Part shown: one piece after another, positions 1-64,000 of the stretch
Layout: every line of letters begins with the position of its first letter
Numbering within the stretch: position 1 is the stretch's first letter
Assembly (NCBI RefSeq): GCF_947495705.1
Contig: NZ_CANLZR010000005.1
Span: forward strand, 186,001 to 250,000
Direction: 5' to 3'
Origin: an uncultured Phycicoccus sp.
Lineage (GTDB): Bacteria; Actinomycetota; Actinomycetes; Actinomycetales; Dermatophilaceae
DNA: 64,000 nt
Translations under genes and position numbers: made by a program
The notes under the pieces: model-generated
What the model was told of the DNA's origin: nothing
Database searches by the model: none
What the model saw: the letters and a program-made list of their open reading frames with translations, nothing else

Positions 1-2
1 AC

Positions 3-713
3 GCCACGGGGTGGCCGGTGACCGACTGGGTCGAGGACAAGATGCTGCGCGACCAGGGCGCCGACTACTACGACAAGTGGGTCGCGCACGAGGTGCCGTT
101 CAACGCGCCCGAGTCCGTCGAGGTCTGGGATGCCGTGGGCACCGTCCTGCGCAACCCCGACTACGTGAACGGTGGCTTCGGCAACGTCCAGACCGTCGCC
201 TCCACGAGCTTCCAGGACGGCGGCCTGCCGATCCTCGACGGCTCGTGCTTCATGTACAAGATGGCCTCGTTCTACGCGGCGAACTGGCCCGAGGGCACGG
301 ACGTCTCGGAGAACGGCGACGTCTTCGCCTTCTACTTCCCGGCCAACGAGGGCTCGGAGGAGAAGCCGGTCCTGGTCGGCAGCGAGTTCATCGCCGCCTT
401 CGACGACCGTCCCGAGGTCCGCGCGTTCACCACGTACCTGGCCTCGGCCGAGTACGCGAACCTGCGGGCGAAGGAGGGCTTCGGCTTCGTCAGCGCCAAC
501 AAGAACCTCGACGTCGCCAACGTCGACTCGCCGATCAGCAAGCTGGCGGCCGAGCAGTTCCAGGACCCGAGCGCGCTCATCCGCTTCGACGGCGCGGACC
601 TCATGCCGGGGGCCGTCGGCTCCGGGTCGTTCTGGCGCGAGGCAACCGCCTGGATCGCCGAGGGCAAGGACACCAAGGCCGTGCTCGACTCGGTCGAGCA
701 GTCCTGGCCGTGA
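3..713 (+). CDS. Sugar ABC transporter substrate-binding protein, C-terminal part (5' truncated by window)
   Basis: Open frame from the window edge; extracellular solute-binding C-terminal pattern; followed by MalF/MalG-type permeases. Confidence 0.85.
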   Translation, partial: ATGWPVTDWVEDKMLRDQGADYYDKWVAHEVPFNAPESVEVWDAVGTVLRNPDYVNGGFGNVQTVASTSFQDGGLPILDGSCFMYKMASFYAANWPEGTDVSENGDVFAFYFPANEGSEEKPVLVGSEFIAAFDDRPEVRAFTTYLASAEYANLRAKEGFGFVSANKNLDVANVDSPISKLAAEQFQDPSALIRFDGADLMPGAVGSGSFWREATAWIAEGKDTKAVLDSVEQSWP

Positions 714-747
714 CAGCGGGCGCGTGATGCGCCACGGTTGAACCACA

Positions 748-790
748 CTCGGGGCCGGGACCCTCGTCACGCGAGAGTCCCGGCCCCGAG
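748..790 (+). terminator. Strong intercistronic hairpin between solute-binding protein and permease genes
   Basis: ctcggggccgggaccctc / gagagtcccggccccgag inverted repeat with short loop. Confidence 0.7.
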
Positions 791-826
791 GCCTCTACCC
801 GTCCTAGCCCAACGGAGGTGACTCCG

Positions 827-2011
827 ATGTCTGACACCCAGACCCCGGAGAAGGCCGACGCGTCCGCCTCGGATGCGACGGCCGGCAAGCACAAAAACCC
901 GGTCAGCTACGGCGCGCTGGCCGTCGGCTTCTTCATGATCCTCGTGTTCGCCGGGATCGTCGGCCTCGTCGCAGCCAGCTTCTTCGACGCCGTCCCCGAG
1001 ATCACCTGGCCGTCCTTCCTCGTCGAGTCCGACACGGCGGTCCGCAAGCTCGGCCTCATGGTCTTCGTGGTCCTGCTGTTCGTCGGGGTCATGGCGCTCC
1101 TGCTGTTCATGGTCGACAGCCGCAAGCGGGTCCCGAACTGGACGGTCGCCATCGCTTTCGTCGGTCCGGCTCTCGCGGCACTCCTCCTCGGCCTGATCTG
1201 GCCGGGCATCAGCACGCTCATCCAGTCCTTCTACGGCAGGTCCCCCTGGTACGACCCCGAGCGCTCCGAGTTCGTCGGCATGGCCAACTTCTCGACCCTG
1301 TTCACGACACCGGAGTTCCAGGTCGTCCTGCGCAACACGCTCATCTGGGTCATCCTCGTGCCGCTCGTCGCCGTCGGCCTCGGCCTCCTGTACGCCGTCC
1401 TCATCGACCGCACCCGCGGCGAGGCCATCTCCAAGGGCCTGATCTTCCTGCCGATGGCGATCTCCCTCGTCGGCGCGTCGATCATCTGGCGCTTCGTGTA
1501 CGAGTACCGCGCCCCCGCCCGACCTCAGATCGGCCTGCTGAACCAGCTGCTCGTGTGGCTGGGGCTGGAGCCATACCAGTTCATCCTCAACGTGCCGTGG
1601 AACACGACCTTCCTCATCGTCGTCATGGTCTGGATCCAGACCGGTTTCGCGATGACGATCATCTCGGCGGCGATCAAGGCCATCCCCGACGACATCGTCG
1701 AGGCCGCGCGGCTCGACGGCGTGAGCGGCCTGCGCATGTTCCGCTACGTCACCATCCCGAGCATCCGTCCCGCGCTGCTCGTCGTCTGGGTGACGATCAC
1801 CATGACCACGCTCAAGGTCTTCGACATCGTGCGGACCATGACGGGTGGCAACTTCCAGACCAGCGTGGTGGCGAACGAGTTCTACACCCAGAGCTTCCGA
1901 CAGTTCGACTTCGGCCTCGGCGCCGCGTTGGCCGTCCTGCTCTTCGTCATCGTCATCCCCGTGGTCGTCTACCAGGTACGCCAGCTGCGAATCTCGGAGG
2001 AGATCCGATGA
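827..2011 (+). CDS. Carbohydrate ABC transporter permease (MalF/UgpA-like)
   Basis: Multi-TM protein with EAARLDG inner-membrane loop motif; ggaggt SD just upstream of ATG 827. Confidence 0.9.
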   Translation: MSDTQTPEKADASASDATAGKHKNPVSYGALAVGFFMILVFAGIVGLVAASFFDAVPEITWPSFLVESDTAVRKLGLMVFVVLLFVGVMALLLFMVDSRKRVPNWTVAIAFVGPALAALLLGLIWPGISTLIQSFYGRSPWYDPERSEFVGMANFSTLFTTPEFQVVLRNTLIWVILVPLVAVGLGLLYAVLIDRTRGEAISKGLIFLPMAISLVGASIIWRFVYEYRAPARPQIGLLNQLLVWLGLEPYQFILNVPWNTTFLIVVMVWIQTGFAMTIISAAIKAIPDDIVEAARLDGVSGLRMFRYVTIPSIRPALLVVWVTITMTTLKVFDIVRTMTGGNFQTSVVANEFYTQSFRQFDFGLGAALAVLLFVIVIPVVVYQVRQLRISEEIR

Positions 2012-2952
2012 CCACCTCGAACCCGGGGATCCCCGTCGAACCGTCGGTCGAGCAGAAGCGGCCGTCAGGCCCCCGCAAGCTCACCAAGGCCGAGATCCGC
2101 GCCAGCGAGGCCAAGACGAGGCTCACCTCGCCCTGGGCCACGGGGATCGCGATCATCATGGCGATCCTGTGGACCATTCCGACGTTCGGTCTGCTCATCA
2201 CCTCGATCCGACCGCAGGCCTCGATCCAGCAGAGCGGTTGGTGGACCTGGTTCACCAACCCCGAGTTCACCCTGCAGAACTACGAGACGGTGCTCACCGG
2301 GAGCAGCACCGCGTTCGGCACGTACTTCGTCAACACCCTCGTCATCACGATCCCGGCGGTCGTCATCCCGATCACGATCGCGCTGCTCGCTGCGTACGCG
2401 TTCGCCTGGATCGAGTTCCGCGGCCGCGACCTGCTGTTCGTCGCGGTCTTCGCCCTCCAGATCGTCCCCCTGCAGGTCACGCTGATCCCGCTGCTGTCGA
2501 TCTACGTCGACGTGGGCCTCGCAGGGTCCTTCTGGACGGTCTGGCTGTCGCACTCGATCTTCGCGCTCCCGCTGGCGATCTTCATGTTCCACAACTTCAT
2601 GAAGGACATCCCCCGTTCGCTCGTCGAGGCGGCCAGGGTCGACGGCGCAGGTCACGTCCGGATCTTCTTCCGGGTGCTCCTGCCGCTGCTCGTCCCCGCG
2701 GTGGCCGCGTTCACGGTCTTCCAGTTCCTCTGGGTCTGGAACGACCTGCTCGTGGCGCTGACCTTCGCGGGTGGCACGCCGAACGTCGCGCCGCTGACTG
2801 TGCGGCTCGCCGAGCTCTCCGGATCCCGGGGCCAGGACTGGCACCTGCTCTCGGCCGGCGCCTTCGTGGCGCTCATCGTGCCGGTGCTCATCTTCCTGTT
2901 CGGTCAGCGCTACTTCGTGCGCGGGCTCCTGGCCGGCGGCGTCAAGGGCTGA
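2008..2952 (+). CDS. Carbohydrate ABC transporter permease (MalG/UgpE-like)
   Basis: ATGA overlap with previous CDS; EAARVDGAGHVRIFFRVLLPL motif. Confidence 0.9.
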   Translation: MTTSNPGIPVEPSVEQKRPSGPRKLTKAEIRASEAKTRLTSPWATGIAIIMAILWTIPTFGLLITSIRPQASIQQSGWWTWFTNPEFTLQNYETVLTGSSTAFGTYFVNTLVITIPAVVIPITIALLAAYAFAWIEFRGRDLLFVAVFALQIVPLQVTLIPLLSIYVDVGLAGSFWTVWLSHSIFALPLAIFMFHNFMKDIPRSLVEAARVDGAGHVRIFFRVLLPLLVPAVAAFTVFQFLWVWNDLLVALTFAGGTPNVAPLTVRLAELSGSRGQDWHLLSAGAFVALIVPVLIFLFGQRYFVRGLLAGGVKG

Positions 2953-2990
2953 GTGGGCCCGCGGGCCCTCGGCCGTGAGGTCGCGCGGCG

Positions 2991-4007
2991 ATGAGCACGA
3001 TCACGGACGTGGCGCGGGTGGCCGGGGTGTCGGTCGCCACGGTCTCCCGCGCCCTGCGCGGGCTGGACCGGGTCTCCCCGGCCACCCGCCGCCGCGTCCT
3101 CGAGGTCGCCGAGGAGCTCCACTACGTGGCGTCCCCGACGGCGACGTCCCTCGCCTCCGGGCGGACCAGGGTCGTCGCCGTCGTCGCTCCGTTCCTCACC
3201 CGGTGGTTCTTCGCGACCCTCGTCAGCGCCATCGAGAAGGAGCTGCGGGTGCACGGCCACCATGTCATCCTCTTCGATCTCGAGGACGACACGTACGACC
3301 AGCGCCTCCCGCTGACGCAGAACATGCTGTGGAAGCGGGTCGACGGGGTCATCTCGCTCAACGTCCCGATGACCCCCGACGAGGTCGAGCTCGTCGACCG
3401 GCTCGGCCTGCCGCTCGTCTCGATCGGGTCCGCGGTCCCCGGGCGGCCCTGCGTACGGATCGACGACCGCGCGACGATGCGCACCGCCGTCGAGCACCTC
3501 ATCGGGCTCGGACACCGCCGGATCGGGTACGTCGGCGACGTCCCCGCCAACGCCGCGCACACCCAGACGCCCCAGGACCGGCTCACCGCGTTCCGGGACA
3601 CGATGCAGCAGGCGGGCCTGCCGCTGGTGGAGGAGTGGATCCTCGGGTCGGACTGGACCGCCCGGGCCGCGGCTGCCGACAGCAGAACCCTCCTGGCGAG
3701 CGCTGACCGACCGACCGCGATCGTCGCCGCCTCCGACGAGATGGCGATCGGGGTCCGCGAGGCCGCGAGGCGCCTCGACATCGACGTGCCGGGCCGGCTG
3801 TCGGTCATCGGGATCGACGACCACGTCCTCTCCGAGGTCCTCGGTCTGTCGACCGTGCGTCAGGACGTTGCTGCTCAGGGCCGGGCCGCTGCCGACCTCC
3901 TCCTGCGCGCGCTCGTCGGAGACGAGGACGGAGTGGCCGAGGACGACATCGTCATCCCCACGGTCCTGGTCCCCCGCGAGTCCACGGGGCCGGCCCCCGT
4001 CAGTTGA
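2991..4007 (+). CDS. LacI-family transcriptional regulator
   Basis: N-terminal HTH ITDVARVAGVSVATVSRALRG plus periplasmic-binding-like domain. Confidence 0.95.
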   Translation: MSTITDVARVAGVSVATVSRALRGLDRVSPATRRRVLEVAEELHYVASPTATSLASGRTRVVAVVAPFLTRWFFATLVSAIEKELRVHGHHVILFDLEDDTYDQRLPLTQNMLWKRVDGVISLNVPMTPDEVELVDRLGLPLVSIGSAVPGRPCVRIDDRATMRTAVEHLIGLGHRRIGYVGDVPANAAHTQTPQDRLTAFRDTMQQAGLPLVEEWILGSDWTARAAAADSRTLLASADRPTAIVAASDEMAIGVREAARRLDIDVPGRLSVIGIDDHVLSEVLGLSTVRQDVAAQGRAAADLLLRALVGDEDGVAEDDIVIPTVLVPRESTGPAPVS

Positions 4008-5445
4008 CCGCGCCGCCGCCGGAGAGGTCCTCCGGCTCGCGCAGGTAGGTCCGCTTCGCGCGCACGGCACGGTTCGCGAACCAGGTCAGTACCCACAGCA
4101 CGACGCCGATGGCCAGCAGCCAGCCCGCGATGACGTACTGGACCGGGTCGCGCCCGGTCACCGGCAGGGTGAAGAAGAAGCAGACGGCCGCGCCGAGCAC
4201 CGGCAGCGGTGTCGGGGTGCGGAAGTGGGCGCGGTCGATGGGGTCACGGCGTAGCACGAGGACGGCGATGTTGACGACCGTGAACACCCCGAGCAGCAGC
4301 AGGGCCGTCGTCCCGCCGAGTGCCGCGACCGCGCTGCCCTCGCTCGTCGTGACGAGGGTGATGAGCCCGAGCGCGACGACCGTCGTGAACCCGATCGCGA
4401 CCATCGGGGTCCCACGGCCCCGATGCACCCGGCCGAGCACCGGGGGCAGCACGTCCTGGCGGGCCATGCCGTAGATGAGCCGGCTCGCCATGAGCATGTT
4501 GATGAGCGCGGAGTTGGCGACGGCGAACATCGCGATGAACGGCATGATCGCGGCGATCGGGACGCCCGGCGCGCCGACCGAGACGACCTTGGTGAGGGGG
4601 GTGTCGCCCTCCCCCAGCTCCCCGACCGGCACGAGCGCGACGGCGACGACGGCCACGAGGACGTAGATGACGCCGGTGATGCTGATCCCCGTGATCATGA
4701 TCCGCGGGAAGGTGCGCACCGGGTCCTTGGTCTCCTCGGCCATGTTGACGGCGTCCTCGAAGCCGACCATCGCGAAGAAGGCGAGCGAGGTGGCCGCCGT
4801 GACCGCGAGGAAGACGTTCTTCTCGCCCGAGGTGTCGAAGAGCACGGCCCGCGAGAAGTCCGCCTTCCCGCCCGTCGCCGCGTACACCCCGACGAGGAGA
4901 ACGAGGAGGAGGCCCGACAGCTCGACGCAGGTGAGGACGACGTTGACCCGGACGCTCTCGCCGACGCCCCGGAGGTTCACGGCCGCCACGAGGAGCATGA
5001 ACCCGACCGCGATGGCCAGCACGAGCCCGGCGCGGTCGGGGTCGCCCCCGACGCCCTCGACGAGGTTGGCGGCGAACGCCCGGCTCGCCGTGGAGGCCGA
5101 GGTGAGGCCGGAGGACATCACGGTGAAGGCGACGAGGAAGGTGACGAAGTGGATGCCGAAGGCCCGGTGCGTGTAGAGCGCCGCGCCGGCCGCTTTCGGG
5201 TACTTCGTGACGAGCTCGAGGTAGGAGAAGGCGGTGACCATGGCGATCGCGAACGCGACGAGGAAGGGCGCCCACGCCGCCCCGCCGACCTCGGCCGCCA
5301 CCTGGCCGGTGAGGGCGTAGACGCCCGTGCCGAGGATGTCGCCGACGATGAACAGCAGGAGCAGCTTGGGCCCGATGGCGCGCTTCAGCTCGGTGCGCTC
5401 CTCCCCCGCGACCGCACCGCCGGGTGCCTCGTCCCGCGCCCCCAT
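4000..5445 (-). CDS. APC-family amino acid permease
   Basis: About 12 hydrophobic segments, GDILGTGVYALTG motif; start 5445 (GGGAG upstream) preferred over 5490, which overlaps the next gene. Confidence 0.9.
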   Translation of the reverse strand: MGARDEAPGGAVAGEERTELKRAIGPKLLLLFIVGDILGTGVYALTGQVAAEVGGAAWAPFLVAFAIAMVTAFSYLELVTKYPKAAGAALYTHRAFGIHFVTFLVAFTVMSSGLTSASTASRAFAANLVEGVGGDPDRAGLVLAIAVGFMLLVAAVNLRGVGESVRVNVVLTCVELSGLLLVLLVGVYAATGGKADFSRAVLFDTSGEKNVFLAVTAATSLAFFAMVGFEDAVNMAEETKDPVRTFPRIMITGISITGVIYVLVAVVAVALVPVGELGEGDTPLTKVVSVGAPGVPIAAIMPFIAMFAVANSALINMLMASRLIYGMARQDVLPPVLGRVHRGRGTPMVAIGFTTVVALGLITLVTTSEGSAVAALGGTTALLLLGVFTVVNIAVLVLRRDPIDRAHFRTPTPLPVLGAAVCFFFTLPVTGRDPVQYVIAGWLLAIGVVLWVLTWFANRAVRAKRTYLREPEDLSGGGAVN

Positions 5446-5470
5446 GCCCACTCCCGCCGTCCGGACGCCC

Positions 5471-7594
5471 TCAGGCGTCGATGCGCTCACGGTCGAGTGC
5501 GCCGGCGCTCTCGATGATGAAGTCCTTGCGCGGGCCGACCTCGCCGCCCATGAGGAGCTCGAAGACCTTGCCCGCGGTCTCGATGTCGCCGAGGGTGACC
5601 TTGCGCAGGGTGCGGTGCTGGGGGTCCATCGTCGTCTCCGCGAGCTGGTCGGCGTCCATCTCGCCGAGACCCTTGTACCGCTGCATCGGCTTGGTCTTCT
5701 TGCCGCGCTTGGTCAGGCCCGACATCGTCCGCCGCATCTCGGCCTCGGAGTAGGTGTAGATGACCTCGTTGGCCTTGCTGCCCGGGTTGACCACCTCGAT
5801 GCGGTGCAGCGGCGGGACCGCGGCGTACACCCGCCCCGCCTCGACGAGGGGTCGCATGTAGCGGAAGAAGAGGGTGAGCAGCAGGGTGCGGATGTGGGCG
5901 CCGTCGACGTCGGCGTCGGTCATGATGATGATCTTGCCGTAGCGCGCGGAGTCGAGGTCGAAGGTGCGGCCCGAGCCGGCGCCGATGACCTGGATGATCG
6001 CGGCGCACTCGGCGTTGCCGAGCATGTCGGTGACCGAGGCCTTCTGGACGTTGAGGATCTTGCCGCGGATGGGCAGCAGGGCCTGGTGGTCGCTGCTGCG
6101 CGCCAGCTTGGCGGTGCCGAGCGCGCTGTCGCCCTCGACGATGAACAGCTCGGTGCGCTCGGGGTCGCTGCTGCGGCAGTCGGCCAGCTTGGCCGGCAGG
6201 CTCGAGGACTCCAGGGCGGTCTTGCGGCGCTGGGTCTCCTTGTGGAGCCGGGCGCTGATCCGCGACTTCATCTCGGAGACGACCTTCTCGAGCACCGTTG
6301 CCGCCTGCTGCTTGTAGGGCCGCTTCGTCGAGGTGAGCAGGCTCGTCAGCTCGGTCTCGACGACCTTGGCGACGATGGCGCGCACGGCGTTGGTGCCGAG
6401 GACCTCCTTGGTCTGGCCCTCGAACTGCGGCTCCGCGAGGCGGACCGTGACGACCGCGGTGAGCCCGGCGAGGGCGTCGTCCTTCTCGACCTTGTCGTTG
6501 CCGGCCTTGAGCTTGCGCGAGTTGGCCGCCACCTGGCCCCGCAGCACCTTGAGCAGGGCCTGCTCGAACCCCGCCAGGTGGGTGCCCCCCTTGGGGGTGG
6601 CGATGATGTTCGTGAAGGACCGGACGGTCGTGTCGTAGCCCGTCCCCCAGCGGACGGCGATGTCGACCCCGCACTCGCGCTCGACCTCGGTGGGCGTCAT
6701 GTGGCCGCGGCCGTCGAGGACCGGGACGGTCTCGGTGAACGTGCCGCTGCCCTGGAGCCGCCACACGTCGGTGACGCCGGTGTCGGGCGCGAGGAACTCA
6801 CAGAACTCCGAGATGCCTCCGTCGTGGACGAAGACCTCCTCGACCGGCTCGTCGCCGCGCTCGTCGCGCACGACGATGGTGAGGCCGGGGACGAGGAAGG
6901 AGGTCTGCCGGGCCCGCGCGAGGAGCCCGTCGAGGTCGAACTCGGCGTCCTTGAGGAAGATCTGCCGGTCTGCCCAGTACCGCACCCGGGTGCCGGTGAC
7001 CCCGCGCTTGGCCGTGCCGATGACCTCGAGCGCGCTGGTCTTGATGTAGGGCGTGAACTCGTGGTCGGGGTCCTTGCGCCCCTGCGCCCCGGCCACGTCC
7101 GAGAAGCTGCCGGGCTCACCGCGGCGGAAGCTCATCGCGTACGTCTTGCCGCCGCGGTCGACCTCGACGTCGAGCCGCGAGGACAGCGCGTTGACGACGG
7201 ACGCGCCGACGCCGTGCAGCCCGCCCGAGGCGGTGTACGAGCCGCCGCCGAACTTGCCGCCGGCGTGGAGGCGGGTGTACACGAGCTCGACGCCGGTGAG
7301 CCCGGTGCGCGGCTCGATGTCGACGGGGACGCCGCGGCCGTTGTCGCGGACCTCGACCGAGCCGTCACCGAGGAGCAGCACCTCGATGTGGTCGCAGTGG
7401 CCGCCGAGGGCCTCGTCGACGGAGTTGTCGATGATCTCCCAGAGGCAGTGCATGAGACCGCGGGAGTCGGTGGAGCCGATGTACATGCCCGGGCGCTTGC
7501 GGACCGCCTCGAGGCCCTCGAGGACCTGGAGGTGGTGGGCGGTGTACTCGGACGCGGACTTGCTGGTGGCGGTCTTCTTCGCTGCGGTCGGCAC
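5471..7594 (-). CDS. DNA topoisomerase type IIA subunit B (ParE/GyrB-like)
   Basis: GHKL ATPase (LEAVRKRPGMYIGST, IIDNSVDEALGGHC) and Toprim (EGDSALGTAK) motifs; GTG start 7594. Confidence 0.93.
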   Translation of the reverse strand: MPTAAKKTATSKSASEYTAHHLQVLEGLEAVRKRPGMYIGSTDSRGLMHCLWEIIDNSVDEALGGHCDHIEVLLLGDGSVEVRDNGRGVPVDIEPRTGLTGVELVYTRLHAGGKFGGGSYTASGGLHGVGASVVNALSSRLDVEVDRGGKTYAMSFRRGEPGSFSDVAGAQGRKDPDHEFTPYIKTSALEVIGTAKRGVTGTRVRYWADRQIFLKDAEFDLDGLLARARQTSFLVPGLTIVVRDERGDEPVEEVFVHDGGISEFCEFLAPDTGVTDVWRLQGSGTFTETVPVLDGRGHMTPTEVERECGVDIAVRWGTGYDTTVRSFTNIIATPKGGTHLAGFEQALLKVLRGQVAANSRKLKAGNDKVEKDDALAGLTAVVTVRLAEPQFEGQTKEVLGTNAVRAIVAKVVETELTSLLTSTKRPYKQQAATVLEKVVSEMKSRISARLHKETQRRKTALESSSLPAKLADCRSSDPERTELFIVEGDSALGTAKLARSSDHQALLPIRGKILNVQKASVTDMLGNAECAAIIQVIGAGSGRTFDLDSARYGKIIIMTDADVDGAHIRTLLLTLFFRYMRPLVEAGRVYAAVPPLHRIEVVNPGSKANEVIYTYSEAEMRRTMSGLTKRGKKTKPMQRYKGLGEMDADQLAETTMDPQHRTLRKVTLGDIETAGKVFELLMGGEVGPRKDFIIESAGALDRERIDA

Positions 7595-7829
7595 GTCCTG
7601 CAATCTAACCCCCGGCACCGACGCGGCCGCACCGGCACACCGCCGGTGGCCCGATCGGTGCGGGGCCCTCGGGTGAAAGGTCACGATCTCGACACCAGGC
7701 AGCCGGTTGGGAGCCCCCTGCGACCCGGGAAGCATCCGGCGTGCTTGACTGTTGCACAGGTCGCCGATCCGTTCGGGTCGGTGGCCACGAACAACCAGCA
7801 GGAACCCCGAGCGAGCCGAGGAGGCCGAC

Positions 7830-8048
7830 GTGAACGCCGCACTGGCACCCGCCCTGACCACCGCGGACCGTTGTGACCGCTGCGGTGCCCAGGCCTACGT
7901 GCGGGCGCGCCTGCACGCGGGCGGGGAACTGCTGTTCTGCGCACACCACGGTCGTGAGCACGTCCCCGCGCTCGCCGACAAGGCCGAGATCCACGACGAG
8001 AGCGACCGGCTCACCGAGCCCTCGCTCCCCCTCACCGCCGACGACTGA
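7830..8048 (+). CDS. Small zinc-finger-like protein (DUF7455-like)
   Basis: 72 aa, CDRCGAQAYVRARL...LLFCAHHGREH. Confidence 0.75.
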   Translation: MNAALAPALTTADRCDRCGAQAYVRARLHAGGELLFCAHHGREHVPALADKAEIHDESDRLTEPSLPLTADD

Positions 8049-8055
8049 GCCTGGC

Positions 8056-8550
8056 GTGGACGCCCTCGCGGGCGACGTGTGGCTGATCCTGCCGCCACTG
8101 CTGATCCTCGTCGGCATCGTCGGCATCGTTGTCCCGGTGCTGCCCGGGATGCTCCTGGTCATGGCGGGGATGCTCGTCTGGGCGCTGGCCGAGCAGAGCA
8201 CGACCGGCTGGGTGCTGTTCGGGCTCAGCGTTCTCGTCGCGGGCGCCGGCTGGGTGCTGCAGTACCTCGTCCCGGGGCGCCGCCTCAAGGAGCAGGGCGT
8301 CCGCACCTCGACCCTCGTCCTGGCCGTGCTGCTCGCCGTCGTCGGCTTCTTCGTCATCCCCGTCGTCGGGGCCGTCGTCGGCTTCGTCCTGGGGATCTGG
8401 CTCGTCGAGACCGGTCGCGGCTCCGCGCGGGACGAGGCTTGGACCCGGACGCGGCACGCGGTCGTCGCGATCGCGCAGAGCATCGGGATCGAGCTGACGG
8501 CGGCCCTCGGCGTCGTCGCCCTCTACGTCGTGGGGCTGCTCGTCACCTAG
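8056..8550 (+). CDS. DUF456-like membrane protein
   Basis: Hydrophobic, VGIVGIVVPVLPGMLL and VGFFVIPVVGAVVGFVLG motifs. Confidence 0.75.
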   Translation: MDALAGDVWLILPPLLILVGIVGIVVPVLPGMLLVMAGMLVWALAEQSTTGWVLFGLSVLVAGAGWVLQYLVPGRRLKEQGVRTSTLVLAVLLAVVGFFVIPVVGAVVGFVLGIWLVETGRGSARDEAWTRTRHAVVAIAQSIGIELTAALGVVALYVVGLLVT

Positions 8551-8565
8551 TGCGGAGCGGGCCGG

Positions 8566-8970
8566 TCACCATTTGTTCTCGCGGCGCTCCCAGCGCTCGT
8601 CGAGCCGGTCGATGATCGAGGTGCCCTTGCGCCGGCCGCCGCTCTTGCCGCCACCCTTGCCGCTGCGCTGGTCGACGCCGCCGCCCTCACCGACGACCCC
8701 GAGCTTGGCCTTGCGCGGGGGCGTCGCGGCGTAGACCGCCGAGGCGACCATGACGGCGAAGCCGGCCGCACCGACCCACATCGTGGTGTTGACGCCGACG
8801 AGCACGAGCCCGAGACCTGCGAGCACCCCGATGACACCGACGACCCACCGTCGACGCTGGAGCGCGCCGAGGCCCCGGCTCTGCATCTGCGAGGCGAACT
8901 TCGGGTCCTCGGCAGCGAGAGCCTGCTCCATCTGTTCGAGCATCTTCTGCTCGTGGTCTGAGAGGGGCAC
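8566..8970 (-). CDS. DUF3040 domain protein
   Basis: MPLSDHEQKMLEQMEQALAAEDPKFA signature plus two TM segments. Confidence 0.88.
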   Translation of the reverse strand: MPLSDHEQKMLEQMEQALAAEDPKFASQMQSRGLGALQRRRWVVGVIGVLAGLGLVLVGVNTTMWVGAAGFAVMVASAVYAATPPRKAKLGVVGEGGGVDQRSGKGGGKSGGRRKGTSIIDRLDERWERRENKW

Positions 8971-9031
8971 GGAACCTCCCGTGGTCGGCCCGGGACGCCC
9001 GACGGACGTCCCCGATGTCGCTCCTACCCCC

Positions 9032-10288
9032 TCAGGATAAATCCCGAGGTCGCTGTGCGGTAGTCGATGGCGAAGGTTGGATGAGAGATGCCGGTCTCAC
9101 CACCCCGGTCCCGAAGCGGGCCCGGGCCCGGTCGACGGCCCGATCGGCGTCCCGCCAGCCGTGTTCGGGCTCCCCGATGACCCCCTGGATCGGGGCCTCG
9201 TGGGCGGGCGTCAGTCCCGACATGCGGACCCCGACGAGACGGATCCGGGCCCGCTGGAGGCCGAGGGCGTCGAAGAGCCCCACGGCGGCCTCGTGGATCG
9301 CCCGTCCGCTGTCGGTGGGCTCGCGCAGCGTCCGGGCGCGGGTGATCGTCGTGAAGTCACTGAACCTCACCTTGAGGGTCATGGTGCGGCCGGTCGTCCC
9401 CGCGGCGCGCATCCGGGCGGCCGTCCGCTCGCTGAGCGCCAGGAGGTGGCGCCGGATCAGGACGGCGTCGTCGAGGTCGGCCTCGAAGGTCTCGTCGCTG
9501 CCGACGCTCTTCTCGCGCTGCTCCCGCTCGACGGTGCGGGGGTCCCGGCCCCAGGCGAGCTCGTGCAGGTGCTGCCCGGTGGCGGCGCCGAGCGCCCGGA
9601 CGAGCGTGGTGAGCGGGGTGTGGGCGATGTCGGCGACGGTCCGCAGGCCGAGCCGGACCAGCGCCTCCTCCGTCTTGTCGCCCACCCCCCAGAGCGCGGC
9701 GACGGGCAGCTGCTGGACGAACGGGACGACCTCGTCGCGGGGGACGACGACCATGCCGTCGGGTTTGGCGAGGTTCGAGGCGAGCTTGGCGACGAACTTG
9801 CTCGGGGCGACGCCGACCGAGCACGTGATCCCCTGCTCGTCGTGGACGGCGTCGCGGATCTGCCGGCCGATCGTGGCGGGGCTGCCGAGCCGGCGCAGCG
9901 CCCCGGAGACGTCGAGGAACGCCTCGTCGAGCGAGAGCGGCTCGACGACGGGCGTCACCGACCGGAACGTCTCCATGACCCCCGCGGAGATCGTCGCGTA
10001 CAGGTCGTGGTCGGGCGGGAGCACCGTCGCCTGGGGGCACAGGCGCCGGGCCCGGCCCATCGGCATCGCCGACGCCACCCCGAAGCGGCGCGCCTCGTAG
10101 GTCGCGGACAGGACGACGCCGCGGTGGCCCCCGCCGATGATGACCGGTGTCCCGACCAGCTCGGGGTGGCGCAGCAGCGTGGCGGACGCGTAGAAGGCGT
10201 CCATGTCGACGTGCAGGACGGTGCAGCCGGTGTCGTCGAGCGGGGCGGAGCCGACCCGCTCGGGGAGGGCGAACTGGCGGCGGCTCAT
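9032..10288 (-). CDS. dinB: DNA polymerase IV (Y-family)
   Basis: VLHVDMDAFYAS and SLDEAFLDVSG catalytic motifs. Confidence 0.93.
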   Translation of the reverse strand: MSRRQFALPERVGSAPLDDTGCTVLHVDMDAFYASATLLRHPELVGTPVIIGGGHRGVVLSATYEARRFGVASAMPMGRARRLCPQATVLPPDHDLYATISAGVMETFRSVTPVVEPLSLDEAFLDVSGALRRLGSPATIGRQIRDAVHDEQGITCSVGVAPSKFVAKLASNLAKPDGMVVVPRDEVVPFVQQLPVAALWGVGDKTEEALVRLGLRTVADIAHTPLTTLVRALGAATGQHLHELAWGRDPRTVEREQREKSVGSDETFEADLDDAVLIRRHLLALSERTAARMRAAGTTGRTMTLKVRFSDFTTITRARTLREPTDSGRAIHEAAVGLFDALGLQRARIRLVGVRMSGLTPAHEAPIQGVIGEPEHGWRDADRAVDRARARFGTGVVRPASLIQPSPSTTAQRPRDLS

Positions 10289-10306
10289 CGGGCGCTCCCC
10301 CGGCGG

Positions 10307-11092
10307 TCAGTCCCGGGTGGCCAGCACGTGCAGGGCGCTGCCGAGGCTCCCGAGCAGCGGGTGGTCGGCCGCGGCGGCCGCGGCCTCCTCGAGGGCCAGG
10401 AGGGCCGCACGGTCGGCCTCGGAGTCCAGGAGGGCCGAGGGCACGAGGTCGGTGAAGACCCGCACCCCCTGCACGTGGACCGGGGTGAGGCCGTGGGCAC
10501 GGACGAGGTCGAGGACGGCGCCCTCGTCGAAGCGGCGCGGGGCGGGGTCGTCCTCCCCCCACCGGCCGTCCGGGCGCTCGAGGACGGCCTTGGCACGGTC
10601 GAGCTGGCCCGCGAGGGCACGGGTGAGGACGGCGTGGAGCCGCTGGGCGACGACGAGCGAGAACGTCCCCCCGGGGGCGAGGAGCGCGGCGACGGCGCCG
10701 ACGGCGGCGGCGGGGTCGTCGACGACCTCGAGGGTGCCGTGGAGGCAGACGAGGTCGAAGGCCGCGTCGGGGCCGTCATTGACGAGGTCGCGCACGGTGT
10801 CGGCGTCGCCCTGGAGCGCGCGGACCCGGTGCTCGACCTGGTGCTCGGCGGCCCGGCGACGCAGCGAGAAGAGCGCGTCGGGGCTGGGGTCGACGACGGT
10901 GAGGTCGTGGCCGGCGACGGCGAGCGGGACGGCGGTGCCACCGGTGCCGCCCCCGAGGTCGAGGACGCGCAGCGGGCGGCCGAGGTCGGCACGCCGCTGC
11001 TCGGTGTAGGCGTCGAGGACCCGCTGGACCGCCGTCGTCCGGGAGCCGCTGGCGGGCCCGTGCCGCTGGGGTCGGCCACGGTCGTCGGCCAC
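10307..11092 (-). CDS. Class I SAM-dependent methyltransferase
   Basis: LRVLDLGGGTGGTAVPLA motif I. Confidence 0.85.
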   Translation of the reverse strand: MADDRGRPQRHGPASGSRTTAVQRVLDAYTEQRRADLGRPLRVLDLGGGTGGTAVPLAVAGHDLTVVDPSPDALFSLRRRAAEHQVEHRVRALQGDADTVRDLVNDGPDAAFDLVCLHGTLEVVDDPAAAVGAVAALLAPGGTFSLVVAQRLHAVLTRALAGQLDRAKAVLERPDGRWGEDDPAPRRFDEGAVLDLVRAHGLTPVHVQGVRVFTDLVPSALLDSEADRAALLALEEAAAAAADHPLLGSLGSALHVLATRD

Positions 11093-11146
11093 GGTCGGTC
11101 TCCTCGTCGGGGGCGGGGCGTCGGCAGGGCTGCTGACGTGTCCACC

Positions 11147-14100
11147 CTAGTGTCCCGAGCTGCCCGGGCTCGCGTGCCACAGCTTGCGCGACGGCAGGGC
11201 CGGGGCGGTGGCCGCGGCCGGGGCGCCCCGCCCGGAGCGCGGGTCGGCCCCGGGTGGGCGGACGTCGGCGTAGGGCGACTGCCGGAAGCCCGAGGCGTGG
11301 ACGAGGACCCGGCGGCCGGTGCGCTCGTCGGCCTCCCGGGCCGCCGCCTCGGCCGCCTCGGCGCGGGCCCGGGCGTCGGACTCCCCCGCGGCGACGGCCT
11401 GCCGGACCGCGGCGATCCCGCCGAGCTGCCAGGCGTCCCACAGCGCGGCGAGCTCCCAGGCGCCGGTGGCACGGATCGAGACCCCGCGGTCGCCGGTGCG
11501 GCGCACGACCCCGCGGACGAGGAGCATCCAGGAGTGGAAGACGACCTCCGCGTAGGGGCCCTGGACGTCCTCGAAGAACGTGCAGTCGGACGGTCCGGTG
11601 CCGTCGTCGAGGGTGAGGAAGACGACGCGCCGCCCGGAGCGCACCGGCGGGGTCTGGGTGGCGACCTTGACCCCCGCCACCCACACCTGGGAGCGGCTGC
11701 GGGCCGCGAGGAGGTCGCGGCTGCGGGTGGCCCCGAGCGCGGTGAGGAGCGGGTGGTAGAACTCGATGACGTGGGCCGAGACGTCGAGGCCGAGGACGTC
11801 GAGCTCGGCCCGGACCCGCTCCGGGCCGGTCATCTCGGGCAGGCCGGTGCCGGCGACGAGAGCGGGCCGGTCGCCGAGGTCGAGGGTGAGCTGGGTCGGC
11901 TGGGCCTGCGCCGGGACGACCTGCCGCGCCGCCTGGCTCTGGGCGGCGGCCCGGAGCCGGACGTCGACCCCGGCGCCCTCCACCTCGCGGGCCGCCGAGA
12001 CGGGCAGGGTCGTGCGGCGGCTGCCGCGGGGTCGCCCCGCGCCCCGCTCCCAGCGGTCGAGCTCGGCGACGTGGAGCAGCAGGTCGCGCCGGGTGACCCG
12101 GCCGCGGCGCCCGAGGCCCGCCCCGGTGGTGCCGTGGAGGCTGTCGAAGGCGCCCGCGAGGACGAGCCGTTCAGTGACCGGCCGGCTCACCCGGGCCCGG
12201 GTCCAGAAGTCGCCGACGTCGGAGTACGGCTGGCCCGCGACGACCCGGGCGACCTCGGCCTCGCTGATGCCCTTGACGTCGGCGAACGAGAGCCGGATGC
12301 CGTAGGGCTGGGGGGTCTGCTTCCAGCCCGGGACCCGCGCGCCCGCACCACCCACCTCACTCGTCCCGCCCGTCGCTCCCGCACCGTCCCGCTGCGTCGA
12401 GAGGAGGGGACACGCAGGCGTCACCTCGTCGCCCCCGGTGTGTTGCCTCCTCTCGTCGAGGTCCAGGACCGGCTCGATCCGGTAGGTGTCGCCGGAGGCG
12501 TTGACGTCGAGGCCGAGGACGGGGATGCCGAAGGAGCGGGCGTCGTCCAGGAGCAGCCGCTTCGGGTACATCCCGGGGTCGTGGGTGAGGATCCCCGCGA
12601 GGAACGCCGCCGGGTGGTGGGTCTTGAGCCACGCCGAGTGGTACGTGGGCAGGGCGAAGGCGGCGGCGTGGGCCTTGCAGAACCCGAACGACGCGAAGGA
12701 CCTGAGCACCTCCCAGATGCGGTCGCGGTCGGCGGCGTCGTAGCCGCGGGCCTGCGCCGCGGGGCGCCACCACGCCTCGACCTCCTCCTGGCCGGTCGGG
12801 GTGCCCATGCTGCGGCGGACCTCGTCGGCCTGGGCGAGGCTCACCCCGGTGGTCTCGGCGACGATGAGCAGCACCTGCTCGTGGAAGACGACGACCCCCT
12901 CGGTCTCCTCGAGGGCCGGGACGAGGCTGGGGTGGAGGAAGCGCCGCTCGCGCCAGCCGTGCCGGCTCTCGAGGAACGGGGTGATCATGTCGGACTTGAC
13001 CGGGCCCGGCCGGAACAGCGAGATGTCGACGATGAGGTCGTCGAAGGCGGTGGGGCCGAGCTTGCCGACGAGCTCGCGCTGGCCGGGGCTCTCGATCTGG
13101 AACATCCCGAGGGTGCGGGTGGTGCGGATGAGCTCGAAGGTGTCGGGGTCCTCGAGCGGCACCTGGGCCTGGTCGTCGAGGTCGACCCGCTCCCCCGTGA
13201 CCCGCTCGATCTCGGCGACGGCGTGCGCCATCGAGGACTGCATCCGGATGCCGAGGACGTCGAGCTTGAGGAACCCGAGGGTCTCGACGTCGTCCTTGTC
13301 GAACTGGCTCATCGGGAAGCCGAGCCAGCTCGCCTCGACGGGCGTGCGGTCGAGCATCCCCGCGTTGGACAGCACGACCCCGCACGGGTGCAGCGCGATG
13401 TGCCGGGGCAGGCCGTCGAGGGCCTCGACGAGGTCGAAGAACGGTGCGAGCCGCGGGGAGTCCAGGCCCCGGCTGCGCAGCTCGGGGAGGTCGGCGATGG
13501 CGTGCCGGGCGTCCTTGGCCCGGATGTGCGGGAACGCCTTGGCGATCTCGTCGACCTCGACCGGCGGCATCCCGAGCGCCGCGCCGACGTCGCGGACGGC
13601 GTGCCGGACCTTGTAGGTGTCCATCATCGACACGCACGTGACCCGCTCGCCGCCGAAGCGCTCGAGGACGGCCTCGTAGATCTCGGTGCGGCGGGCGGAC
13701 TCGACGTCGACGTCGATGTCGGGCAGCTCGGCGCGCAGCGGGGAGCAGAACCGCTCCATGAGGAGGCGGTGCCGGATGGGGTCGACCCCGCTGATGCCGA
13801 GGAGGTGGTTGACGAGGCTGCCGGCGCCCGAGCCTCGCGCCGCGACCCGCACCCCGCGGGCCCGGATGAGGTCGGTGACCTCGGCGACGGTGAGGAAGTA
13901 CGTGGGGTAGCCGAGCGAGCGGACGACGGTGAGCTCGGCGTCGAGCCGGTCGTGGACGACGCCGAGCTCGGTGTCGGAGGCGCCGGGGTAGCGCCGGCCG
14001 ACCGCGTCGCGGCAGCGCCGGGTGAGGACGTCCATCGGGTCGGTGCCGGGTTCGATGCCGAGGATCTCGGGCTCGGGGAGGTGGACGGCGCCGATGCCGA

Positions 14101-15052
14101 GGTCGTCCCGGGCATGCTGGACGCACTCCCCGGCGAGCAGCGCGGTCATCGTGAGGAGCCGGTCGGCGCGGGCGGTGTCGCCGGAGGTGACCGTCAGGGC
14201 GCGGGCGCGCATGTCGGCGGTCCCCGCGAGGTGGCCGGCGTCGGTGACGCGGTCGAGGTGGCGGGAGTCGAGGGCGACGAGCCGGCGGGCGGCGTCGAGG
14301 ACGTCGACGGTGCGGACCTGGCCGGGCTCGGCGTGCCGGACGGCGGCGCTGAGGACGGCCGGGACCCCGGCCGCGTCGGCGAGCCCGAGGAGCCGGGCGG
14401 CGTGCGAGCGGCAGCCCGGCGTGCCCTCGGGGCCGCCGTGGAGGACGACCTCGACGGCGAGCCCGTCGCGTGGGAGGAGGGCCCGCCAGCGGGCGAGCAG
14501 GTCGCGGGCGTGGTCGCGCTGCCCGGCGAGGACCGCGCGCCCGACGTCGGAGTCCGGGCCGAGGAGGACGACGAGCCGGGCCGGGGCGCCCTCGCCCTCG
14601 ACGGGCCCGGACCACCGGGCGAGGAGGTCGGGGGTCGTCACCGGGATGCCGCGCTCGCCGCGCAGGTGGGTGTCGGTGACGAGCCGGCAGAGGGCGGCCC
14701 AGCCCACCCCGGCACCGGCTCCCCCGCCCCGGCCGCGCGCGAGGACGGTGACCCGGGGCCGGCGGGGGTCGACGATGGCGCCGCCGCGGACCGGGGTGCG
14801 GGCCCGGCGGGGCTCCCGGCCGGGGACGAGGTCGGTGACGGCGAGGTCGACGCCGAGGACGGGGTCGACGCCCGCCGCGCCGCACGCGCTCGCGAACCGG
14901 ACGGCGCCGTACAGGCCGTCGCGGTCGGTGAGGGCGAGCGTGCCCTGGCCGAGCTCGGCGGCACGGGCGACGAGGTCCTCGGGCATCGAGGCGCCGTAGC
15001 GCATCGAGAAGCCCGAGGCGACGTGGAGGTGGGCGAACCCGTCGGCGGACAT
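11147..15052 (-). CDS. dnaE2: Error-prone DNA polymerase III alpha (DnaE2/ImuC)
   Basis: PHP domain, LPDIDVDVE catalytic motif, C-terminal KLWHASPGSSGH. Confidence 0.93.
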   Translation of the reverse strand: MSADGFAHLHVASGFSMRYGASMPEDLVARAAELGQGTLALTDRDGLYGAVRFASACGAAGVDPVLGVDLAVTDLVPGREPRRARTPVRGGAIVDPRRPRVTVLARGRGGGAGAGVGWAALCRLVTDTHLRGERGIPVTTPDLLARWSGPVEGEGAPARLVVLLGPDSDVGRAVLAGQRDHARDLLARWRALLPRDGLAVEVVLHGGPEGTPGCRSHAARLLGLADAAGVPAVLSAAVRHAEPGQVRTVDVLDAARRLVALDSRHLDRVTDAGHLAGTADMRARALTVTSGDTARADRLLTMTALLAGECVQHARDDLGIGAVHLPEPEILGIEPGTDPMDVLTRRCRDAVGRRYPGASDTELGVVHDRLDAELTVVRSLGYPTYFLTVAEVTDLIRARGVRVAARGSGAGSLVNHLLGISGVDPIRHRLLMERFCSPLRAELPDIDVDVESARRTEIYEAVLERFGGERVTCVSMMDTYKVRHAVRDVGAALGMPPVEVDEIAKAFPHIRAKDARHAIADLPELRSRGLDSPRLAPFFDLVEALDGLPRHIALHPCGVVLSNAGMLDRTPVEASWLGFPMSQFDKDDVETLGFLKLDVLGIRMQSSMAHAVAEIERVTGERVDLDDQAQVPLEDPDTFELIRTTRTLGMFQIESPGQRELVGKLGPTAFDDLIVDISLFRPGPVKSDMITPFLESRHGWRERRFLHPSLVPALEETEGVVVFHEQVLLIVAETTGVSLAQADEVRRSMGTPTGQEEVEAWWRPAAQARGYDAADRDRIWEVLRSFASFGFCKAHAAAFALPTYHSAWLKTHHPAAFLAGILTHDPGMYPKRLLLDDARSFGIPVLGLDVNASGDTYRIEPVLDLDERRQHTGGDEVTPACPLLSTQRDGAGATGGTSEVGGAGARVPGWKQTPQPYGIRLSFADVKGISEAEVARVVAGQPYSDVGDFWTRARVSRPVTERLVLAGAFDSLHGTTGAGLGRRGRVTRRDLLLHVAELDRWERGAGRPRGSRRTTLPVSAAREVEGAGVDVRLRAAAQSQAARQVVPAQAQPTQLTLDLGDRPALVAGTGLPEMTGPERVRAELDVLGLDVSAHVIEFYHPLLTALGATRSRDLLAARSRSQVWVAGVKVATQTPPVRSGRRVVFLTLDDGTGPSDCTFFEDVQGPYAEVVFHSWMLLVRGVVRRTGDRGVSIRATGAWELAALWDAWQLGGIAAVRQAVAAGESDARARAEAAEAAAREADERTGRRVLVHASGFRQSPYADVRPPGADPRSGRGAPAAATAPALPSRKLWHASPGSSGH
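12398..12455. repeat. Inverted repeat embedded in frame within dnaE2
   Basis: cgagaggagg(gg)acac ... gtgt(tg)cctcctctcg. Confidence 0.7.
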
Positions 15053-15060
15053 CGGTGGTC

Positions 15061-15501
15061 TCAGGCCGAGCGAACGGGGACGAGCCGGCGCCCCGAGGCG
15101 TGGGCCATCGGGACCCCGAGCCGGGTCGCGACGAGGTCGACGAAGGTCTCGGCGTCGCGCAGCAGGTCGTCGGCCTCGCGAGCGCCGACCCGCACGAGCC
15201 CGGTCTCGACCCCGACCCGGTGGCCGGTGACGAGGGCGAAACGGTCGGCCCACTCGGTGAGCTCGGGGGCGGCCCGGGCCGTGAGCACCCACACGTCGTG
15301 GGGCCCCGGCCCGGAGGACTCCCGGGCGGGCCGGGCGGCGAGCAGCGCGGCCGCGGCCCGCAGCGCACCGAGCGAGGCCGCGAGGTAGCGGGTGGAGGCG
15401 GCCGAGGCGGCGTACCCCGAGGTCACGGCCTCACGGGCCCGCTCCAGCAGGTCGAGGGTCGTCGCGGCGTGGGGCATCAGATGGGTCATCTCCTCAGTCA
15501 T
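15061..15501 (-). CDS. SAV_6107-like HEPN-domain protein
   Basis: Small helical protein, LLERAREAVTSGYAASAASTRYLAASLGALRAAAALLA pattern; 8 bp upstream of dnaE2. Confidence 0.7.
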   Translation of the reverse strand: MTEEMTHLMPHAATTLDLLERAREAVTSGYAASAASTRYLAASLGALRAAAALLAARPARESSGPGPHDVWVLTARAAPELTEWADRFALVTGHRVGVETGLVRVGAREADDLLRDAETFVDLVATRLGVPMAHASGRRLVPVRSA

Positions 15502-15796
15502 GGGCCCGCAGGAGGAGCCAGTGGTCGTCGTCGCGGCCGAGGTCGAAGACCCCGGTGGTCCCCGATGGCGGGCAGGCCTCGACCCGCCACACCCGACGTT
15601 CGGTGTCGGGGGGGCCGCCCCCGGGCTGGTCGCCGACCTCGCGCCACCACGCCCGGCGCTCCTGCCACGAGGCGAGGACCGCGCAGACGACGTAGCGTCG
15701 GCCGCGCCACACGAAGGACCGCGGCCCGGTCTCGTCCCAGACGACCGGACCCTGCCGCCCGCCGGCCCGGAGCGGCTCGTCGTGCCGATGGGCCAT
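15494..15796 (-). CDS. DUF6504-like protein
   Basis: About 100 aa, FVWRGRRYVVCAVLASW...RRVWRVEA; ggaggt SD; overlaps HEPN gene start. Confidence 0.7.
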   Translation of the reverse strand: MAHRHDEPLRAGGRQGPVVWDETGPRSFVWRGRRYVVCAVLASWQERRAWWREVGDQPGGGPPDTERRVWRVEACPPSGTTGVFDLGRDDDHWLLLRAHD

Positions 15797-15864
15797 GGCG
15801 CACCTCCGGGGGGCAGGGCCGACCGCCGGGCCCGGGTCGGGGCCCGGTCGCCGGGACGGTCAAT

Positions 15865-15884
15865 GATCGAACAGGTGTTCGATC
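15865..15884. promoter_or_regulatory. LexA/SOS box upstream of DUF6504-HEPN-dnaE2
   Basis: gatcgaacaggtgttcgatc: perfect 8-bp arms around 4 bp, matches TCGAAC-N4-GTTCGA. Confidence 0.9.
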
Positions 15885-15980
15885 AGATGTCCACTGTACC
15901 CCCGGCCCCCGACGTCACGTCAAGCGGTTCGCAGCACGTCACGCCGGTCGCGACCTCGCCCCGTCGCCCCCGCGGGTCAC

Positions 15981-15986
15981 TACGCT
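15981..15986 (+). promoter_or_regulatory. Putative -10 (TACGCT), 6 nt before ATG 15993: leaderless start
   Basis: TANNNT at leaderless spacing, no SD. Confidence 0.55.
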
Positions 15987-15992
15987 TCGGTC

Positions 15993-16532
15993 ATGTCGCC
16001 CGAGCCCGCCGGCGTCGCCTCGGAGAACAGCCCCCCGGAGCGCGACCTCTCCACCCACCCCGCGGTCGCCGCCGTGCTCGCGGCCCTGGCCCTGCACCAC
16101 ATCCGCCCCGAGCTGCGCCAGCTGCCCGGGGCCGTGCGCACCGCGAAGGCCGCGGCCGAGGCCCTGGGCATCACGCCCGCCGAGATCGCGAACAGCCTCG
16201 TCTTCGTCGCCACCCGGGCCGACGGCACCCTCGAGCCGCTCCTGGTCATCGCCTCCGGCGGGCACCGGGTCGACACCACGAAGGTCGCCGCCCTCGCCGA
16301 GTACGTCACGGTCGACCAGGCCGACCCCGGCTTCGTCCGGGAGCACACCGCGATGGCCATCGGCGGGGTGGCTCCCGTCGGGCACCCGGTCCACCTCCGC
16401 ACGATCATCGACGTCACGCTCGGCCGCTACGCGACGGTCTGGGCGGCGGCCGGGCACAGCCACACGGTGTACGCGACCACCTACGACGAGCTGATCCGGG
16501 TCACCGGCGGCCAGCCGATGGACGTCGCCTGA
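15993..16532 (+). CDS. YbaK/EbsC-family aminoacyl-tRNA deacylase-like protein
   Basis: AKAAAEALGITPAEIANSLVF and GGVAPVGHP motifs. Confidence 0.85.
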   Translation: MSPEPAGVASENSPPERDLSTHPAVAAVLAALALHHIRPELRQLPGAVRTAKAAAEALGITPAEIANSLVFVATRADGTLEPLLVIASGGHRVDTTKVAALAEYVTVDQADPGFVREHTAMAIGGVAPVGHPVHLRTIIDVTLGRYATVWAAAGHSHTVYATTYDELIRVTGGQPMDVA

Positions 16533-16632
16533 GAACTCCCTGAGCGCGGGTCACATCCCCGGGCCGCCGGGGCGACGAACGCCTGGGCAGGACACCAACG
16601 GTGGTGTCCAAGTCCATGCAGGAGGACGTTCC

Positions 16633-17283
16633 ATGAAGCTCACCCCGTTCCTCGTCGGCGGCGCCGCGCTCGCGCTCACCGCCGCCACCGTCACCACGGC
16701 CTCGGCCGCGCACGACACCAACCCCTCGGCCAAGGTGGCGAGCTACTCGTACTCGCTCGACCCGGTGCAGATGGCGTCGGTCCCGAACAGCCAGGCGACC
16801 GGCAAGACCCGGATCAAGAGCCTGCCGAACGGCAAGGTGCAGGTCACCGTCGAGGTCGACGGACTCGCGCCCTTCCTCCCCCACGCCATGCACCTGCACG
16901 GCGTCGACGGCTCCCCGATGGACCAGGGCTGTCCCGACGGGCACGCCGACACCGACCACGACGGGCTCACCAACGTCCTCGAGGGCCTCCCGTTCTACGG
17001 CGGCATCCTCACCTCGCTGACGACCAAGGGCGACATGACGCCCTCGAGCGCCCTCGCCCTGGACCGCTTCCCGGTCGCGGACGCCTCCGGCCACCTGTCG
17101 TACAGCCGCACCTTCGAGAACGCGGCGGCGCTCGCGAACGCCGGCACCGTCCAGGTCGTCGTCCACGGCCTCGACCTCAACGGCAACGGGGTCTACGACT
17201 TCGAGTCCGGCCCGTCCGAGCTCGGGGCCCAGTTCCCGCTCGAGGCCACCCTCCCGGCGGTCTGCGGCGGCATCGCCAACTGA
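16633..17283 (+). CDS. Secreted CHRD/superoxide dismutase-like protein with Ca-loop motifs
   Basis: Signal peptide; PHAMHLHGVDG; DTDHDGLTNVLEG and DLNGNGVYDFESG. Confidence 0.65.
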   Translation: MKLTPFLVGGAALALTAATVTTASAAHDTNPSAKVASYSYSLDPVQMASVPNSQATGKTRIKSLPNGKVQVTVEVDGLAPFLPHAMHLHGVDGSPMDQGCPDGHADTDHDGLTNVLEGLPFYGGILTSLTTKGDMTPSSALALDRFPVADASGHLSYSRTFENAAALANAGTVQVVVHGLDLNGNGVYDFESGPSELGAQFPLEATLPAVCGGIAN

Positions 17284-17297
17284 CGCATCACTCCAGG

Positions 17298-17334
17298 CAG
17301 TGGGCGGTCGGGAACCCATCCCGGCCGCCCGCTG
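17298..17334. terminator. Bidirectional hairpin between convergent genes
   Basis: cagtgggcggtcggga / tcccggccgcccgctg. Confidence 0.7.
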
Positions 17335-17352
17335 TGGCGTGCCCCTGCACCG

Positions 17353-20079
17353 TCACGCGGTCTCCGGCATGGCGTCCGCGAGCTCGGCGCGCGAGCGGAT
17401 CCCGAGCTTGAGGTAGACGTGCCGCAGGTGGTACTCGACCGTCTTCGGGGAGAGGAAGAGCGCCGCCGCCGCCTCGCGGGTCGTCGCACCGCCAGCGAGG
17501 ATGCGGGCGACCTGCCGTTCCTGTGGGGTCAGCTGCTCGACCCCCGAGACCCCCCGCCGCTGGGCGCTCTCCCCCGTCGCCTTGAGCTCGGTCTCGGCCC
17601 GGTCCGCCCACACCCGCGCCCCGAGCGCGTCGAAGGTGCCGAGCGCCGAGCGCAGGACGGGCCGGGCGTCCACGCGGCGGCGGGACCGGCGGAGCCGCGC
17701 CCCGTAGGCGAGCTCGGTCCGGGCGGTCTCGAACCCGTCGAGGGTGCGGGCATGGTGCTCGAGCGCGACCTGGAAGTGCTCGTCGACCGCGTCGTCGGGG
17801 GCGACGAGCCCGAGCCCCCGCGCCGCGCGGGCCAGCGACCACGGCTGGCCCTTCGCGCGCGCCCGGTCGGCGTACCGCCGCGCCTGGCTGCGCGCCTCGT
17901 CACCGGAGCCGACCCGGAGCAGCGCCTCGACGAGCTCCGGCCCGGGTGAGATGTCGACGTCGTCGAAGCCCGACGCCGCGAGCAGCCGGTCCACCTCCTG
18001 GAACCGCGTGAGCGCCGCCTCGGCCCGTCCGAGGCCGAGGTCGAGCTCCGCGAGCGCCGTCACCGACCAGACCTCGAAGAACCCCAGCTGCCGCTCCCGC
18101 GCCGACGCCAGGGCCTCCTCGGCGTGGGCGAGACACTCCGCCTCGGCCCCGCGCCGGGCCTCGAGCCAGGCGAGACCGGCGAGGCACGCGGCGAGGTCCG
18201 TCGCCTGTCCCGCCTCCCGGGCGAGCTGGACCCCCTCGGTGTAGGAGGCCGTCGCGTCGTCCCAACGGTCGGTGGTCGCCTGGTCCCGGCCGACGTAGAA
18301 CAGCAGCACGGGCAGGACCGCGAGGTCGGTCCTGCTCCGGACGTGCCCCATGACGGCGGCGACCTGCTCGCGGCCACCGCTCTCCCGCAGGAACAGCGTC
18401 CCGAGGACCACCCACGGCGCGAGCGGAGGGTCCGCCAGCAGGCCGGGGTCCTCCCGGGTCCGGGCCAGCGCCTCGTGCAGGCGGTCCGCGCCCCCGGTGC
18501 CCGCGGCGACGCCGGCGATACCGGTCGCCACGAGAGCGATCCACGCGGAGCGGGCCGACAGCCGTGGCCGGAGTGCCTCGATCGCGGCGGCGGCGCGGCT
18601 CATCGCGGTCGCGTCCCCGACGAACTGGGCGGCGACCACCGCCTCGCCGAGCAGCTCCACCGCCCGGTCCGGGTGCCCGGCCGCGATCTGGGCGCCGGTC
18701 GCCACGAGCGCGTCGTACGCCCGGACCGGGTCGCCCGCACGGACCGCGATGGTCGCGTCGAGCACCGCGACGCGCACCTCCAGCGCCTCGGGCACCGGGC
18801 GGAGCCTCGCCCGCGCGAGCAGCTCCAGCGCCACGTCCGCACCGCCGGCCCGCCAGGCGCTCTCCGCAGCCGCGACGAGGTGCTCGGCCTCGTCTGCGGG
18901 CCGGGTGGCGAGCGAGGCGGCCCGCCGGAAGCCGGCCGCCGCCACCGCGTACGCACCCCGCAGGCTCGCCCGCTCCGCGGCGCGCGCGAGCTCGGCCGCG
19001 ACCCGGGCATCCGGGCCGACGGCGGCCTCGCCGAGGTGCCAGGCCCGCCGGTCGTCCTCGGCCGGGAGCGCGGCCGCCACCGCCTCGTGCACGGCCCGGC
19101 GCTCGGCCGGTGTCGCCCGGGCGTACACCCCGGACGGCACGAGCCCGTGCCGGAAGACGACCCGCCCGAGGTCGACGGCGAGCAGCCGCGCGGACCGGGC
19201 CTCGTCCAGCGCCGACACGTTGACGCCCAGGTGAGCGCAGGCCCGGGTCACGACCCCCAGGTCGTCGACCCCGCTGGCCGCGACGAGGACGGCGGTCCGC
19301 GCGCCCGCCGACAGCCCCTGCGCCCGCTGCGCGAAGGCGTCCGCCACCGACTGCGGGACCGGAACGGGGACCCCCTCGGGGAGGGCGAGGAGGGCGTCGA
19401 GGTCCTGGGCGAGCTCGAGCACGGCGAGGGGGTTCCCCCCGGTCACCGAGTGGAGCCGGGTCGCCGCGGCATCGGAGACGGCGCCGACCTCGGCCCGGAC
19501 CAGGGCCGCCGCCTCGGCGTCCGTGAGCCCGCCGACCGGCAGCGACGGCAGCTCGGCGTCACCGACGACGCACGGGATGTCGGCGCGGACCGCGAACAGG
19601 AGGCACAGCGGGTCGGCGGACAACCGTCGCGCCGCGAAGCACAGGGCCTGCGAGGACGGGACGTCCAGGTGATGGGCGTCGTCGACGACGCAGAGCATCG
19701 GCGCGTCCTCCGCGGCCCGGCTCAGCAGGCTGAGCGTCGCTGCCCCGACCGCGAACCGCTGCGCCCCGGACCCCGGCGTCAGGGCCAGGGCGGAGCCGAG
19801 GGCCGCGGCCTGGGGCGCGGGGATGCTCGGGAGGAAGGACAGGACCGGGCGGAGCAGCTGAAGGAGCCCGCCGAACGGGACCTCACGCTCGGCGGCCACC
19901 CCGGTCGCCCACAGGACGGGCATCCGGGCCTCGCGGGCGCGGCCGGCGGCGTCCTCGAGCAGCGTGCTCTTGCCGATCCCGGCCTCGCCGATGAGCACCA
20001 GGGTGCCGCTGCGGCCGACGCGCGCCGAGGTGACCAGGGCATCGAGGACCTGGCGTTCGCTCTCGCGGCCGACCAGCAC
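17353..20079 (-). CDS. LuxR-family regulator with N-terminal AAA ATPase
   Basis: Walker A LIGEAGIGKSTLL; C-terminal LTPQERQVARILAGGATTREAAAALFLSPKTVEYHLRHVYLKLGI. Confidence 0.92.
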   Translation of the reverse strand: MLVGRESERQVLDALVTSARVGRSGTLVLIGEAGIGKSTLLEDAAGRAREARMPVLWATGVAAEREVPFGGLLQLLRPVLSFLPSIPAPQAAALGSALALTPGSGAQRFAVGAATLSLLSRAAEDAPMLCVVDDAHHLDVPSSQALCFAARRLSADPLCLLFAVRADIPCVVGDAELPSLPVGGLTDAEAAALVRAEVGAVSDAAATRLHSVTGGNPLAVLELAQDLDALLALPEGVPVPVPQSVADAFAQRAQGLSAGARTAVLVAASGVDDLGVVTRACAHLGVNVSALDEARSARLLAVDLGRVVFRHGLVPSGVYARATPAERRAVHEAVAAALPAEDDRRAWHLGEAAVGPDARVAAELARAAERASLRGAYAVAAAGFRRAASLATRPADEAEHLVAAAESAWRAGGADVALELLARARLRPVPEALEVRVAVLDATIAVRAGDPVRAYDALVATGAQIAAGHPDRAVELLGEAVVAAQFVGDATAMSRAAAAIEALRPRLSARSAWIALVATGIAGVAAGTGGADRLHEALARTREDPGLLADPPLAPWVVLGTLFLRESGGREQVAAVMGHVRSRTDLAVLPVLLFYVGRDQATTDRWDDATASYTEGVQLAREAGQATDLAACLAGLAWLEARRGAEAECLAHAEEALASARERQLGFFEVWSVTALAELDLGLGRAEAALTRFQEVDRLLAASGFDDVDISPGPELVEALLRVGSGDEARSQARRYADRARAKGQPWSLARAARGLGLVAPDDAVDEHFQVALEHHARTLDGFETARTELAYGARLRRSRRRVDARPVLRSALGTFDALGARVWADRAETELKATGESAQRRGVSGVEQLTPQERQVARILAGGATTREAAAALFLSPKTVEYHLRHVYLKLGIRSRAELADAMPETA

Positions 20080-20180
20080 CTCGCCAGTCTAGGGAGGAGA
20101 CCAGGGGGGTCCCCGGATGCGGCGGGGCGGCCCGGACGCGGAGCCTGGCGGGACCAGCACCCACCACCGAGGAGCACCCC

Positions 20181-21269
20181 ATGACCACCATCGAGCAGAC
20201 CCCCACCCGCGACGTCGACCCCGACAAGCTGATGTCCTTCGTCTTCCAGGCCGTCGGCGAGGTCGGCGCGGCCCTCAACACGGCGCTGGTCGTCATGGGC
20301 GACGCGCTCGGGTACTACACGACCATGGCCGACGGGGAGCCGATCACGCCCGCGGCCCTCGCCGAGCGCACCGGGACCGCCGAGCCCTACGCCCGCGAGT
20401 GGCTCAGCGCCCAGGCCGCCGGGGGCTACGTCGAGTACGACGCTCCGACCCGCACCTACACCCTCCCCCCGGAGCAGGCCGTCGCGCTCGCGGACCCGAC
20501 GAGCCCCGCCTACCTTCCCGGGTTCTTCCAGATCGCGCACGGCACCGTCCGCGACACCCCCGCCGTCCTCGGCGCGGCGCGGACGGGTGACGGCATCGGC
20601 TGGCACGCGCACAACACCGACGTGCACCACGGCTGCGAGCGGTTCTTCCGCTCGATGTACAACGGCCACCTCCTCGGCGAGTGGCTGCCGGCGCTCGAGG
20701 GGGTCGTCGGCAAGCTCGACCGCGGTGCGCGGGTGGCCGACGTCGGCTGCGGTCACGGCGCCTCCACCATCCTCATGGCCCGCGCCTTCCCGGCCTCGAC
20801 CTTCGTCGGCTCCGACTACCACGCGGCGTCCGTCGAGATCGCCCGGCAGCGGGCGCACGAGGCCGGGGTGGCGGACCGGGTGACCTTCGAGGTGGCCTCG
20901 GCGACGGAGTTCACCGGCGCCGGCTACGACCTCGTGACGATGTTCGACTGCCTGCACGACATGGGCGACCCGGTCGGGGCCGCCGCCCACGTGCGCACGG
21001 CGATCGCGGACGACGGCACCTGGATGGTGGTCGAGCCCATGGCCGGCGACCACGTGGAGGACAACCTCACCCCGGTCGGCCGGGCGTTCTACGGCTTCTC
21101 CACGCTGCTCTGCACGCCGGCGTCGCTGTCGCAGGACGTCGGTCTCGCCCTCGGCACCCAGGCGGGCCCGGCCCGGATCCGGGACGTCACGGTGGCCGGC
21201 GGCTTCACCGGCGGCTTCCGCACCGCCGCGTCGACCCCGTTCAACAACGTGTTCGAGATCCGTCCGTGA
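20181..21269 (+). CDS. SAM methyltransferase with N-terminal winged helix (Rv2258c-like)
   Basis: RVADVGCGHGASTILMARAFP motif I; N-terminal wHTH-like region. Confidence 0.88.
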   Translation: MTTIEQTPTRDVDPDKLMSFVFQAVGEVGAALNTALVVMGDALGYYTTMADGEPITPAALAERTGTAEPYAREWLSAQAAGGYVEYDAPTRTYTLPPEQAVALADPTSPAYLPGFFQIAHGTVRDTPAVLGAARTGDGIGWHAHNTDVHHGCERFFRSMYNGHLLGEWLPALEGVVGKLDRGARVADVGCGHGASTILMARAFPASTFVGSDYHAASVEIARQRAHEAGVADRVTFEVASATEFTGAGYDLVTMFDCLHDMGDPVGAAAHVRTAIADDGTWMVVEPMAGDHVEDNLTPVGRAFYGFSTLLCTPASLSQDVGLALGTQAGPARIRDVTVAGGFTGGFRTAASTPFNNVFEIRP

Positions 21270-21316
21270 GGAGGTCCGAGGGTGACGGCGGAGCCGGCCG
21301 GGTGGAGACTGCCGGG

Positions 21317-23452
21317 ATGGGGCAGGACCCGAGCCGGGCCGCGGACCCGGACGTGAGCGGCGTCGCGGTCCGGGACGGGGTGGAGCTCGCCTACGAGGTC
21401 TTCGGCCGGCAGCACTCCCCCACGGTCCTGCTGCTGCCCACCTGGTCCATCATTCCCTCGCGGCACTGGAAGGGGCAGGTGGCGTACCTGTCGCGGCGCT
21501 ACCGGGTCGTGACGTTCGACGGGCGCGGCTCGGGACGGTCGAGCCGTCCCGCCGGGGCCGAGGCGTACACGAACCGTGAGTACGCGCAGGACGTGCTCGC
21601 GGTCCTGGAGGCCACCGGCACCGAGCAGGCGGTGCTCGTCAGCCTGTCGTGCGGGGCCGCGTGGTCGGTGCACGTCGCGGCGGAGCATCCCGAGCGCGTG
21701 CTGGGGATCGTCGCGATCGCCCCGTCGTGCGGGCTCGACGTCCCGACCCCGGGCCGGGACCACCTGCGGTGGGACGAGCGGCCCGCGACGACGCGCGGCT
21801 GGGCGAAGTACAACAAGCACTACTGGCTCGACGGGGGGTACGAGGACTTCGTCCGGTTCTTCTTCGCCCAGATGTACTCCGAACCGCACTCGACGAAACA
21901 GATCGAGGACTGCATCGGGTGGGCCCACGGCATCGACGGCCGCATCCTGGCCGACACCCACGCCGGCCGCGAGGGGTACGACGGCGCGGTGTGCGAACCG
22001 CTCGCCCCGCTGGCCCGGCAGGTGCGCTGCCCGGTCCTGGTCCTGCACGGCACCGACGACCGGGTCCGCCCGCCGGGGTTCGGCGAGCGGCTCGCCGAGC
22101 TGACCGGCGGTGATCTCGTGCTCCTCGAGGGCAGCGGGCACGGCCCGCACGCCCGCGACCCGGTCCGGGTCAACCACCTCCTGGCCGGGTTCGTCGACCG
22201 GGTGGTGCCGCGGCCGGCGCAGCCCCGGTGGTCACGAGCCGCCGGGCGGCGACCCCGGGCGCTGTACCTGTCCTCCCCCATCGGTCTCGGCCACGCCCGA
22301 CGGGACGTGGCCGTCGCGGCTGCCCTGCGCGAGCGCCATCCCGACCTGCAGGTCGACTGGCTCGCGCAGGACCCCGTCACCCGGGTCCTGTCCGAGCAGG
22401 GCGAGCACGTGCACCCCGCCTCGCGGTGGCTGCGCAACGAGTCCGGCCACATCGAGCACGAGTGCGGGGAGCACGACCTGCACGCCTTCCAGGCGATCCG
22501 GCGGATGGACGAGATCCTCGTCGCGAACTTCATGCTGTTCGCCGACCTCGTCGCCGACGAGCCGTACGACCTCGTCGTCGCCGACGAGGCCTGGGAGGTC
22601 GACCACTTCCTCCACGAGAACCCCGAGCTCAAGCGCTTCTCGTTCGCCTGGCTCACGGACTTCGTCGGGTGGCTGCCGATGCCCGACGGCGGAGCCGAGG
22701 AGGCGCGGCTCACCGCGGACTACAACGCCGAGATGCTCGAGCAGCGAGCCCGGTACGCGCGGATCCGCGACGCCTCCGTCTTCGTCGGCAACCCGGCCGA
22801 CGTCGTGCCGGACGACTTCGGGCCCGGCCTGCCGAGCATCCGGACGTGGACGGCGGAGCACTTCGACTTCGCCGGGTACGTCACCGGCTTCGACCCCGCG
22901 GCGGTGACCACCGGCGCCGACCTGCGGGCCGGGCTCGGCATCGGCGACGACGAGCGGCTGTGCCTCGTCACCGTCGGCGGGTCGGGCGTCGGGACCTCGC
23001 TGCTGCGCCGGGTGCTCGACGCGGTGCCCGTCGCCCGCGCGCTGGCCCCGGACCTGCGCTTCCTCGTCGTCGCGGGGCCCCGGATCGACCCGGCGTCCCT
23101 GCCGGCCGTGCCCGGTGCGCACGTCGTGGGCTACCTCCCGGACCTCTACCGGTACCTCGCCGCCTGCGACCTGGCGGTCGTGCAGGGCGGGCTCACGACG
23201 TGCATGGAGCTGACGGCCCTCGGCAAGCGCTTCGTCTACGTCCCGCTGCGCCACCACTTCGAGCAGACCTTCCACGTGCGGCACCGGCTCGAGCAGTACG
23301 GCGCGGGCCGGATGCTCACCTACGACGAGGCCGCCGACCGCGACGCCCTCGCAAGGGTCCTCCTCGACGAGCTGGCCCGCGACGTCGCCTACCGGCCCGT
23401 CGAGACCGACGGCGCCGCCCGGGCGGCGGACGTGCTGAGCGCCGTGTTCTGA
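21317..23452 (+). CDS. Alpha/beta hydrolase fused to GT-B-type glycosyltransferase-like domain
   Basis: N-term FDGRGSGRSSRP, VSLSCGA, GTDDRV, GSGHGPHARDP; C-term SSPIGLGHARRDVAVAAALRERHP ... VQGGLTTCMELTALGKRFVYVPL. Confidence 0.85.
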   Translation: MGQDPSRAADPDVSGVAVRDGVELAYEVFGRQHSPTVLLLPTWSIIPSRHWKGQVAYLSRRYRVVTFDGRGSGRSSRPAGAEAYTNREYAQDVLAVLEATGTEQAVLVSLSCGAAWSVHVAAEHPERVLGIVAIAPSCGLDVPTPGRDHLRWDERPATTRGWAKYNKHYWLDGGYEDFVRFFFAQMYSEPHSTKQIEDCIGWAHGIDGRILADTHAGREGYDGAVCEPLAPLARQVRCPVLVLHGTDDRVRPPGFGERLAELTGGDLVLLEGSGHGPHARDPVRVNHLLAGFVDRVVPRPAQPRWSRAAGRRPRALYLSSPIGLGHARRDVAVAAALRERHPDLQVDWLAQDPVTRVLSEQGEHVHPASRWLRNESGHIEHECGEHDLHAFQAIRRMDEILVANFMLFADLVADEPYDLVVADEAWEVDHFLHENPELKRFSFAWLTDFVGWLPMPDGGAEEARLTADYNAEMLEQRARYARIRDASVFVGNPADVVPDDFGPGLPSIRTWTAEHFDFAGYVTGFDPAAVTTGADLRAGLGIGDDERLCLVTVGGSGVGTSLLRRVLDAVPVARALAPDLRFLVVAGPRIDPASLPAVPGAHVVGYLPDLYRYLAACDLAVVQGGLTTCMELTALGKRFVYVPLRHHFEQTFHVRHRLEQYGAGRMLTYDEAADRDALARVLLDELARDVAYRPVETDGAARAADVLSAVF

Positions 23453-23479
23453 CCGGGCCGGGCGCGGCGGTGCCGGGGC

Positions 23480-24385
23480 TCAGAGGCCGAGGGCGTCGTG
23501 CACCTCGAGGGTGGCGGTCGAGCGGTTCATCGTGATGAAGTGCAGCCCCGGCGCGCCCTCGTCGAGCATCCGCCGGCCGATCTCGGTGGCGATCTGCACC
23601 CCGACGGCACGCACCGCCGCCGGGTCGTCCTTGACGGCCTCGAGCCGCGCGACGACCGTCGGCGGCAGCGGCGTCCCCATGAGGTCGGACATCCGCTGGA
23701 TCTGCCGGACGTTCGTCACCGGCATGAGCCCCGGCGTGATCGGCAGGTCGCGGCGCGCGGCCACCCGGTCCCGCAGCCGCAGGTAGCTGTCGGCGTCGAA
23801 GACCATCTGGGTGATGGCGAACGTCGCCCCCGCGTCGGCCTTGCGGACGAGGACCTCGACGTCGTGGTCGAGGTCGGGGCTGTCCGGGTGCACGTCGGGG
23901 AAGGCCGCGACCCCGACCGTGAAGTCGCCGAGGCCGCGCACGAGCCGGACGAGGTCGTCGGCGTGGTCGAGACCCTCGGGGTGCGCCGTCCACTCGCCGC
24001 GCACGTTGCCGGGCGGGTCACCCCGCAGGGCGAGGATGTTGCGCACCCCCGAGGCGGCGTAGTGCCCGACGACCTGGCGCAGCTCGCGCACCGCGGCGCC
24101 GACGCAGGTGAGGTGCGCCAGCGGGGTCAGCGAGGTCTCGTCGGCGATCCGGGCCGTCACCCGCACCGTCCGGTCCTGGGTCGTGCCGCCCGCCCCGTAC
24201 GTGACCGAGACGAACGCCGGCCGGACCCGCTCGAGGCGCCGGACGGCGTCCCACAGCAGTGCCTCGGCGGCGTCGTCCTTCGGGGGGAAGAACTCGAAGC
24301 TGATGGACGGCCGGTCCGAGCGCAGGCGTGTCGGGATGGACGCCACGAGGTGCTCGGGGCGCCCTCCTCCTCCGTACTGGGCCAT
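23480..24385 (-). CDS. metF: Methylenetetrahydrofolate reductase
   Basis: ISFEFFPPKDD, FVSVTYGAGGTTQDRT, NILALRGDPP. Confidence 0.93.
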   Translation of the reverse strand: MAQYGGGGRPEHLVASIPTRLRSDRPSISFEFFPPKDDAAEALLWDAVRRLERVRPAFVSVTYGAGGTTQDRTVRVTARIADETSLTPLAHLTCVGAAVRELRQVVGHYAASGVRNILALRGDPPGNVRGEWTAHPEGLDHADDLVRLVRGLGDFTVGVAAFPDVHPDSPDLDHDVEVLVRKADAGATFAITQMVFDADSYLRLRDRVAARRDLPITPGLMPVTNVRQIQRMSDLMGTPLPPTVVARLEAVKDDPAAVRAVGVQIATEIGRRMLDEGAPGLHFITMNRSTATLEVHDALGL

Positions 24386-24392
24386 GGCGCCG

Positions 24393-24398
24393 AGGCTA
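24393..24398 (-). promoter_or_regulatory. Putative -10 (TAGCCT), 7 nt before metF ATG: leaderless start
   Basis: TANNNT at leaderless spacing. Confidence 0.55.
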
Positions 24399-24469
24399 CG
24401 CGAGCAGCCACCCCGTAGGCTCGGTCGCGCCATCATCCGAACCCCCCACGCCCCGCTCCAGGAGCCCTC

Positions 24470-25555
24470 GTGACCAGCGTGCTCGACACCGCCGACCTGC
24501 GGCGCCGGGTACAGGCCGTCCTCGACGCCGAGCTCGGCGCGCAGGCCGGCGTCCTGGCCGAGCTCGGCCCGGACGTCGAGGACCTGCTGCACGCCGTCGG
24601 CGGTCTCCTGCGGGGCGGCAAGCGGCTGCGTGCGGCGTTCCTCTACTGGGGGGCGCGGGCGGCCGGGATCGCCGACTCCGAGGCGCTGGTCCGCCTGGCC
24701 TCCGCGATGGAGCTGTTCCAGGCGGCGGCGCTCATCCACGACGACGTCATGGACGACTCCGACACCCGCCGTGGCCGGCCGGCCGCGCACCGGGCCCTCG
24801 CCACCCGGCACGCGGCCCGCGGCTGGTCCGGCGACGACGAGCGCTTCGGCCTCGCCGGCGCCGTCCTCGCGGGCAACCTCTGCCTCACCTGGACCGACGA
24901 GATGTACGCCCGCTGCGGCCTTCCCGAGGCCGACCTCGCCCGGGGCCGCCCGGTGTTCGACCGGATGCGCACCCAGCTCATGGCCGGTCAGTTCCTCGAC
25001 GTCGTCGAGTCGATGCGCCCGTGGGACGGCGTCGCCGACGCCGAGCGGGTCGAGCGGGCCGGGCGGGTCATCCGGTACAAGAGCGCGAAGTACACCGTCG
25101 AGCACCCCCTCCTCATCGGCGCCACGGTCGGCGGGCTCGACGACGCCGGGCTCGCGGCGCTCTCGCGCTACGGCCTCGACCTGGGCCGGGCCTTCCAGCT
25201 GCGCGACGACCTGCTCGGCGTCTTCGGCGACCCCGAGCAGACCGGCAAGCCCGCGGGCGACGACCTGCGCGAGGGCAAGCGCACCGTCCTGCTCGCGCAC
25301 GCCCTCGCCGGCGCCGGGGACGACGGCCGGGCCCGGGTCGAGCACCTGCTCGGCCGGGCCGACCTCGCCGCCGACGACGTCGACGAGCTGCGGGCCGTCA
25401 TCACCGGGTCCGGCGCGGTCGACCTCCTCGAGGACGAGATCGGCCGGCTCGCGGCCACCGCCCGGGAGGCGCTCACGGGGGCCCCGGCCCTGGACGACGA
25501 GGCCCGCGGGGTCCTGCTCGACCTCGTGACGACGGCCACGGCCCGCTCGGCCTGA
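24470..25555 (+). CDS. Polyprenyl diphosphate synthase
   Basis: ALIHDDVMDDSDTRRG (FARM) and FQLRDDLLGVFGD (SARM). Confidence 0.93.
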   Translation: MTSVLDTADLRRRVQAVLDAELGAQAGVLAELGPDVEDLLHAVGGLLRGGKRLRAAFLYWGARAAGIADSEALVRLASAMELFQAAALIHDDVMDDSDTRRGRPAAHRALATRHAARGWSGDDERFGLAGAVLAGNLCLTWTDEMYARCGLPEADLARGRPVFDRMRTQLMAGQFLDVVESMRPWDGVADAERVERAGRVIRYKSAKYTVEHPLLIGATVGGLDDAGLAALSRYGLDLGRAFQLRDDLLGVFGDPEQTGKPAGDDLREGKRTVLLAHALAGAGDDGRARVEHLLGRADLAADDVDELRAVITGSGAVDLLEDEIGRLAATAREALTGAPALDDEARGVLLDLVTTATARSA

Positions 25556-25577
25556 CGGCCGGCGGGGCGCTGGGGCG

Positions 25578-25961
25578 CTAGAAGGCCTCTTCCATCGCGC
25601 GCCGCCGGACCTCGGTCTTGAAGCCGGCGCGGATGGCGTCGATCGGGGTGCCGGGCACCGGCAACGTGGGGTCAGGGGTGTGCAGCCAGCGGACGATCTC
25701 CTCGTCGTTCATCCCGCCGTCGGCGAGGACCGTGAAGGTCCCCTTGAGCGCGTGGAGGGGGCCGTCGTCGCCGATGAACCCTTCGGGGACGGCCAGAACG
25801 CGACGCTCCCCGACGCGGACCGCGAGCAGCTCGCGGTCCTCGATGAGCCGGCGGGCGTCGGCGAGCCGCAGGCCGAGGCGTTCGGCGAGGTCGGGCAGGG
25901 TCACCCAGGCCGGGACGAGGGCCTCGACGTCGGGTGTGGGGTCGGGCGCGGAGTCACTCAC
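25578..25961 (-). CDS. Rv2175c-family DNA-binding protein
   Basis: LPDLAERLGLRLADARRLIEDRELLAVRVG; adjacent to PknL-like kinase as in mycobacteria. Confidence 0.85.
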   Translation of the reverse strand: MSDSAPDPTPDVEALVPAWVTLPDLAERLGLRLADARRLIEDRELLAVRVGERRVLAVPEGFIGDDGPLHALKGTFTVLADGGMNDEEIVRWLHTPDPTLPVPGTPIDAIRAGFKTEVRRRAMEEAF

Positions 25962-26110
25962 GCGGCCAGGGTGCCACAGGCGACACGCCCGCCGTGCGGG
26001 TCCACTCCTGCGAGTACCGGGCGTATCATGCGTCACTCCGCTACCGTTGGCCATCACAGTACCCATCCGCCCCAATCGCACCGGGCGTCTCGAGGCCGAA
26101 GGACCGTGTC

Positions 26111-27235
26111 ATGGTTGCCGCCGCACCACCCCCCGCCGCTCCCCCCGTCGAGCAGGTCATGGCCGTCGTCCACCGCTCGACGACGGCTCCGCACGGCTGG
26201 ACGACGTACCGGGTCCGCTCGGGCGACACCCTCGACGGCATCGCGGCCAGGTACCGCACCACCGTCGGCGCGCTCGTCGCCCGCAACCGCATCCGCACCC
26301 CGGGGCTCATCCACCCGGGCCACGTCCTCAGCGTCCCCCGTACGAGCGCGGCCAAGGCCAAGGCCAAGGCCGCGGCCCCGTCCCGGACCAGCGCCCGGAC
26401 CCACGTCGTGCGCAGCGGCGAGACGGTGAGCCACATCGCGGCCCGATACGGCGTCTCGGTGCCCAGCGTGCTCAAGGCGAACCGCCTCAAGGCGACGAGC
26501 TTCATCCACCCCGGTGACCGGCTCACGGTCCGGGCCGGCACGACGTCGACAGCGAAGGCCTCCCGCAGCGCCAAGCGCACCGCCGGGCCGTCGACGCGCA
26601 GCTACACCGTGCGCTCCGGCGACACCCTGAGCGGCATCGCCGCCCGCAACGGCACGACCGTCTCGCGGATCGCGTCGGCGAGCGGCATCGGGACGCGCTC
26701 GGTCCTGCGGGTCGGGCAGCGCCTGCGCCTGCCGGGCAAGAGCACCACGCATGCGGTCCCCAGCACCTTCGGCGGGGTCACCTACCCCGGATCGGTCGTC
26801 GCCGCGGCCCGGCGCAACCACGACACCCTCGCGAAGCGCTCGGTCCCGAGCCGCAGCGAGGTGAAGAAGATGGTGGCCCGCACGGCTCGCCGCCACGGGG
26901 TCGACCCCCGGCTGGCTCTCGCGGTGTCGTACCAGGAGTCGGGGTGGAACCAGCGGGCCGTGTCGCCGGCGAACGCCGTCGGCGCGATGCAGGTCATCCC
27001 GGCCGCCGGGGACTGGGCCTCCTCCCTCGTGGGCCGCAAGCTGAACCTCCTCGACGCCCAGGACAACGTCACCGCCGGGGTCGTCATGCTCCGGGCGCTC
27101 GGCCGCTCGACCTCGAGCACCGAGATGACGGTCGCCGCGTACTACCAGGGGCTGGCGTCGGTCCGCTCCCGCGGCCTGTACTCCGACACCAAGGTCTACG
27201 TCCGCAACATCATGCGGCTGCGCAGCACGATGTGA
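26111..27235 (+). CDS. LysM-repeat protein with C-terminal lytic transglycosylase domain
   Basis: Three LysM motifs (YRVRSGDTLDGIAARY, HVVRSGETVSHIAARY, YTVRSGDTLSGIAARN), SYQESGWNQRAVSPANAVGAMQVIP; start uncertain. Confidence 0.85.
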   Translation: MVAAAPPPAAPPVEQVMAVVHRSTTAPHGWTTYRVRSGDTLDGIAARYRTTVGALVARNRIRTPGLIHPGHVLSVPRTSAAKAKAKAAAPSRTSARTHVVRSGETVSHIAARYGVSVPSVLKANRLKATSFIHPGDRLTVRAGTTSTAKASRSAKRTAGPSTRSYTVRSGDTLSGIAARNGTTVSRIASASGIGTRSVLRVGQRLRLPGKSTTHAVPSTFGGVTYPGSVVAAARRNHDTLAKRSVPSRSEVKKMVARTARRHGVDPRLALAVSYQESGWNQRAVSPANAVGAMQVIPAAGDWASSLVGRKLNLLDAQDNVTAGVVMLRALGRSTSSTEMTVAAYYQGLASVRSRGLYSDTKVYVRNIMRLRSTM

Positions 27236-27275
27236 CGGGCCCTGGGCGTGAATCGGGGATGAGCCGGTGACTACG

Positions 27276-27281
27276 TACACT
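27276..27281 (+). promoter_or_regulatory. Putative -10 (TACACT), 6 nt before GTG 27288
   Basis: TANNNT at leaderless spacing. Confidence 0.5.
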
Positions 27282-27287
27282 CGTGCG

Positions 27288-29204
27288 GTGTCATCGACCG
27301 GCGACGCCCTCATCGGGCACATTCTCGACGGGCGCTACCGCGTCGTGTCGCGCGTCGCCGACGGCGGAATGGCCACCGTCTACCTCGCGGTCGACGAGCG
27401 GCTCGAGCGCGACGTCGCCCTCAAGGTCATGCGCCCGCACCTCGTCCACGACGAGACCTTCGTCAGCCGGTTCCGCCGCGAGGCCAAGGCGGCCGCGTCC
27501 CTGTCCCACCCCAACGTCGTCGCCGTCTTCGACCAGGGCCAGGACGGGGGCCACGTCTTCCTCGCGATGGAGTACGTCCCCGGGCTCACCCTGCGCGAGG
27601 TGCTCACCGCCGAGGGGCCGCTCTCGCCCCGGGCCGCGCTCGACCTCCTCGAGTCCGTGCTCATGGCGCTGGCGGAGGCGCACGCGAAGGGTCTGATCCA
27701 CCGCGACGTCAAGCCCGAGAACGTCATCATCAACGACAACGGCACCGTCAAGGTCGCCGACTTCGGCCTGGCCCGGGCGGTCTCGAGCCAGACGATGACG
27801 AGCTCGAGCGGGGTCCTCCTCGGCACGGTCGCCTACCTCTCCCCCGAGCAGGTCGAGCGGGGCATCGCCGACGCCCGCTCCGACGTGTACGCAGCGGGGC
27901 TCGTCCTGCTCGAGATGCTCACCGGCAGCAAGGCGTTCACCGGCGAGACGCCCATCCACGTCGCGTACCAGCACGTGCACGGCGGCGTGCCGGTGCCGTC
28001 CAGCCGGGTCGACGGCCTGCCGCCCGCGCTCGACGACCTCGTCGCCGTCGCGACGGCCCGCGACCCCGACGAGCGGCCTCGCGACGCGGCGGAGCTCCTC
28101 GAGCTCGTCCGCCGCACCCGCGCCAGCCTCTCCCCCACGACGCTCGACGCACGCCCGGCCGCCGGGGCCGCCGCGGCCGCCGCCGCGTCCGTCCCCACCT
28201 CGACGACGGCGCTCCCCCTCGGGGGCGCGGGCGCCCCGCCGCGCCACGGGTCCGGCGACACCACCGCGCTCGCGGTGCCACAGGCCCCGCTCGAGGGCGT
28301 CGTGGTCGCCGGCCACGGGCGCCGCCGCCAGGGCCGCAACTGGTGGCCCGCGGCCGCCGCCTCGGTCCTGGTCGCCGCCCTCACGGCCTGGTTCTTCCTC
28401 CTGGGGCCCGGAGCGACGGCCACCGTCCCCTCCGTCCTCGACCGCCCGCTGGAGCAGGCCGTCACGGCGGTCGAGCAGGCCGACCTCGACGCCACGGTGT
28501 CCGAGGCCTTCTCCGAGGACGTCGCCGCCGGCACCGTCATGGGCGTCGACCCCGCCGTCGGCGCCACCGTCGGGCGCGGGTCCGAGGTGGTGCTCACCGT
28601 GTCCAAGGGCCCGGAGCGCTACACCGTGCCCGACGTCGGGGGGATGACCCTGGCCGAGGCACGACGCCAGCTCGAGGAGAACAGCCTGGCGCTGGGCAAG
28701 GTCACCGAGAAGTTCAGCGAGAAGGTGCCCGACGGGCAGGTCGTCTCGCTGACCCCCGAGGCCGAGGCGAGCGTCAAGAAGGGGACCGAGGTCGCGCTCG
28801 TCGTGAGCAAGGGCCGCCAGCCCATCGCCGTGCCCGACTTCACCGGCAAGGACGCCGGGGACGCCGAGAAGGCCATCTCCGACCTCGGGCTCGAGGTCGA
28901 CGCGTCGGCCCAGGAGAACAGCGACTCGGTCGCCAAGGGCGACGTCATCAGCCAGTCGCCGCGCGACGGGACCCTGTTCCGCGGCGACACCGTCACCCTC
29001 GTGGTCTCGAAGGGGCCGGTGATGGTCGAGGTCCCGAACGTCGTCGGCAAGCAGCTGCAGGAGGCCCGGCGGATCCTCGGGGACGCCGGCTTCGAGGTGA
29101 AGGTCGAGCGGGCCCTCGGGGGGATCTTCGGGACGGTCCGCTTCCAGGACCCCGAGAAGGGCAAGGCCCCCAAGGGCAGCACCGTCACGGTCACGATCGT
29201 CTGA
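27288..29204 (+). CDS. pknL: Ser/Thr protein kinase (PknL-like) with TM segment and four PASTA domains
   Basis: HRDVKPENVIIND, DFGLA; four PASTA repeats; synteny with Rv2175c. Alternative start 27267. Confidence 0.9.
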   Translation: MSSTGDALIGHILDGRYRVVSRVADGGMATVYLAVDERLERDVALKVMRPHLVHDETFVSRFRREAKAAASLSHPNVVAVFDQGQDGGHVFLAMEYVPGLTLREVLTAEGPLSPRAALDLLESVLMALAEAHAKGLIHRDVKPENVIINDNGTVKVADFGLARAVSSQTMTSSSGVLLGTVAYLSPEQVERGIADARSDVYAAGLVLLEMLTGSKAFTGETPIHVAYQHVHGGVPVPSSRVDGLPPALDDLVAVATARDPDERPRDAAELLELVRRTRASLSPTTLDARPAAGAAAAAAASVPTSTTALPLGGAGAPPRHGSGDTTALAVPQAPLEGVVVAGHGRRRQGRNWWPAAAASVLVAALTAWFFLLGPGATATVPSVLDRPLEQAVTAVEQADLDATVSEAFSEDVAAGTVMGVDPAVGATVGRGSEVVLTVSKGPERYTVPDVGGMTLAEARRQLEENSLALGKVTEKFSEKVPDGQVVSLTPEAEASVKKGTEVALVVSKGRQPIAVPDFTGKDAGDAEKAISDLGLEVDASAQENSDSVAKGDVISQSPRDGTLFRGDTVTLVVSKGPVMVEVPNVVGKQLQEARRILGDAGFEVKVERALGGIFGTVRFQDPEKGKAPKGSTVTVTIV

Positions 29205-29210
29205 CCCGCG

Positions 29211-30140
29211 GTGACCGAATCCCCCCGGCTCGCCCGCGTGGCGACGCTGCTGCTCCTGCTCGTCACCGCCGTCTGGGGCTCGACGTTCTTCCTCATCCGC
29301 GACCTCGTCGTCACCGTCCCGCCCACCGACTTCCTCGCCGTGCGCTTCGCCATCGCCGCGGCCCTGATGTTCGCGCTGTTCCGGCGCCAGACCCTCGCGC
29401 TGTCGCGGGCCGACCTGCGGCTCGGCATCGGCCTCGGGGTGCTCTACGGGCTCGCCCAGGTGCTCCAGACCATCGGGCTCCAGCACACCGACGCGTCCGT
29501 CTCCGGGTTCGTCACGGGCACCTACGTCGTGCTGACGCCGGTGCTCGGGGCGCTGCTGCTGCGGGACCGCATCGACCGGGTGACCTGGGCCGCGGTGCTG
29601 CTGACGACGGCCGGGCTGGCGGTGCTGTCGCTGCGCGGCTTCGCCGTCGGCTTCGGTGAGGGCGTGACGCTGGCGTCGGCCGTCCTGTACGCCGGCCACA
29701 TCCTCGTCCTCGGCCGGTGGTCGACGCCGTCGGCCGCCGTGGGGCTCGCGACGGTGCAGGCCGCCGTCATCGCCCTCGTGGCGTCGGTCGGAGCCGTGCC
29801 CGGCGGAGTGACCCTGCCCGCGGGCGCCGGCCAGTGGGCGTCGCTGCTCTACATGGCCGTCGTGGCGGGGGCGCTCGCGCTGTGGGCCCAGACCTGGGCG
29901 CAGGCACACCTCACGGCGACCCGGGCGGCGATCGTCATGGCGATGGAGCCGGTGTTCGCGGCGTTCTTCGCGGTGCTCTTCGGCGGGGAGTCCCTCACCG
30001 TGCGGCTCCTGCTGGGGGGCGCGCTCGTCGTCGGCTCGATGTACCTCGTCGAGCTGCGCGGCATGCTCGCGCGCCGGCGGCGCTCGGGTGCCACCGCCGC
30101 CGAGGACCCGCCCGTCGAGGCGCTGCACCACGACGTCTGA
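29211..30140 (+). CDS. EamA/DMT-family transporter
   Basis: Ten TM pattern, VWGSTFFLIRDLV, EPVFAAFFAVLFGGE. Confidence 0.9.
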   Translation: MTESPRLARVATLLLLLVTAVWGSTFFLIRDLVVTVPPTDFLAVRFAIAAALMFALFRRQTLALSRADLRLGIGLGVLYGLAQVLQTIGLQHTDASVSGFVTGTYVVLTPVLGALLLRDRIDRVTWAAVLLTTAGLAVLSLRGFAVGFGEGVTLASAVLYAGHILVLGRWSTPSAAVGLATVQAAVIALVASVGAVPGGVTLPAGAGQWASLLYMAVVAGALALWAQTWAQAHLTATRAAIVMAMEPVFAAFFAVLFGGESLTVRLLLGGALVVGSMYLVELRGMLARRRRSGATAAEDPPVEALHHDV

Positions 30141-30200
30141 CGCCCGCGCCGGGCCGGGCTCGGGCAGGATGGGCCGCACGAAGGCATCCGGAGGTGCGCC

Positions 30201-30839
30201 GTGGGCACGACAGGGCGAGGACCCCGCTCCCGGCCGTCCTGGTCGACGTACCGGCAGAGCATCGGGGACCGCTCCGGCCTGTTCGCGGCCCTCGCGGCGG
30301 CCTGGCAGCCGCGGCGGGCCCTGTACCCCGGCAGCTACCTCGACCTCGCGCCCTCGACGGCGATCCCGTCGGTCACCTACGTCGACACCGACCGGCGGGC
30401 CGCAAGGTTCTTCGCCGACCCGGACGCCGTGGCCGCCGACCTCGCGGGTCGCACCCGGCCCGGAGCCGGGGCCGAGATCCGGTTCCTGCACGCCGACTAC
30501 ACGGCGGCCCTGCCGGTGGCCGACGCGGCGTTCGACCTGCTCGTGTCGCTCTACACCGGACCGGCCTGGGACTCCTGCCGGCGGTACCTGGCCCCGCGGG
30601 GCCTCTTCCTCGCCAACAGCAGCCACGGTGACGCCGGCCTGGCCGCCCTCGACCCGCGGCTGACGCTCGTCGCCGCGGTGCACCACCGCGGGGACGCCTA
30701 CCGCCTCGACCGGGAGGAGCTCGGGACCTACCTCGTGCCCACGGCACCGGCGCACGCCGACCCCGACCACATCCGGCGCACCGGCCGCGGGATCGCCTAC
30801 ACCCGGAGCGCCTTCGCCTACGTGTTCCGGCTGACGTGA
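30201..30839 (+). CDS. SAM methyltransferase-like protein
   Basis: Class I MTase-like fold pattern, weak motif I. Confidence 0.5.
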   Translation: MGTTGRGPRSRPSWSTYRQSIGDRSGLFAALAAAWQPRRALYPGSYLDLAPSTAIPSVTYVDTDRRAARFFADPDAVAADLAGRTRPGAGAEIRFLHADYTAALPVADAAFDLLVSLYTGPAWDSCRRYLAPRGLFLANSSHGDAGLAALDPRLTLVAAVHHRGDAYRLDREELGTYLVPTAPAHADPDHIRRTGRGIAYTRSAFAYVFRLT

Positions 30840-31996
30840 CCAGGTACCGGCCTCGGGCAGGTGGCGGGCTCCGGATCGGCGGGGTCGCCCTCGCCGTGAT
30901 GCTGGCTGCCGCCGCCTGTACCGACGGGGCCGGCGACGGTGCTGACCGGACGCCGAGCGCCGCCGGGCCCGAGGTCACCGCGGCCGAGGTCGTCGGGGTG
31001 GAGGCTCGCGCGGCACACACGGCCACCGGGCTGGCGGACGGGTCGGTGCTCGTCGCGGGTGGCTGTGTCGTCGACGGGTGCGGACGGGCAACCACCTCGG
31101 CGTTCCTCCTCCGCGACGACGGCGACGTCGAGGTCGCTCCGATGACCTCGGCCCGGGACGCCCACACCGCGACGCTGCTGGCGGGCGGGGAGGTCCTCGT
31201 GACCGGGGGGTTCTCCGCCGAGGGCCGGCCACCGCTGGCCGGCGCCGAGACCTACGACCCCGCCACCGGCGCCTGGGCGGCGACGGAGCCGATGCGGGTG
31301 GGCCGGGGCGGCCATGCCGCGGCCCGTCTCGGCGACGGGCGGGTCGTCGTCGTCGGGGGGTGGGTCGGCCCGCGGCAGTACACCGCCACCACGGAGGTCT
31401 TCGACCCCGGAGTCGGGCGCTTCGAGCCGGGGCCCCCGCTGCCCGAGGCCGTCGGCGCGCTGGCCGCGGTGAGCCTGGCGGACGGGGCCGTCCTCGTCAC
31501 CGGCGGCCAGACCGGGCCGGAGGCTGCCTCCGCGACCGCCGTCGTCGTCTCCCCCGACGGCACGCTCCGGCGCGTGGGGTCGCTGGAGCAGGCCCGGTTC
31601 AAGCACACGATGGTGGCGCTGCCCGACGGTCGGGTCCTGGTCATCGGCGGCACCAGCACCGACGAGGACCTGCTGGCGAGCACCGAGGTGTACGACCCGG
31701 CGACGGGGCGGTTCACGGCGGGGCCGACGATGAGCAGCGGCCGCTACAAGCTGACCGGGTCGGCGGCCCTGCTGCCCGACGGGCGGGTCGTGGTGGCCGG
31801 TGGCGGGCCCGGCATCGAGGTCATCGACGTCACTCGTGGCACGAGCACGCCGGTGCCGGGCGTGGGGACCGCACGCGCCTCGTTCTCGACCGCCAGCGTC
31901 GTCGGCCCGCAGGTGCGGGTGGTCGGCGGGTACGACGGACGCATCCGCCTCACCCACACCGACCTCACGATCCCGCTGGCGTCGCTCGGGCCATGA
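30836..31996 (+). CDS. Kelch-repeat lipoprotein
   Basis: Lipobox LAAAAC; repeated ...DGRVLVIGGxxxxxxxxSTEVYDPATGRF units. Confidence 0.85.
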   Translation: MTRYRPRAGGGLRIGGVALAVMLAAAACTDGAGDGADRTPSAAGPEVTAAEVVGVEARAAHTATGLADGSVLVAGGCVVDGCGRATTSAFLLRDDGDVEVAPMTSARDAHTATLLAGGEVLVTGGFSAEGRPPLAGAETYDPATGAWAATEPMRVGRGGHAAARLGDGRVVVVGGWVGPRQYTATTEVFDPGVGRFEPGPPLPEAVGALAAVSLADGAVLVTGGQTGPEAASATAVVVSPDGTLRRVGSLEQARFKHTMVALPDGRVLVIGGTSTDEDLLASTEVYDPATGRFTAGPTMSSGRYKLTGSAALLPDGRVVVAGGGPGIEVIDVTRGTSTPVPGVGTARASFSTASVVGPQVRVVGGYDGRIRLTHTDLTIPLASLGP

Positions 31997-32029
31997 CCCG
32001 GCCGCCGGGAACCGCCCCGGGCACCCGGG

Positions 32030-33076
<1,047 letters not shown>

Positions 33077-33080
33077 CGGC

Positions 33081-34442
33081 TCAGTCCTGCGCGAGCATCT
33101 CGGCGACGAGGAACGCCAGCTCGAGGCTCTGCTGGTGGTTCAGCCGCGGGTCGCACACCGACTCGTACCGCATGCCCAGGTCGGCGTCGAGGATCTTCTC
33201 GGACCCGCCGATGCACTCGGTGACGTCGTTGCCGGTCAGCTCGACGTGGATGCCGCCCGGGTGCGTCCCGAGCCCCTGGTGGACCTCGAAGAAGCCGCGG
33301 ACCTCGTCGACGACGTCCTCGAAGTCGCGGGTCTTGAAGCCCGAGGCCGACGAGAAGGTGTTGCCGTGCATGGGGTCGCACACCCAGCTGACGAGGGCGC
33401 CCGAGGCCGTGACCTTCTCGACGATGCCCGGCAGCGCGTCGCGCACCTGCCCGGCCCCCATCCGGGTGATGAACGTCAGCCGGCCGGGCTCGCGGTCGGG
33501 GTCGACGAGGTCGATGATCCGCAGCAGGTCGTCGACGTCGGCGGTGGCGGACACCTTGACGCCCACGGGGTTGCGGACCCGCGACACGAAGTCGAGGTGG
33601 GCGCCGCCGAGGTCGCGGGTGCGCTCGCCGACCCAGATGAAGTGCCCGGAGGTGTCGTAGAGGTCGCCGGTGCGCGAGTCGACCCGGGTCAGCGGCCGCT
33701 CGTAGTCCAGGAGCAGCGCCTCGTGGGCCGAGAAGAACTCGGTGGTCCGCATCGCGTCGAAGTCGGCGCCGCAGGCGGCCATGAAGCGCATCGCCTTGTC
33801 GATGTCCTTGGCGAGCCGCTCGTACCGGGCGAAGGCGGTGTTGCCGACGAAGCCGCGGTTCCAGTCGTGGACGTGGCGCAGGTCGGCGAAGCCTCCGGTG
33901 GTGAAGGCCCGCACGAGGTTCAGCGTCGCGCTGCTCGCGTGGTACGCCCGCACGAGCCGGTCGGGGTCGGGGGCGCGCGACTCGGGCGTGAACTCGTAGT
34001 CGTTGACCATGTCGCCGCGGTACGCGGGCAAAGTGACGCCCTCACGGGTCTCGTCGTCGCTGGAGCGCGGCTTGGCGTACTGCCCGGCCATCCGGCCGAC
34101 CTTGACGACCGGCATCGACGCCCCGTAGGTGAGCACCGCCGCCATCTGCAGGATCGTCTTGACCCGGTCCCGGATGTTGTCGGCCGTCGCGGACGCGAAG
34201 GTCTCGGCGCAGTCCCCGCCCTGGAGGACGAAGGCCTCACCGCGCGACACGGCGGCCATCCGGTCCTTGAGGACGTCGCACTCCCCCGCGAACACGAGCG
34301 GCGGATAGGTCGCGAGCGTCCCCACGGCCGTCCGGAGCGCGGCAGCATCGGGCCAGACCGGCTGCTGGGCGGCGGGCAGGTCGGAGCCGGCGGCGAGCCG
34401 CTGGTGGGGGTCGGCGGGGGTGGTCGTGCTCACGAGCGTCAA
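33081..34442 (-). CDS. aroG: Class II DAHP synthase
   Basis: QGGDCAE, FITRMGAGQVRDALP, CDPMHGNT, HPGGIHVELTGNDVTECIGG. Confidence 0.95.
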   Translation of the reverse strand: MTLVSTTTPADPHQRLAAGSDLPAAQQPVWPDAAALRTAVGTLATYPPLVFAGECDVLKDRMAAVSRGEAFVLQGGDCAETFASATADNIRDRVKTILQMAAVLTYGASMPVVKVGRMAGQYAKPRSSDDETREGVTLPAYRGDMVNDYEFTPESRAPDPDRLVRAYHASSATLNLVRAFTTGGFADLRHVHDWNRGFVGNTAFARYERLAKDIDKAMRFMAACGADFDAMRTTEFFSAHEALLLDYERPLTRVDSRTGDLYDTSGHFIWVGERTRDLGGAHLDFVSRVRNPVGVKVSATADVDDLLRIIDLVDPDREPGRLTFITRMGAGQVRDALPGIVEKVTASGALVSWVCDPMHGNTFSSASGFKTRDFEDVVDEVRGFFEVHQGLGTHPGGIHVELTGNDVTECIGGSEKILDADLGMRYESVCDPRLNHQQSLELAFLVAEMLAQD

Positions 34443-34506
34443 TGGTAGGCGGGCGCCCGCGATCCGAGACGCCGGGCCCGCATCCCGGATGCCTCTCCCC
34501 GACCGG

Positions 34507-34929
34507 TCAGGCCTCGCTGTCGGCCTTGAGCGCGCGGGCGAAGGTGTCGAACGAGGACTGGAAGTCCGGCAGCGACCGGATGATGAGCGGGGACAGCGGC
34601 CCGACGAAGTCCTCGGCCATCGTGAACGTGCAGGTCTGCTCGCCGGAGGGCTCGAGAACGAAGCTCCGTCGACCGGTGCACAGGCCCAGCGGCATACCGC
34701 CGGTCCAGGTCATCCGCTCGCTCGGCCGCATCTCCGCGACGGTGAGGGAGAACCCACGCTTCGGTTGCAGCTCGGAGACCAAGGTGATCTTCTCGCCCTC
34801 GCGGATGGCGCCGTCGACACTCACCACGCCGTTCTCGGCACGGTTCCACCACTCCGGGTCGGTCACCAGCTGCCACACCCGCTCGGGTGGGGCGCCGATG
34901 GAGATGGTGGTGCTGGTGGTCGTCGTCAT
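34507..34929 (-). CDS. SRPBCC-family protein
   Basis: ISIGAPPERVWQLVTDPEWWNRA. Confidence 0.85.
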   Translation of the reverse strand: MTTTTSTTISIGAPPERVWQLVTDPEWWNRAENGVVSVDGAIREGEKITLVSELQPKRGFSLTVAEMRPSERMTWTGGMPLGLCTGRRSFVLEPSGEQTCTFTMAEDFVGPLSPLIIRSLPDFQSSFDTFARALKADSEA

Positions 34930-35001
34930 GAGCTGGTCCGTCGCATCCGGCCATCGTGGCACACGGGGTGCACGGGCCACCCGCGCCGAGGACCCTCCGG
35001 C

Positions 35002-35706
35002 TCAGCGGCCGGCGGGGTCCTCGTCCTCGAGGCCGTGGGCGAGGGCGAACCGGACGAGCTCGACCCGGTTGTGCAGGTGGAGCTTGCCGAGGGTGTTCTG
35101 CACATGGTTCTGCACGGTGCGGTGCGACAGCCCCAGCTGCGAAGCGATCTCCTTGCTCGACATGCCCGTCGCGACGAGCCGCAGCACCTCGGTCTCGCGG
35201 GCGGTGAGCTGTGGGATGGGCCGGGCGGGGTCGGCCGTGGCCTCGTGCGCGGCCTCCGCGGAGCGCAGGCGCCGGAACTCGCCGAGCACGAGGCCCGCGA
35301 GACCCGGCGTGAACACGGCCTCACCCCGGGCCGTCGCGAGGACCGCGTCGAGGATCTCGGCGGGTGAGGCCGACTTCACGAGGTAGCCGGTGGCCCCGGC
35401 CTTGATCGCGTCGAGGACGTCCTGCTGCTCGCCGCTGGCCGAGAGGATGAGCACCCGGGTCGGCAGGTCGCCCAGGGCCCGGCACACCTCGTCGCCGCGC
35501 AGCCCGGGCAGGTTGAGGTCGAGGACGAGGACGTCGGGGCGGGTGGCCCGGGTCCGCCGCACCGCTGCGGGGCCGTCGGCGGCCGTCCCGACGACCTCGA
35601 CCCCCCGGCCGACGAGGTCGCGCTCGAGCGCGGCGAGCCACAGCGGGTGGTCGTCGGCGACGAGCACCCGGGGGGCGGCGGCCACCGGCGGGTCGGCCTG
35701 GCTCAT
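35002..35706 (-). CDS. NarL/LuxR response regulator
   Basis: VLVADDHPLWLAALERDL receiver; LTARETEVLRLVATGMSSKEIASQLGLSHRTVQNHVQN HTH. Confidence 0.93.
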   Translation of the reverse strand: MSQADPPVAAAPRVLVADDHPLWLAALERDLVGRGVEVVGTAADGPAAVRRTRATRPDVLVLDLNLPGLRGDEVCRALGDLPTRVLILSASGEQQDVLDAIKAGATGYLVKSASPAEILDAVLATARGEAVFTPGLAGLVLGEFRRLRSAEAAHEATADPARPIPQLTARETEVLRLVATGMSSKEIASQLGLSHRTVQNHVQNTLGKLHLHNRVELVRFALAHGLEDEDPAGR

Positions 35707-36884
35707 GGCTGCTCCTGGGGTCGACGCGGGACGACGATGCGCACGGTGCATCCTGCCCCGGGGCGGGTGGTCCACGTGGCCGAACCGCCGAGGTCCTCGA
35801 CCCGACCGCGGATGGAGCCGCTGACCCCCATCCGTCCCCGCTGGGCAGCCCCGTGCAGCTCGGCGAGGTCGGCCCCGACGCCGTCGTCGCGCACGGTCAG
35901 CTCGACCCCGTCGACGTCGCCCTCGAGCAGGACCCACGCCCGGGCGTGGTCGCCGGCGTGCCGGGCGACGTTGTCGAGCACGGCGGCGAGGGCGGCGTCG
36001 AGCTCGCGGGCGACGAGGTGGTCGACGAGCAGTGGGTCGGCCGGGACGGCGACGGTGACTCCGGGCCGCTCGTGCCCGGTGACGGTGACCCGGAGGTCGA
36101 CCTCCCCGCCCGCCGCGCCGTGCAGGTCGGCCGGCGCGTCGCCGGGGGCGCCGGACCCCGAGACGAACCGCCGCAGCGCCCGCTCCTGGTCGGCGGCCAG
36201 GACACCGAGCTCGCCCGCCGGCCCACCGAGCTCGGTGCCGCGGCGGTGGATGAACGCGAGCGACTGGAGCACCCCGTCGTGGACGACCCGGGCGATCCGC
36301 TCCCGCTCGCGGAGCCGCTCCCGCTCCAGCAGCACCTGCTCCTCGCGCTCCAGCCCCGACCGCGCGAGGTCGACGGCCAAGCCGATGAGCCCACCGAGCA
36401 GGACGAGGATGACGATGTTGTGGGTCGTGGCCTGGGTGGGACGCCCGGCGATCTCGACGAGGTCGGCCACCGCGACCGCCCCGGCCGCCAGCAGCCCCCC
36501 GCGCGTCCCGGCGACGACCGCAGCGCCCGCCACCGAGCCGGCGGCCCACACCGTGGGGAGGGTGAACTGCCCGGCGCTCACCGCCTCCATGCCGTCGGCC
36601 AGGGGGGTCGCGAGGATGGCGAGGACGGCGATGACCACCTCGGCCGCGACGACGCGGCGACTGCGGCGGCGGTACACGAGCAGCCCCAGCGACCAGGCGA
36701 GCATGACGCCGAGGGTGGCGACGGCCACCCACGGCCGGACCATCGACTCGTGCCGCTGCCAGGCGAGCAGGGCCGCGTACGCGACCGCGATGGGACGGAA
36801 CACGTCGAGCCCCCGGTGGAAGGCCTCGACGACGACCGGCTCCCGCCGGCCGGTCCGCGGCGACCGCGGACCCAGGACCCCCAC
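35703..36884 (-). CDS. Sensor histidine kinase (HisKA_3 type)
   Basis: RERERIARVVHDGVLQSLAFIHRRG H-box, HATPase_c; ATGA overlap with regulator. Confidence 0.9.
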   Translation of the reverse strand: MGVLGPRSPRTGRREPVVVEAFHRGLDVFRPIAVAYAALLAWQRHESMVRPWVAVATLGVMLAWSLGLLVYRRRSRRVVAAEVVIAVLAILATPLADGMEAVSAGQFTLPTVWAAGSVAGAAVVAGTRGGLLAAGAVAVADLVEIAGRPTQATTHNIVILVLLGGLIGLAVDLARSGLEREEQVLLERERLRERERIARVVHDGVLQSLAFIHRRGTELGGPAGELGVLAADQERALRRFVSGSGAPGDAPADLHGAAGGEVDLRVTVTGHERPGVTVAVPADPLLVDHLVARELDAALAAVLDNVARHAGDHARAWVLLEGDVDGVELTVRDDGVGADLAELHGAAQRGRMGVSGSIRGRVEDLGGSATWTTRPGAGCTVRIVVPRRPQEQP

Positions 36885-36892
36885 GGCCCGGC

Positions 36893-37726
36893 TCAGCTCG
36901 CGCGTCGCTGCCGGCCGGGGTGGCCGGCCTCGTCGGCGTCACCCTCGAGGCCGTGCGAGTCGAGCTCCTTCTCCAGCTCGCTCACCGCGCGGCCGGGGCT
37001 GGCGGCCTCGGCGGCCTCCTTGGCCCGGTTCTTCTTCTCGCGGGCGATGCGGTCCTTCATCGCCGTCGCGTACATGTCGACGTACTCCTGGCCGGACAGC
37101 TCCATGAGCGCGTACATGATCTCGTCGGTGACCGAGCGCAGGACGAACCGGTCGCCCTCCATCCCCTCGTACCGCGAGAAGTCCAGCGGCTCACCGATCT
37201 TGACCCCGACCCGCACGAGCGAGGGGATCTTCTTGCCGGTGGGCTGCGCCTTGTCGGTGTTGATCATCGCGACGGGGATGACGGGCACCCCGGCCTCGAG
37301 GGCCATCCGGGCGACCCCGGTGCGGCCCTTGTACAGGCGGCCGTCGGGGCTGCGGGTGCCCTCGGGGTACAGGCCGAGCAGCTCCTGGCGCCGCAGGACC
37401 CGCAGACCGGAGGCGAGAGCGGCCTCACTGGCCCGGCCACCGGCGCGGTCGATGGGCAGCTGGCCCACCCCCCGGAAGAACGCCGCCGTGAGCCGGCCCT
37501 TGAGCCCGACCCCTGTGAAGTAGTCGGCCTTCGCGAGGAACGTCATCCGGCGCGGCACGACGAGCGGCAGGAAGATCGAGTCCGAGAAGGACAGGTGGTT
37601 GCTCGCGAAGATCGCACCCCCGGTCTCGGGGATGTGCTCGGAGCCCTCGACCCAGGGCCGGAAGAGCAGGCGGAGGATCGGCCCGAGGACGACCGTCTTC
37701 AGCACCCAGTAGAACAACCGGACCAC
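36893..37726 (-). CDS. Lysophospholipid/1-acylglycerol-3-phosphate acyltransferase
   Basis: IFASNHLSFSDS and YPEGTRSPDG motifs. Confidence 0.92.
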   Translation of the reverse strand: MVRLFYWVLKTVVLGPILRLLFRPWVEGSEHIPETGGAIFASNHLSFSDSIFLPLVVPRRMTFLAKADYFTGVGLKGRLTAAFFRGVGQLPIDRAGGRASEAALASGLRVLRRQELLGLYPEGTRSPDGRLYKGRTGVARMALEAGVPVIPVAMINTDKAQPTGKKIPSLVRVGVKIGEPLDFSRYEGMEGDRFVLRSVTDEIMYALMELSGQEYVDMYATAMKDRIAREKKNRAKEAAEAASPGRAVSELEKELDSHGLEGDADEAGHPGRQRRAS

Positions 37727-37851
37727 CCTCCTGTGCGTGTTCCCGGAAGCCTAGTGCACCGGGACCGGCGAGGGCCTGGCCTGCGCGCGGTCCGGGCACG
37801 GGGGACCTCGTGCGAAGATCGTGGGTGTCGGCCCCGACGTCAGGAGAACCC

Positions 37852-38451
37852 GTGAGCGACCGCCCCGGTGAGATGGACGAGCGCGACGTCGACGCGCGCT
37901 TCGCCTCCATCGTCGCGGGGTGGGAGGCACACCCGGACCCCGCCGGTGGCTCCCCCGGCGAGTCCTCGGGTGAGCCGCCCGCCGAGCCCCGCGACGCCGC
38001 GGCCGAAGGCGCCGCGGACTCCCCCGAGCCCGGCTCCGGTCCCGCGGGCGACGGCGCACCCGACGACGACGCCTCCGGTCCGCCCCGGCCGGCCTGGGTC
38101 AACCCGTCCCCGCTCGACGGGCTCGTGCCGGCGTCGTCCTGGCGCGTCGCCCCGCCGCCGTCCTCCGGCGACGGCGAGGCGGCCCCGACGGCGTCGGTGG
38201 CCGAGGACGACGACGAGCACTTCGAGCCGCCGCCCGTCGAGCTGCCGCCGCAGGAGGACCTGCACTTCTGGGGGGCGGTCATCGGGCTCGTCGCCGGCCC
38301 GCTGTGCCTCGTCTACGTCGCGATGGCCCGCCCGTTCCACAGCACCCGCTGGTTCCTGGCCGGGCTCGCGCTCTCGCTGATCGGCTTCGCCCTCCTCGTC
38401 CTGCGGCAGCCACGCGAGCGCGACCACGGGGACGACGGCGCCCGGATCTGA
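37852..38451 (+). CDS. Hypothetical membrane protein
   Basis: caggag SD, acidic/Pro-rich N-terminus, two C-terminal TM segments. Confidence 0.7.
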   Translation: MSDRPGEMDERDVDARFASIVAGWEAHPDPAGGSPGESSGEPPAEPRDAAAEGAADSPEPGSGPAGDGAPDDDASGPPRPAWVNPSPLDGLVPASSWRVAPPPSSGDGEAAPTASVAEDDDEHFEPPPVELPPQEDLHFWGAVIGLVAGPLCLVYVAMARPFHSTRWFLAGLALSLIGFALLVLRQPRERDHGDDGARI

Positions 38452-38457
38452 CCGGGT

Positions 38458-39144
38458 TCACCCCACCTCGAGGTCCACCCACGCCGCACGATGGTCGCTG
38501 GCCCGCGCCCACACCCCGTCCGGCACCGCGACCTCGCCGGGCGGCACGACGCCGACGTCCGGTGACGCGAAGAGCACGTCCAGGCGCCGCCGCGGCGCGT
38601 GCGCCGGGTACGTCGGCCCGGGCGGGCCCGCCACCTCGAGTGCCCCCTCCACGCCGACGAGGCCGAACGCCTCGCCGCCCTCGGTCTCGTTGAGGTCGCC
38701 CGCGACGACGAGCGGCCGGACCCCGGCCAGGGCCGCGAGCACCGCGCGGACGTGGCGCACCCGTTCGGCCGCGTCGAGACCCAGGTGCAGCGAGACGACG
38801 GTCAGCTCCTGGCCCCCCGGCAGGCGGACCCGGGCCTCGGCCCACCCGCGGGTCCGGTTCGGCCAGCGCACGGGGAGCCGGTGGTGTGCCGCGGCGACGA
38901 GCTCGACCCGCTCGCCGGTGAGGATCGTCGTCCCCCCGCTACCTCGGTGCGGCCCGCTCCATCGCATGCCGCAGGCGTCGGCGAAGCGGCGCAGGCGCCA
39001 CGGCGCGAACAGCCGGCGGGGCGCCTCCTGGAGGCACAGGACGTCGGGGTCCACCGCGCGGACGAGGCGGGCCGCGAGCCGGTGGTCGTCGAGGAAGTCC
39101 CGGGTGTTGTACGTCGCGACCCGGACCCGCACGGGCTCGGCCAC
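38458..39144 (-). CDS. Endonuclease/exonuclease/phosphatase family protein
   Basis: VATYNTRDF, LCLQEAPRR, VVAGDLNETEGGEAF, ASDHRAAW. Confidence 0.9.
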   Translation of the reverse strand: MAEPVRVRVATYNTRDFLDDHRLAARLVRAVDPDVLCLQEAPRRLFAPWRLRRFADACGMRWSGPHRGSGGTTILTGERVELVAAAHHRLPVRWPNRTRGWAEARVRLPGGQELTVVSLHLGLDAAERVRHVRAVLAALAGVRPLVVAGDLNETEGGEAFGLVGVEGALEVAGPPGPTYPAHAPRRRLDVLFASPDVGVVPPGEVAVPDGVWARASDHRAAWVDLEVG

Positions 39145-39151
39145 GGGCGGG

Positions 39152-40180
39152 TCAGCCCGCGGGACCGAGGTCGGGCTCGTCGGCCCGGTCGCCGGCCGCG
39201 GCCCACGCGAGGTCCGCCGCCCCGACCCGCGCCAGGTCGGCCGCCCCGACGAGACCGGCCTCGTTGCCGAGCTCGGCGGCGACGATCCGGGCCTCGGGGC
39301 GGTAGCCGCGCCCGGTGAGCTGGCGCCGGAAGGCCTGCCGCGCCGGCTCGAGGAGGAGGTCACCGGCCGCGCTCACGCCACCGCCGACGACGAAGGTGCC
39401 GGGGTCGAGCGCCGCCGCGAGGTCCGCGATGCCGACCCCGAGCCACCGCCCGATCTCGCCGAGCAGCTCGCACGCCAGCGGGTCGCCGTCGCGCGCGGCC
39501 TCGGTGACGAGCGGGCCGGTGAGGTCCTCGGGCTTGCCGCCGACGCGCTCGAAGAGGTCGGAGACCACCGGGCTGCCCGCGGACATCAGGGCCCGCGCCT
39601 CCCGGACGAGGGCGTTGCCCGACGCGTACTGCTCCCAGCAGCCCCGGTTGCCGCACTCGCAGCGGATGCCGTCGGGCACGACCTGCATGTGGCCGAACTC
39701 GCCGGCGATGCCGAACCGCCCGCGGTGCACGCGCCCGTCGAGGACGATCCCGCCGCCGATCCCGGTGCCGAGGTTGACCATGACGAGGTGGCCCTCGCCG
39801 CGCCCGGCCCCGAAGCGGTACTCGGCCCAGGCCGCGGCGTTGGCGTCGTTGTCGACGAAGATCGGCAGGTCGAGCCGGTGCCCGAGGGCCGCCCGCAGCG
39901 GCTCGTTGCGCCAGGAGAGGTGGGGGGCGAAGACGACCGTGGCCCGGTCCGCGGCGACGAACCCCGCGGCCCCGATGCCCACCGCGACCGCCTCGCTCTC
40001 GGCCTCCAGCAGCTCCTGGACGGCCGAGACGATGGTGTCCTCGACGATGCGCGGGCTCTTCGAGCGGTCGGGGGTGTCGCGGCGCGCCCGGCGCAGCACG
40101 ACCCCCGAGGCGTCGACGACGCCGGCGGCGACCTTCGTGCCGCCGATGTCGACCCCGATCGACAGGGGCCCGTCACTCAT
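39152..40180 (-). CDS. ROK-family glucokinase
   Basis: IGVDIGGTKVAAGVVD; CECGNRGCWEQYASGNAL zinc motif. Confidence 0.92.
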   Translation of the reverse strand: MSDGPLSIGVDIGGTKVAAGVVDASGVVLRRARRDTPDRSKSPRIVEDTIVSAVQELLEAESEAVAVGIGAAGFVAADRATVVFAPHLSWRNEPLRAALGHRLDLPIFVDNDANAAAWAEYRFGAGRGEGHLVMVNLGTGIGGGIVLDGRVHRGRFGIAGEFGHMQVVPDGIRCECGNRGCWEQYASGNALVREARALMSAGSPVVSDLFERVGGKPEDLTGPLVTEAARDGDPLACELLGEIGRWLGVGIADLAAALDPGTFVVGGGVSAAGDLLLEPARQAFRRQLTGRGYRPEARIVAAELGNEAGLVGAADLARVGAADLAWAAAGDRADEPDLGPAG

Positions 40181-40589
40181 CGTGGTGGCCGTCGGGTCGC
40201 TCCGCGCGCTCCCGGGCGGACGCGAGGTCGGCCAGGACGGTGGCAGCGAAACCGGCGAACTCGGCGAGCCCCGAGAGGGTCTCGGGGCTCAGCTGGCGGA
40301 TGAACGCCGAGGCACGGCAGACCGGGCACCACTGGCAGACGGGGTCGGTGCAGGTGAACCCGGCATCGGCGCGAGGGGCGGGGCCGCCGTGCGGGGTGTC
40401 GGCGCCGGCCTCGGCCCATGGGTCGGCGGACCCGCCGGGCGCCGCGCCTCGGCCGTCGGCGGCGGGCGGTGGGTCGCCCGCGGGATCGGACGTCTCGGGG
40501 TCGCCCCCGACGCGACGCAGGCTCTCGAGGAGCCGCGCGGCCTCCTCGGCGACGCTCCCGGCGTCCTGCGGCCAGCGCTGCGCGGTCAT
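40173..40589 (-). CDS. Hypothetical protein with Cys cluster
   Basis: CTDPVCQWCPVCRASAFIRQLSPETLSGLAEF; overlaps ROK start. Confidence 0.75.
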   Translation of the reverse strand: MTAQRWPQDAGSVAEEAARLLESLRRVGGDPETSDPAGDPPPAADGRGAAPGGSADPWAEAGADTPHGGPAPRADAGFTCTDPVCQWCPVCRASAFIRQLSPETLSGLAEFAGFAATVLADLASARERAERPDGHHDE

Positions 40590-40596
40590 CGGCGGG

Positions 40597-41040
40597 TCAC
40601 CCCTCGACGCGCTTCTTCAGCTCGGTGAGCGCCGTGCTGATGATGTGCTTCTCGGCCTTGCGCTTGAGCATCCCGATCATCGGCATCGTGAGGTCGACCT
40701 CGAGGTCGTAGGTGACCCGGGTGCCCCCCGCCGCGCTCTCGAGGGTGTAGCTGCCGGTGAGGCCCTTGAGCAGCGACGCCCGCACGAGGTGCCAGGAGAT
40801 GACGCCGGTGCCGTCGTCGGCCACGTCCCAGTCGTACTCGAGGACGTACTGGTCCTTGATGGCGCCCGCGTCGAGCGTGAACTCGACCTGGTCCGCCCAC
40901 CCGTCGCCGTCCTCGGTGAGCACCGTGCAGTCCTTGACCTGCTCGGCCCACTCCGGGTAGGCGTCGAACGCGGCGATGACGTCGAGGACCTCGCCGGGCT
41001 CGGCGGCGATGTCGACGGAGGATCTGGTGCGGTCGGCCAT
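40597..41040 (-). CDS. SRPBCC-family protein (Rv2185c-like)
   Basis: SSVDIAAEPGEVLDVIAAFDAYPEWAEQVKD. Confidence 0.88.
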   Translation of the reverse strand: MADRTRSSVDIAAEPGEVLDVIAAFDAYPEWAEQVKDCTVLTEDGDGWADQVEFTLDAGAIKDQYVLEYDWDVADDGTGVISWHLVRASLLKGLTGSYTLESAAGGTRVTYDLEVDLTMPMIGMLKRKAEKHIISTALTELKKRVEG

Positions 41041-41114
41041 GGCACCGCAGGCTACCGGTCGGGTGGGGCCTAAGGTTGAGGGGCCGCCCACCCGCGTTCT
41101 GAAGGAGCCCGACG

Positions 41115-42905
41115 GTGCACGAGATGTCGACGCCGCTCATCCTGCCTGCCACGACCGAGGGGACCCTCGGCGACGTGCCGGCCCGCCTGGCGTCCCGGCA
41201 CCCGGCTCGGGTCGCCTTCTCGATCCGCACCGACGGGGGCTGGACCGACGTCACCTCGGCGACGTTCGCCGCGGAGGTCGCGGCCCTCGCCAAGGGGTTC
41301 CTCGCGGCCGGCATCCGCGCCGGGGACGTCGTCGGCATCATGAGCTGCACCCGGTACGAGTGGACGCTCGCGGACTTCGCGCTGTGGGCCGCCGGGGCCG
41401 TCCCCGTGCCGATCTACGAGACCTCCTCCTCCGACCAGGTCGGCTGGATCCTCGCCGACTCGGGGGCGGTCGGCATCGTCGTCGAGACCGAGGCCCACCT
41501 GGCCGCCGTCGAGAAGGTCCGCGGCACCGTCCCGACGCTCGAGCACGTGTGGGTCGTCGACCACGGCGACATCGACACCCTGAGCCGCGACGGGGCCGAC
41601 GTCGAGGACTCCGAGCTGGAGGCGCGCCGTGAGGGCCTCGACCGCGACAGCCTCGCCACGGTCATCTACACCTCCGGTACGACCGGCCGGCCGAAGGGCG
41701 TCGAGCTCACCCACGGCAACTTCCTCACCCTCGCCGAGAACACCGCCGAGGAGATCGCCGAGGTCGTCAAGGCCGACCAGGCCTCGACCCTGCTGTTCCT
41801 GCCACTCGCGCACGTGTTCGCCCGGTTCATCGAGGTCCTCGCCGTCACCTCAGGGGTCCGGATGGGCCACTCCAGCGACCTCAAGACGCTGCTCGCCGAC
41901 TTCGCGGCCTTCCGGCCGACGTTCATCCTCGCCGTGCCGCGGGTGTTCGAGAAGATCTACAACTCGGCCGAGGCCAAGGCCGAGGCCGGCGGCAAGGGCA
42001 AGATCTTCGACGGCGCCGCGACCACCGCGATCGCGTGGTCGGAGGCGCTCGACGCCGGCACCGTGCCGCTCGGCCTCCGGCTGCGGCACGCGGTCTTCGA
42101 CAAGCTCGTCTACGCCAAGCTGCGCGACGCGATGGGCGGCCGGGTCCAGTACGCCGTCTCCGGCGGCGCCCCGCTCGGCACCCGGCTCGGGCACTTCTTC
42201 CGCGGCATCGGGCTCTCGATCCTCGAGGGCTACGGCCTCACCGAGACCACGGCCCCGGCCACCGTCAACCGCCCGCAGTCGATGCGGATCGGCACCGTCG
42301 GCCCGCCGCTGCCCGGCGTCGACGTGCGGATCGCCGACGACGGCGAGATCTGCCTCCGTGGCGTCAACGTCTTCTCGGCCTACCGCGGCAACGAGGAGGC
42401 CACCCGCGACGCCGTTCGCGACGGCTGGTTCCACACCGGCGACCTCGGCGAGCTCGACGACGACGGCTACCTGCGGATCACCGGACGCAAGAAGGAGATC
42501 CTCGTGACGGCCGGCGGCAAGAACGTCGCCCCCGCGGTCCTCGAGGACCTCCTGCGGTCGCACCCGCTCGTCAGCCAGTGCATCGTCGTCGGCGACGGCA
42601 AGCCCTTCATCGCCGCCATCGTCACCCTCGACGAGGAGATGTACCCGGCCTGGGCCGGCAACCATGGGCTCAGCGACGTGCCGTTCTCGAAGGCCTCGGG
42701 CGACGAGCGCGTCCACGCCGAGATCCAGAAGGCCGTCGACACCGCGAACGCCGCTGTCTCCAAGGCCGAGTCGATCCGCAAGTTCGTCATCCTCGACACC
42801 GACTTCACCGAGCAGTCCGGCCACCTCACGCCGTCGCTGAAGCTGAAGCGCAACGTCGTCATGCGCGACTTCGGTGACGAGGTCGACGCGCTCTACGGTG
42901 GCTGA
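41115..42905 (+). CDS. Long-chain fatty acid-CoA ligase (FadD15-like)
   Basis: VIYTSGTTGRPKGVELTHGN, EGYGLTET, GWFHTGDLGELDDDGYLRITGRKKEIL. Confidence 0.93.
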   Translation: MHEMSTPLILPATTEGTLGDVPARLASRHPARVAFSIRTDGGWTDVTSATFAAEVAALAKGFLAAGIRAGDVVGIMSCTRYEWTLADFALWAAGAVPVPIYETSSSDQVGWILADSGAVGIVVETEAHLAAVEKVRGTVPTLEHVWVVDHGDIDTLSRDGADVEDSELEARREGLDRDSLATVIYTSGTTGRPKGVELTHGNFLTLAENTAEEIAEVVKADQASTLLFLPLAHVFARFIEVLAVTSGVRMGHSSDLKTLLADFAAFRPTFILAVPRVFEKIYNSAEAKAEAGGKGKIFDGAATTAIAWSEALDAGTVPLGLRLRHAVFDKLVYAKLRDAMGGRVQYAVSGGAPLGTRLGHFFRGIGLSILEGYGLTETTAPATVNRPQSMRIGTVGPPLPGVDVRIADDGEICLRGVNVFSAYRGNEEATRDAVRDGWFHTGDLGELDDDGYLRITGRKKEILVTAGGKNVAPAVLEDLLRSHPLVSQCIVVGDGKPFIAAIVTLDEEMYPAWAGNHGLSDVPFSKASGDERVHAEIQKAVDTANAAVSKAESIRKFVILDTDFTEQSGHLTPSLKLKRNVVMRDFGDEVDALYGG

Positions 42906-44238
42906 ACCCGCCCCCGCCCGCCGCGGGCTGTCGCCGGCGGTGGTGCTCGCGGCGTCGTGGCTCGCCTGGTTCGGGGTGGCGCAGTGGAGCGTCGTGCGCT
43001 TCCGGGTGCCGATCCTGATCGTCCTCACCGCCGTCACGGTGCTGCTCGCGGTGTGGCTGGCGCGGCGGACCCCGGTGCCCCTGCCGCGGTGGTTCGCCCC
43101 CGTGGTCCTCGCCGGCTCGGTGGCCGTCACCCTGCTCGTGCCGCTGTTCTCGTACCTGCCGCCGGCGTCGGCAGCGGCCGCCCTGGGGGTCCTCGCGGTG
43201 GGTGGCCTCGGCTGCGCGGCCGCGCTGGCGCTGCGACGGCCGTGGGCCGGTGCCGCCGCGGCGGGTCTGGCGGCGGCGACGCACGTCGTCGTCGCGACCA
43301 TCGCCGTGCTCGGCGACCGCGCCCCGAAGATCGACGTGTGGGTCATCCTCCAGCAGGGCGCCGACGTCACCGCCCGCCTCGGCAACATCTACACCGCGCG
43401 CTGGACGGACTCCCCCGGCGTCCAGGACCACTTCACCTACCTGCCGTGGATGGCGATGCTCACCGCCCCGGGCCGCTGGCTCGCCGGCGACGTCCGCTGG
43501 GCGATCCTCGTGTGGACCCTCGTCCTGCTCGCCGGGCTGTGGGCGCTCGCCGGCGGCCGGCGCGGCGACGCGGCCCGCGGCGCGACGGTGGTGGCACTCG
43601 TCGTCCTCGCCCCGGGCACCCTGACCCAGGTCGACCAGGCCTGGACCGAGCCGGTGCTCGCGGCGCTGCTCGTCTGGTGGGCGGTGCTCGTGCGGCGCGG
43701 CCACGCCTGGTGGGCCGTCGTGCCCCTCGCGCTCGCCTGTGCGAGCAAGCAGCATCTGGCGCTCCTGGCGCCCGTGCTGCTCGTCTGGCAGCCGTTCGGC
43801 TGGCGTCGCACCCTCGTGACGGGCGGGCTCGCCGGCGTGCTCGTGTCCCCCTGGCTCGTCGCGGACCCCGCGGCGTTCGTCGACGACACCGTGACGACGC
43901 TGCTGACCTTCCACCCGATCCGCTTCGCGAACACGTGGTACCTGTACTTCTTCAACGAGCACGGCATCGAGCTGCCCTTCGCCGTCACCGGCCTCGCGAT
44001 GCTCACGGCCGTCGGGGTGGCCGTGTGGGCGGTCCATCGCCGCCAGCCGCCCGTCGACGAGGTGCTGCGCTGGCTGGCCCTGGTCCTGGCCGTCGCCAAC
44101 CTCGTGAACAAGCAGGCCTTCTACAACCAGTTCTGGCTCGTCGCGGTCCTCGTCGCGGCGTCGCTCGCCGTCGCACCCGCGGTGACGTCCCGGGTCACCG
44201 CGCGAGGGCGGCCAGCCGCTGCTGCCACCGGCGGGTGA
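42898..44238 (+). CDS. Polytopic mannosyltransferase-like (GT87) protein
   Basis: Multi-TM; position matches Rv2181-like gene; LACASKQHLALLAPVLLV. Confidence 0.75.
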   Translation: MAEPAPARRGLSPAVVLAASWLAWFGVAQWSVVRFRVPILIVLTAVTVLLAVWLARRTPVPLPRWFAPVVLAGSVAVTLLVPLFSYLPPASAAAALGVLAVGGLGCAAALALRRPWAGAAAAGLAAATHVVVATIAVLGDRAPKIDVWVILQQGADVTARLGNIYTARWTDSPGVQDHFTYLPWMAMLTAPGRWLAGDVRWAILVWTLVLLAGLWALAGGRRGDAARGATVVALVVLAPGTLTQVDQAWTEPVLAALLVWWAVLVRRGHAWWAVVPLALACASKQHLALLAPVLLVWQPFGWRRTLVTGGLAGVLVSPWLVADPAAFVDDTVTTLLTFHPIRFANTWYLYFFNEHGIELPFAVTGLAMLTAVGVAVWAVHRRQPPVDEVLRWLALVLAVANLVNKQAFYNQFWLVAVLVAASLAVAPAVTSRVTARGRPAAAATGG

Positions 44239-45493
44239 GCGCGGCCCGGTCGAGCCCGAGGACGCGCGGCATGGCCGCGTCGCACCGCTGCTGCGCGGCC
44301 TCCTCCCCGCCCGGCCCGGTGCAGGCCCGCACCAGCGCCCGCAGGCCGCTCTCGCCCACCAGGTCGGCGACGGTCTCGGCGGCCTGCCACGACGCGAGGT
44401 AGCCGACCTCGATGTCGGTGACCCCGGGGTCGAGGTCGCCCGCACCGGGCAGCGCAGTGGGCGCCGTGCCGGCCCGGACCGCGGCGAGCAGCGGCGCGGC
44501 CAGGGTGCGGTGCGGCAGGCCGGCCCGGGCGTACCCGACGTGGTCGGCGTAGCCCTCGGCGAGCCAGACGGGTGCGGTCCCGGGCCTGCTGGCCCGCACG
44601 GCGACGTGGACGAGCTCGTGGGTGAGCACGACGTCGCGCCCGGTGGCGGTGAGCCGGCGGCGGGCGTCGGGGTCGAGGACGACCCGGTCACCGGTGGCCA
44701 GCCCGTCGGCGGCGGTGGGGCCGTCGGTGGTGGCCGCGACCGCGCCGACGGCGGGGCCGGGGGTGCCGCGCAGCGCGTCGGCCTCGGCCGCGGTGTCCGG
44801 CACGAGGACCAGGGTCGAGCGCGGCGTGCCGCTCCACACCGCGCGCAGCGGCGGCAGCGCCCGGTCGACGGTGGCCACGGCCGCGCGCAGCGCCTCGTCC
44901 CCGGCCGTCCCGGCGACGACGGCGTGCTCGCCGCGGCGGACGGCGAGGCCGGGCATCGCCAGCCAGGGGGGCGCCGCGTCGGCTCCGGTGGGCGCCTCCG
45001 AGACGACGCGCCAGCCCGACCCGGCGCGCTGCACGGCGTAGCGGACCGTCGCGGTGCGGTCGGCGCGGTCGACGCCGGCGACCCGGTAGCGGAGCGTGAC
45101 GTCGACGGCCGAGGGGTCGTCGACGGGCGGCACGACGTCGTGGGCGACCCCGGTGGCGCGCAGGGCGCGCGCAGCCCGGAAGGAGGCGACCTGGCGCCGG
45201 CCCTCGGGAGTGGTGGGGTCGGCCACGGTGGCGGCGAAGGCGGCGGCGTCCGCCGAGGCGAGGGCCGCGTCCCGCCGCGCGAGGAGGGCGTCGACGGCGG
45301 TCGCCACGGTGCTGGGGTCCGGGCCGGTGGCCGTCGGCGACGGCGGCGGTGCCGTGGGAGCCGGCGCCTCGCTCGAGGTGGACGTCGGTACGGCCGGCCC
45401 GGCGCAGGCCCCGAGGAGGGTCAGGCAGGCTGCGATGACGGCGGCAGCGACGACACGGGCCCGCCGCGGGCGGGACGTCGGACGGCGCGGCAC
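44195..45493 (-). CDS. Lipoprotein, gluzincin (peptidase MA-like) metallopeptidase
   Basis: Lipobox LTLLGAC; HELVH ... WLAEGYADHVGY. Confidence 0.75.
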   Translation of the reverse strand: MPRRPTSRPRRARVVAAAVIAACLTLLGACAGPAVPTSTSSEAPAPTAPPPSPTATGPDPSTVATAVDALLARRDAALASADAAAFAATVADPTTPEGRRQVASFRAARALRATGVAHDVVPPVDDPSAVDVTLRYRVAGVDRADRTATVRYAVQRAGSGWRVVSEAPTGADAAPPWLAMPGLAVRRGEHAVVAGTAGDEALRAAVATVDRALPPLRAVWSGTPRSTLVLVPDTAAEADALRGTPGPAVGAVAATTDGPTAADGLATGDRVVLDPDARRRLTATGRDVVLTHELVHVAVRASRPGTAPVWLAEGYADHVGYARAGLPHRTLAAPLLAAVRAGTAPTALPGAGDLDPGVTDIEVGYLASWQAAETVADLVGESGLRALVRACTGPGGEEAAQQRCDAAMPRVLGLDRAALTRRWQQRLAALAR

Positions 45494-45543
45494 CGCCTCA
45501 TCGTAGGGAGGCGCCCCGCTCCGGGGACGCCCGCGGTGCGCCG

Positions 45544-45807
45544 TCAGCCGGCGGCACGACCCGCCCCCAGGCCGGCAGCCGCGGCTCCCGGGTCGAGCCG
45601 GGCCCGGGCGGCGGTGGCGGTCTCGGCGTCGACGAGCCCGGCCCGGACGAGACGGGTCACGACCGCCCGCTCGTCGGCGTCGAGGGCGGTGTCGGTGCGG
45701 CTGCTCGTGATGCCGAGGAGGACCGGCACCATGCAGTCGTCGCAGTGCAGCTCACGCACGGGGCAGGTGCGGCACTCGACGGTCATCGTCAGATCGGGTC
45801 GGGTCAT
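45544..45807 (-). CDS. Small Cys-rich protein
   Basis: 87 aa, CRTCPVRELHCDDC (CxxC-x6-CxxC). Confidence 0.65.
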   Translation of the reverse strand: MTRPDLTMTVECRTCPVRELHCDDCMVPVLLGITSSRTDTALDADERAVVTRLVRAGLVDAETATAARARLDPGAAAAGLGAGRAAG

Positions 45808-45903
45808 GCGTCTCACCCCTTCCAGGTGGTCGGGAACCACGCTAGGACCGAGCACCGACACCCCTGCGCCGCGCGCCTCGGACGCGGTGTCGGCGGGCCG
45901 ACC

Positions 45904-45909
45904 TACGGT
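45904..45909 (+). promoter_or_regulatory. Putative -10 (TACGGT), 6 nt before ATG 45916
   Basis: TANNNT at leaderless spacing. Confidence 0.5.
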
Positions 45910-45915
45910 CAGGGC

Positions 45916-47634
45916 ATGACGATGGTCCAGGGCACGTTCGACGACCTGGGCACCCCGCTGTCGTCGGTGACCTTCGTCGTCGTCGACCTCGAGACCACCG
46001 GCGGCAGCCCGGCCGAGTGCGCCATCACCGAGATCGGCGCCGTCAAGGTCCGCGGCGGGGAGGTCGTCGGCGAGTTCCAGACCCTCGTCAACCCCGGCGA
46101 GCCCATCCCGGCCTTCATCTCGGTCCTCACCGGCATCACCGACGCCATGGTCGCCGACTCCCCCCGCATCGAGTCCGCGCTGCCGGCGTTCCTCGAGTTC
46201 GCGGCCGGCTCGGTCCTCGTCGCGCACAACGCACGCTTCGACGTCTCCTTCCTCAAGGCCGCCGCGGCGCGCACCGAGCAGGCGTGGCCCGGGTTCCCCG
46301 TGCTCGACACCGTCCACCTCGCCCGCCAGGTCGTCCGGCGCGACGAGGTCCCCAACCACCGGCTCGCCTCCCTCGCCACCCTGTTCCGCTCCCCCACCAC
46401 CCCCGACCACCGGGCCCTGCACGACGCCCGCGCGACGGTCGACGTCCTCCACGGGCTCATCGGGCGGGTCGGCAACCTCGGGGTGCACTCGCTCGAAGAG
46501 CTGCTCGACTACACCGCCAAGGTGTCCCCGGCCCGGCGCCGCAAGCGGCACCTCGCCGACGGCCTGCCCGACGCGCCCGGGGTCTACCTGTTCAGGGACG
46601 GCCAGGGGCGGGTCCTCTACGTCGGCACCTCGGTGTCCATCCGCACCCGGGTCCGCTCGTACTTCACCGCCTCCGAGCACCGGCGGCGGATGGGCGAGAT
46701 GGTGCGGCTCGCCGAGTCGGTCAGCCCCGTCGTGTGCGCGACGACGATCGAGGCCGAGGTCCGCGAGCTCCGCCTCATCGCCGAGCACAAGCCGCGGTAC
46801 AACCGCCGGTCGCGCCACCCCGAGAAGGCGCTGTGGGTCAAGCTCACGGTCGAGCCGTTCCCCCGGCTGTCGGTCGTGCGCTCGGTCGCCGACGACGGGG
46901 CCCGCTACGTCGGCCCGTTCGGGTCGCGGCACGCCGCCGAGGCCGCCGTCGCGGCCGTCCACGAGGTCCTGCCGCTGCGGCAGTGCGTCGAGCGGCTCTC
47001 CCCCAAGCGCACCCGCGCCGCGTGCGCCCTCGCCGAGATGGGTCGCTGTGGCGCCCCGTGCACCGGCGCGCAGAGCGTCGAGCAGTACGCCGAGGTCGTC
47101 GAGCGCGCCGCGCGCCTGCTCGGCGGCGCCACCCGCGACCCGTTCGTCGCGCTCCAGGCCCGGATGGGCGAGCTCTCGGGGGCAGAGCGCTTCGAGGACG
47201 CACAGGTCGTCCGCGACCGGCTCGTCGCCCTCGTGCGGGGCGCCACCCGCAGCCAGCGCCTCGGCCCGCTCGCGCTCATCCCCGAGCTCGTCGCCGCCCG
47301 CCGCTCGGCCACCGGCGGCTGGGAGGTCGTCTGCGTCCGGCACGGGCGCCTCGCGGGCAGCACCACCTCCCCCCGGGGCGCCGACCCGATGCCGTACATC
47401 GGCGCGCTGTGCGCCAGTGCCGAGGTCGTGGCGGCGCCGCGCGCACCGGCGACGGCGGCCACCCCCGAGGAGAGCGAGAAGCTCCTGCGGTGGCTCGAGG
47501 CGCCGGGGGTGCGCATCGTCGACGTCGACGGGGCCTGGACGTGCCCGGTCGCCGGAGCCGCCGCCCTCCGCGAGCAGCTCGAGCCGCTGGAGTCCTCCCG
47601 CCGCCGCACCGCCGGCTTCGCGGGCGTCCGCTGA
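45916..47634 (+). CDS. DEDDh exonuclease fused to UvrC-like GIY-YIG domain (Rv2191-like)
   Basis: VVVDLETTGGSPAECAITEIGAVKV; GVYLFRDGQGRVLYVGTSVSIRTRVRSYF; UvrC-like Cys cluster and UVR-like segment. Confidence 0.92.
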   Translation: MTMVQGTFDDLGTPLSSVTFVVVDLETTGGSPAECAITEIGAVKVRGGEVVGEFQTLVNPGEPIPAFISVLTGITDAMVADSPRIESALPAFLEFAAGSVLVAHNARFDVSFLKAAAARTEQAWPGFPVLDTVHLARQVVRRDEVPNHRLASLATLFRSPTTPDHRALHDARATVDVLHGLIGRVGNLGVHSLEELLDYTAKVSPARRRKRHLADGLPDAPGVYLFRDGQGRVLYVGTSVSIRTRVRSYFTASEHRRRMGEMVRLAESVSPVVCATTIEAEVRELRLIAEHKPRYNRRSRHPEKALWVKLTVEPFPRLSVVRSVADDGARYVGPFGSRHAAEAAVAAVHEVLPLRQCVERLSPKRTRAACALAEMGRCGAPCTGAQSVEQYAEVVERAARLLGGATRDPFVALQARMGELSGAERFEDAQVVRDRLVALVRGATRSQRLGPLALIPELVAARRSATGGWEVVCVRHGRLAGSTTSPRGADPMPYIGALCASAEVVAAPRAPATAATPEESEKLLRWLEAPGVRIVDVDGAWTCPVAGAAALREQLEPLESSRRRTAGFAGVR

Positions 47635-47643
47635 CCGGGCGGG

Positions 47644-47677
47644 GTAGCGGACGCGGACCGTCCGCAACGGTCGCTAC
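47644..47677. repeat. Nested palindrome in VOC-gene promoter region
   Basis: gtagcg...cgctac flanking gcggaccgtccgc. Confidence 0.4.
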
Positions 47678-47687
47678 CGTCGGGCCC

Positions 47688-48089
47688 ATGACCACCACCC
47701 CGATCCTCGACCTCGTCGTCCTCGACTGCCCCGACGCCCTGGCCCTCGGCCGCTTCTACGGTCAGGTCCTCGGCTGGGACCTCGAGGACGAGTCCGACCG
47801 CGACTGGGCCACGCTCGTCCCGCCCGGCGGCGGCGTGAGCCCCGAGAACCCGCAGGGCCGGGCCACGCTGGCCTTCCAACGCATCGACGACTGGGTCGCC
47901 CCCACCTGGCCCGGGGGCGCGCACCCGCAGCAGTTCCATCTCGACCTCTCGGTGGCCGACATCGACGCGGCCGAGCCCGCCGTGCTCGAGGCGGGGGCGC
48001 GCGTCCACGACGTACAGCCCTCCGAGAGCGGCAGCTTCCGGGTCTACCTCGACCCGGCGGGCCACCCGTTCTGCCTCGTCCGCGGCTGA
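47688..48089 (+). CDS. VOC (glyoxalase/bleomycin-resistance-like) family protein
   Basis: LDLVVLDCPDALALGRFYGQVLGWD; YLDPAGHPFCLV; TACCGT 7 nt before ATG. Confidence 0.9.
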   Translation: MTTTPILDLVVLDCPDALALGRFYGQVLGWDLEDESDRDWATLVPPGGGVSPENPQGRATLAFQRIDDWVAPTWPGGAHPQQFHLDLSVADIDAAEPAVLEAGARVHDVQPSESGSFRVYLDPAGHPFCLVRG

Positions 48090-48124
48090 CCCCGCCGGCC
48101 GACGGCGGTGGCTAGGCTGACGGC

Positions 48125-48406
48125 GTGATCACCGCCATCGTCCTCATCACCGCCGACGTCGACCGCATCCCGGAGGTCGCCCAGGCGATCGCCGACCTCG
48201 ACGGCGTCACCGAGGTCTACTCGGTGGCCGGCGACGCCGACCTCGTCGCGATGGTCAGGGTCCGCCAGCACGAGTCCCTCGCCGACGTCATCGCCGACCG
48301 GCTCAACAAGATCGACGGCGTCACCGGCACGAACACCCACATCGCGTTCCGGACCTACTCCTCGCACGACCTCGAGACGGCGTTCAGCCTCGGCATCGAG
48401 GACTGA
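48125..48406 (+). CDS. Stand-alone Lrp/AsnC ligand-binding (RAM) domain protein
   Basis: AIADLDGVTEVYSVAGDADLVAMVRV; no HTH. Confidence 0.9.
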   Translation: MITAIVLITADVDRIPEVAQAIADLDGVTEVYSVAGDADLVAMVRVRQHESLADVIADRLNKIDGVTGTNTHIAFRTYSSHDLETAFSLGIED

Positions 48407-48421
48407 CCCCCGCGGCCCGGC

Positions 48422-49492
48422 TCAGCCGGCGAGCTCGCGGGTCGTGCGGGCCCAGCGGTCCAGCAGCTCCGCCGCGGACCCGGCGTCGAGGGCCTCCTCG
48501 GCCCGCCGCACCCCCGCCCCGAGCGCCGCCACCAGCGCGTCCCGCGTGGGCGCCCCGCCCAGGCCCGAGGCCACGGCCAGCGCCATCCCGGCGTTGAGGA
48601 CGACGGCGTCACGCACCGGCCCGGCCTCGCCCGCGAACACGCGACGGGCGACCTCGGCGTTGAAGGCGGCGTCGCCGCCGCGCAGCGCCTCGACCGGCGC
48701 CTCCCGGACGCCGACGTCGCCGGGCGCGACGGACAGCTCGGTCACCTCACCGCCGGCCACCCACCACACCGTCGAGGTGGTGGCGAGGGTCAGCTCGTCG
48801 AGGCCGTCGTCACCGCGGAAGACCGCAGCGGGGCGGCCCCGCCCGGCGAACACGCCGGCGATGAGCGGGGCCAGCCGGGCGTCGGCCACCCCCACCGCGG
48901 CGTAGGTGGGCTGCCCGGGGTTGGTGAGCGGGCCGAGAGCGTTGAACGCGGTACCGACGGCCAGCTCACGACGGGCGACGGCGGCGTGGCGCATCGCAGG
49001 ATGGAAGGCGTTGGCGAAGCAGAAGGTGATGCCGACGCTCGCCCCGACCTCGGCGACCTGCTCGGGGGTCAGCGTCAGCGCCACCCCGAGCTCCTCGAGG
49101 ACGTCCGCGGAGCCCGACGAGGACGACGAGGCCCGGTTGCCGTGCTTGACGACCCGCAGCCCGGTGGACGCGACGACGACCGACGCCATCGTCGAGATGT
49201 TCACCGAGTGCATCCGGTCGCCGCCGGTGCCGACGATGTCGGTGCTCGGCCCGGGCACCTCGATGCGGTGCGCGTGCTCGAGCATCACGTCGGCGAGCCC
49301 CCGCAGCTCCTCGACGGTCTCGCCCTTGGCGCGGAGCGCGACGAGGAAGCCGGCCAGCTGCACCGGCGACGCCTCGCCGGTCATCGTCCGGTCCATCGCC
49401 CAGCGGGCGGCGTCGGTGGGCAGGTCCTCCCCGCGGAGCAGGGCGGACAGCAGGTCGGGCCAGGTGGGCTCGCCGGACGGCGTGGCGGACAC
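48422..49492 (-). CDS. trpD: Anthranilate phosphoribosyltransferase
   Basis: [34 protein letters not shown]. Confidence 0.95.
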
Positions 49493-49498
49493 GCGAGG

Positions 49499-49948
49499 TC
49501 AGCCGACGGCGACCCGCTCGCGGGCGAGGCGCGCGATGCCCTCGGCGACCGCGATCGGGTCGAGCGGGTGCGGGACGGCGTCGTCGGCCAGCGACCAGCC
49601 CGCGAGCCAGGCGTCCTGCGGGCGCCCGGTCAGGACGAGCACCGGGGGGCACCGGAAGATCTCGTTCTTCAGCTGCCGGCACAGCCCGAGCCCGCCCATC
49701 GGGGTGGCCTCGCCGTCGAGGACGACGACGTCGATCCCACCGGCGTCCATCGCCTCGATGACCGCCTCCGCCGTCGCGCACTCGTGCCAGGACACGACCT
49801 CGACGTCCCGCGCCGGGCGGCGACCGGCGGCGGCGCGCACGGCGTCGCGCGTCGTGATGTCGTCGCTGTAGAGCAGGACGTGGACCCGGTGGACACCGTC
49901 GGCGGCCGGGGTGGTCGGGGTTCCCGCTGCGGCGTGGGAGTCAGTCAT
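49499..49948 (-). CDS. Receiver-like protein without output domain
   Basis: [41 protein letters not shown] absent. Confidence 0.8.
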
Positions 49949-49954
49949 GCGTGC

Positions 49955-49960
49955 ATCGTA
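49955..49960 (-). promoter_or_regulatory. Putative -10 (TACGAT), 6 nt before ATG of receiver-like gene
   Basis: TANNNT at leaderless spacing. Confidence 0.5.
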
Positions 49961-50071
49961 GCGAGCGGGCCGGGCGCACCCGCCGCTGCCCGGCGCGGAT
50001 CGGCGCCGCCGCCAGGACATCGATGTCGAGGGTTTCGGGGGGTCGGCTCGGCACGGGGTGGACGGAGTCGG

Positions 50072-50077
50072 CATAAT
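50072..50077 (+). promoter_or_regulatory. Putative -10 (CATAAT), 6 nt before ctaE GTG
   Basis: 5/6 match to TATAAT at leaderless spacing. Confidence 0.5.
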
Positions 50078-50083
50078 GCCTGC

Positions 50084-50752
50084 GTGGCGTCTTCTGCAGC
50101 AGCTTCGCTCAAGCCCTCGGGTCCGGTCCCGTCGATCGCCGGTCATGGCCCCGCGACGCGGCCCAACATGGTGGCCGTGGGCACCATGGTGTGGCTGTCC
50201 AGCGAGCTCATGTTCTTCGCGGCCCTCTTCGCGTTCTACTTCACGCTCCGGGGCAACCTGCCCGAGCTGTGGGGCCAGCGCACGGAGATGCTCAACGTCC
50301 CGTTCGCGGCCGCCAACACCCTGATCCTCGTCATCTCCTCGGTGTGGTGCCAGCTCGGGGTGTGGCAGGCCGAGCGCGGCGTGCCGGCCCGGCCCGCCGG
50401 GTCGCCCCTGCACCGCATCCGCGAGTGGGGCATGCGCGAGTGGTACGTCCTCACCTACATCTTCGGCTCCATCTTCGTGGCCGGGCAGGTCCTCGAGTAC
50501 GCCGAGCTGGTCGCCGAGGGCGTCACCCTCGCGTCCGACTCCTACGGCTCGATCTTCTACCTCGCCACCGGTTTCCACGGCATGCACGTCACCGGCGGGC
50601 TCTTCGCGTTCCTCCTCATCATCGGGCGGACGTTCACGACCCGGCGGTACACCCACGCCCAGGCCACCGGCGCCGTCGTCACGTCCTACTACTGGCACTT
50701 CGTCGACGTGGTGTGGATCGCCCTCTTCGCGATGATCTACCTCCTCCAGTAA
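50084..50752 (+). CDS. ctaE: Cytochrome c oxidase subunit III
   Basis: [47 protein letters not shown]. Confidence 0.95.
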
Positions 50753-50800
50753 CGTGCCCCGCCCGCCGGTCCGACTCGCAGCAGACGACAGGAAACACCC

Positions 50801-51613
50801 GTGAACGCACTCGCAGCCCGCCGCCGGCACCCGGCCGCGATCGCCATCCTCCTCATGATCGGCCTCTTCCTCACGGGAGCGGCCTACGCCGCGGTCGCCC
50901 CCAAGCCCGCCGACGCCACGACCAAGGCCCTGCCGGCCCAGTCGGTCGAGGAGGGCAAGTCGCTGTTCCGGGCCAACTGCGCCTCCTGCCACGGGCTCAA
51001 CGCCGAGGGTCGCGCCACCGGCAACGGCGACAAGATCGCCGGCCCGCCGCTCGCGGGCGTCGGGGCCGCCGCCGTCGACTTCCAGGTCGGCACCGGGCGG
51101 ATGCCGATGACCGCGCCCGGTATCCAGGCCGCGCGGGCCGACGACGTCGTCTTCACCCAGGAGCAGATCGACGCGCTCGCCGCCTACGTCGCCTCCCTGG
51201 CGCCCGGGCCCGCGGTGCCCAGCGAGGAGGCCGTCGACCCGACGAAGGGCAACCCGGCCTTCGGCGGTGAGCTCTTCCGCGTCAACTGCGCGATGTGCCA
51301 CAACTTCGCCGGCTCCGGCGGCGCCCTGACCCGCGGAAAGTACGCGCCGTCGCTGCGGGACGTGTCGGGCAAGCACATCTACGAGGCGATGCAGACCGGC
51401 CCGCAGAGCATGCCGGTGTTCAGCGACACCAACATCACGCCCGAGAACAAGCGGGACATCATCGCCTTCCTCGACACCCTCGACTCGCAGGAGAACCCCG
51501 GAGGCATGACCCTCGGCTCGCTCGGCCCGGTCACCGAGGGCCTCTTCGCCTGGGTCTTCGGCCTCGGCATCTTCATCGCCATCGCGATCTGGCTCGGAGC
51601 CAAGGCCGCCTAG
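50801..51613 (+). CDS. qcrC: Diheme cytochrome c of bcc complex
   Basis: CASCH and CAMCH heme motifs, C-terminal TM. Confidence 0.95.
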   Translation: MNALAARRRHPAAIAILLMIGLFLTGAAYAAVAPKPADATTKALPAQSVEEGKSLFRANCASCHGLNAEGRATGNGDKIAGPPLAGVGAAAVDFQVGTGRMPMTAPGIQAARADDVVFTQEQIDALAAYVASLAPGPAVPSEEAVDPTKGNPAFGGELFRVNCAMCHNFAGSGGALTRGKYAPSLRDVSGKHIYEAMQTGPQSMPVFSDTNITPENKRDIIAFLDTLDSQENPGGMTLGSLGPVTEGLFAWVFGLGIFIAIAIWLGAKAA

Positions 51614-51661
51614 CGGCCCCCCGACCGTCCCTATCCCCATCGACGAGAGAACCGGCACCCG

Positions 51662-52807
51662 ATGAACGAGCAGGACACCCCCACCACCGGCACCGAGGTG
51701 GCCCACACCGACGGCCACGGGGACGCCGTGCGCCTCGACCAGGGGCACGTCGTCGGCTCGGGCGGCATCCCGGAGCGCTTCGCCAACCCGGGGCTGCCCG
51801 CGCACGTCCCGCGGATGGCCGACCTCGCCGAGGCGGCGGCGAGGCGGGCCGAGAAGCAGGTCGCGACACTCTTCGGCATCTCGATCCTGTCCACCCTGCT
51901 CTTCCTCGTCCTGTACTTCGCGATCGACGTCACCCAGACCGTCTTCATCCCCGGGATCGGCACCACGAGCGCCTCCAACGTCGCCCTCGGGCTCACCCTC
52001 GCGTTCTCGATGCTCGGCATCGGGCTCGGCGCGGTGCACTGGGCCAAGACCCTGATGCCCGACGAGGAGGTCGTCGAGGAGCGTCACCCGATGGCGTCCA
52101 GCGAGGCCGACCGCCGCGAGGTCGTGCGGGTCCTCGCCGAGGAGGGCGGCTCCTCCCAGATCACCCGGCGCCCGCTCATCAAGTACACCCTCGGCGGGGC
52201 GCTCGGCCTCTTCGCGGTGCCGCTCGTCGTGCAGGTGGCGGGCTCGCTCGGTGAGATGCCGCAGAAGAGCCTGTCGCTCACGTGGTGGCACGGCGGCCCC
52301 AGCGGCCCCGGCGAGGAGCCCGAGTTCCGGCCGCTGCGCCTCATGAAGGACCCCGAGAACACCCCGATCAAGGCGTCCGACGTCACCATCGGCTCGGTGT
52401 TCCACGTCATGCCCGAGGGCCTGCTGCCGGACCCCGAGACCGGTGAGGGCGGCGCCGACCACCTCCTCGAGGAGAAGGCGAAGGCCGCGGTGCTCCTCAT
52501 GCGGCTGGACCCCGCCGTCATCGAGTCCCAGAAGGAGCTCGACTGGGGCTACCAGGGCATCGTCGCCTACTCGAAGATCTGCACCCACGTCGGCTGCCCC
52601 GTCGGCCTGTACGAGCAGCAGACCCACCACCTGCTCTGCCCGTGCCACCAGTCAACCTTCGACGTGACCCAGGATTGCAGGGTCATCTTCGGCCCGGCGA
52701 AGCGTGCCCTGCCACAATTGAAGATCACCGTCGATGACGAGGGCTACCTCGTCTCCGCCCAGCCGTTCCGCGAAGCGGTCGGCCCGAGCTTCTGGGAGCG
52801 TGGCTGA
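51662..52807 (+). CDS. qcrA: Rieske iron-sulfur subunit of bcc complex
   Basis: CTHVGCPVGL...CPCHQS. Confidence 0.95.
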   Translation: MNEQDTPTTGTEVAHTDGHGDAVRLDQGHVVGSGGIPERFANPGLPAHVPRMADLAEAAARRAEKQVATLFGISILSTLLFLVLYFAIDVTQTVFIPGIGTTSASNVALGLTLAFSMLGIGLGAVHWAKTLMPDEEVVEERHPMASSEADRREVVRVLAEEGGSSQITRRPLIKYTLGGALGLFAVPLVVQVAGSLGEMPQKSLSLTWWHGGPSGPGEEPEFRPLRLMKDPENTPIKASDVTIGSVFHVMPEGLLPDPETGEGGADHLLEEKAKAAVLLMRLDPAVIESQKELDWGYQGIVAYSKICTHVGCPVGLYEQQTHHLLCPCHQSTFDVTQDCRVIFGPAKRALPQLKITVDDEGYLVSAQPFREAVGPSFWERG

Positions 52808-52808
52808 G

Positions 52809-54551
52809 ATGTCCACGACCTCGCACGACCCGCGTCCGGCCGACGCGCTCCGCGACGGCGACACCGCGCGTCACGCCGCTCCCTCCACCGCGGTCCGCAA
52901 GGTCGGCGGGTTCGCCGGCTGGGTCGACGACCGCACGGGCGCCGCCAAGCCGGTCGGCTACCTCATGAAGAAGGTCTTCCCCGACCACTGGTCCTTCATG
53001 CTCGGCGAGATCGCGATGTACTCGATGATCATCTGCCTGGTCACCGGGGCCTTCCTCACGTTCTGGTTCGTGCCCAGCGCCGGCCACACCGTCTACGACG
53101 GCTCCTACGTGCCGCTGCGCGGTGTCGGGATGTCCGAGGCCTACGCGTCCTCGCTCAACATCTCCTTCGACATCAAGGGCGGCCTCATCATCCGCCAGAT
53201 CCACCACTGGGCCGCGCTGATGTTCGTCGTCGCGCTCGTCGTCCACATGTTCCGGGTCTTCTTCACCGGCGCCTTCCGCAAGCCGCGCGAGATCAACTGG
53301 GTCATCGGCTCGGTCCTCGCCCTCCTTGCCATCGTCGAGGGCTTCGCGGGCTACTCCCTTCCCGACGACCTGCTGTCGGGCACCGGCATCCGCGCCATGG
53401 CCGGGTTCGTGCAGACCGCTCCGGTCATCGGCACCTACCTCGTGTACGGCATCTTCGGCGGCCCGTTCCCCGGCGAGATGATCATCCCGCGGCTGTACTC
53501 CGCGCACGTGCTGCTGATCCCCGCCATCCTCGTGGGGCTCTTCATCGCCCACGTGGGGCTGGTCGCCCTCCAGAAGCACACCCAGTACCCCGGCCCGGGC
53601 CGCACGAACAACAACGTCGTCGGCTACCCGGTCATGCCGGTGTACGCCGCCAAGGCCGGTGGCTTCTTCTTCATCGTCTTCGGCGTCATCGCCCTCATCT
53701 CGGCGCTCGTGCAGATCAACCCGATCTGGGGCTACGGGCCGTACGACCCGTCGCCGGTCACCGCGGGCTCCCAGCCCGACTGGTACATGGGCTTCGCCGA
53801 CGGCGCGCTGCGCCTGCTGCCCGGCTGGCTCGAGTTCACCGTGTTCGGCTACACGATCTCGGCGAACATCTTCCCGGGCGCCCTGATCCTGCTCCCGCTC
53901 GTCTACATCGTCCTCGGGGTCTATCCGTTCCTCGAGCGCTGGGTCACCGGCGACGACCGCGAGCACCACCTCCTGCAGCGCCCCCGCAACGCGCCGGTGC
54001 GCACCGGGATCGGCATGGCAGGCATCACCGCCTACACGATCCTCATGTTCGCCGGTGGCAACGACATCCTGGCGATCAAGCTGGGCATGTCGATCAACGA
54101 CCTCACGTGGTTCTTCCGCATCGGCTTCTTCGTCCTGCCTCCGCTCGTGTTCTGGGTCACCAAGCGGGTGTGTCTCTCGCTCCAGCGCCGTGACCGCGAG
54201 CAGGTCCTCCATGGGCGCGAGTCCGGCACGATCATCCGCACGCCCGACGGGCGCTTCTTCGAGCGCCACGAGGCCGAGCTGCCCGAGGACCAGTGGATCC
54301 TCGTCCAGCACGAGGCGGTCGCACCGCTCGAGCTGGAGCCGGCCGTCGACGAGCACGGGGTCGCGCGCCCCGCGGCCCGCGGCGACCGCCTCCGCGCCGC
54401 CGTGTCGCGGTTCTACTTCCGCGACGCGGTCAACCCGGTCACCCCGGCCGAGCTGGCGGCTGCGCACCACCACGGCGAGGAGACCGAGGCGATCGAGGGT
54501 GGCGAGCCCGCCGAGCAGCTGGAGTCCCCGGAAGCGGCGTCCCGGCGCTGA
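52809..54551 (+). CDS. qcrB: Cytochrome b subunit of bcc complex
   Basis: Multi-TM, GGLIIRQIHHWAALMFVVALVVHM. Confidence 0.95.
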   Translation: MSTTSHDPRPADALRDGDTARHAAPSTAVRKVGGFAGWVDDRTGAAKPVGYLMKKVFPDHWSFMLGEIAMYSMIICLVTGAFLTFWFVPSAGHTVYDGSYVPLRGVGMSEAYASSLNISFDIKGGLIIRQIHHWAALMFVVALVVHMFRVFFTGAFRKPREINWVIGSVLALLAIVEGFAGYSLPDDLLSGTGIRAMAGFVQTAPVIGTYLVYGIFGGPFPGEMIIPRLYSAHVLLIPAILVGLFIAHVGLVALQKHTQYPGPGRTNNNVVGYPVMPVYAAKAGGFFFIVFGVIALISALVQINPIWGYGPYDPSPVTAGSQPDWYMGFADGALRLLPGWLEFTVFGYTISANIFPGALILLPLVYIVLGVYPFLERWVTGDDREHHLLQRPRNAPVRTGIGMAGITAYTILMFAGGNDILAIKLGMSINDLTWFFRIGFFVLPPLVFWVTKRVCLSLQRRDREQVLHGRESGTIIRTPDGRFFERHEAELPEDQWILVQHEAVAPLELEPAVDEHGVARPAARGDRLRAAVSRFYFRDAVNPVTPAELAAAHHHGEETEAIEGGEPAEQLESPEAASRR

Positions 54552-54558
54552 CGCCCGC

Positions 54559-55998
54559 GTGACCTCGGTGAGGCCGAGCCCCGGGCTGCCCCACAGCACG
54601 CCGGAGGAGCAGGGCGTCCCGTCCCCCGCTGTCCGCGCCCTCCTGGCCCGCTGGGAGGGCCGCGGGCTGGAGCCGCACAGCGTGAGCATCGTGCGGCACG
54701 GCCACGTCGTCGCAGAGGGGTCGTGGGCGCCCTACCACCGGGCCGGCCGGCAGCTCGTGTACTCCGTGAGCAAGACGTTCACGGCGTGCGCCGTCGGCCT
54801 CGCCGTCGACGAGGGCCTGCTGCGGCTCCAGGACCGCGTCGTCGACCTCTTCCCCGAGGCCGCACCCCTCGCGGGACCGCGGGCGGCCGCCCTGACCCTC
54901 CACGACCTGCTGGCGATGCGCACCGGGCACCGCGCCGACAGCCTCGTCTGGCGCGAGAGCCGCCCCGCGACGTTCCCCGAGACCTTCCTCGGCACCGAGC
55001 CCGAGGAGGACCCCGGCTGGTTCGTCTACCACAACGGCGCGACGCTCATGGCGGGCCTGGCGGTGCAGCGGCGCAGCGGGCAGCGGCTGCTCGACTACCT
55101 CACGCCCCGCCTGCTCGAGCCCCTCGGGGTGTCCGACGCCGCCTGGAGCGGCGAGGACGGCCTGGACGCCGGCTACTCCGGGCTCCACGTGCCGACCCAC
55201 GCCCTGAGCCACCTCGGGGAGCTCCTCATGCGTGACGGGGTGTGGCACGGGCGGCGCCTCCTGCCGCAGGGGTGGGTGAGCCTGATGACGACCGCGCACA
55301 CCGACACCACCCACCACCCCGAGACCGTCGACTGGCAGCAGGGGTACGGCTACCAGATGTGGCGCTGCCGCCACGATGCCGTGCGCGCGGACGGCGCCTA
55401 CGGGCAGTTCTCGGTCGTCGTCCCCGGGGCCGACCTCGTCGTCGCGCTGACGTCGTGCACCGACCGCACCCAGGAGACGCTCGACGCGATCTGGGAGGAG
55501 CTGCTGCCGGCCCTTTCCGACGCACCCCTCCCCCCGGATCCCGACGCGCACGGCGAGCTCACCCGGCACCTCGCGGGCGCCCGGCTCGGTGCCGAGGGCT
55601 CGCGCGCCCCGGCCCCGGGCGACGGCCCGTGGGCGTTCACCCACGCGCCCACCGAGGACGTGCCCGCCCTGACCGGGGTCCTGGTGCACCGGGCGCCGCA
55701 CGGTCCCGGATGGTCGCTGACCCTGCTCGAGGGCGACGCCGAGCTGGAGGTCCCGTGCTCCGACGGCGCCTGGCCCGACCCGGCCGGGGCGCCCTGGGTC
55801 GCCTCGGGCGGGTGGACCCAGGCGGGCGCCTTCTCGGCACGGGTCGCCGCGGTCGAGACCCCCCACGCCCTGCTCGTGCACTGCGCCGACGGGGTCGCCA
55901 CGGCGCGCTGGAACGGGATCCCCCTGACCGCACCGGTGCTCGGCACCCTGCTCGCGCCGGGCCCGCGGGACGGCGGGGCGGTCACGTGGAGCCGCTGA
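54559..55998 (+). CDS. Beta-lactamase-family serine hydrolase
   Basis: SVSK (SxxK), YHNG (YxN), LHDLLAMRTGH. Confidence 0.9.
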   Translation: MTSVRPSPGLPHSTPEEQGVPSPAVRALLARWEGRGLEPHSVSIVRHGHVVAEGSWAPYHRAGRQLVYSVSKTFTACAVGLAVDEGLLRLQDRVVDLFPEAAPLAGPRAAALTLHDLLAMRTGHRADSLVWRESRPATFPETFLGTEPEEDPGWFVYHNGATLMAGLAVQRRSGQRLLDYLTPRLLEPLGVSDAAWSGEDGLDAGYSGLHVPTHALSHLGELLMRDGVWHGRRLLPQGWVSLMTTAHTDTTHHPETVDWQQGYGYQMWRCRHDAVRADGAYGQFSVVVPGADLVVALTSCTDRTQETLDAIWEELLPALSDAPLPPDPDAHGELTRHLAGARLGAEGSRAPAPGDGPWAFTHAPTEDVPALTGVLVHRAPHGPGWSLTLLEGDAELEVPCSDGAWPDPAGAPWVASGGWTQAGAFSARVAAVETPHALLVHCADGVATARWNGIPLTAPVLGTLLAPGPRDGGAVTWSR

Positions 55999-56339
55999 GC
56001 GCCGAGCACTTCGACCGGATCGTCGAGGACGCCCTCGACGAGGTGCCCGAGGAGCTGATGGCGATGCTCGACAACGTCGTCTTCCTCGTCGAGGACGAGC
56101 CGCCGCCGGACGACCCGGACCTGCTCGGGGTCTACGAGGGCATCCCCCTCACCGAGCGCGGCGACGCATGGTCGGCCGGGGCGCTCCCGGACCGCATCCT
56201 GCTCTTCCGGGGGCCGCTGAGCCGGATGTGCGGCGACATCGAGGAGCTGACCGACGAGATCACGGTCACCGTGGTGCACGAGATCGCCCACCACTTCGGG
56301 ATCGACGACGCCGCGCTGCACGACCTCGGCTGGGGCTGA
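55986..56339 (+). CDS. Minimal zincin metallopeptidase family protein
   Basis: VHEIAHHFGIDDAALHDLGWG. Confidence 0.88.
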   Translation: MEPLSAEHFDRIVEDALDEVPEELMAMLDNVVFLVEDEPPPDDPDLLGVYEGIPLTERGDAWSAGALPDRILLFRGPLSRMCGDIEELTDEITVTVVHEIAHHFGIDDAALHDLGWG

Positions 56340-56352
56340 CGGACGAGTCCGC

Positions 56353-56766
56353 TCAGAGGGCGTGCGGGCCCTTCCAGTACTCGAAGGTCCACGTGACGAC
56401 AGCCGGGACGGCGAAGAACACGCCGATGATGACGAGCCACCACCCGACGGCGAGGCCGAGGAAGATGATCGCCGCGGAGCCGGCGAGGAACAGCGGCTGC
56501 CAGCTGTGCGGGCTGAAGAACCCGTACTCGCCCTGGATCTCGTCGATCTCACCGAGCGGGTCGTCGGAGGGGTCCCGGTCGAGCCGGCGCCGGGTCATCC
56601 AGAGGTACCAGGCGATCATGAAGCCCAACAGCGCGGCGAGGATGAGCCCGAGGACCCCCACCCACTCGACCCCGAGCTCGGTGGAGCTGGTCCAGGCCCA
56701 GTAGAGCACCGCGACGGCGCCGGCGAACACCCCGAGGAGGATGCCGATCTTCTCCATGGCGCGCAT
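56353..56766 (-). CDS. ctaF: Actinobacterial cytochrome c oxidase subunit IV
   Basis: Four TM segments, DPLGEIDEIQGEYGFFSPHSWQPLFLA; adjacent to ctaD. Confidence 0.93.
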   Translation of the reverse strand: MRAMEKIGILLGVFAGAVAVLYWAWTSSTELGVEWVGVLGLILAALLGFMIAWYLWMTRRRLDRDPSDDPLGEIDEIQGEYGFFSPHSWQPLFLAGSAAIIFLGLAVGWWLVIIGVFFAVPAVVTWTFEYWKGPHAL

Positions 56767-56769
56767 GCG

Positions 56770-58554
56770 TCAGTCCTTCTTCGTCGGGGTCTCGTCGACG
56801 AACGCGGCGTCGTCGATGTCGGCCGGGCCGAGGGCCGAGACCATCGCGTGCTCCTTGCTGGCGCGGGCCTCGGCGTGCGTCCCGGCGGGCGCTGCATGCG
56901 GGTGGTGCAGGTCGAACGCGGGGCGCTCGGAGCGGATCCGCGGGATGCGGTCGAAGTTGTGCCGCGGCGGCGGGCACGACGTGGCCCACTCCAGCGAGCC
57001 GCCGTACCCCCACGGGTCGTCGGACTCGACGTGCGGCGCGGTCCTCGACGTCTTCCAGAGGTTGTAGAAGAACGGCAGCATCGAGGCGCCGAGCAGGAAC
57101 GCGCCGGCGGTCGAGATCTGGTTGCCGAGGGTGAAGCCGTCCTCGGGCAGGTAGTCGGCGTAGCGCCGCGGCATGCCCTGCGCGCCGAGGATGTGCTGGA
57201 CGAAGAACGTCATGTGGAAGCCGATGAACAGCATCCAGAAGTGGATCTTGCCCAGCCGCTCGTCGAGCATCCGGCCGGTGAACTTGGGCCACCAGAAGTA
57301 GAAGCCGGCGAACATCGCGAACACGACGGTGCCGAAGACGACGTAGTGGAAGTGCGCGACGACGAAGTAGCTGTCGGAGAGCTGGAAGTCCAGGGCCGGG
57401 CTGGCGAGGATGACCCCGGTCAGGCCACCGAAGAGGAAGGTGACGAGGAAGCCCAGCGACCAGATGAGCGGCGTCGCGAACTCGAGCTTGCCGCCCCACA
57501 TCGTGCCGATCCAGTTGAAGAACTTCACGCCTGTGGGCACGGCGATGAGCATCGTCATGATCGCGAAGAACGGCAGCAGCACCTGCCCGGTGGCGTACAT
57601 GTGGTGCGCCCACACCGACACCGAGAGCGCCGCGATGGCGATCGTCGCGTAGACGAGGGTCTTGTAGCCGAAGATCGGCTTGCGCGAGAACACCGGGAGG
57701 ATCTCGGAGATCAGCCCGAAGAAGGGCAGGGCGATGATGTAGACCTCGGGGTGCCCGAAGAACCAGAAGATGTGCTGCCACAGCATCGACCCCCCGCTCT
57801 CGGGAGCGAAGATCTGCGCTCCGAAGCGGCGGTCGGCCCCGAGGGCGAACAGCGCCGCGGCGAGGGCCGGGAAGGCGATGAGCACGAGGATCGAGGTGAC
57901 GAGCACCGTCCACGTGAAGATCGGCATCCGGAACATCGTCATGCCGGGCGCGCGCATCGTGATGATCGTCGTGATGAAGTTGACGGCGCCGAGGATGGTG
58001 CCGAAGCCGGCCAGGGCCAGCCCGAAGACCCACAGGTCGCCGCCGAGCCCCGGGCTGTACGTGCTGTCGGACAGCGGGGCGTAGGCGAACCAGCCGAAGG
58101 CGGCCGCGCCGTTGGGGGTGAGGAAGCCGGCGCCGACGATGAGCCCACCGAAGAGGTAGAGCCAGTAGGCGAACATGTTGAGGCGGGGGAACGCGACGTC
58201 GGGCGAGCCGATCTGGAGCGGCATCAGTGCGTTCGCGAAGCCGGCGAACAGCGGCGTCGCGAAGAGCAGCAGCATGATCGTGCCGTGCATCGTGAAGAGC
58301 TGGTTGTACTGGTCGGGGTTGTCGACGACCTGGAGGCCCGGGACGGCGAGCTCGGCGCGGATCACCAGGGCCATGAGGCCGCCGACGAGGAACCAGACGA
58401 AGGAGGTGATGAAGTAGAGGTTGCCGATGACCTTGTGGTCGGTCGTCGTCATCCACTTGACGGCGATCGAGCCCGGCGAGACGCGACGGGCGCGGGCCTT
58501 GGTCGTGGTCGTCGTCGTCTCACGCAGCATGCGGGCGTCGGAGGCGGTGCTCAT
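56770..58554 (-). CDS. ctaD: Cytochrome c oxidase subunit I
   Basis: [28 protein letters not shown]. Confidence 0.96.
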
Positions 58555-58555
58555 C

Positions 58556-59449
58556 TCAGTTCCCTCCGCCGGTCGTGACGGTCTGGCCATCCATGAGCTG
58601 GCTCCTGTTGAGGGTGTTGTTCAGCAGCCCCGTCTGGCCCGCCGCGCGCAGCTCGGCCATGTGGGCGTCGTACTCGGCACGGGGGACGACCTTGACGTTG
58701 AAGAGCATCTGCGAGTGGTACGCCCCGCACAGCTCGGCGCACTTGCCCTTGAACTGGCCCTCCTGGGTGGGCACGACCTGGAACCGGTTGACCCGGCCCG
58801 GCATCATGTCCATCTTCTGGAGGAACGCGGGAATCCAGAACGAGTGGATGACGTCGCGCGAGGTGAGGACGAACTCGGTGCGCTCGTTCACCGGCAGGTA
58901 GAGCGTCGGGATGGTCTCCTCGGCGCCGGGCTTGCCGGTGAGGATCGCCTGGGTACCGACCTCGTGCACGTCGTCCTCGAGGTAGTTGAAGTCCCAGCTC
59001 CACTGCTTGCCGACCACGTTGACCGTGACGTCGGGCTCCTTGGAGGTGTCGATGAGGGCGGCCTCGTCGCGGGCGGTGTAGTAGAAGAACACGACGACCA
59101 TGAGCATCGGCACGACCGTGTACAGGATCTCGATCGGGATGTTGTACCGCAGCTGCACCGGCAGCTCGTTGTCGTCCTTGCGGCGGCGGTAGGCGACCAT
59201 GCACCAGACGGTGAGGCCGATGACGAGCAGGCCGACCGCGATGAGGGTGATCCACGCGCCGATCCACAGCGTGGTGACGCGGTCGCCCCCCTCGGTGACG
59301 GCGGGCGGGAGCCACCCGGTGGACGCGTCGCCGCGCAGGTTGCCGGCCGCGCAGCCGCCGAGGACCGTGGTCGTCAGTGCGCCGATGACGGCCCAGGCGC
59401 CGAGACGGCGACCTGGGCGACGGGGCGAGGAGAGGTCGTGCTGGCGCAC
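58556..59449 (-). CDS. ctaC: Cytochrome c oxidase subunit II
   Basis: Lipobox VLGGC; CuA motif [12 protein letters not shown]. Confidence 0.95.
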
Positions 59450-59527
59450 CGCTTCACCCTTCGGGGTCGAGTGGACGAACGGTGCAAACCCTACTGCACC
59501 GTGCTCGGAGACGGCAGTGCGGGGGGC

Positions 59528-59533
59528 TAGTGT
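59528..59533 (+). promoter_or_regulatory. Putative -10 (TAGTGT), 6 nt before GTG 59540
   Basis: TANNNT at leaderless spacing. Confidence 0.5.
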
Positions 59534-59539
59534 CGAAGG

Positions 59540-60727
59540 GTGGCGCACACCACGGTTCACCCCCCCTCAGACCCCCGCTCGGAGCCCCCGGCCGGCCCGT
59601 CCGCGGCCGGGGTTCTCGACGCCTCCAGGGGGCCGCTCCATCCGCTGGCCGCCCGGACGCTGGGCGCCGCCGTCGAGGCGGCCTGGGCCGACCCGACCCG
59701 GCTGCACGGCCCCGGCCGCCGGGCCCGGGCCCTCCTCGACACCGCCCGCGAGGTGCTCGCGGAGGCCGTCGGGGTCCGCCCCGACGAGCTCTCGGTGCAC
59801 GCCAGCCCCGAGGACGCCCTCGCGGTGGGCCTCGACGGGCTCCGGCACGCCCGCCGCCGGGTGGGCGGTCGGGTCGTCGCGTCCGCCGTGGAGCGCAGCG
59901 TCGTCCTCCTGCGCTGCGGTGACGACGAGCCCGTGCCGGTGAGCGCGCAGGGCCGGGTCGACCCCGACGCCTACCGGGCCGCGGTGGGCCGGCCCGAGGT
60001 GGCGGCGGCCGTCGTGCAGACGGCCAACGGCGAGGTCGGCACCCGCCAGCCGGTCGCCGAGCTGGCCTCGGCGGCCCGCGACGCGGGGGTGCCGCTGCTC
60101 CTGGACGCCACCGCCTCCCTCGGTCGCGACCCGCTGCCCTCCCACGGCGACGTCGTCGTCGCCGACGCCGCGGCGTTCGGCGGTCCGCCGGTCGGGCTGC
60201 TCGGGGTCCGCGCGGGCACCCGGTGGGGGCTGCCGGGCCCGCGCCGGGAGTCCGAGCAGGGCCGCACGCTCGCCGCCCCGTGGGTCCCGCTCGTCCTCGC
60301 CGCGGCCGAGGCCTGGCGCCAGACGTCGGCCGCCGCGTCCGCGGACGCCGCTGCGGCCGGCGTGCTCGTCGACCGGGTCCGCGCTGCGGCGGCGGGCGTC
60401 CCCGACGTCGAGGTCGTCGGCGACCCCCTCGACCGCCTCCCCCACGTCGTGACGTTCAGCGTGCTGTTCACCGACGGGGAGGTGCTCGTCGACGAGCTCG
60501 CGCGGCGCGGGGTGGCCGTGGCCTCCGGCTCCGCGTGCAGCTCGAGCGCCCTGCGCCCGAGCCACGTGCTCGCGGCCATGGGCGTGCTCACCCACGGCAA
60601 CGTGCGCGTGTCGCTGCCCCTGGAGTCGGTCTCCCCCGGCCGGGCCGACGACGTCGAGAGGCTCTGCGCGGTGCTGCCGGACGTGGTCGCCGACGTCCGG
60701 CGGCGGCTCGGGACGGCCGGGCTGTGA
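59540..60727 (+). CDS. Cysteine desulfurase / class-V aminotransferase homologue lacking the PLP lysine
   Basis: QTANGEVGTRQPV, LLLDATASLGR, VASGSACSSSALRPSHVLAAMG; HK motif replaced (ADAAAFGGP). Confidence 0.88.
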   Translation: MAHTTVHPPSDPRSEPPAGPSAAGVLDASRGPLHPLAARTLGAAVEAAWADPTRLHGPGRRARALLDTAREVLAEAVGVRPDELSVHASPEDALAVGLDGLRHARRRVGGRVVASAVERSVVLLRCGDDEPVPVSAQGRVDPDAYRAAVGRPEVAAAVVQTANGEVGTRQPVAELASAARDAGVPLLLDATASLGRDPLPSHGDVVVADAAAFGGPPVGLLGVRAGTRWGLPGPRRESEQGRTLAAPWVPLVLAAAEAWRQTSAAASADAAAAGVLVDRVRAAAAGVPDVEVVGDPLDRLPHVVTFSVLFTDGEVLVDELARRGVAVASGSACSSSALRPSHVLAAMGVLTHGNVRVSLPLESVSPGRADDVERLCAVLPDVVADVRRRLGTAGL

Positions 60728-60981
60728 GCGGGCCTGCCGTCGTGGACGCCCGCGGGACGCGGTGCCCCGTGCCGGTCATCCGGGTGGCACGGGCCAGTCG
60801 CGACCTCCCGGCCGGGACCACGCTCGTCCTCCTCGCCGACGACGAGGCGGCCCGCTCCGACGTCCCTGCGTGGGCCCGGATGCGGGGGCACGCCGTGACG
60901 CTGGAGCCCGAGGGCTCCTGGACCCGCTACTCGGTGCTGCTCGGGGGCGGCGCGGGCACGACGCCTGCCAGGTCCACCTGA
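60724..60981 (+). CDS. TusA-family sulfur carrier
   Basis: VVDARGTRCPVPVIRVARA; GTGA overlap with upstream gene. Confidence 0.88.
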   Translation: MSGPAVVDARGTRCPVPVIRVARASRDLPAGTTLVLLADDEAARSDVPAWARMRGHAVTLEPEGSWTRYSVLLGGGAGTTPARST

Positions 60982-61640
60982 GGCGCCTCGAGCGCCGCCG
61001 CGAGCCGCTCGAGGTACATCGCCCTGGGCCACTCCTGCGCGCCCAGCCGGCGCAGGTGGCCGGTGGCCCACTGCACGTCGATGATGCGCCGCGGGTCGCC
61101 GTCGGCGTGGAAGCGGCGCACGAGCCCGACGAGGGCGACCTTCGAGGCGTCCCGCACCGTGTGGAACATCGACTCCCCGGCGAACAGCCCGCCGATCGAC
61201 ACCCCGTAGAGCCCGCCGACGAGGTCCCCCTCCTGCCGGACCTCCACGCTGTGCGCCCACCCCAGCTCGTGCAGGCGCAGGTAGGCGGCCTCGACCGCCG
61301 GGGTGATCCAGCGGCCTTCCCGGCTGGGGTCGGCGCAGGCCGCCACGACGTCGGGGAAGGCGGTGTCGACGGTCACCTCGAAGCGAGCGAGCACCTTGCG
61401 CAGCGAGGGGCGGACCTTCAGCGCCCCGGCGGGGATGACCCCGCGGGGGTCCGGGGACCACCAGCCGATCGTCCCGTGGCCGTCGGGGCCGAGACCCATC
61501 GGGAACAGCCCGAGCCGGTAGGCCTCGAGCAGGGTGCCGGGCTCGAGGTCGGCACCGGCCGCGACGAGGTCGTCGCCCTCCATGGCGCGCGCGGCATCGA
61601 GCTGCCACGGCGTCGGCGGTGGCGGGACGGGCGGGAACAC
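60927..61640 (-). CDS. aat: Leucyl/phenylalanyl-tRNA-protein transferase
   Basis: YRLGLFPM, WWSPDPRGVIP, GGLYGVSIGGLFAGESMF. Confidence 0.94.
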   Translation of the reverse strand: MFPPVPPPPTPWQLDAARAMEGDDLVAAGADLEPGTLLEAYRLGLFPMGLGPDGHGTIGWWSPDPRGVIPAGALKVRPSLRKVLARFEVTVDTAFPDVVAACADPSREGRWITPAVEAAYLRLHELGWAHSVEVRQEGDLVGGLYGVSIGGLFAGESMFHTVRDASKVALVGLVRRFHADGDPRRIIDVQWATGHLRRLGAQEWPRAMYLERLAAALEAPQVDLAGVVPAPPPSSTE

Positions 61641-61653
61641 GGCTCCGGACGGC

Positions 61654-62637
61654 TCAGTCTCGGGTGCACCGCACGAGCGGGGCGACCTCGGCTGCAGCCA
61701 CGTCGCCGTACGCGGCGGTGAACCGGTCGAGGAACCCCTGCCGGCCGACGAGGTACTCCTGGGTCCCGACCGTCTCGAGGACGTAGGCGGCCAGCACCGA
61801 CCCGATCTGGGCGCACCGCTCGTGGTCCAGGCCGCCGCTGAGGCCGACGAGGAACCCGGCCCGGAAGGCGTCCCCGACCCCTGTGGGGTCGACCCGCTCG
61901 ACCTCGCCCGCGACGGGGACGTGGATCGTCTCGGCGCCCTTGGTGCGGATCTCGGCGCCGTCCTTGCCGAGGGTGATGACCCGGGTCGTCACCCGGTCGT
62001 CGATCTCCTCCTGGCTCCAGCCGGTCTTGGACGAGGTGAGGTGGGACTCGTACTCGTTGGTGATGAGGTAGTCGGCGCCGTCGACGAGCTTGCGGATGAA
62101 CGGGCCGTCCGCGAACGCGAGCTGCTGCGAGGGGTCCGCGACGAAGGGGATGCCGCGGGAGCGGCACTCCTCGGTGTGGCGCAGCATCGCCTCGGGGTCG
62201 TCGGCGCCGATGAGGACGAGGTCCAGGCCCCAGCGCTCGTGGATCGGGCCGAGCTCGATCATCCGGGCCTCGCTCATCGCGCCCGCGTAGAACGTGGCGA
62301 TCTGGGCCATGTCGTCGTCGGTCGTGCAGACGAACCGGGCGGTGTGCCGGGTGTCCGAGATGTGCACGTGGTCGGTGACGACGCCGTGCCGGCTCAGCCA
62401 GCTGCGGTAGTCGGCGAAGTCCTCCCCCGCCGCCCCGACGAGGAGCGGGCGGGTGCCGAGGACGGCCATCCCGAAGCAGATGTTGCCCGCGATCCCACCC
62501 CGGCGGATCTCGAGGGCGTCGGCGAGGAAGCTGACCGAGATCTTGTCGAGCTGCTCGACGACGAGGGAGTCGGCGAACCTCCCCTTGAAGGTCATGAGGT
62601 GGTCGGTGGCGATGGACCCGGTGACGGCGATCTGCAC
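61654..62637 (-). CDS. PfkB-family carbohydrate/adenosine kinase (Rv2202c-like)
   Basis: GGIAGNICFGMAVLG, DPTGVGDAFRAGFL; GTG 62637 preferred (TAGGTT 7 nt upstream), ORF opens at 62646. Confidence 0.9.
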   Translation of the reverse strand: MQIAVTGSIATDHLMTFKGRFADSLVVEQLDKISVSFLADALEIRRGGIAGNICFGMAVLGTRPLLVGAAGEDFADYRSWLSRHGVVTDHVHISDTRHTARFVCTTDDDMAQIATFYAGAMSEARMIELGPIHERWGLDLVLIGADDPEAMLRHTEECRSRGIPFVADPSQQLAFADGPFIRKLVDGADYLITNEYESHLTSSKTGWSQEEIDDRVTTRVITLGKDGAEIRTKGAETIHVPVAGEVERVDPTGVGDAFRAGFLVGLSGGLDHERCAQIGSVLAAYVLETVGTQEYLVGRQGFLDRFTAAYGDVAAAEVAPLVRCTRD

Positions 62638-62670
62638 GACACGCAACCTACCCGCCCCCGGGGACGCGAA

Positions 62671-62705
62671 CGGGCCCGGACCACCGAGGGGGTGGTCCGG
62701 GCCCG
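62671..62705 (-). terminator. Hairpin downstream of erpA
   Basis: Perfect 15-bp stem cgggcccggaccacc-gaggg-ggtggtccgggcccg. Confidence 0.8.
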
Positions 62706-62715
62706 GAACGGGTGC

Positions 62716-63084
62716 TCAGCTGAAGCTGTCGCCGCAGGCGCAGGAGCTGCCGGCGTTGGGGTTGTCGATCGTGAACCCCTGCTTCTCGATGGTGTCGGAG
62801 AAGTCGATGGAGGCGCCCTGGAGGTAGGGGGCGCTCATCCGGTCGACGACGACCTCGACCCCGCCGAAGTCGCGCACGAGGTCACCGTCGAGGGTGCGCT
62901 CGTCGAAGTAGAGCTGGTAGATGAGCCCGGAGCAGCCGCCGGGCTGGACGCCGACGCGCAGCCGGAGGTCGTCACGACCCTCCTGCGCGAGCAGGGACGC
63001 GACCTTCGAGGCGGCCAGGTCGGTGAGCTCGACGCCGTGCGTCGCCGTCTCGGTGGCCTCGGTGGTCTGGAGCTGGTCGCTCAT
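62716..63084 (-). CDS. erpA: Iron-sulfur cluster insertion protein (ErpA/HesB)
   Basis: RVGVQPGGCSGLIYQLYFDE ... GSSCACGDSFS. Confidence 0.94.
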   Translation of the reverse strand: MSDQLQTTEATETATHGVELTDLAASKVASLLAQEGRDDLRLRVGVQPGGCSGLIYQLYFDERTLDGDLVRDFGGVEVVVDRMSAPYLQGASIDFSDTIEKQGFTIDNPNAGSSCACGDSFS

Positions 63085-63234
63085 CGGAGGACTCCTCAGT
63101 GCTTTCTGGAGAATGGCCGGAGGGCCTGTCGGTGCGTGCAACCGCACGCCGGCCCCCGGTGTTCCCGGACGCCTCCACTGTACGTCCCGGCCCCCCTCGA
63201 TCGTGCATCGACCGCACGATGGACGCCCGCGCCG

Positions 63235-64000
63235 TCAGCGCCCCGGGGACCAGGTCCGCGCCACCCGGGCCGTGCGGGCCTCGAGGGTGGCGACGGGGTC
63301 GGCGATCATCGCCTCGAGCTCGCGGGGGTGGTCGGCGACCGCGTAGCAGCCCGCCAGGCCCATCGACATCGTCTCGCGCCGGCCCACGAGGCACTCCCCC
63401 GCGACGCACACGACGGGGCGCGCGGTCTCCATCGTCGCCTCCGCCACCCCGGACACGACGGACCCGCGCATCGCCGCCCAGTCGAGCCGCCCGGTGGCGG
63501 TGACGACGAGGTCGCTCCCCGCCACGGCCACCCCGAAGCCGGTCACCCGGAGCAGCTCGGCGACGGCCCCGACGGGGCGCGCCCCGAGCGCGAGCAGCGC
63601 GTAGCCCAGGCCACCGGACGCGCCCGCCCCCGGTTCCCGGTCGAGGCGGCGGGGCTTGCCGGTGAGCAGGTCCAGGGGTGCGCTGGGCAGCGACCGCGCG
63701 AGGATGTCGGTGAAGTGCCCGAGGGCGAACTCCAGGGACTGCGCCTGCTCCGGGGTCGCCCCCTTGCGCGGCGCGTCGACGGCGCTGGTGCCCGAGAGCC
63801 CGAGCAGCGGGGTCTCGTCGTCGGTCGCGAGGACCAGCTCGACCCCGGCGAACCGGTCCAGGACCGCCGGCAGCCCGATGAGGCAGTCGCCCCGCGCCTC
63901 GCCGAGCGCCCGGCCGCCGCGGGCGAGGGCGGTGGCGGGCCCGGCCCCGAGGGCGGCGAGCATCCCGGCGCCGGCGTCGTTGGTGGACCCGTCGCCGACG
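63235..64000 (-). CDS. Glycerate kinase, truncated by window end
   Basis: Reverse translation at window end reads VGDGSTNDAGAGMLAALGAGPA; EPGAGASGGLGYALLALGARP. Confidence 0.9.
   Translation of the reverse strand, partial: VGDGSTNDAGAGMLAALGAGPATALARGGRALGEARGDCLIGLPAVLDRFAGVELVLATDDETPLLGLSGTSAVDAPRKGATPEQAQSLEFALGHFTDILARSLPSAPLDLLTGKPRRLDREPGAGASGGLGYALLALGARPVGAVAELLRVTGFGVAVAGSDLVVTATGRLDWAAMRGSVVSGVAEATMETARPVVCVAGECLVGRRETMSMGLAGCYAVADHPRELEAMIADPVATLEARTARVARTWSPGR

Follow-up and report, generated by a model that had tools for sequence, protein, structure and literature searches.

The window analysed here, a 64,000-nucleotide stretch of DNA from an uncultured Phycicoccus sp., encodes a NifS/IscS-like protein that has lost the Schiff-base Lys and further PLP contacts of cysteine desulfurases, retains their Cys loop, evolves under purifying selection and is linked to, co-inherited with and in some relatives fused to the sulfur carrier TusA. 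We put at roughly 0.5 the probability that this is a conserved pseudo-cysteine desulfurase, in which the PLP chemistry has been lost and Cys333 acts as a PLP-free thiol or persulfide partner, or as a docking platform, for TusA. Such a role is the best reading because PLP ligands other than the Lys have also gone, in this protein and throughout its clade, and the Cys loop shows no variation. The features on which the argument draws are as follows (residue equivalents are those of E. coli IscS).

58556-59560, minus strand: divergent ctaC, for aa3 oxidase subunit II (NCBIfam NF050117, 334 bits, cutoff 250); given as the longest reading frame, the true start being probably internal, near 59446
59540-60727, plus strand: NifS/IscS-like protein without Lys, of class-V aminotransferase fold (395 aa, GTG start)
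59894-59896, plus strand: Arg119, at the position of the PLP-stacking His104 (His invariant among Lys-containing orthologues)
60104-60106, plus strand: Asp189, equivalent of the PLP-ring Asp180 (kept by every row of the window's order)
60164-60166, plus strand: Asp209, at the position of the PLP-phosphate ligand Ser203 (within the window's order 60 of 72 thinned rows have Asp; every Lys-containing row has Ser)
60170-60175, plus strand: Ala211-Ala212 (GCG GCG), aligned to His205-Lys206 of E. coli IscS
60536-60538, plus strand: Cys333 (TGC), equivalent of the catalytic/persulfide Cys328, in the SGSAC loop VASGSACSSSALRPSHV (kept in every Lys-less row)
60724-60981, plus strand: TusA-family protein of 85 aa, overlapping the NifS/IscS-like gene by GTGA (Pfam TusA, PF01206, 66 bits, cutoff 28.6)
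60763-60765, plus strand: Cys14 of TusA, in CPVP (CPxP motif kept)
62716-63147: erpA-type gene in the same neighbourhood

The cofactor site of the NifS/IscS-like protein

The 395-aa translation holds no Lys and matches the Pfam profile Aminotran_5 (PF00266) at 51.3 bits (cutoff 21.5), and Pfam, AlphaFold2 and Foldseek together identify a fold type I class-V aminotransferase domain. The fold is predicted to be intact (AlphaFold2 pLDDT 94.8, pTM 0.91), and the solved structures nearest to the model are IscS/NFS1 enzymes, the best Foldseek match being M. tuberculosis IscS (4isy, TM 0.84). Scores against the NCBIfam profiles lie below the equivalog cutoffs for both NifS (142 bits against 530.75) and IscS (73.6 bits against 643.2), as does that of a Lys-containing orthologue, L021 (279 bits). 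Since orthologues that keep the Schiff-base Lys contain just 1-6 Lys per protein in total, and 13 of them contain no other, the complete absence of Lys from the window protein partly reflects composition.

Residues were mapped onto E. coli IscS, the sequence of which was checked against PDB 1p3w. The PLP contacts gone from the window protein are Thr76, His104, Gln183, Ser203, His205 and Lys206, with Glu91 standing at the Thr76 position and Ala192 at that of Gln183, while Asn163 (Asn155), Asp189 (Asp180), Arg356 (Arg354) and Cys333 (Cys328) are retained; the equivalents of Asn155, Asp180 and Arg354 are invariant or nearly so across all groups aligned. The original prediction had described a Lys-free NifS/IscS homologue of 395 aa with Ala-Ala in place of His-Lys and with a recognisable Cys loop, PLP-ring Asp and NNExGtxQP-like segment; all of these were found, the last reading TANGEVGTRQP. 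Because the protein is without any Lys, a displaced Schiff-base Lys is ruled out.

In E. coli IscS the single mutations K206A, H104Q and Q183E each abolish activity (PMC9978102), and for this reason the window protein is almost certainly no cysteine desulfurase; judged by its residues, it is very probably a non-PLP homologue. Binding of PLP would also fit poorly with an Asp at the position of Ser203, the residue that touches the phosphate of the cofactor. We therefore give only the slimmest of chances to a PLP-dependent desulfurase still working without its Lys. The retention of the Asn155, Asp180, Arg354 and Cys equivalents would suit such an enzyme, and the K206A mutant of E. coli IscS has some PLP left (PMC9978102); by analogy the window protein may have residual cofactor binding. 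However, it lacks all three of the residues whose single substitution inactivates IscS, together with Thr76, Ser203 and His205, and carries the Asp at the phosphate site.

Distribution, ancestry and selection

Among the 80 named loci obtained by scanning GTDB genomes, the nearest relatives are from Phycicoccus, Terrabacter and other Dermatophilaceae, and further searches were made at the family, order, class and phylum levels. The gene is carried by 81 of 150 genomes of the family and, at E 1e-35, by 75 of 297 genomes of the window's order (Micrococcales according to the named loci) and 146 of 247 genomes of the class. Among the 205 proteins extracted and aligned, 112 (counting that of the window) have a residue other than Lys in the Schiff-base column: Ser, Asp, Ala, Thr, Met, Gly, Val or Glu. 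All 112 retain the Cys, which is missing from just one aligned row, the EgtE-like paralogue L209. Not one of the 96 sequences from the window's order, its own among them, has the Schiff-base Lys, which is present in 76 of 76 Lys-containing orthologues. A codon error at 60170-60175, raised as a concern with the original prediction, is ruled out by this clade-wide loss.

The SxHK columns were left out of the tree building. Rows of the order fall into a single clade, with an SH-aLRT value of 80 in a tree of 112 rows and with bootstrap/SH-aLRT values of 97/94 in a smaller, careful one of 38. In most Actinomycetes among the approximately 200 relatives compared, the ctaC-divergent gene retains the Schiff-base Lys. 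Parsimony places 6 changes on the larger tree for loss of this residue, at least 3 of them forced by well-supported branches, with long branches blurring the count; the separate Lys-less lineages include families f40, f44, f46 and f47 and the single rows L233 and L243. The last of these, from the same phylum outside the class, is a more distant NifS homologue with SSDMLCGPKG for SxHKxxGPKG (Met for Lys) and an intact Cys loop. Two diverged Lys-less copies, L165 and L166, occur in the small genome G296, one with an odd Cys loop, GCGCTC. Genome G145 has a second locus (C1:1564708-1564959) with 58% identity to residues 285-368 only, the Cys-loop part, which is possibly a partial duplicate.

At 106 of the 111 Lys-less loci, and at 72 of the Lys-containing kind, ctaC lies upstream in divergent orientation, and pfkB and erpA lie downstream in most loci of either kind; this common placement identifies the Lys-less and Lys-containing genes as positional orthologues. 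The equivalents of Lys206, Ser203 and His104 are conserved in 100% of the 76 Lys-containing orthologues and that of Thr76 in 95%. Among Lys-less rows of the window's order the Lys is at 0%, Ser203 at 7-8% (mostly Asp instead) and His104 at 57% or 11%, depending on which of two sub-clades is taken, while the Cys, Asp180 and Arg354 equivalents are at 100%. When the 74 columns conserved at ≥93% in Lys-containing orthologues were considered, 11 proved to be lost in the order's Lys-less clade, including 4 of the 6 PLP contacts of the set (Thr76, His104, Ser203 and Lys206; one-sided p=0.004, kinship ignored), and those kept include the Cys loop, Asn155, Asp180 and Arg354. Asp209 is a new, clade-specific conserved residue.

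Selection on the gene was compared by the Nei-Gojobori method in pairs at 80-97% identity. dN/dS is 0.167 for 55 Lys-less pairs and 0.171 for 362 Lys-containing pairs, indicating that constraint is not relaxed where the Lys is missing, and across the clade, whose members share 40-77% identity with the window protein, the Cys loop does not vary. It is accordingly very improbable that the gene is decaying towards loss and still readable by chance. Its absence from many genomes of the order would fit decay, as would its presence as two separate pieces in G141 of the same genus (C1:1046330-1047461, a recent break or an assembly error), but the selection data largely refute this explanation, and the predicted intact fold, the invariant Cys loop and the newly conserved Asp209 also speak against it. 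The original prediction had asked whether orthologues retain the His-Lys pair, in which case this copy might be simply a decayed paralogue. The pair is indeed retained outside the order, but a decayed paralogue is ruled out all the same: the gene is a positional orthologue, Lys-less order-wide and under normal purifying selection, and its Cys loop does not vary.

TusA, ctaC and the proposed role

The overlapping TusA, like its neighbour, contains no Lys, and a Lys-free TusA is found in 54 of 96 Lys-less against 21 of 76 Lys-containing loci. Its score of 40.8 bits is below the NCBIfam equivalog cutoff of 78 for sulfurtransferase TusA. TusA lies directly downstream in 96 of 111 Lys-less loci, and nearly all of these adjacent proteins keep the Cys. 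In four Lys-less genomes of genus g20 (G020, G067, G094 and G113) the NifS-like protein and TusA are fused in frame, and a NifS-TusA fusion occurs separately in the Lys-containing L177. Within the family, all 81 carriers of the gene have some TusA, adjacent in 72, whereas a TusA of any kind occurs in just 11 of the 69 non-carriers (p about 1e-30, kinship ignored). Taken by itself, the linkage could be a legacy of the Lys-containing ancestor. The gene is kept without an adjacent TusA in genus g38 (8 genomes) and in parts of families f9, f10 and f47, and the function of the NifS-like protein may therefore be wider than TusA. A second TusA-family gene of the window's genome, L203 (G000:C10, about 26624-26824), stands beside a DsrE-like gene and is unrelated to ctaC.

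We propose that, in the lineage of the window's order, a ctaC-linked Actinomycete NifS would have shed first of all its Schiff-base Lys, along with the PLP-stacking His and the phosphate ligands, and would have kept its fold, its mobile Cys loop and its partner TusA after the PLP chemistry was gone. With the known route from cysteine presumably closed, the protein would abstract no sulfur itself. Instead, Cys333 might receive persulfide made elsewhere, by SufS or an IscS-like paralogue, or derived from sulfide or persulfide, and might pass it to TusA, or might simply hold or dock TusA; that Cys333 carries sulfur at all, which way the sulfur moves and what supplies it are points that we infer. 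The original prediction of a non-PLP persulfide or thiol carrier, or of a scaffold for TusA, thus holds for the non-PLP homologue, given the lost PLP ligands and the invariant Cys loop, while the carrier or scaffold role is at the level of inference. A more specific version of this proposal, which we regard as tentative and less likely than not, is a cofactor-free relay, a desulfurase turned persulfide shuttle that would feed TusA from sulfide, persulfide or another enzyme, order-wide and in several further Actinomycetota lineages, with the Asp closing the PLP-phosphate site.

The window's genome also encodes a SufS with SGHK, in its suf cluster, and an IscS-like paralogue with AHK. Lys-less fold-type-I subunits of active heterodimers are known, SPTLC1 being one, and with this precedent and a Lys-bearing paralogue in the same genome, the NifS-like protein might be a non-catalytic subunit that pairs with the paralogue or with SufS and tunes or redirects sulfur to TusA. 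We consider this quite unlikely. Family genomes that lack the NifS-like gene have an IscS-like paralogue too, so no specific pairing is seen, and the paralogue of the window's own genome shares just 34% identity with the window protein.

The original prediction had drawn attention to the Lys-free TusA with its GTGA overlap and CPxP motif, to the divergence from ctaC and to the proximity of erpA, which all agree with the features listed above; from the latter two it had suggested a role in oxidase metal-centre maturation. For this last suggestion we find no support. A dedicated aa3 oxidase maturation factor, acting at the CuA or haem site, would fit the divergent ctaC, but that arrangement is common to Lys-less and Lys-containing forms, the ctaC-side location is older than the loss of Lys, and most sampled genomes of the order are without the gene. 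To our knowledge, moreover, TusA is not an oxidase factor, and we give this explanation very little credence. A perfect 22-bp dyad, CGGTGCAAACCCTACTGCACCG, lies at 59480-59501 between ctaC and the NifS-like gene and occurs once in the genome. We rejected a regulatory palindrome shared with ctaC, since the dyad is not kept by relatives; as these retain mostly CAAACnCTACTGCAC instead, the element is probably a conserved ctaC promoter element.

Comparison with known systems

A desulfurase homologue has thus repeatedly shed its cofactor chemistry while the persulfide loop and the sulfur-carrier partner remain under selection, which makes the functions of the Cys loop testable separately from PLP catalysis. 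There is also a warning for annotation: in these bacteria a gene near ctaC that is labelled as a cysteine desulfurase very probably does not encode such an enzyme, and the window protein should not be classed as one. The closest comparison by position is with the ctaC-linked NifS-TusA of other Actinomycetes, such as Microbispora, Nonomuraea and Kribbella, which has the same place between ctaC and pfkB/erpA and the same TusA partner; unlike the window protein, their NifS reads SAHKWGGP, retaining the Schiff-base Lys, and has the remaining PLP contacts as well. The E. coli IscS-TusA complex (PDB 3lvj) is similar in fold (TM 0.83), Cys loop and TusA partner, but E. coli IscS is an active PLP enzyme with Lys206, His104, Gln183 and Ser203. 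Our literature search, which left subscription journals largely outside its reach, found no bacterial Lys-less cysteine desulfurase, no ctaC/TusA link and no Streptomyces counterpart, and the earlier descriptions it did find concern archaeal IscS only.

In Archaeoglobus fulgidus IscS, a precedent that the original prediction had not named, Asp replaces the Lys, and PMC7585200 (citing Marinoni 2012 and Pagnier 2014) describes the protein as inactive as a desulfurase, with its Cys ligating a [2Fe-2S] cluster on IscU. By analogy, the Cys loop of the window protein might ligate a cluster on SufU, ErpA or another scaffold, an Fe-S or metal role that we judge unlikely. It would be in keeping with erpA in the same neighbourhood and with A. 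fulgidus IscS being the best solved-structure match of the Lys-less L148. Nevertheless, the erpA linkage is common to Lys-containing forms, and the usual neighbour is the sulfur carrier TusA: a Pfam scan of the neighbouring genes identified ctaC, TusA, aat, PfkB, ErpA-type and glycerate kinase genes and no IscU gene. Comparison with the A. fulgidus IscS2 structures (PDB 4eb5, 4eb7 and 4hvk; D199K mutant, 4r5f) reveals a shared NifS/IscS fold and Cys loop and the same absence of the Schiff-base Lys and of the His205 and Gln183 equivalents; the Asp at the Lys site recurs in 84% of one Lys-less sub-clade here. The archaeal protein, which works with IscU, keeps Thr76, His104 and Ser203 and has lost Arg354, whereas the opposite pattern holds in the window clade, where the first three are largely lost, Arg354 is kept and the usual neighbour is TusA. 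Methanosarcina acetivorans IscS1 is another homologue for which absence of the catalytic Lys has been reported (PMC7585200); it differs from the window protein in being archaeal and paired with IscU1. A Lys-less IscS is therefore already known from archaea, and our analysis extends the phenomenon to Bacteria, where the partner is TusA and not IscU, the loss is fixed throughout an order and has recurred in other lineages, and the contacts that have gone are different ones.
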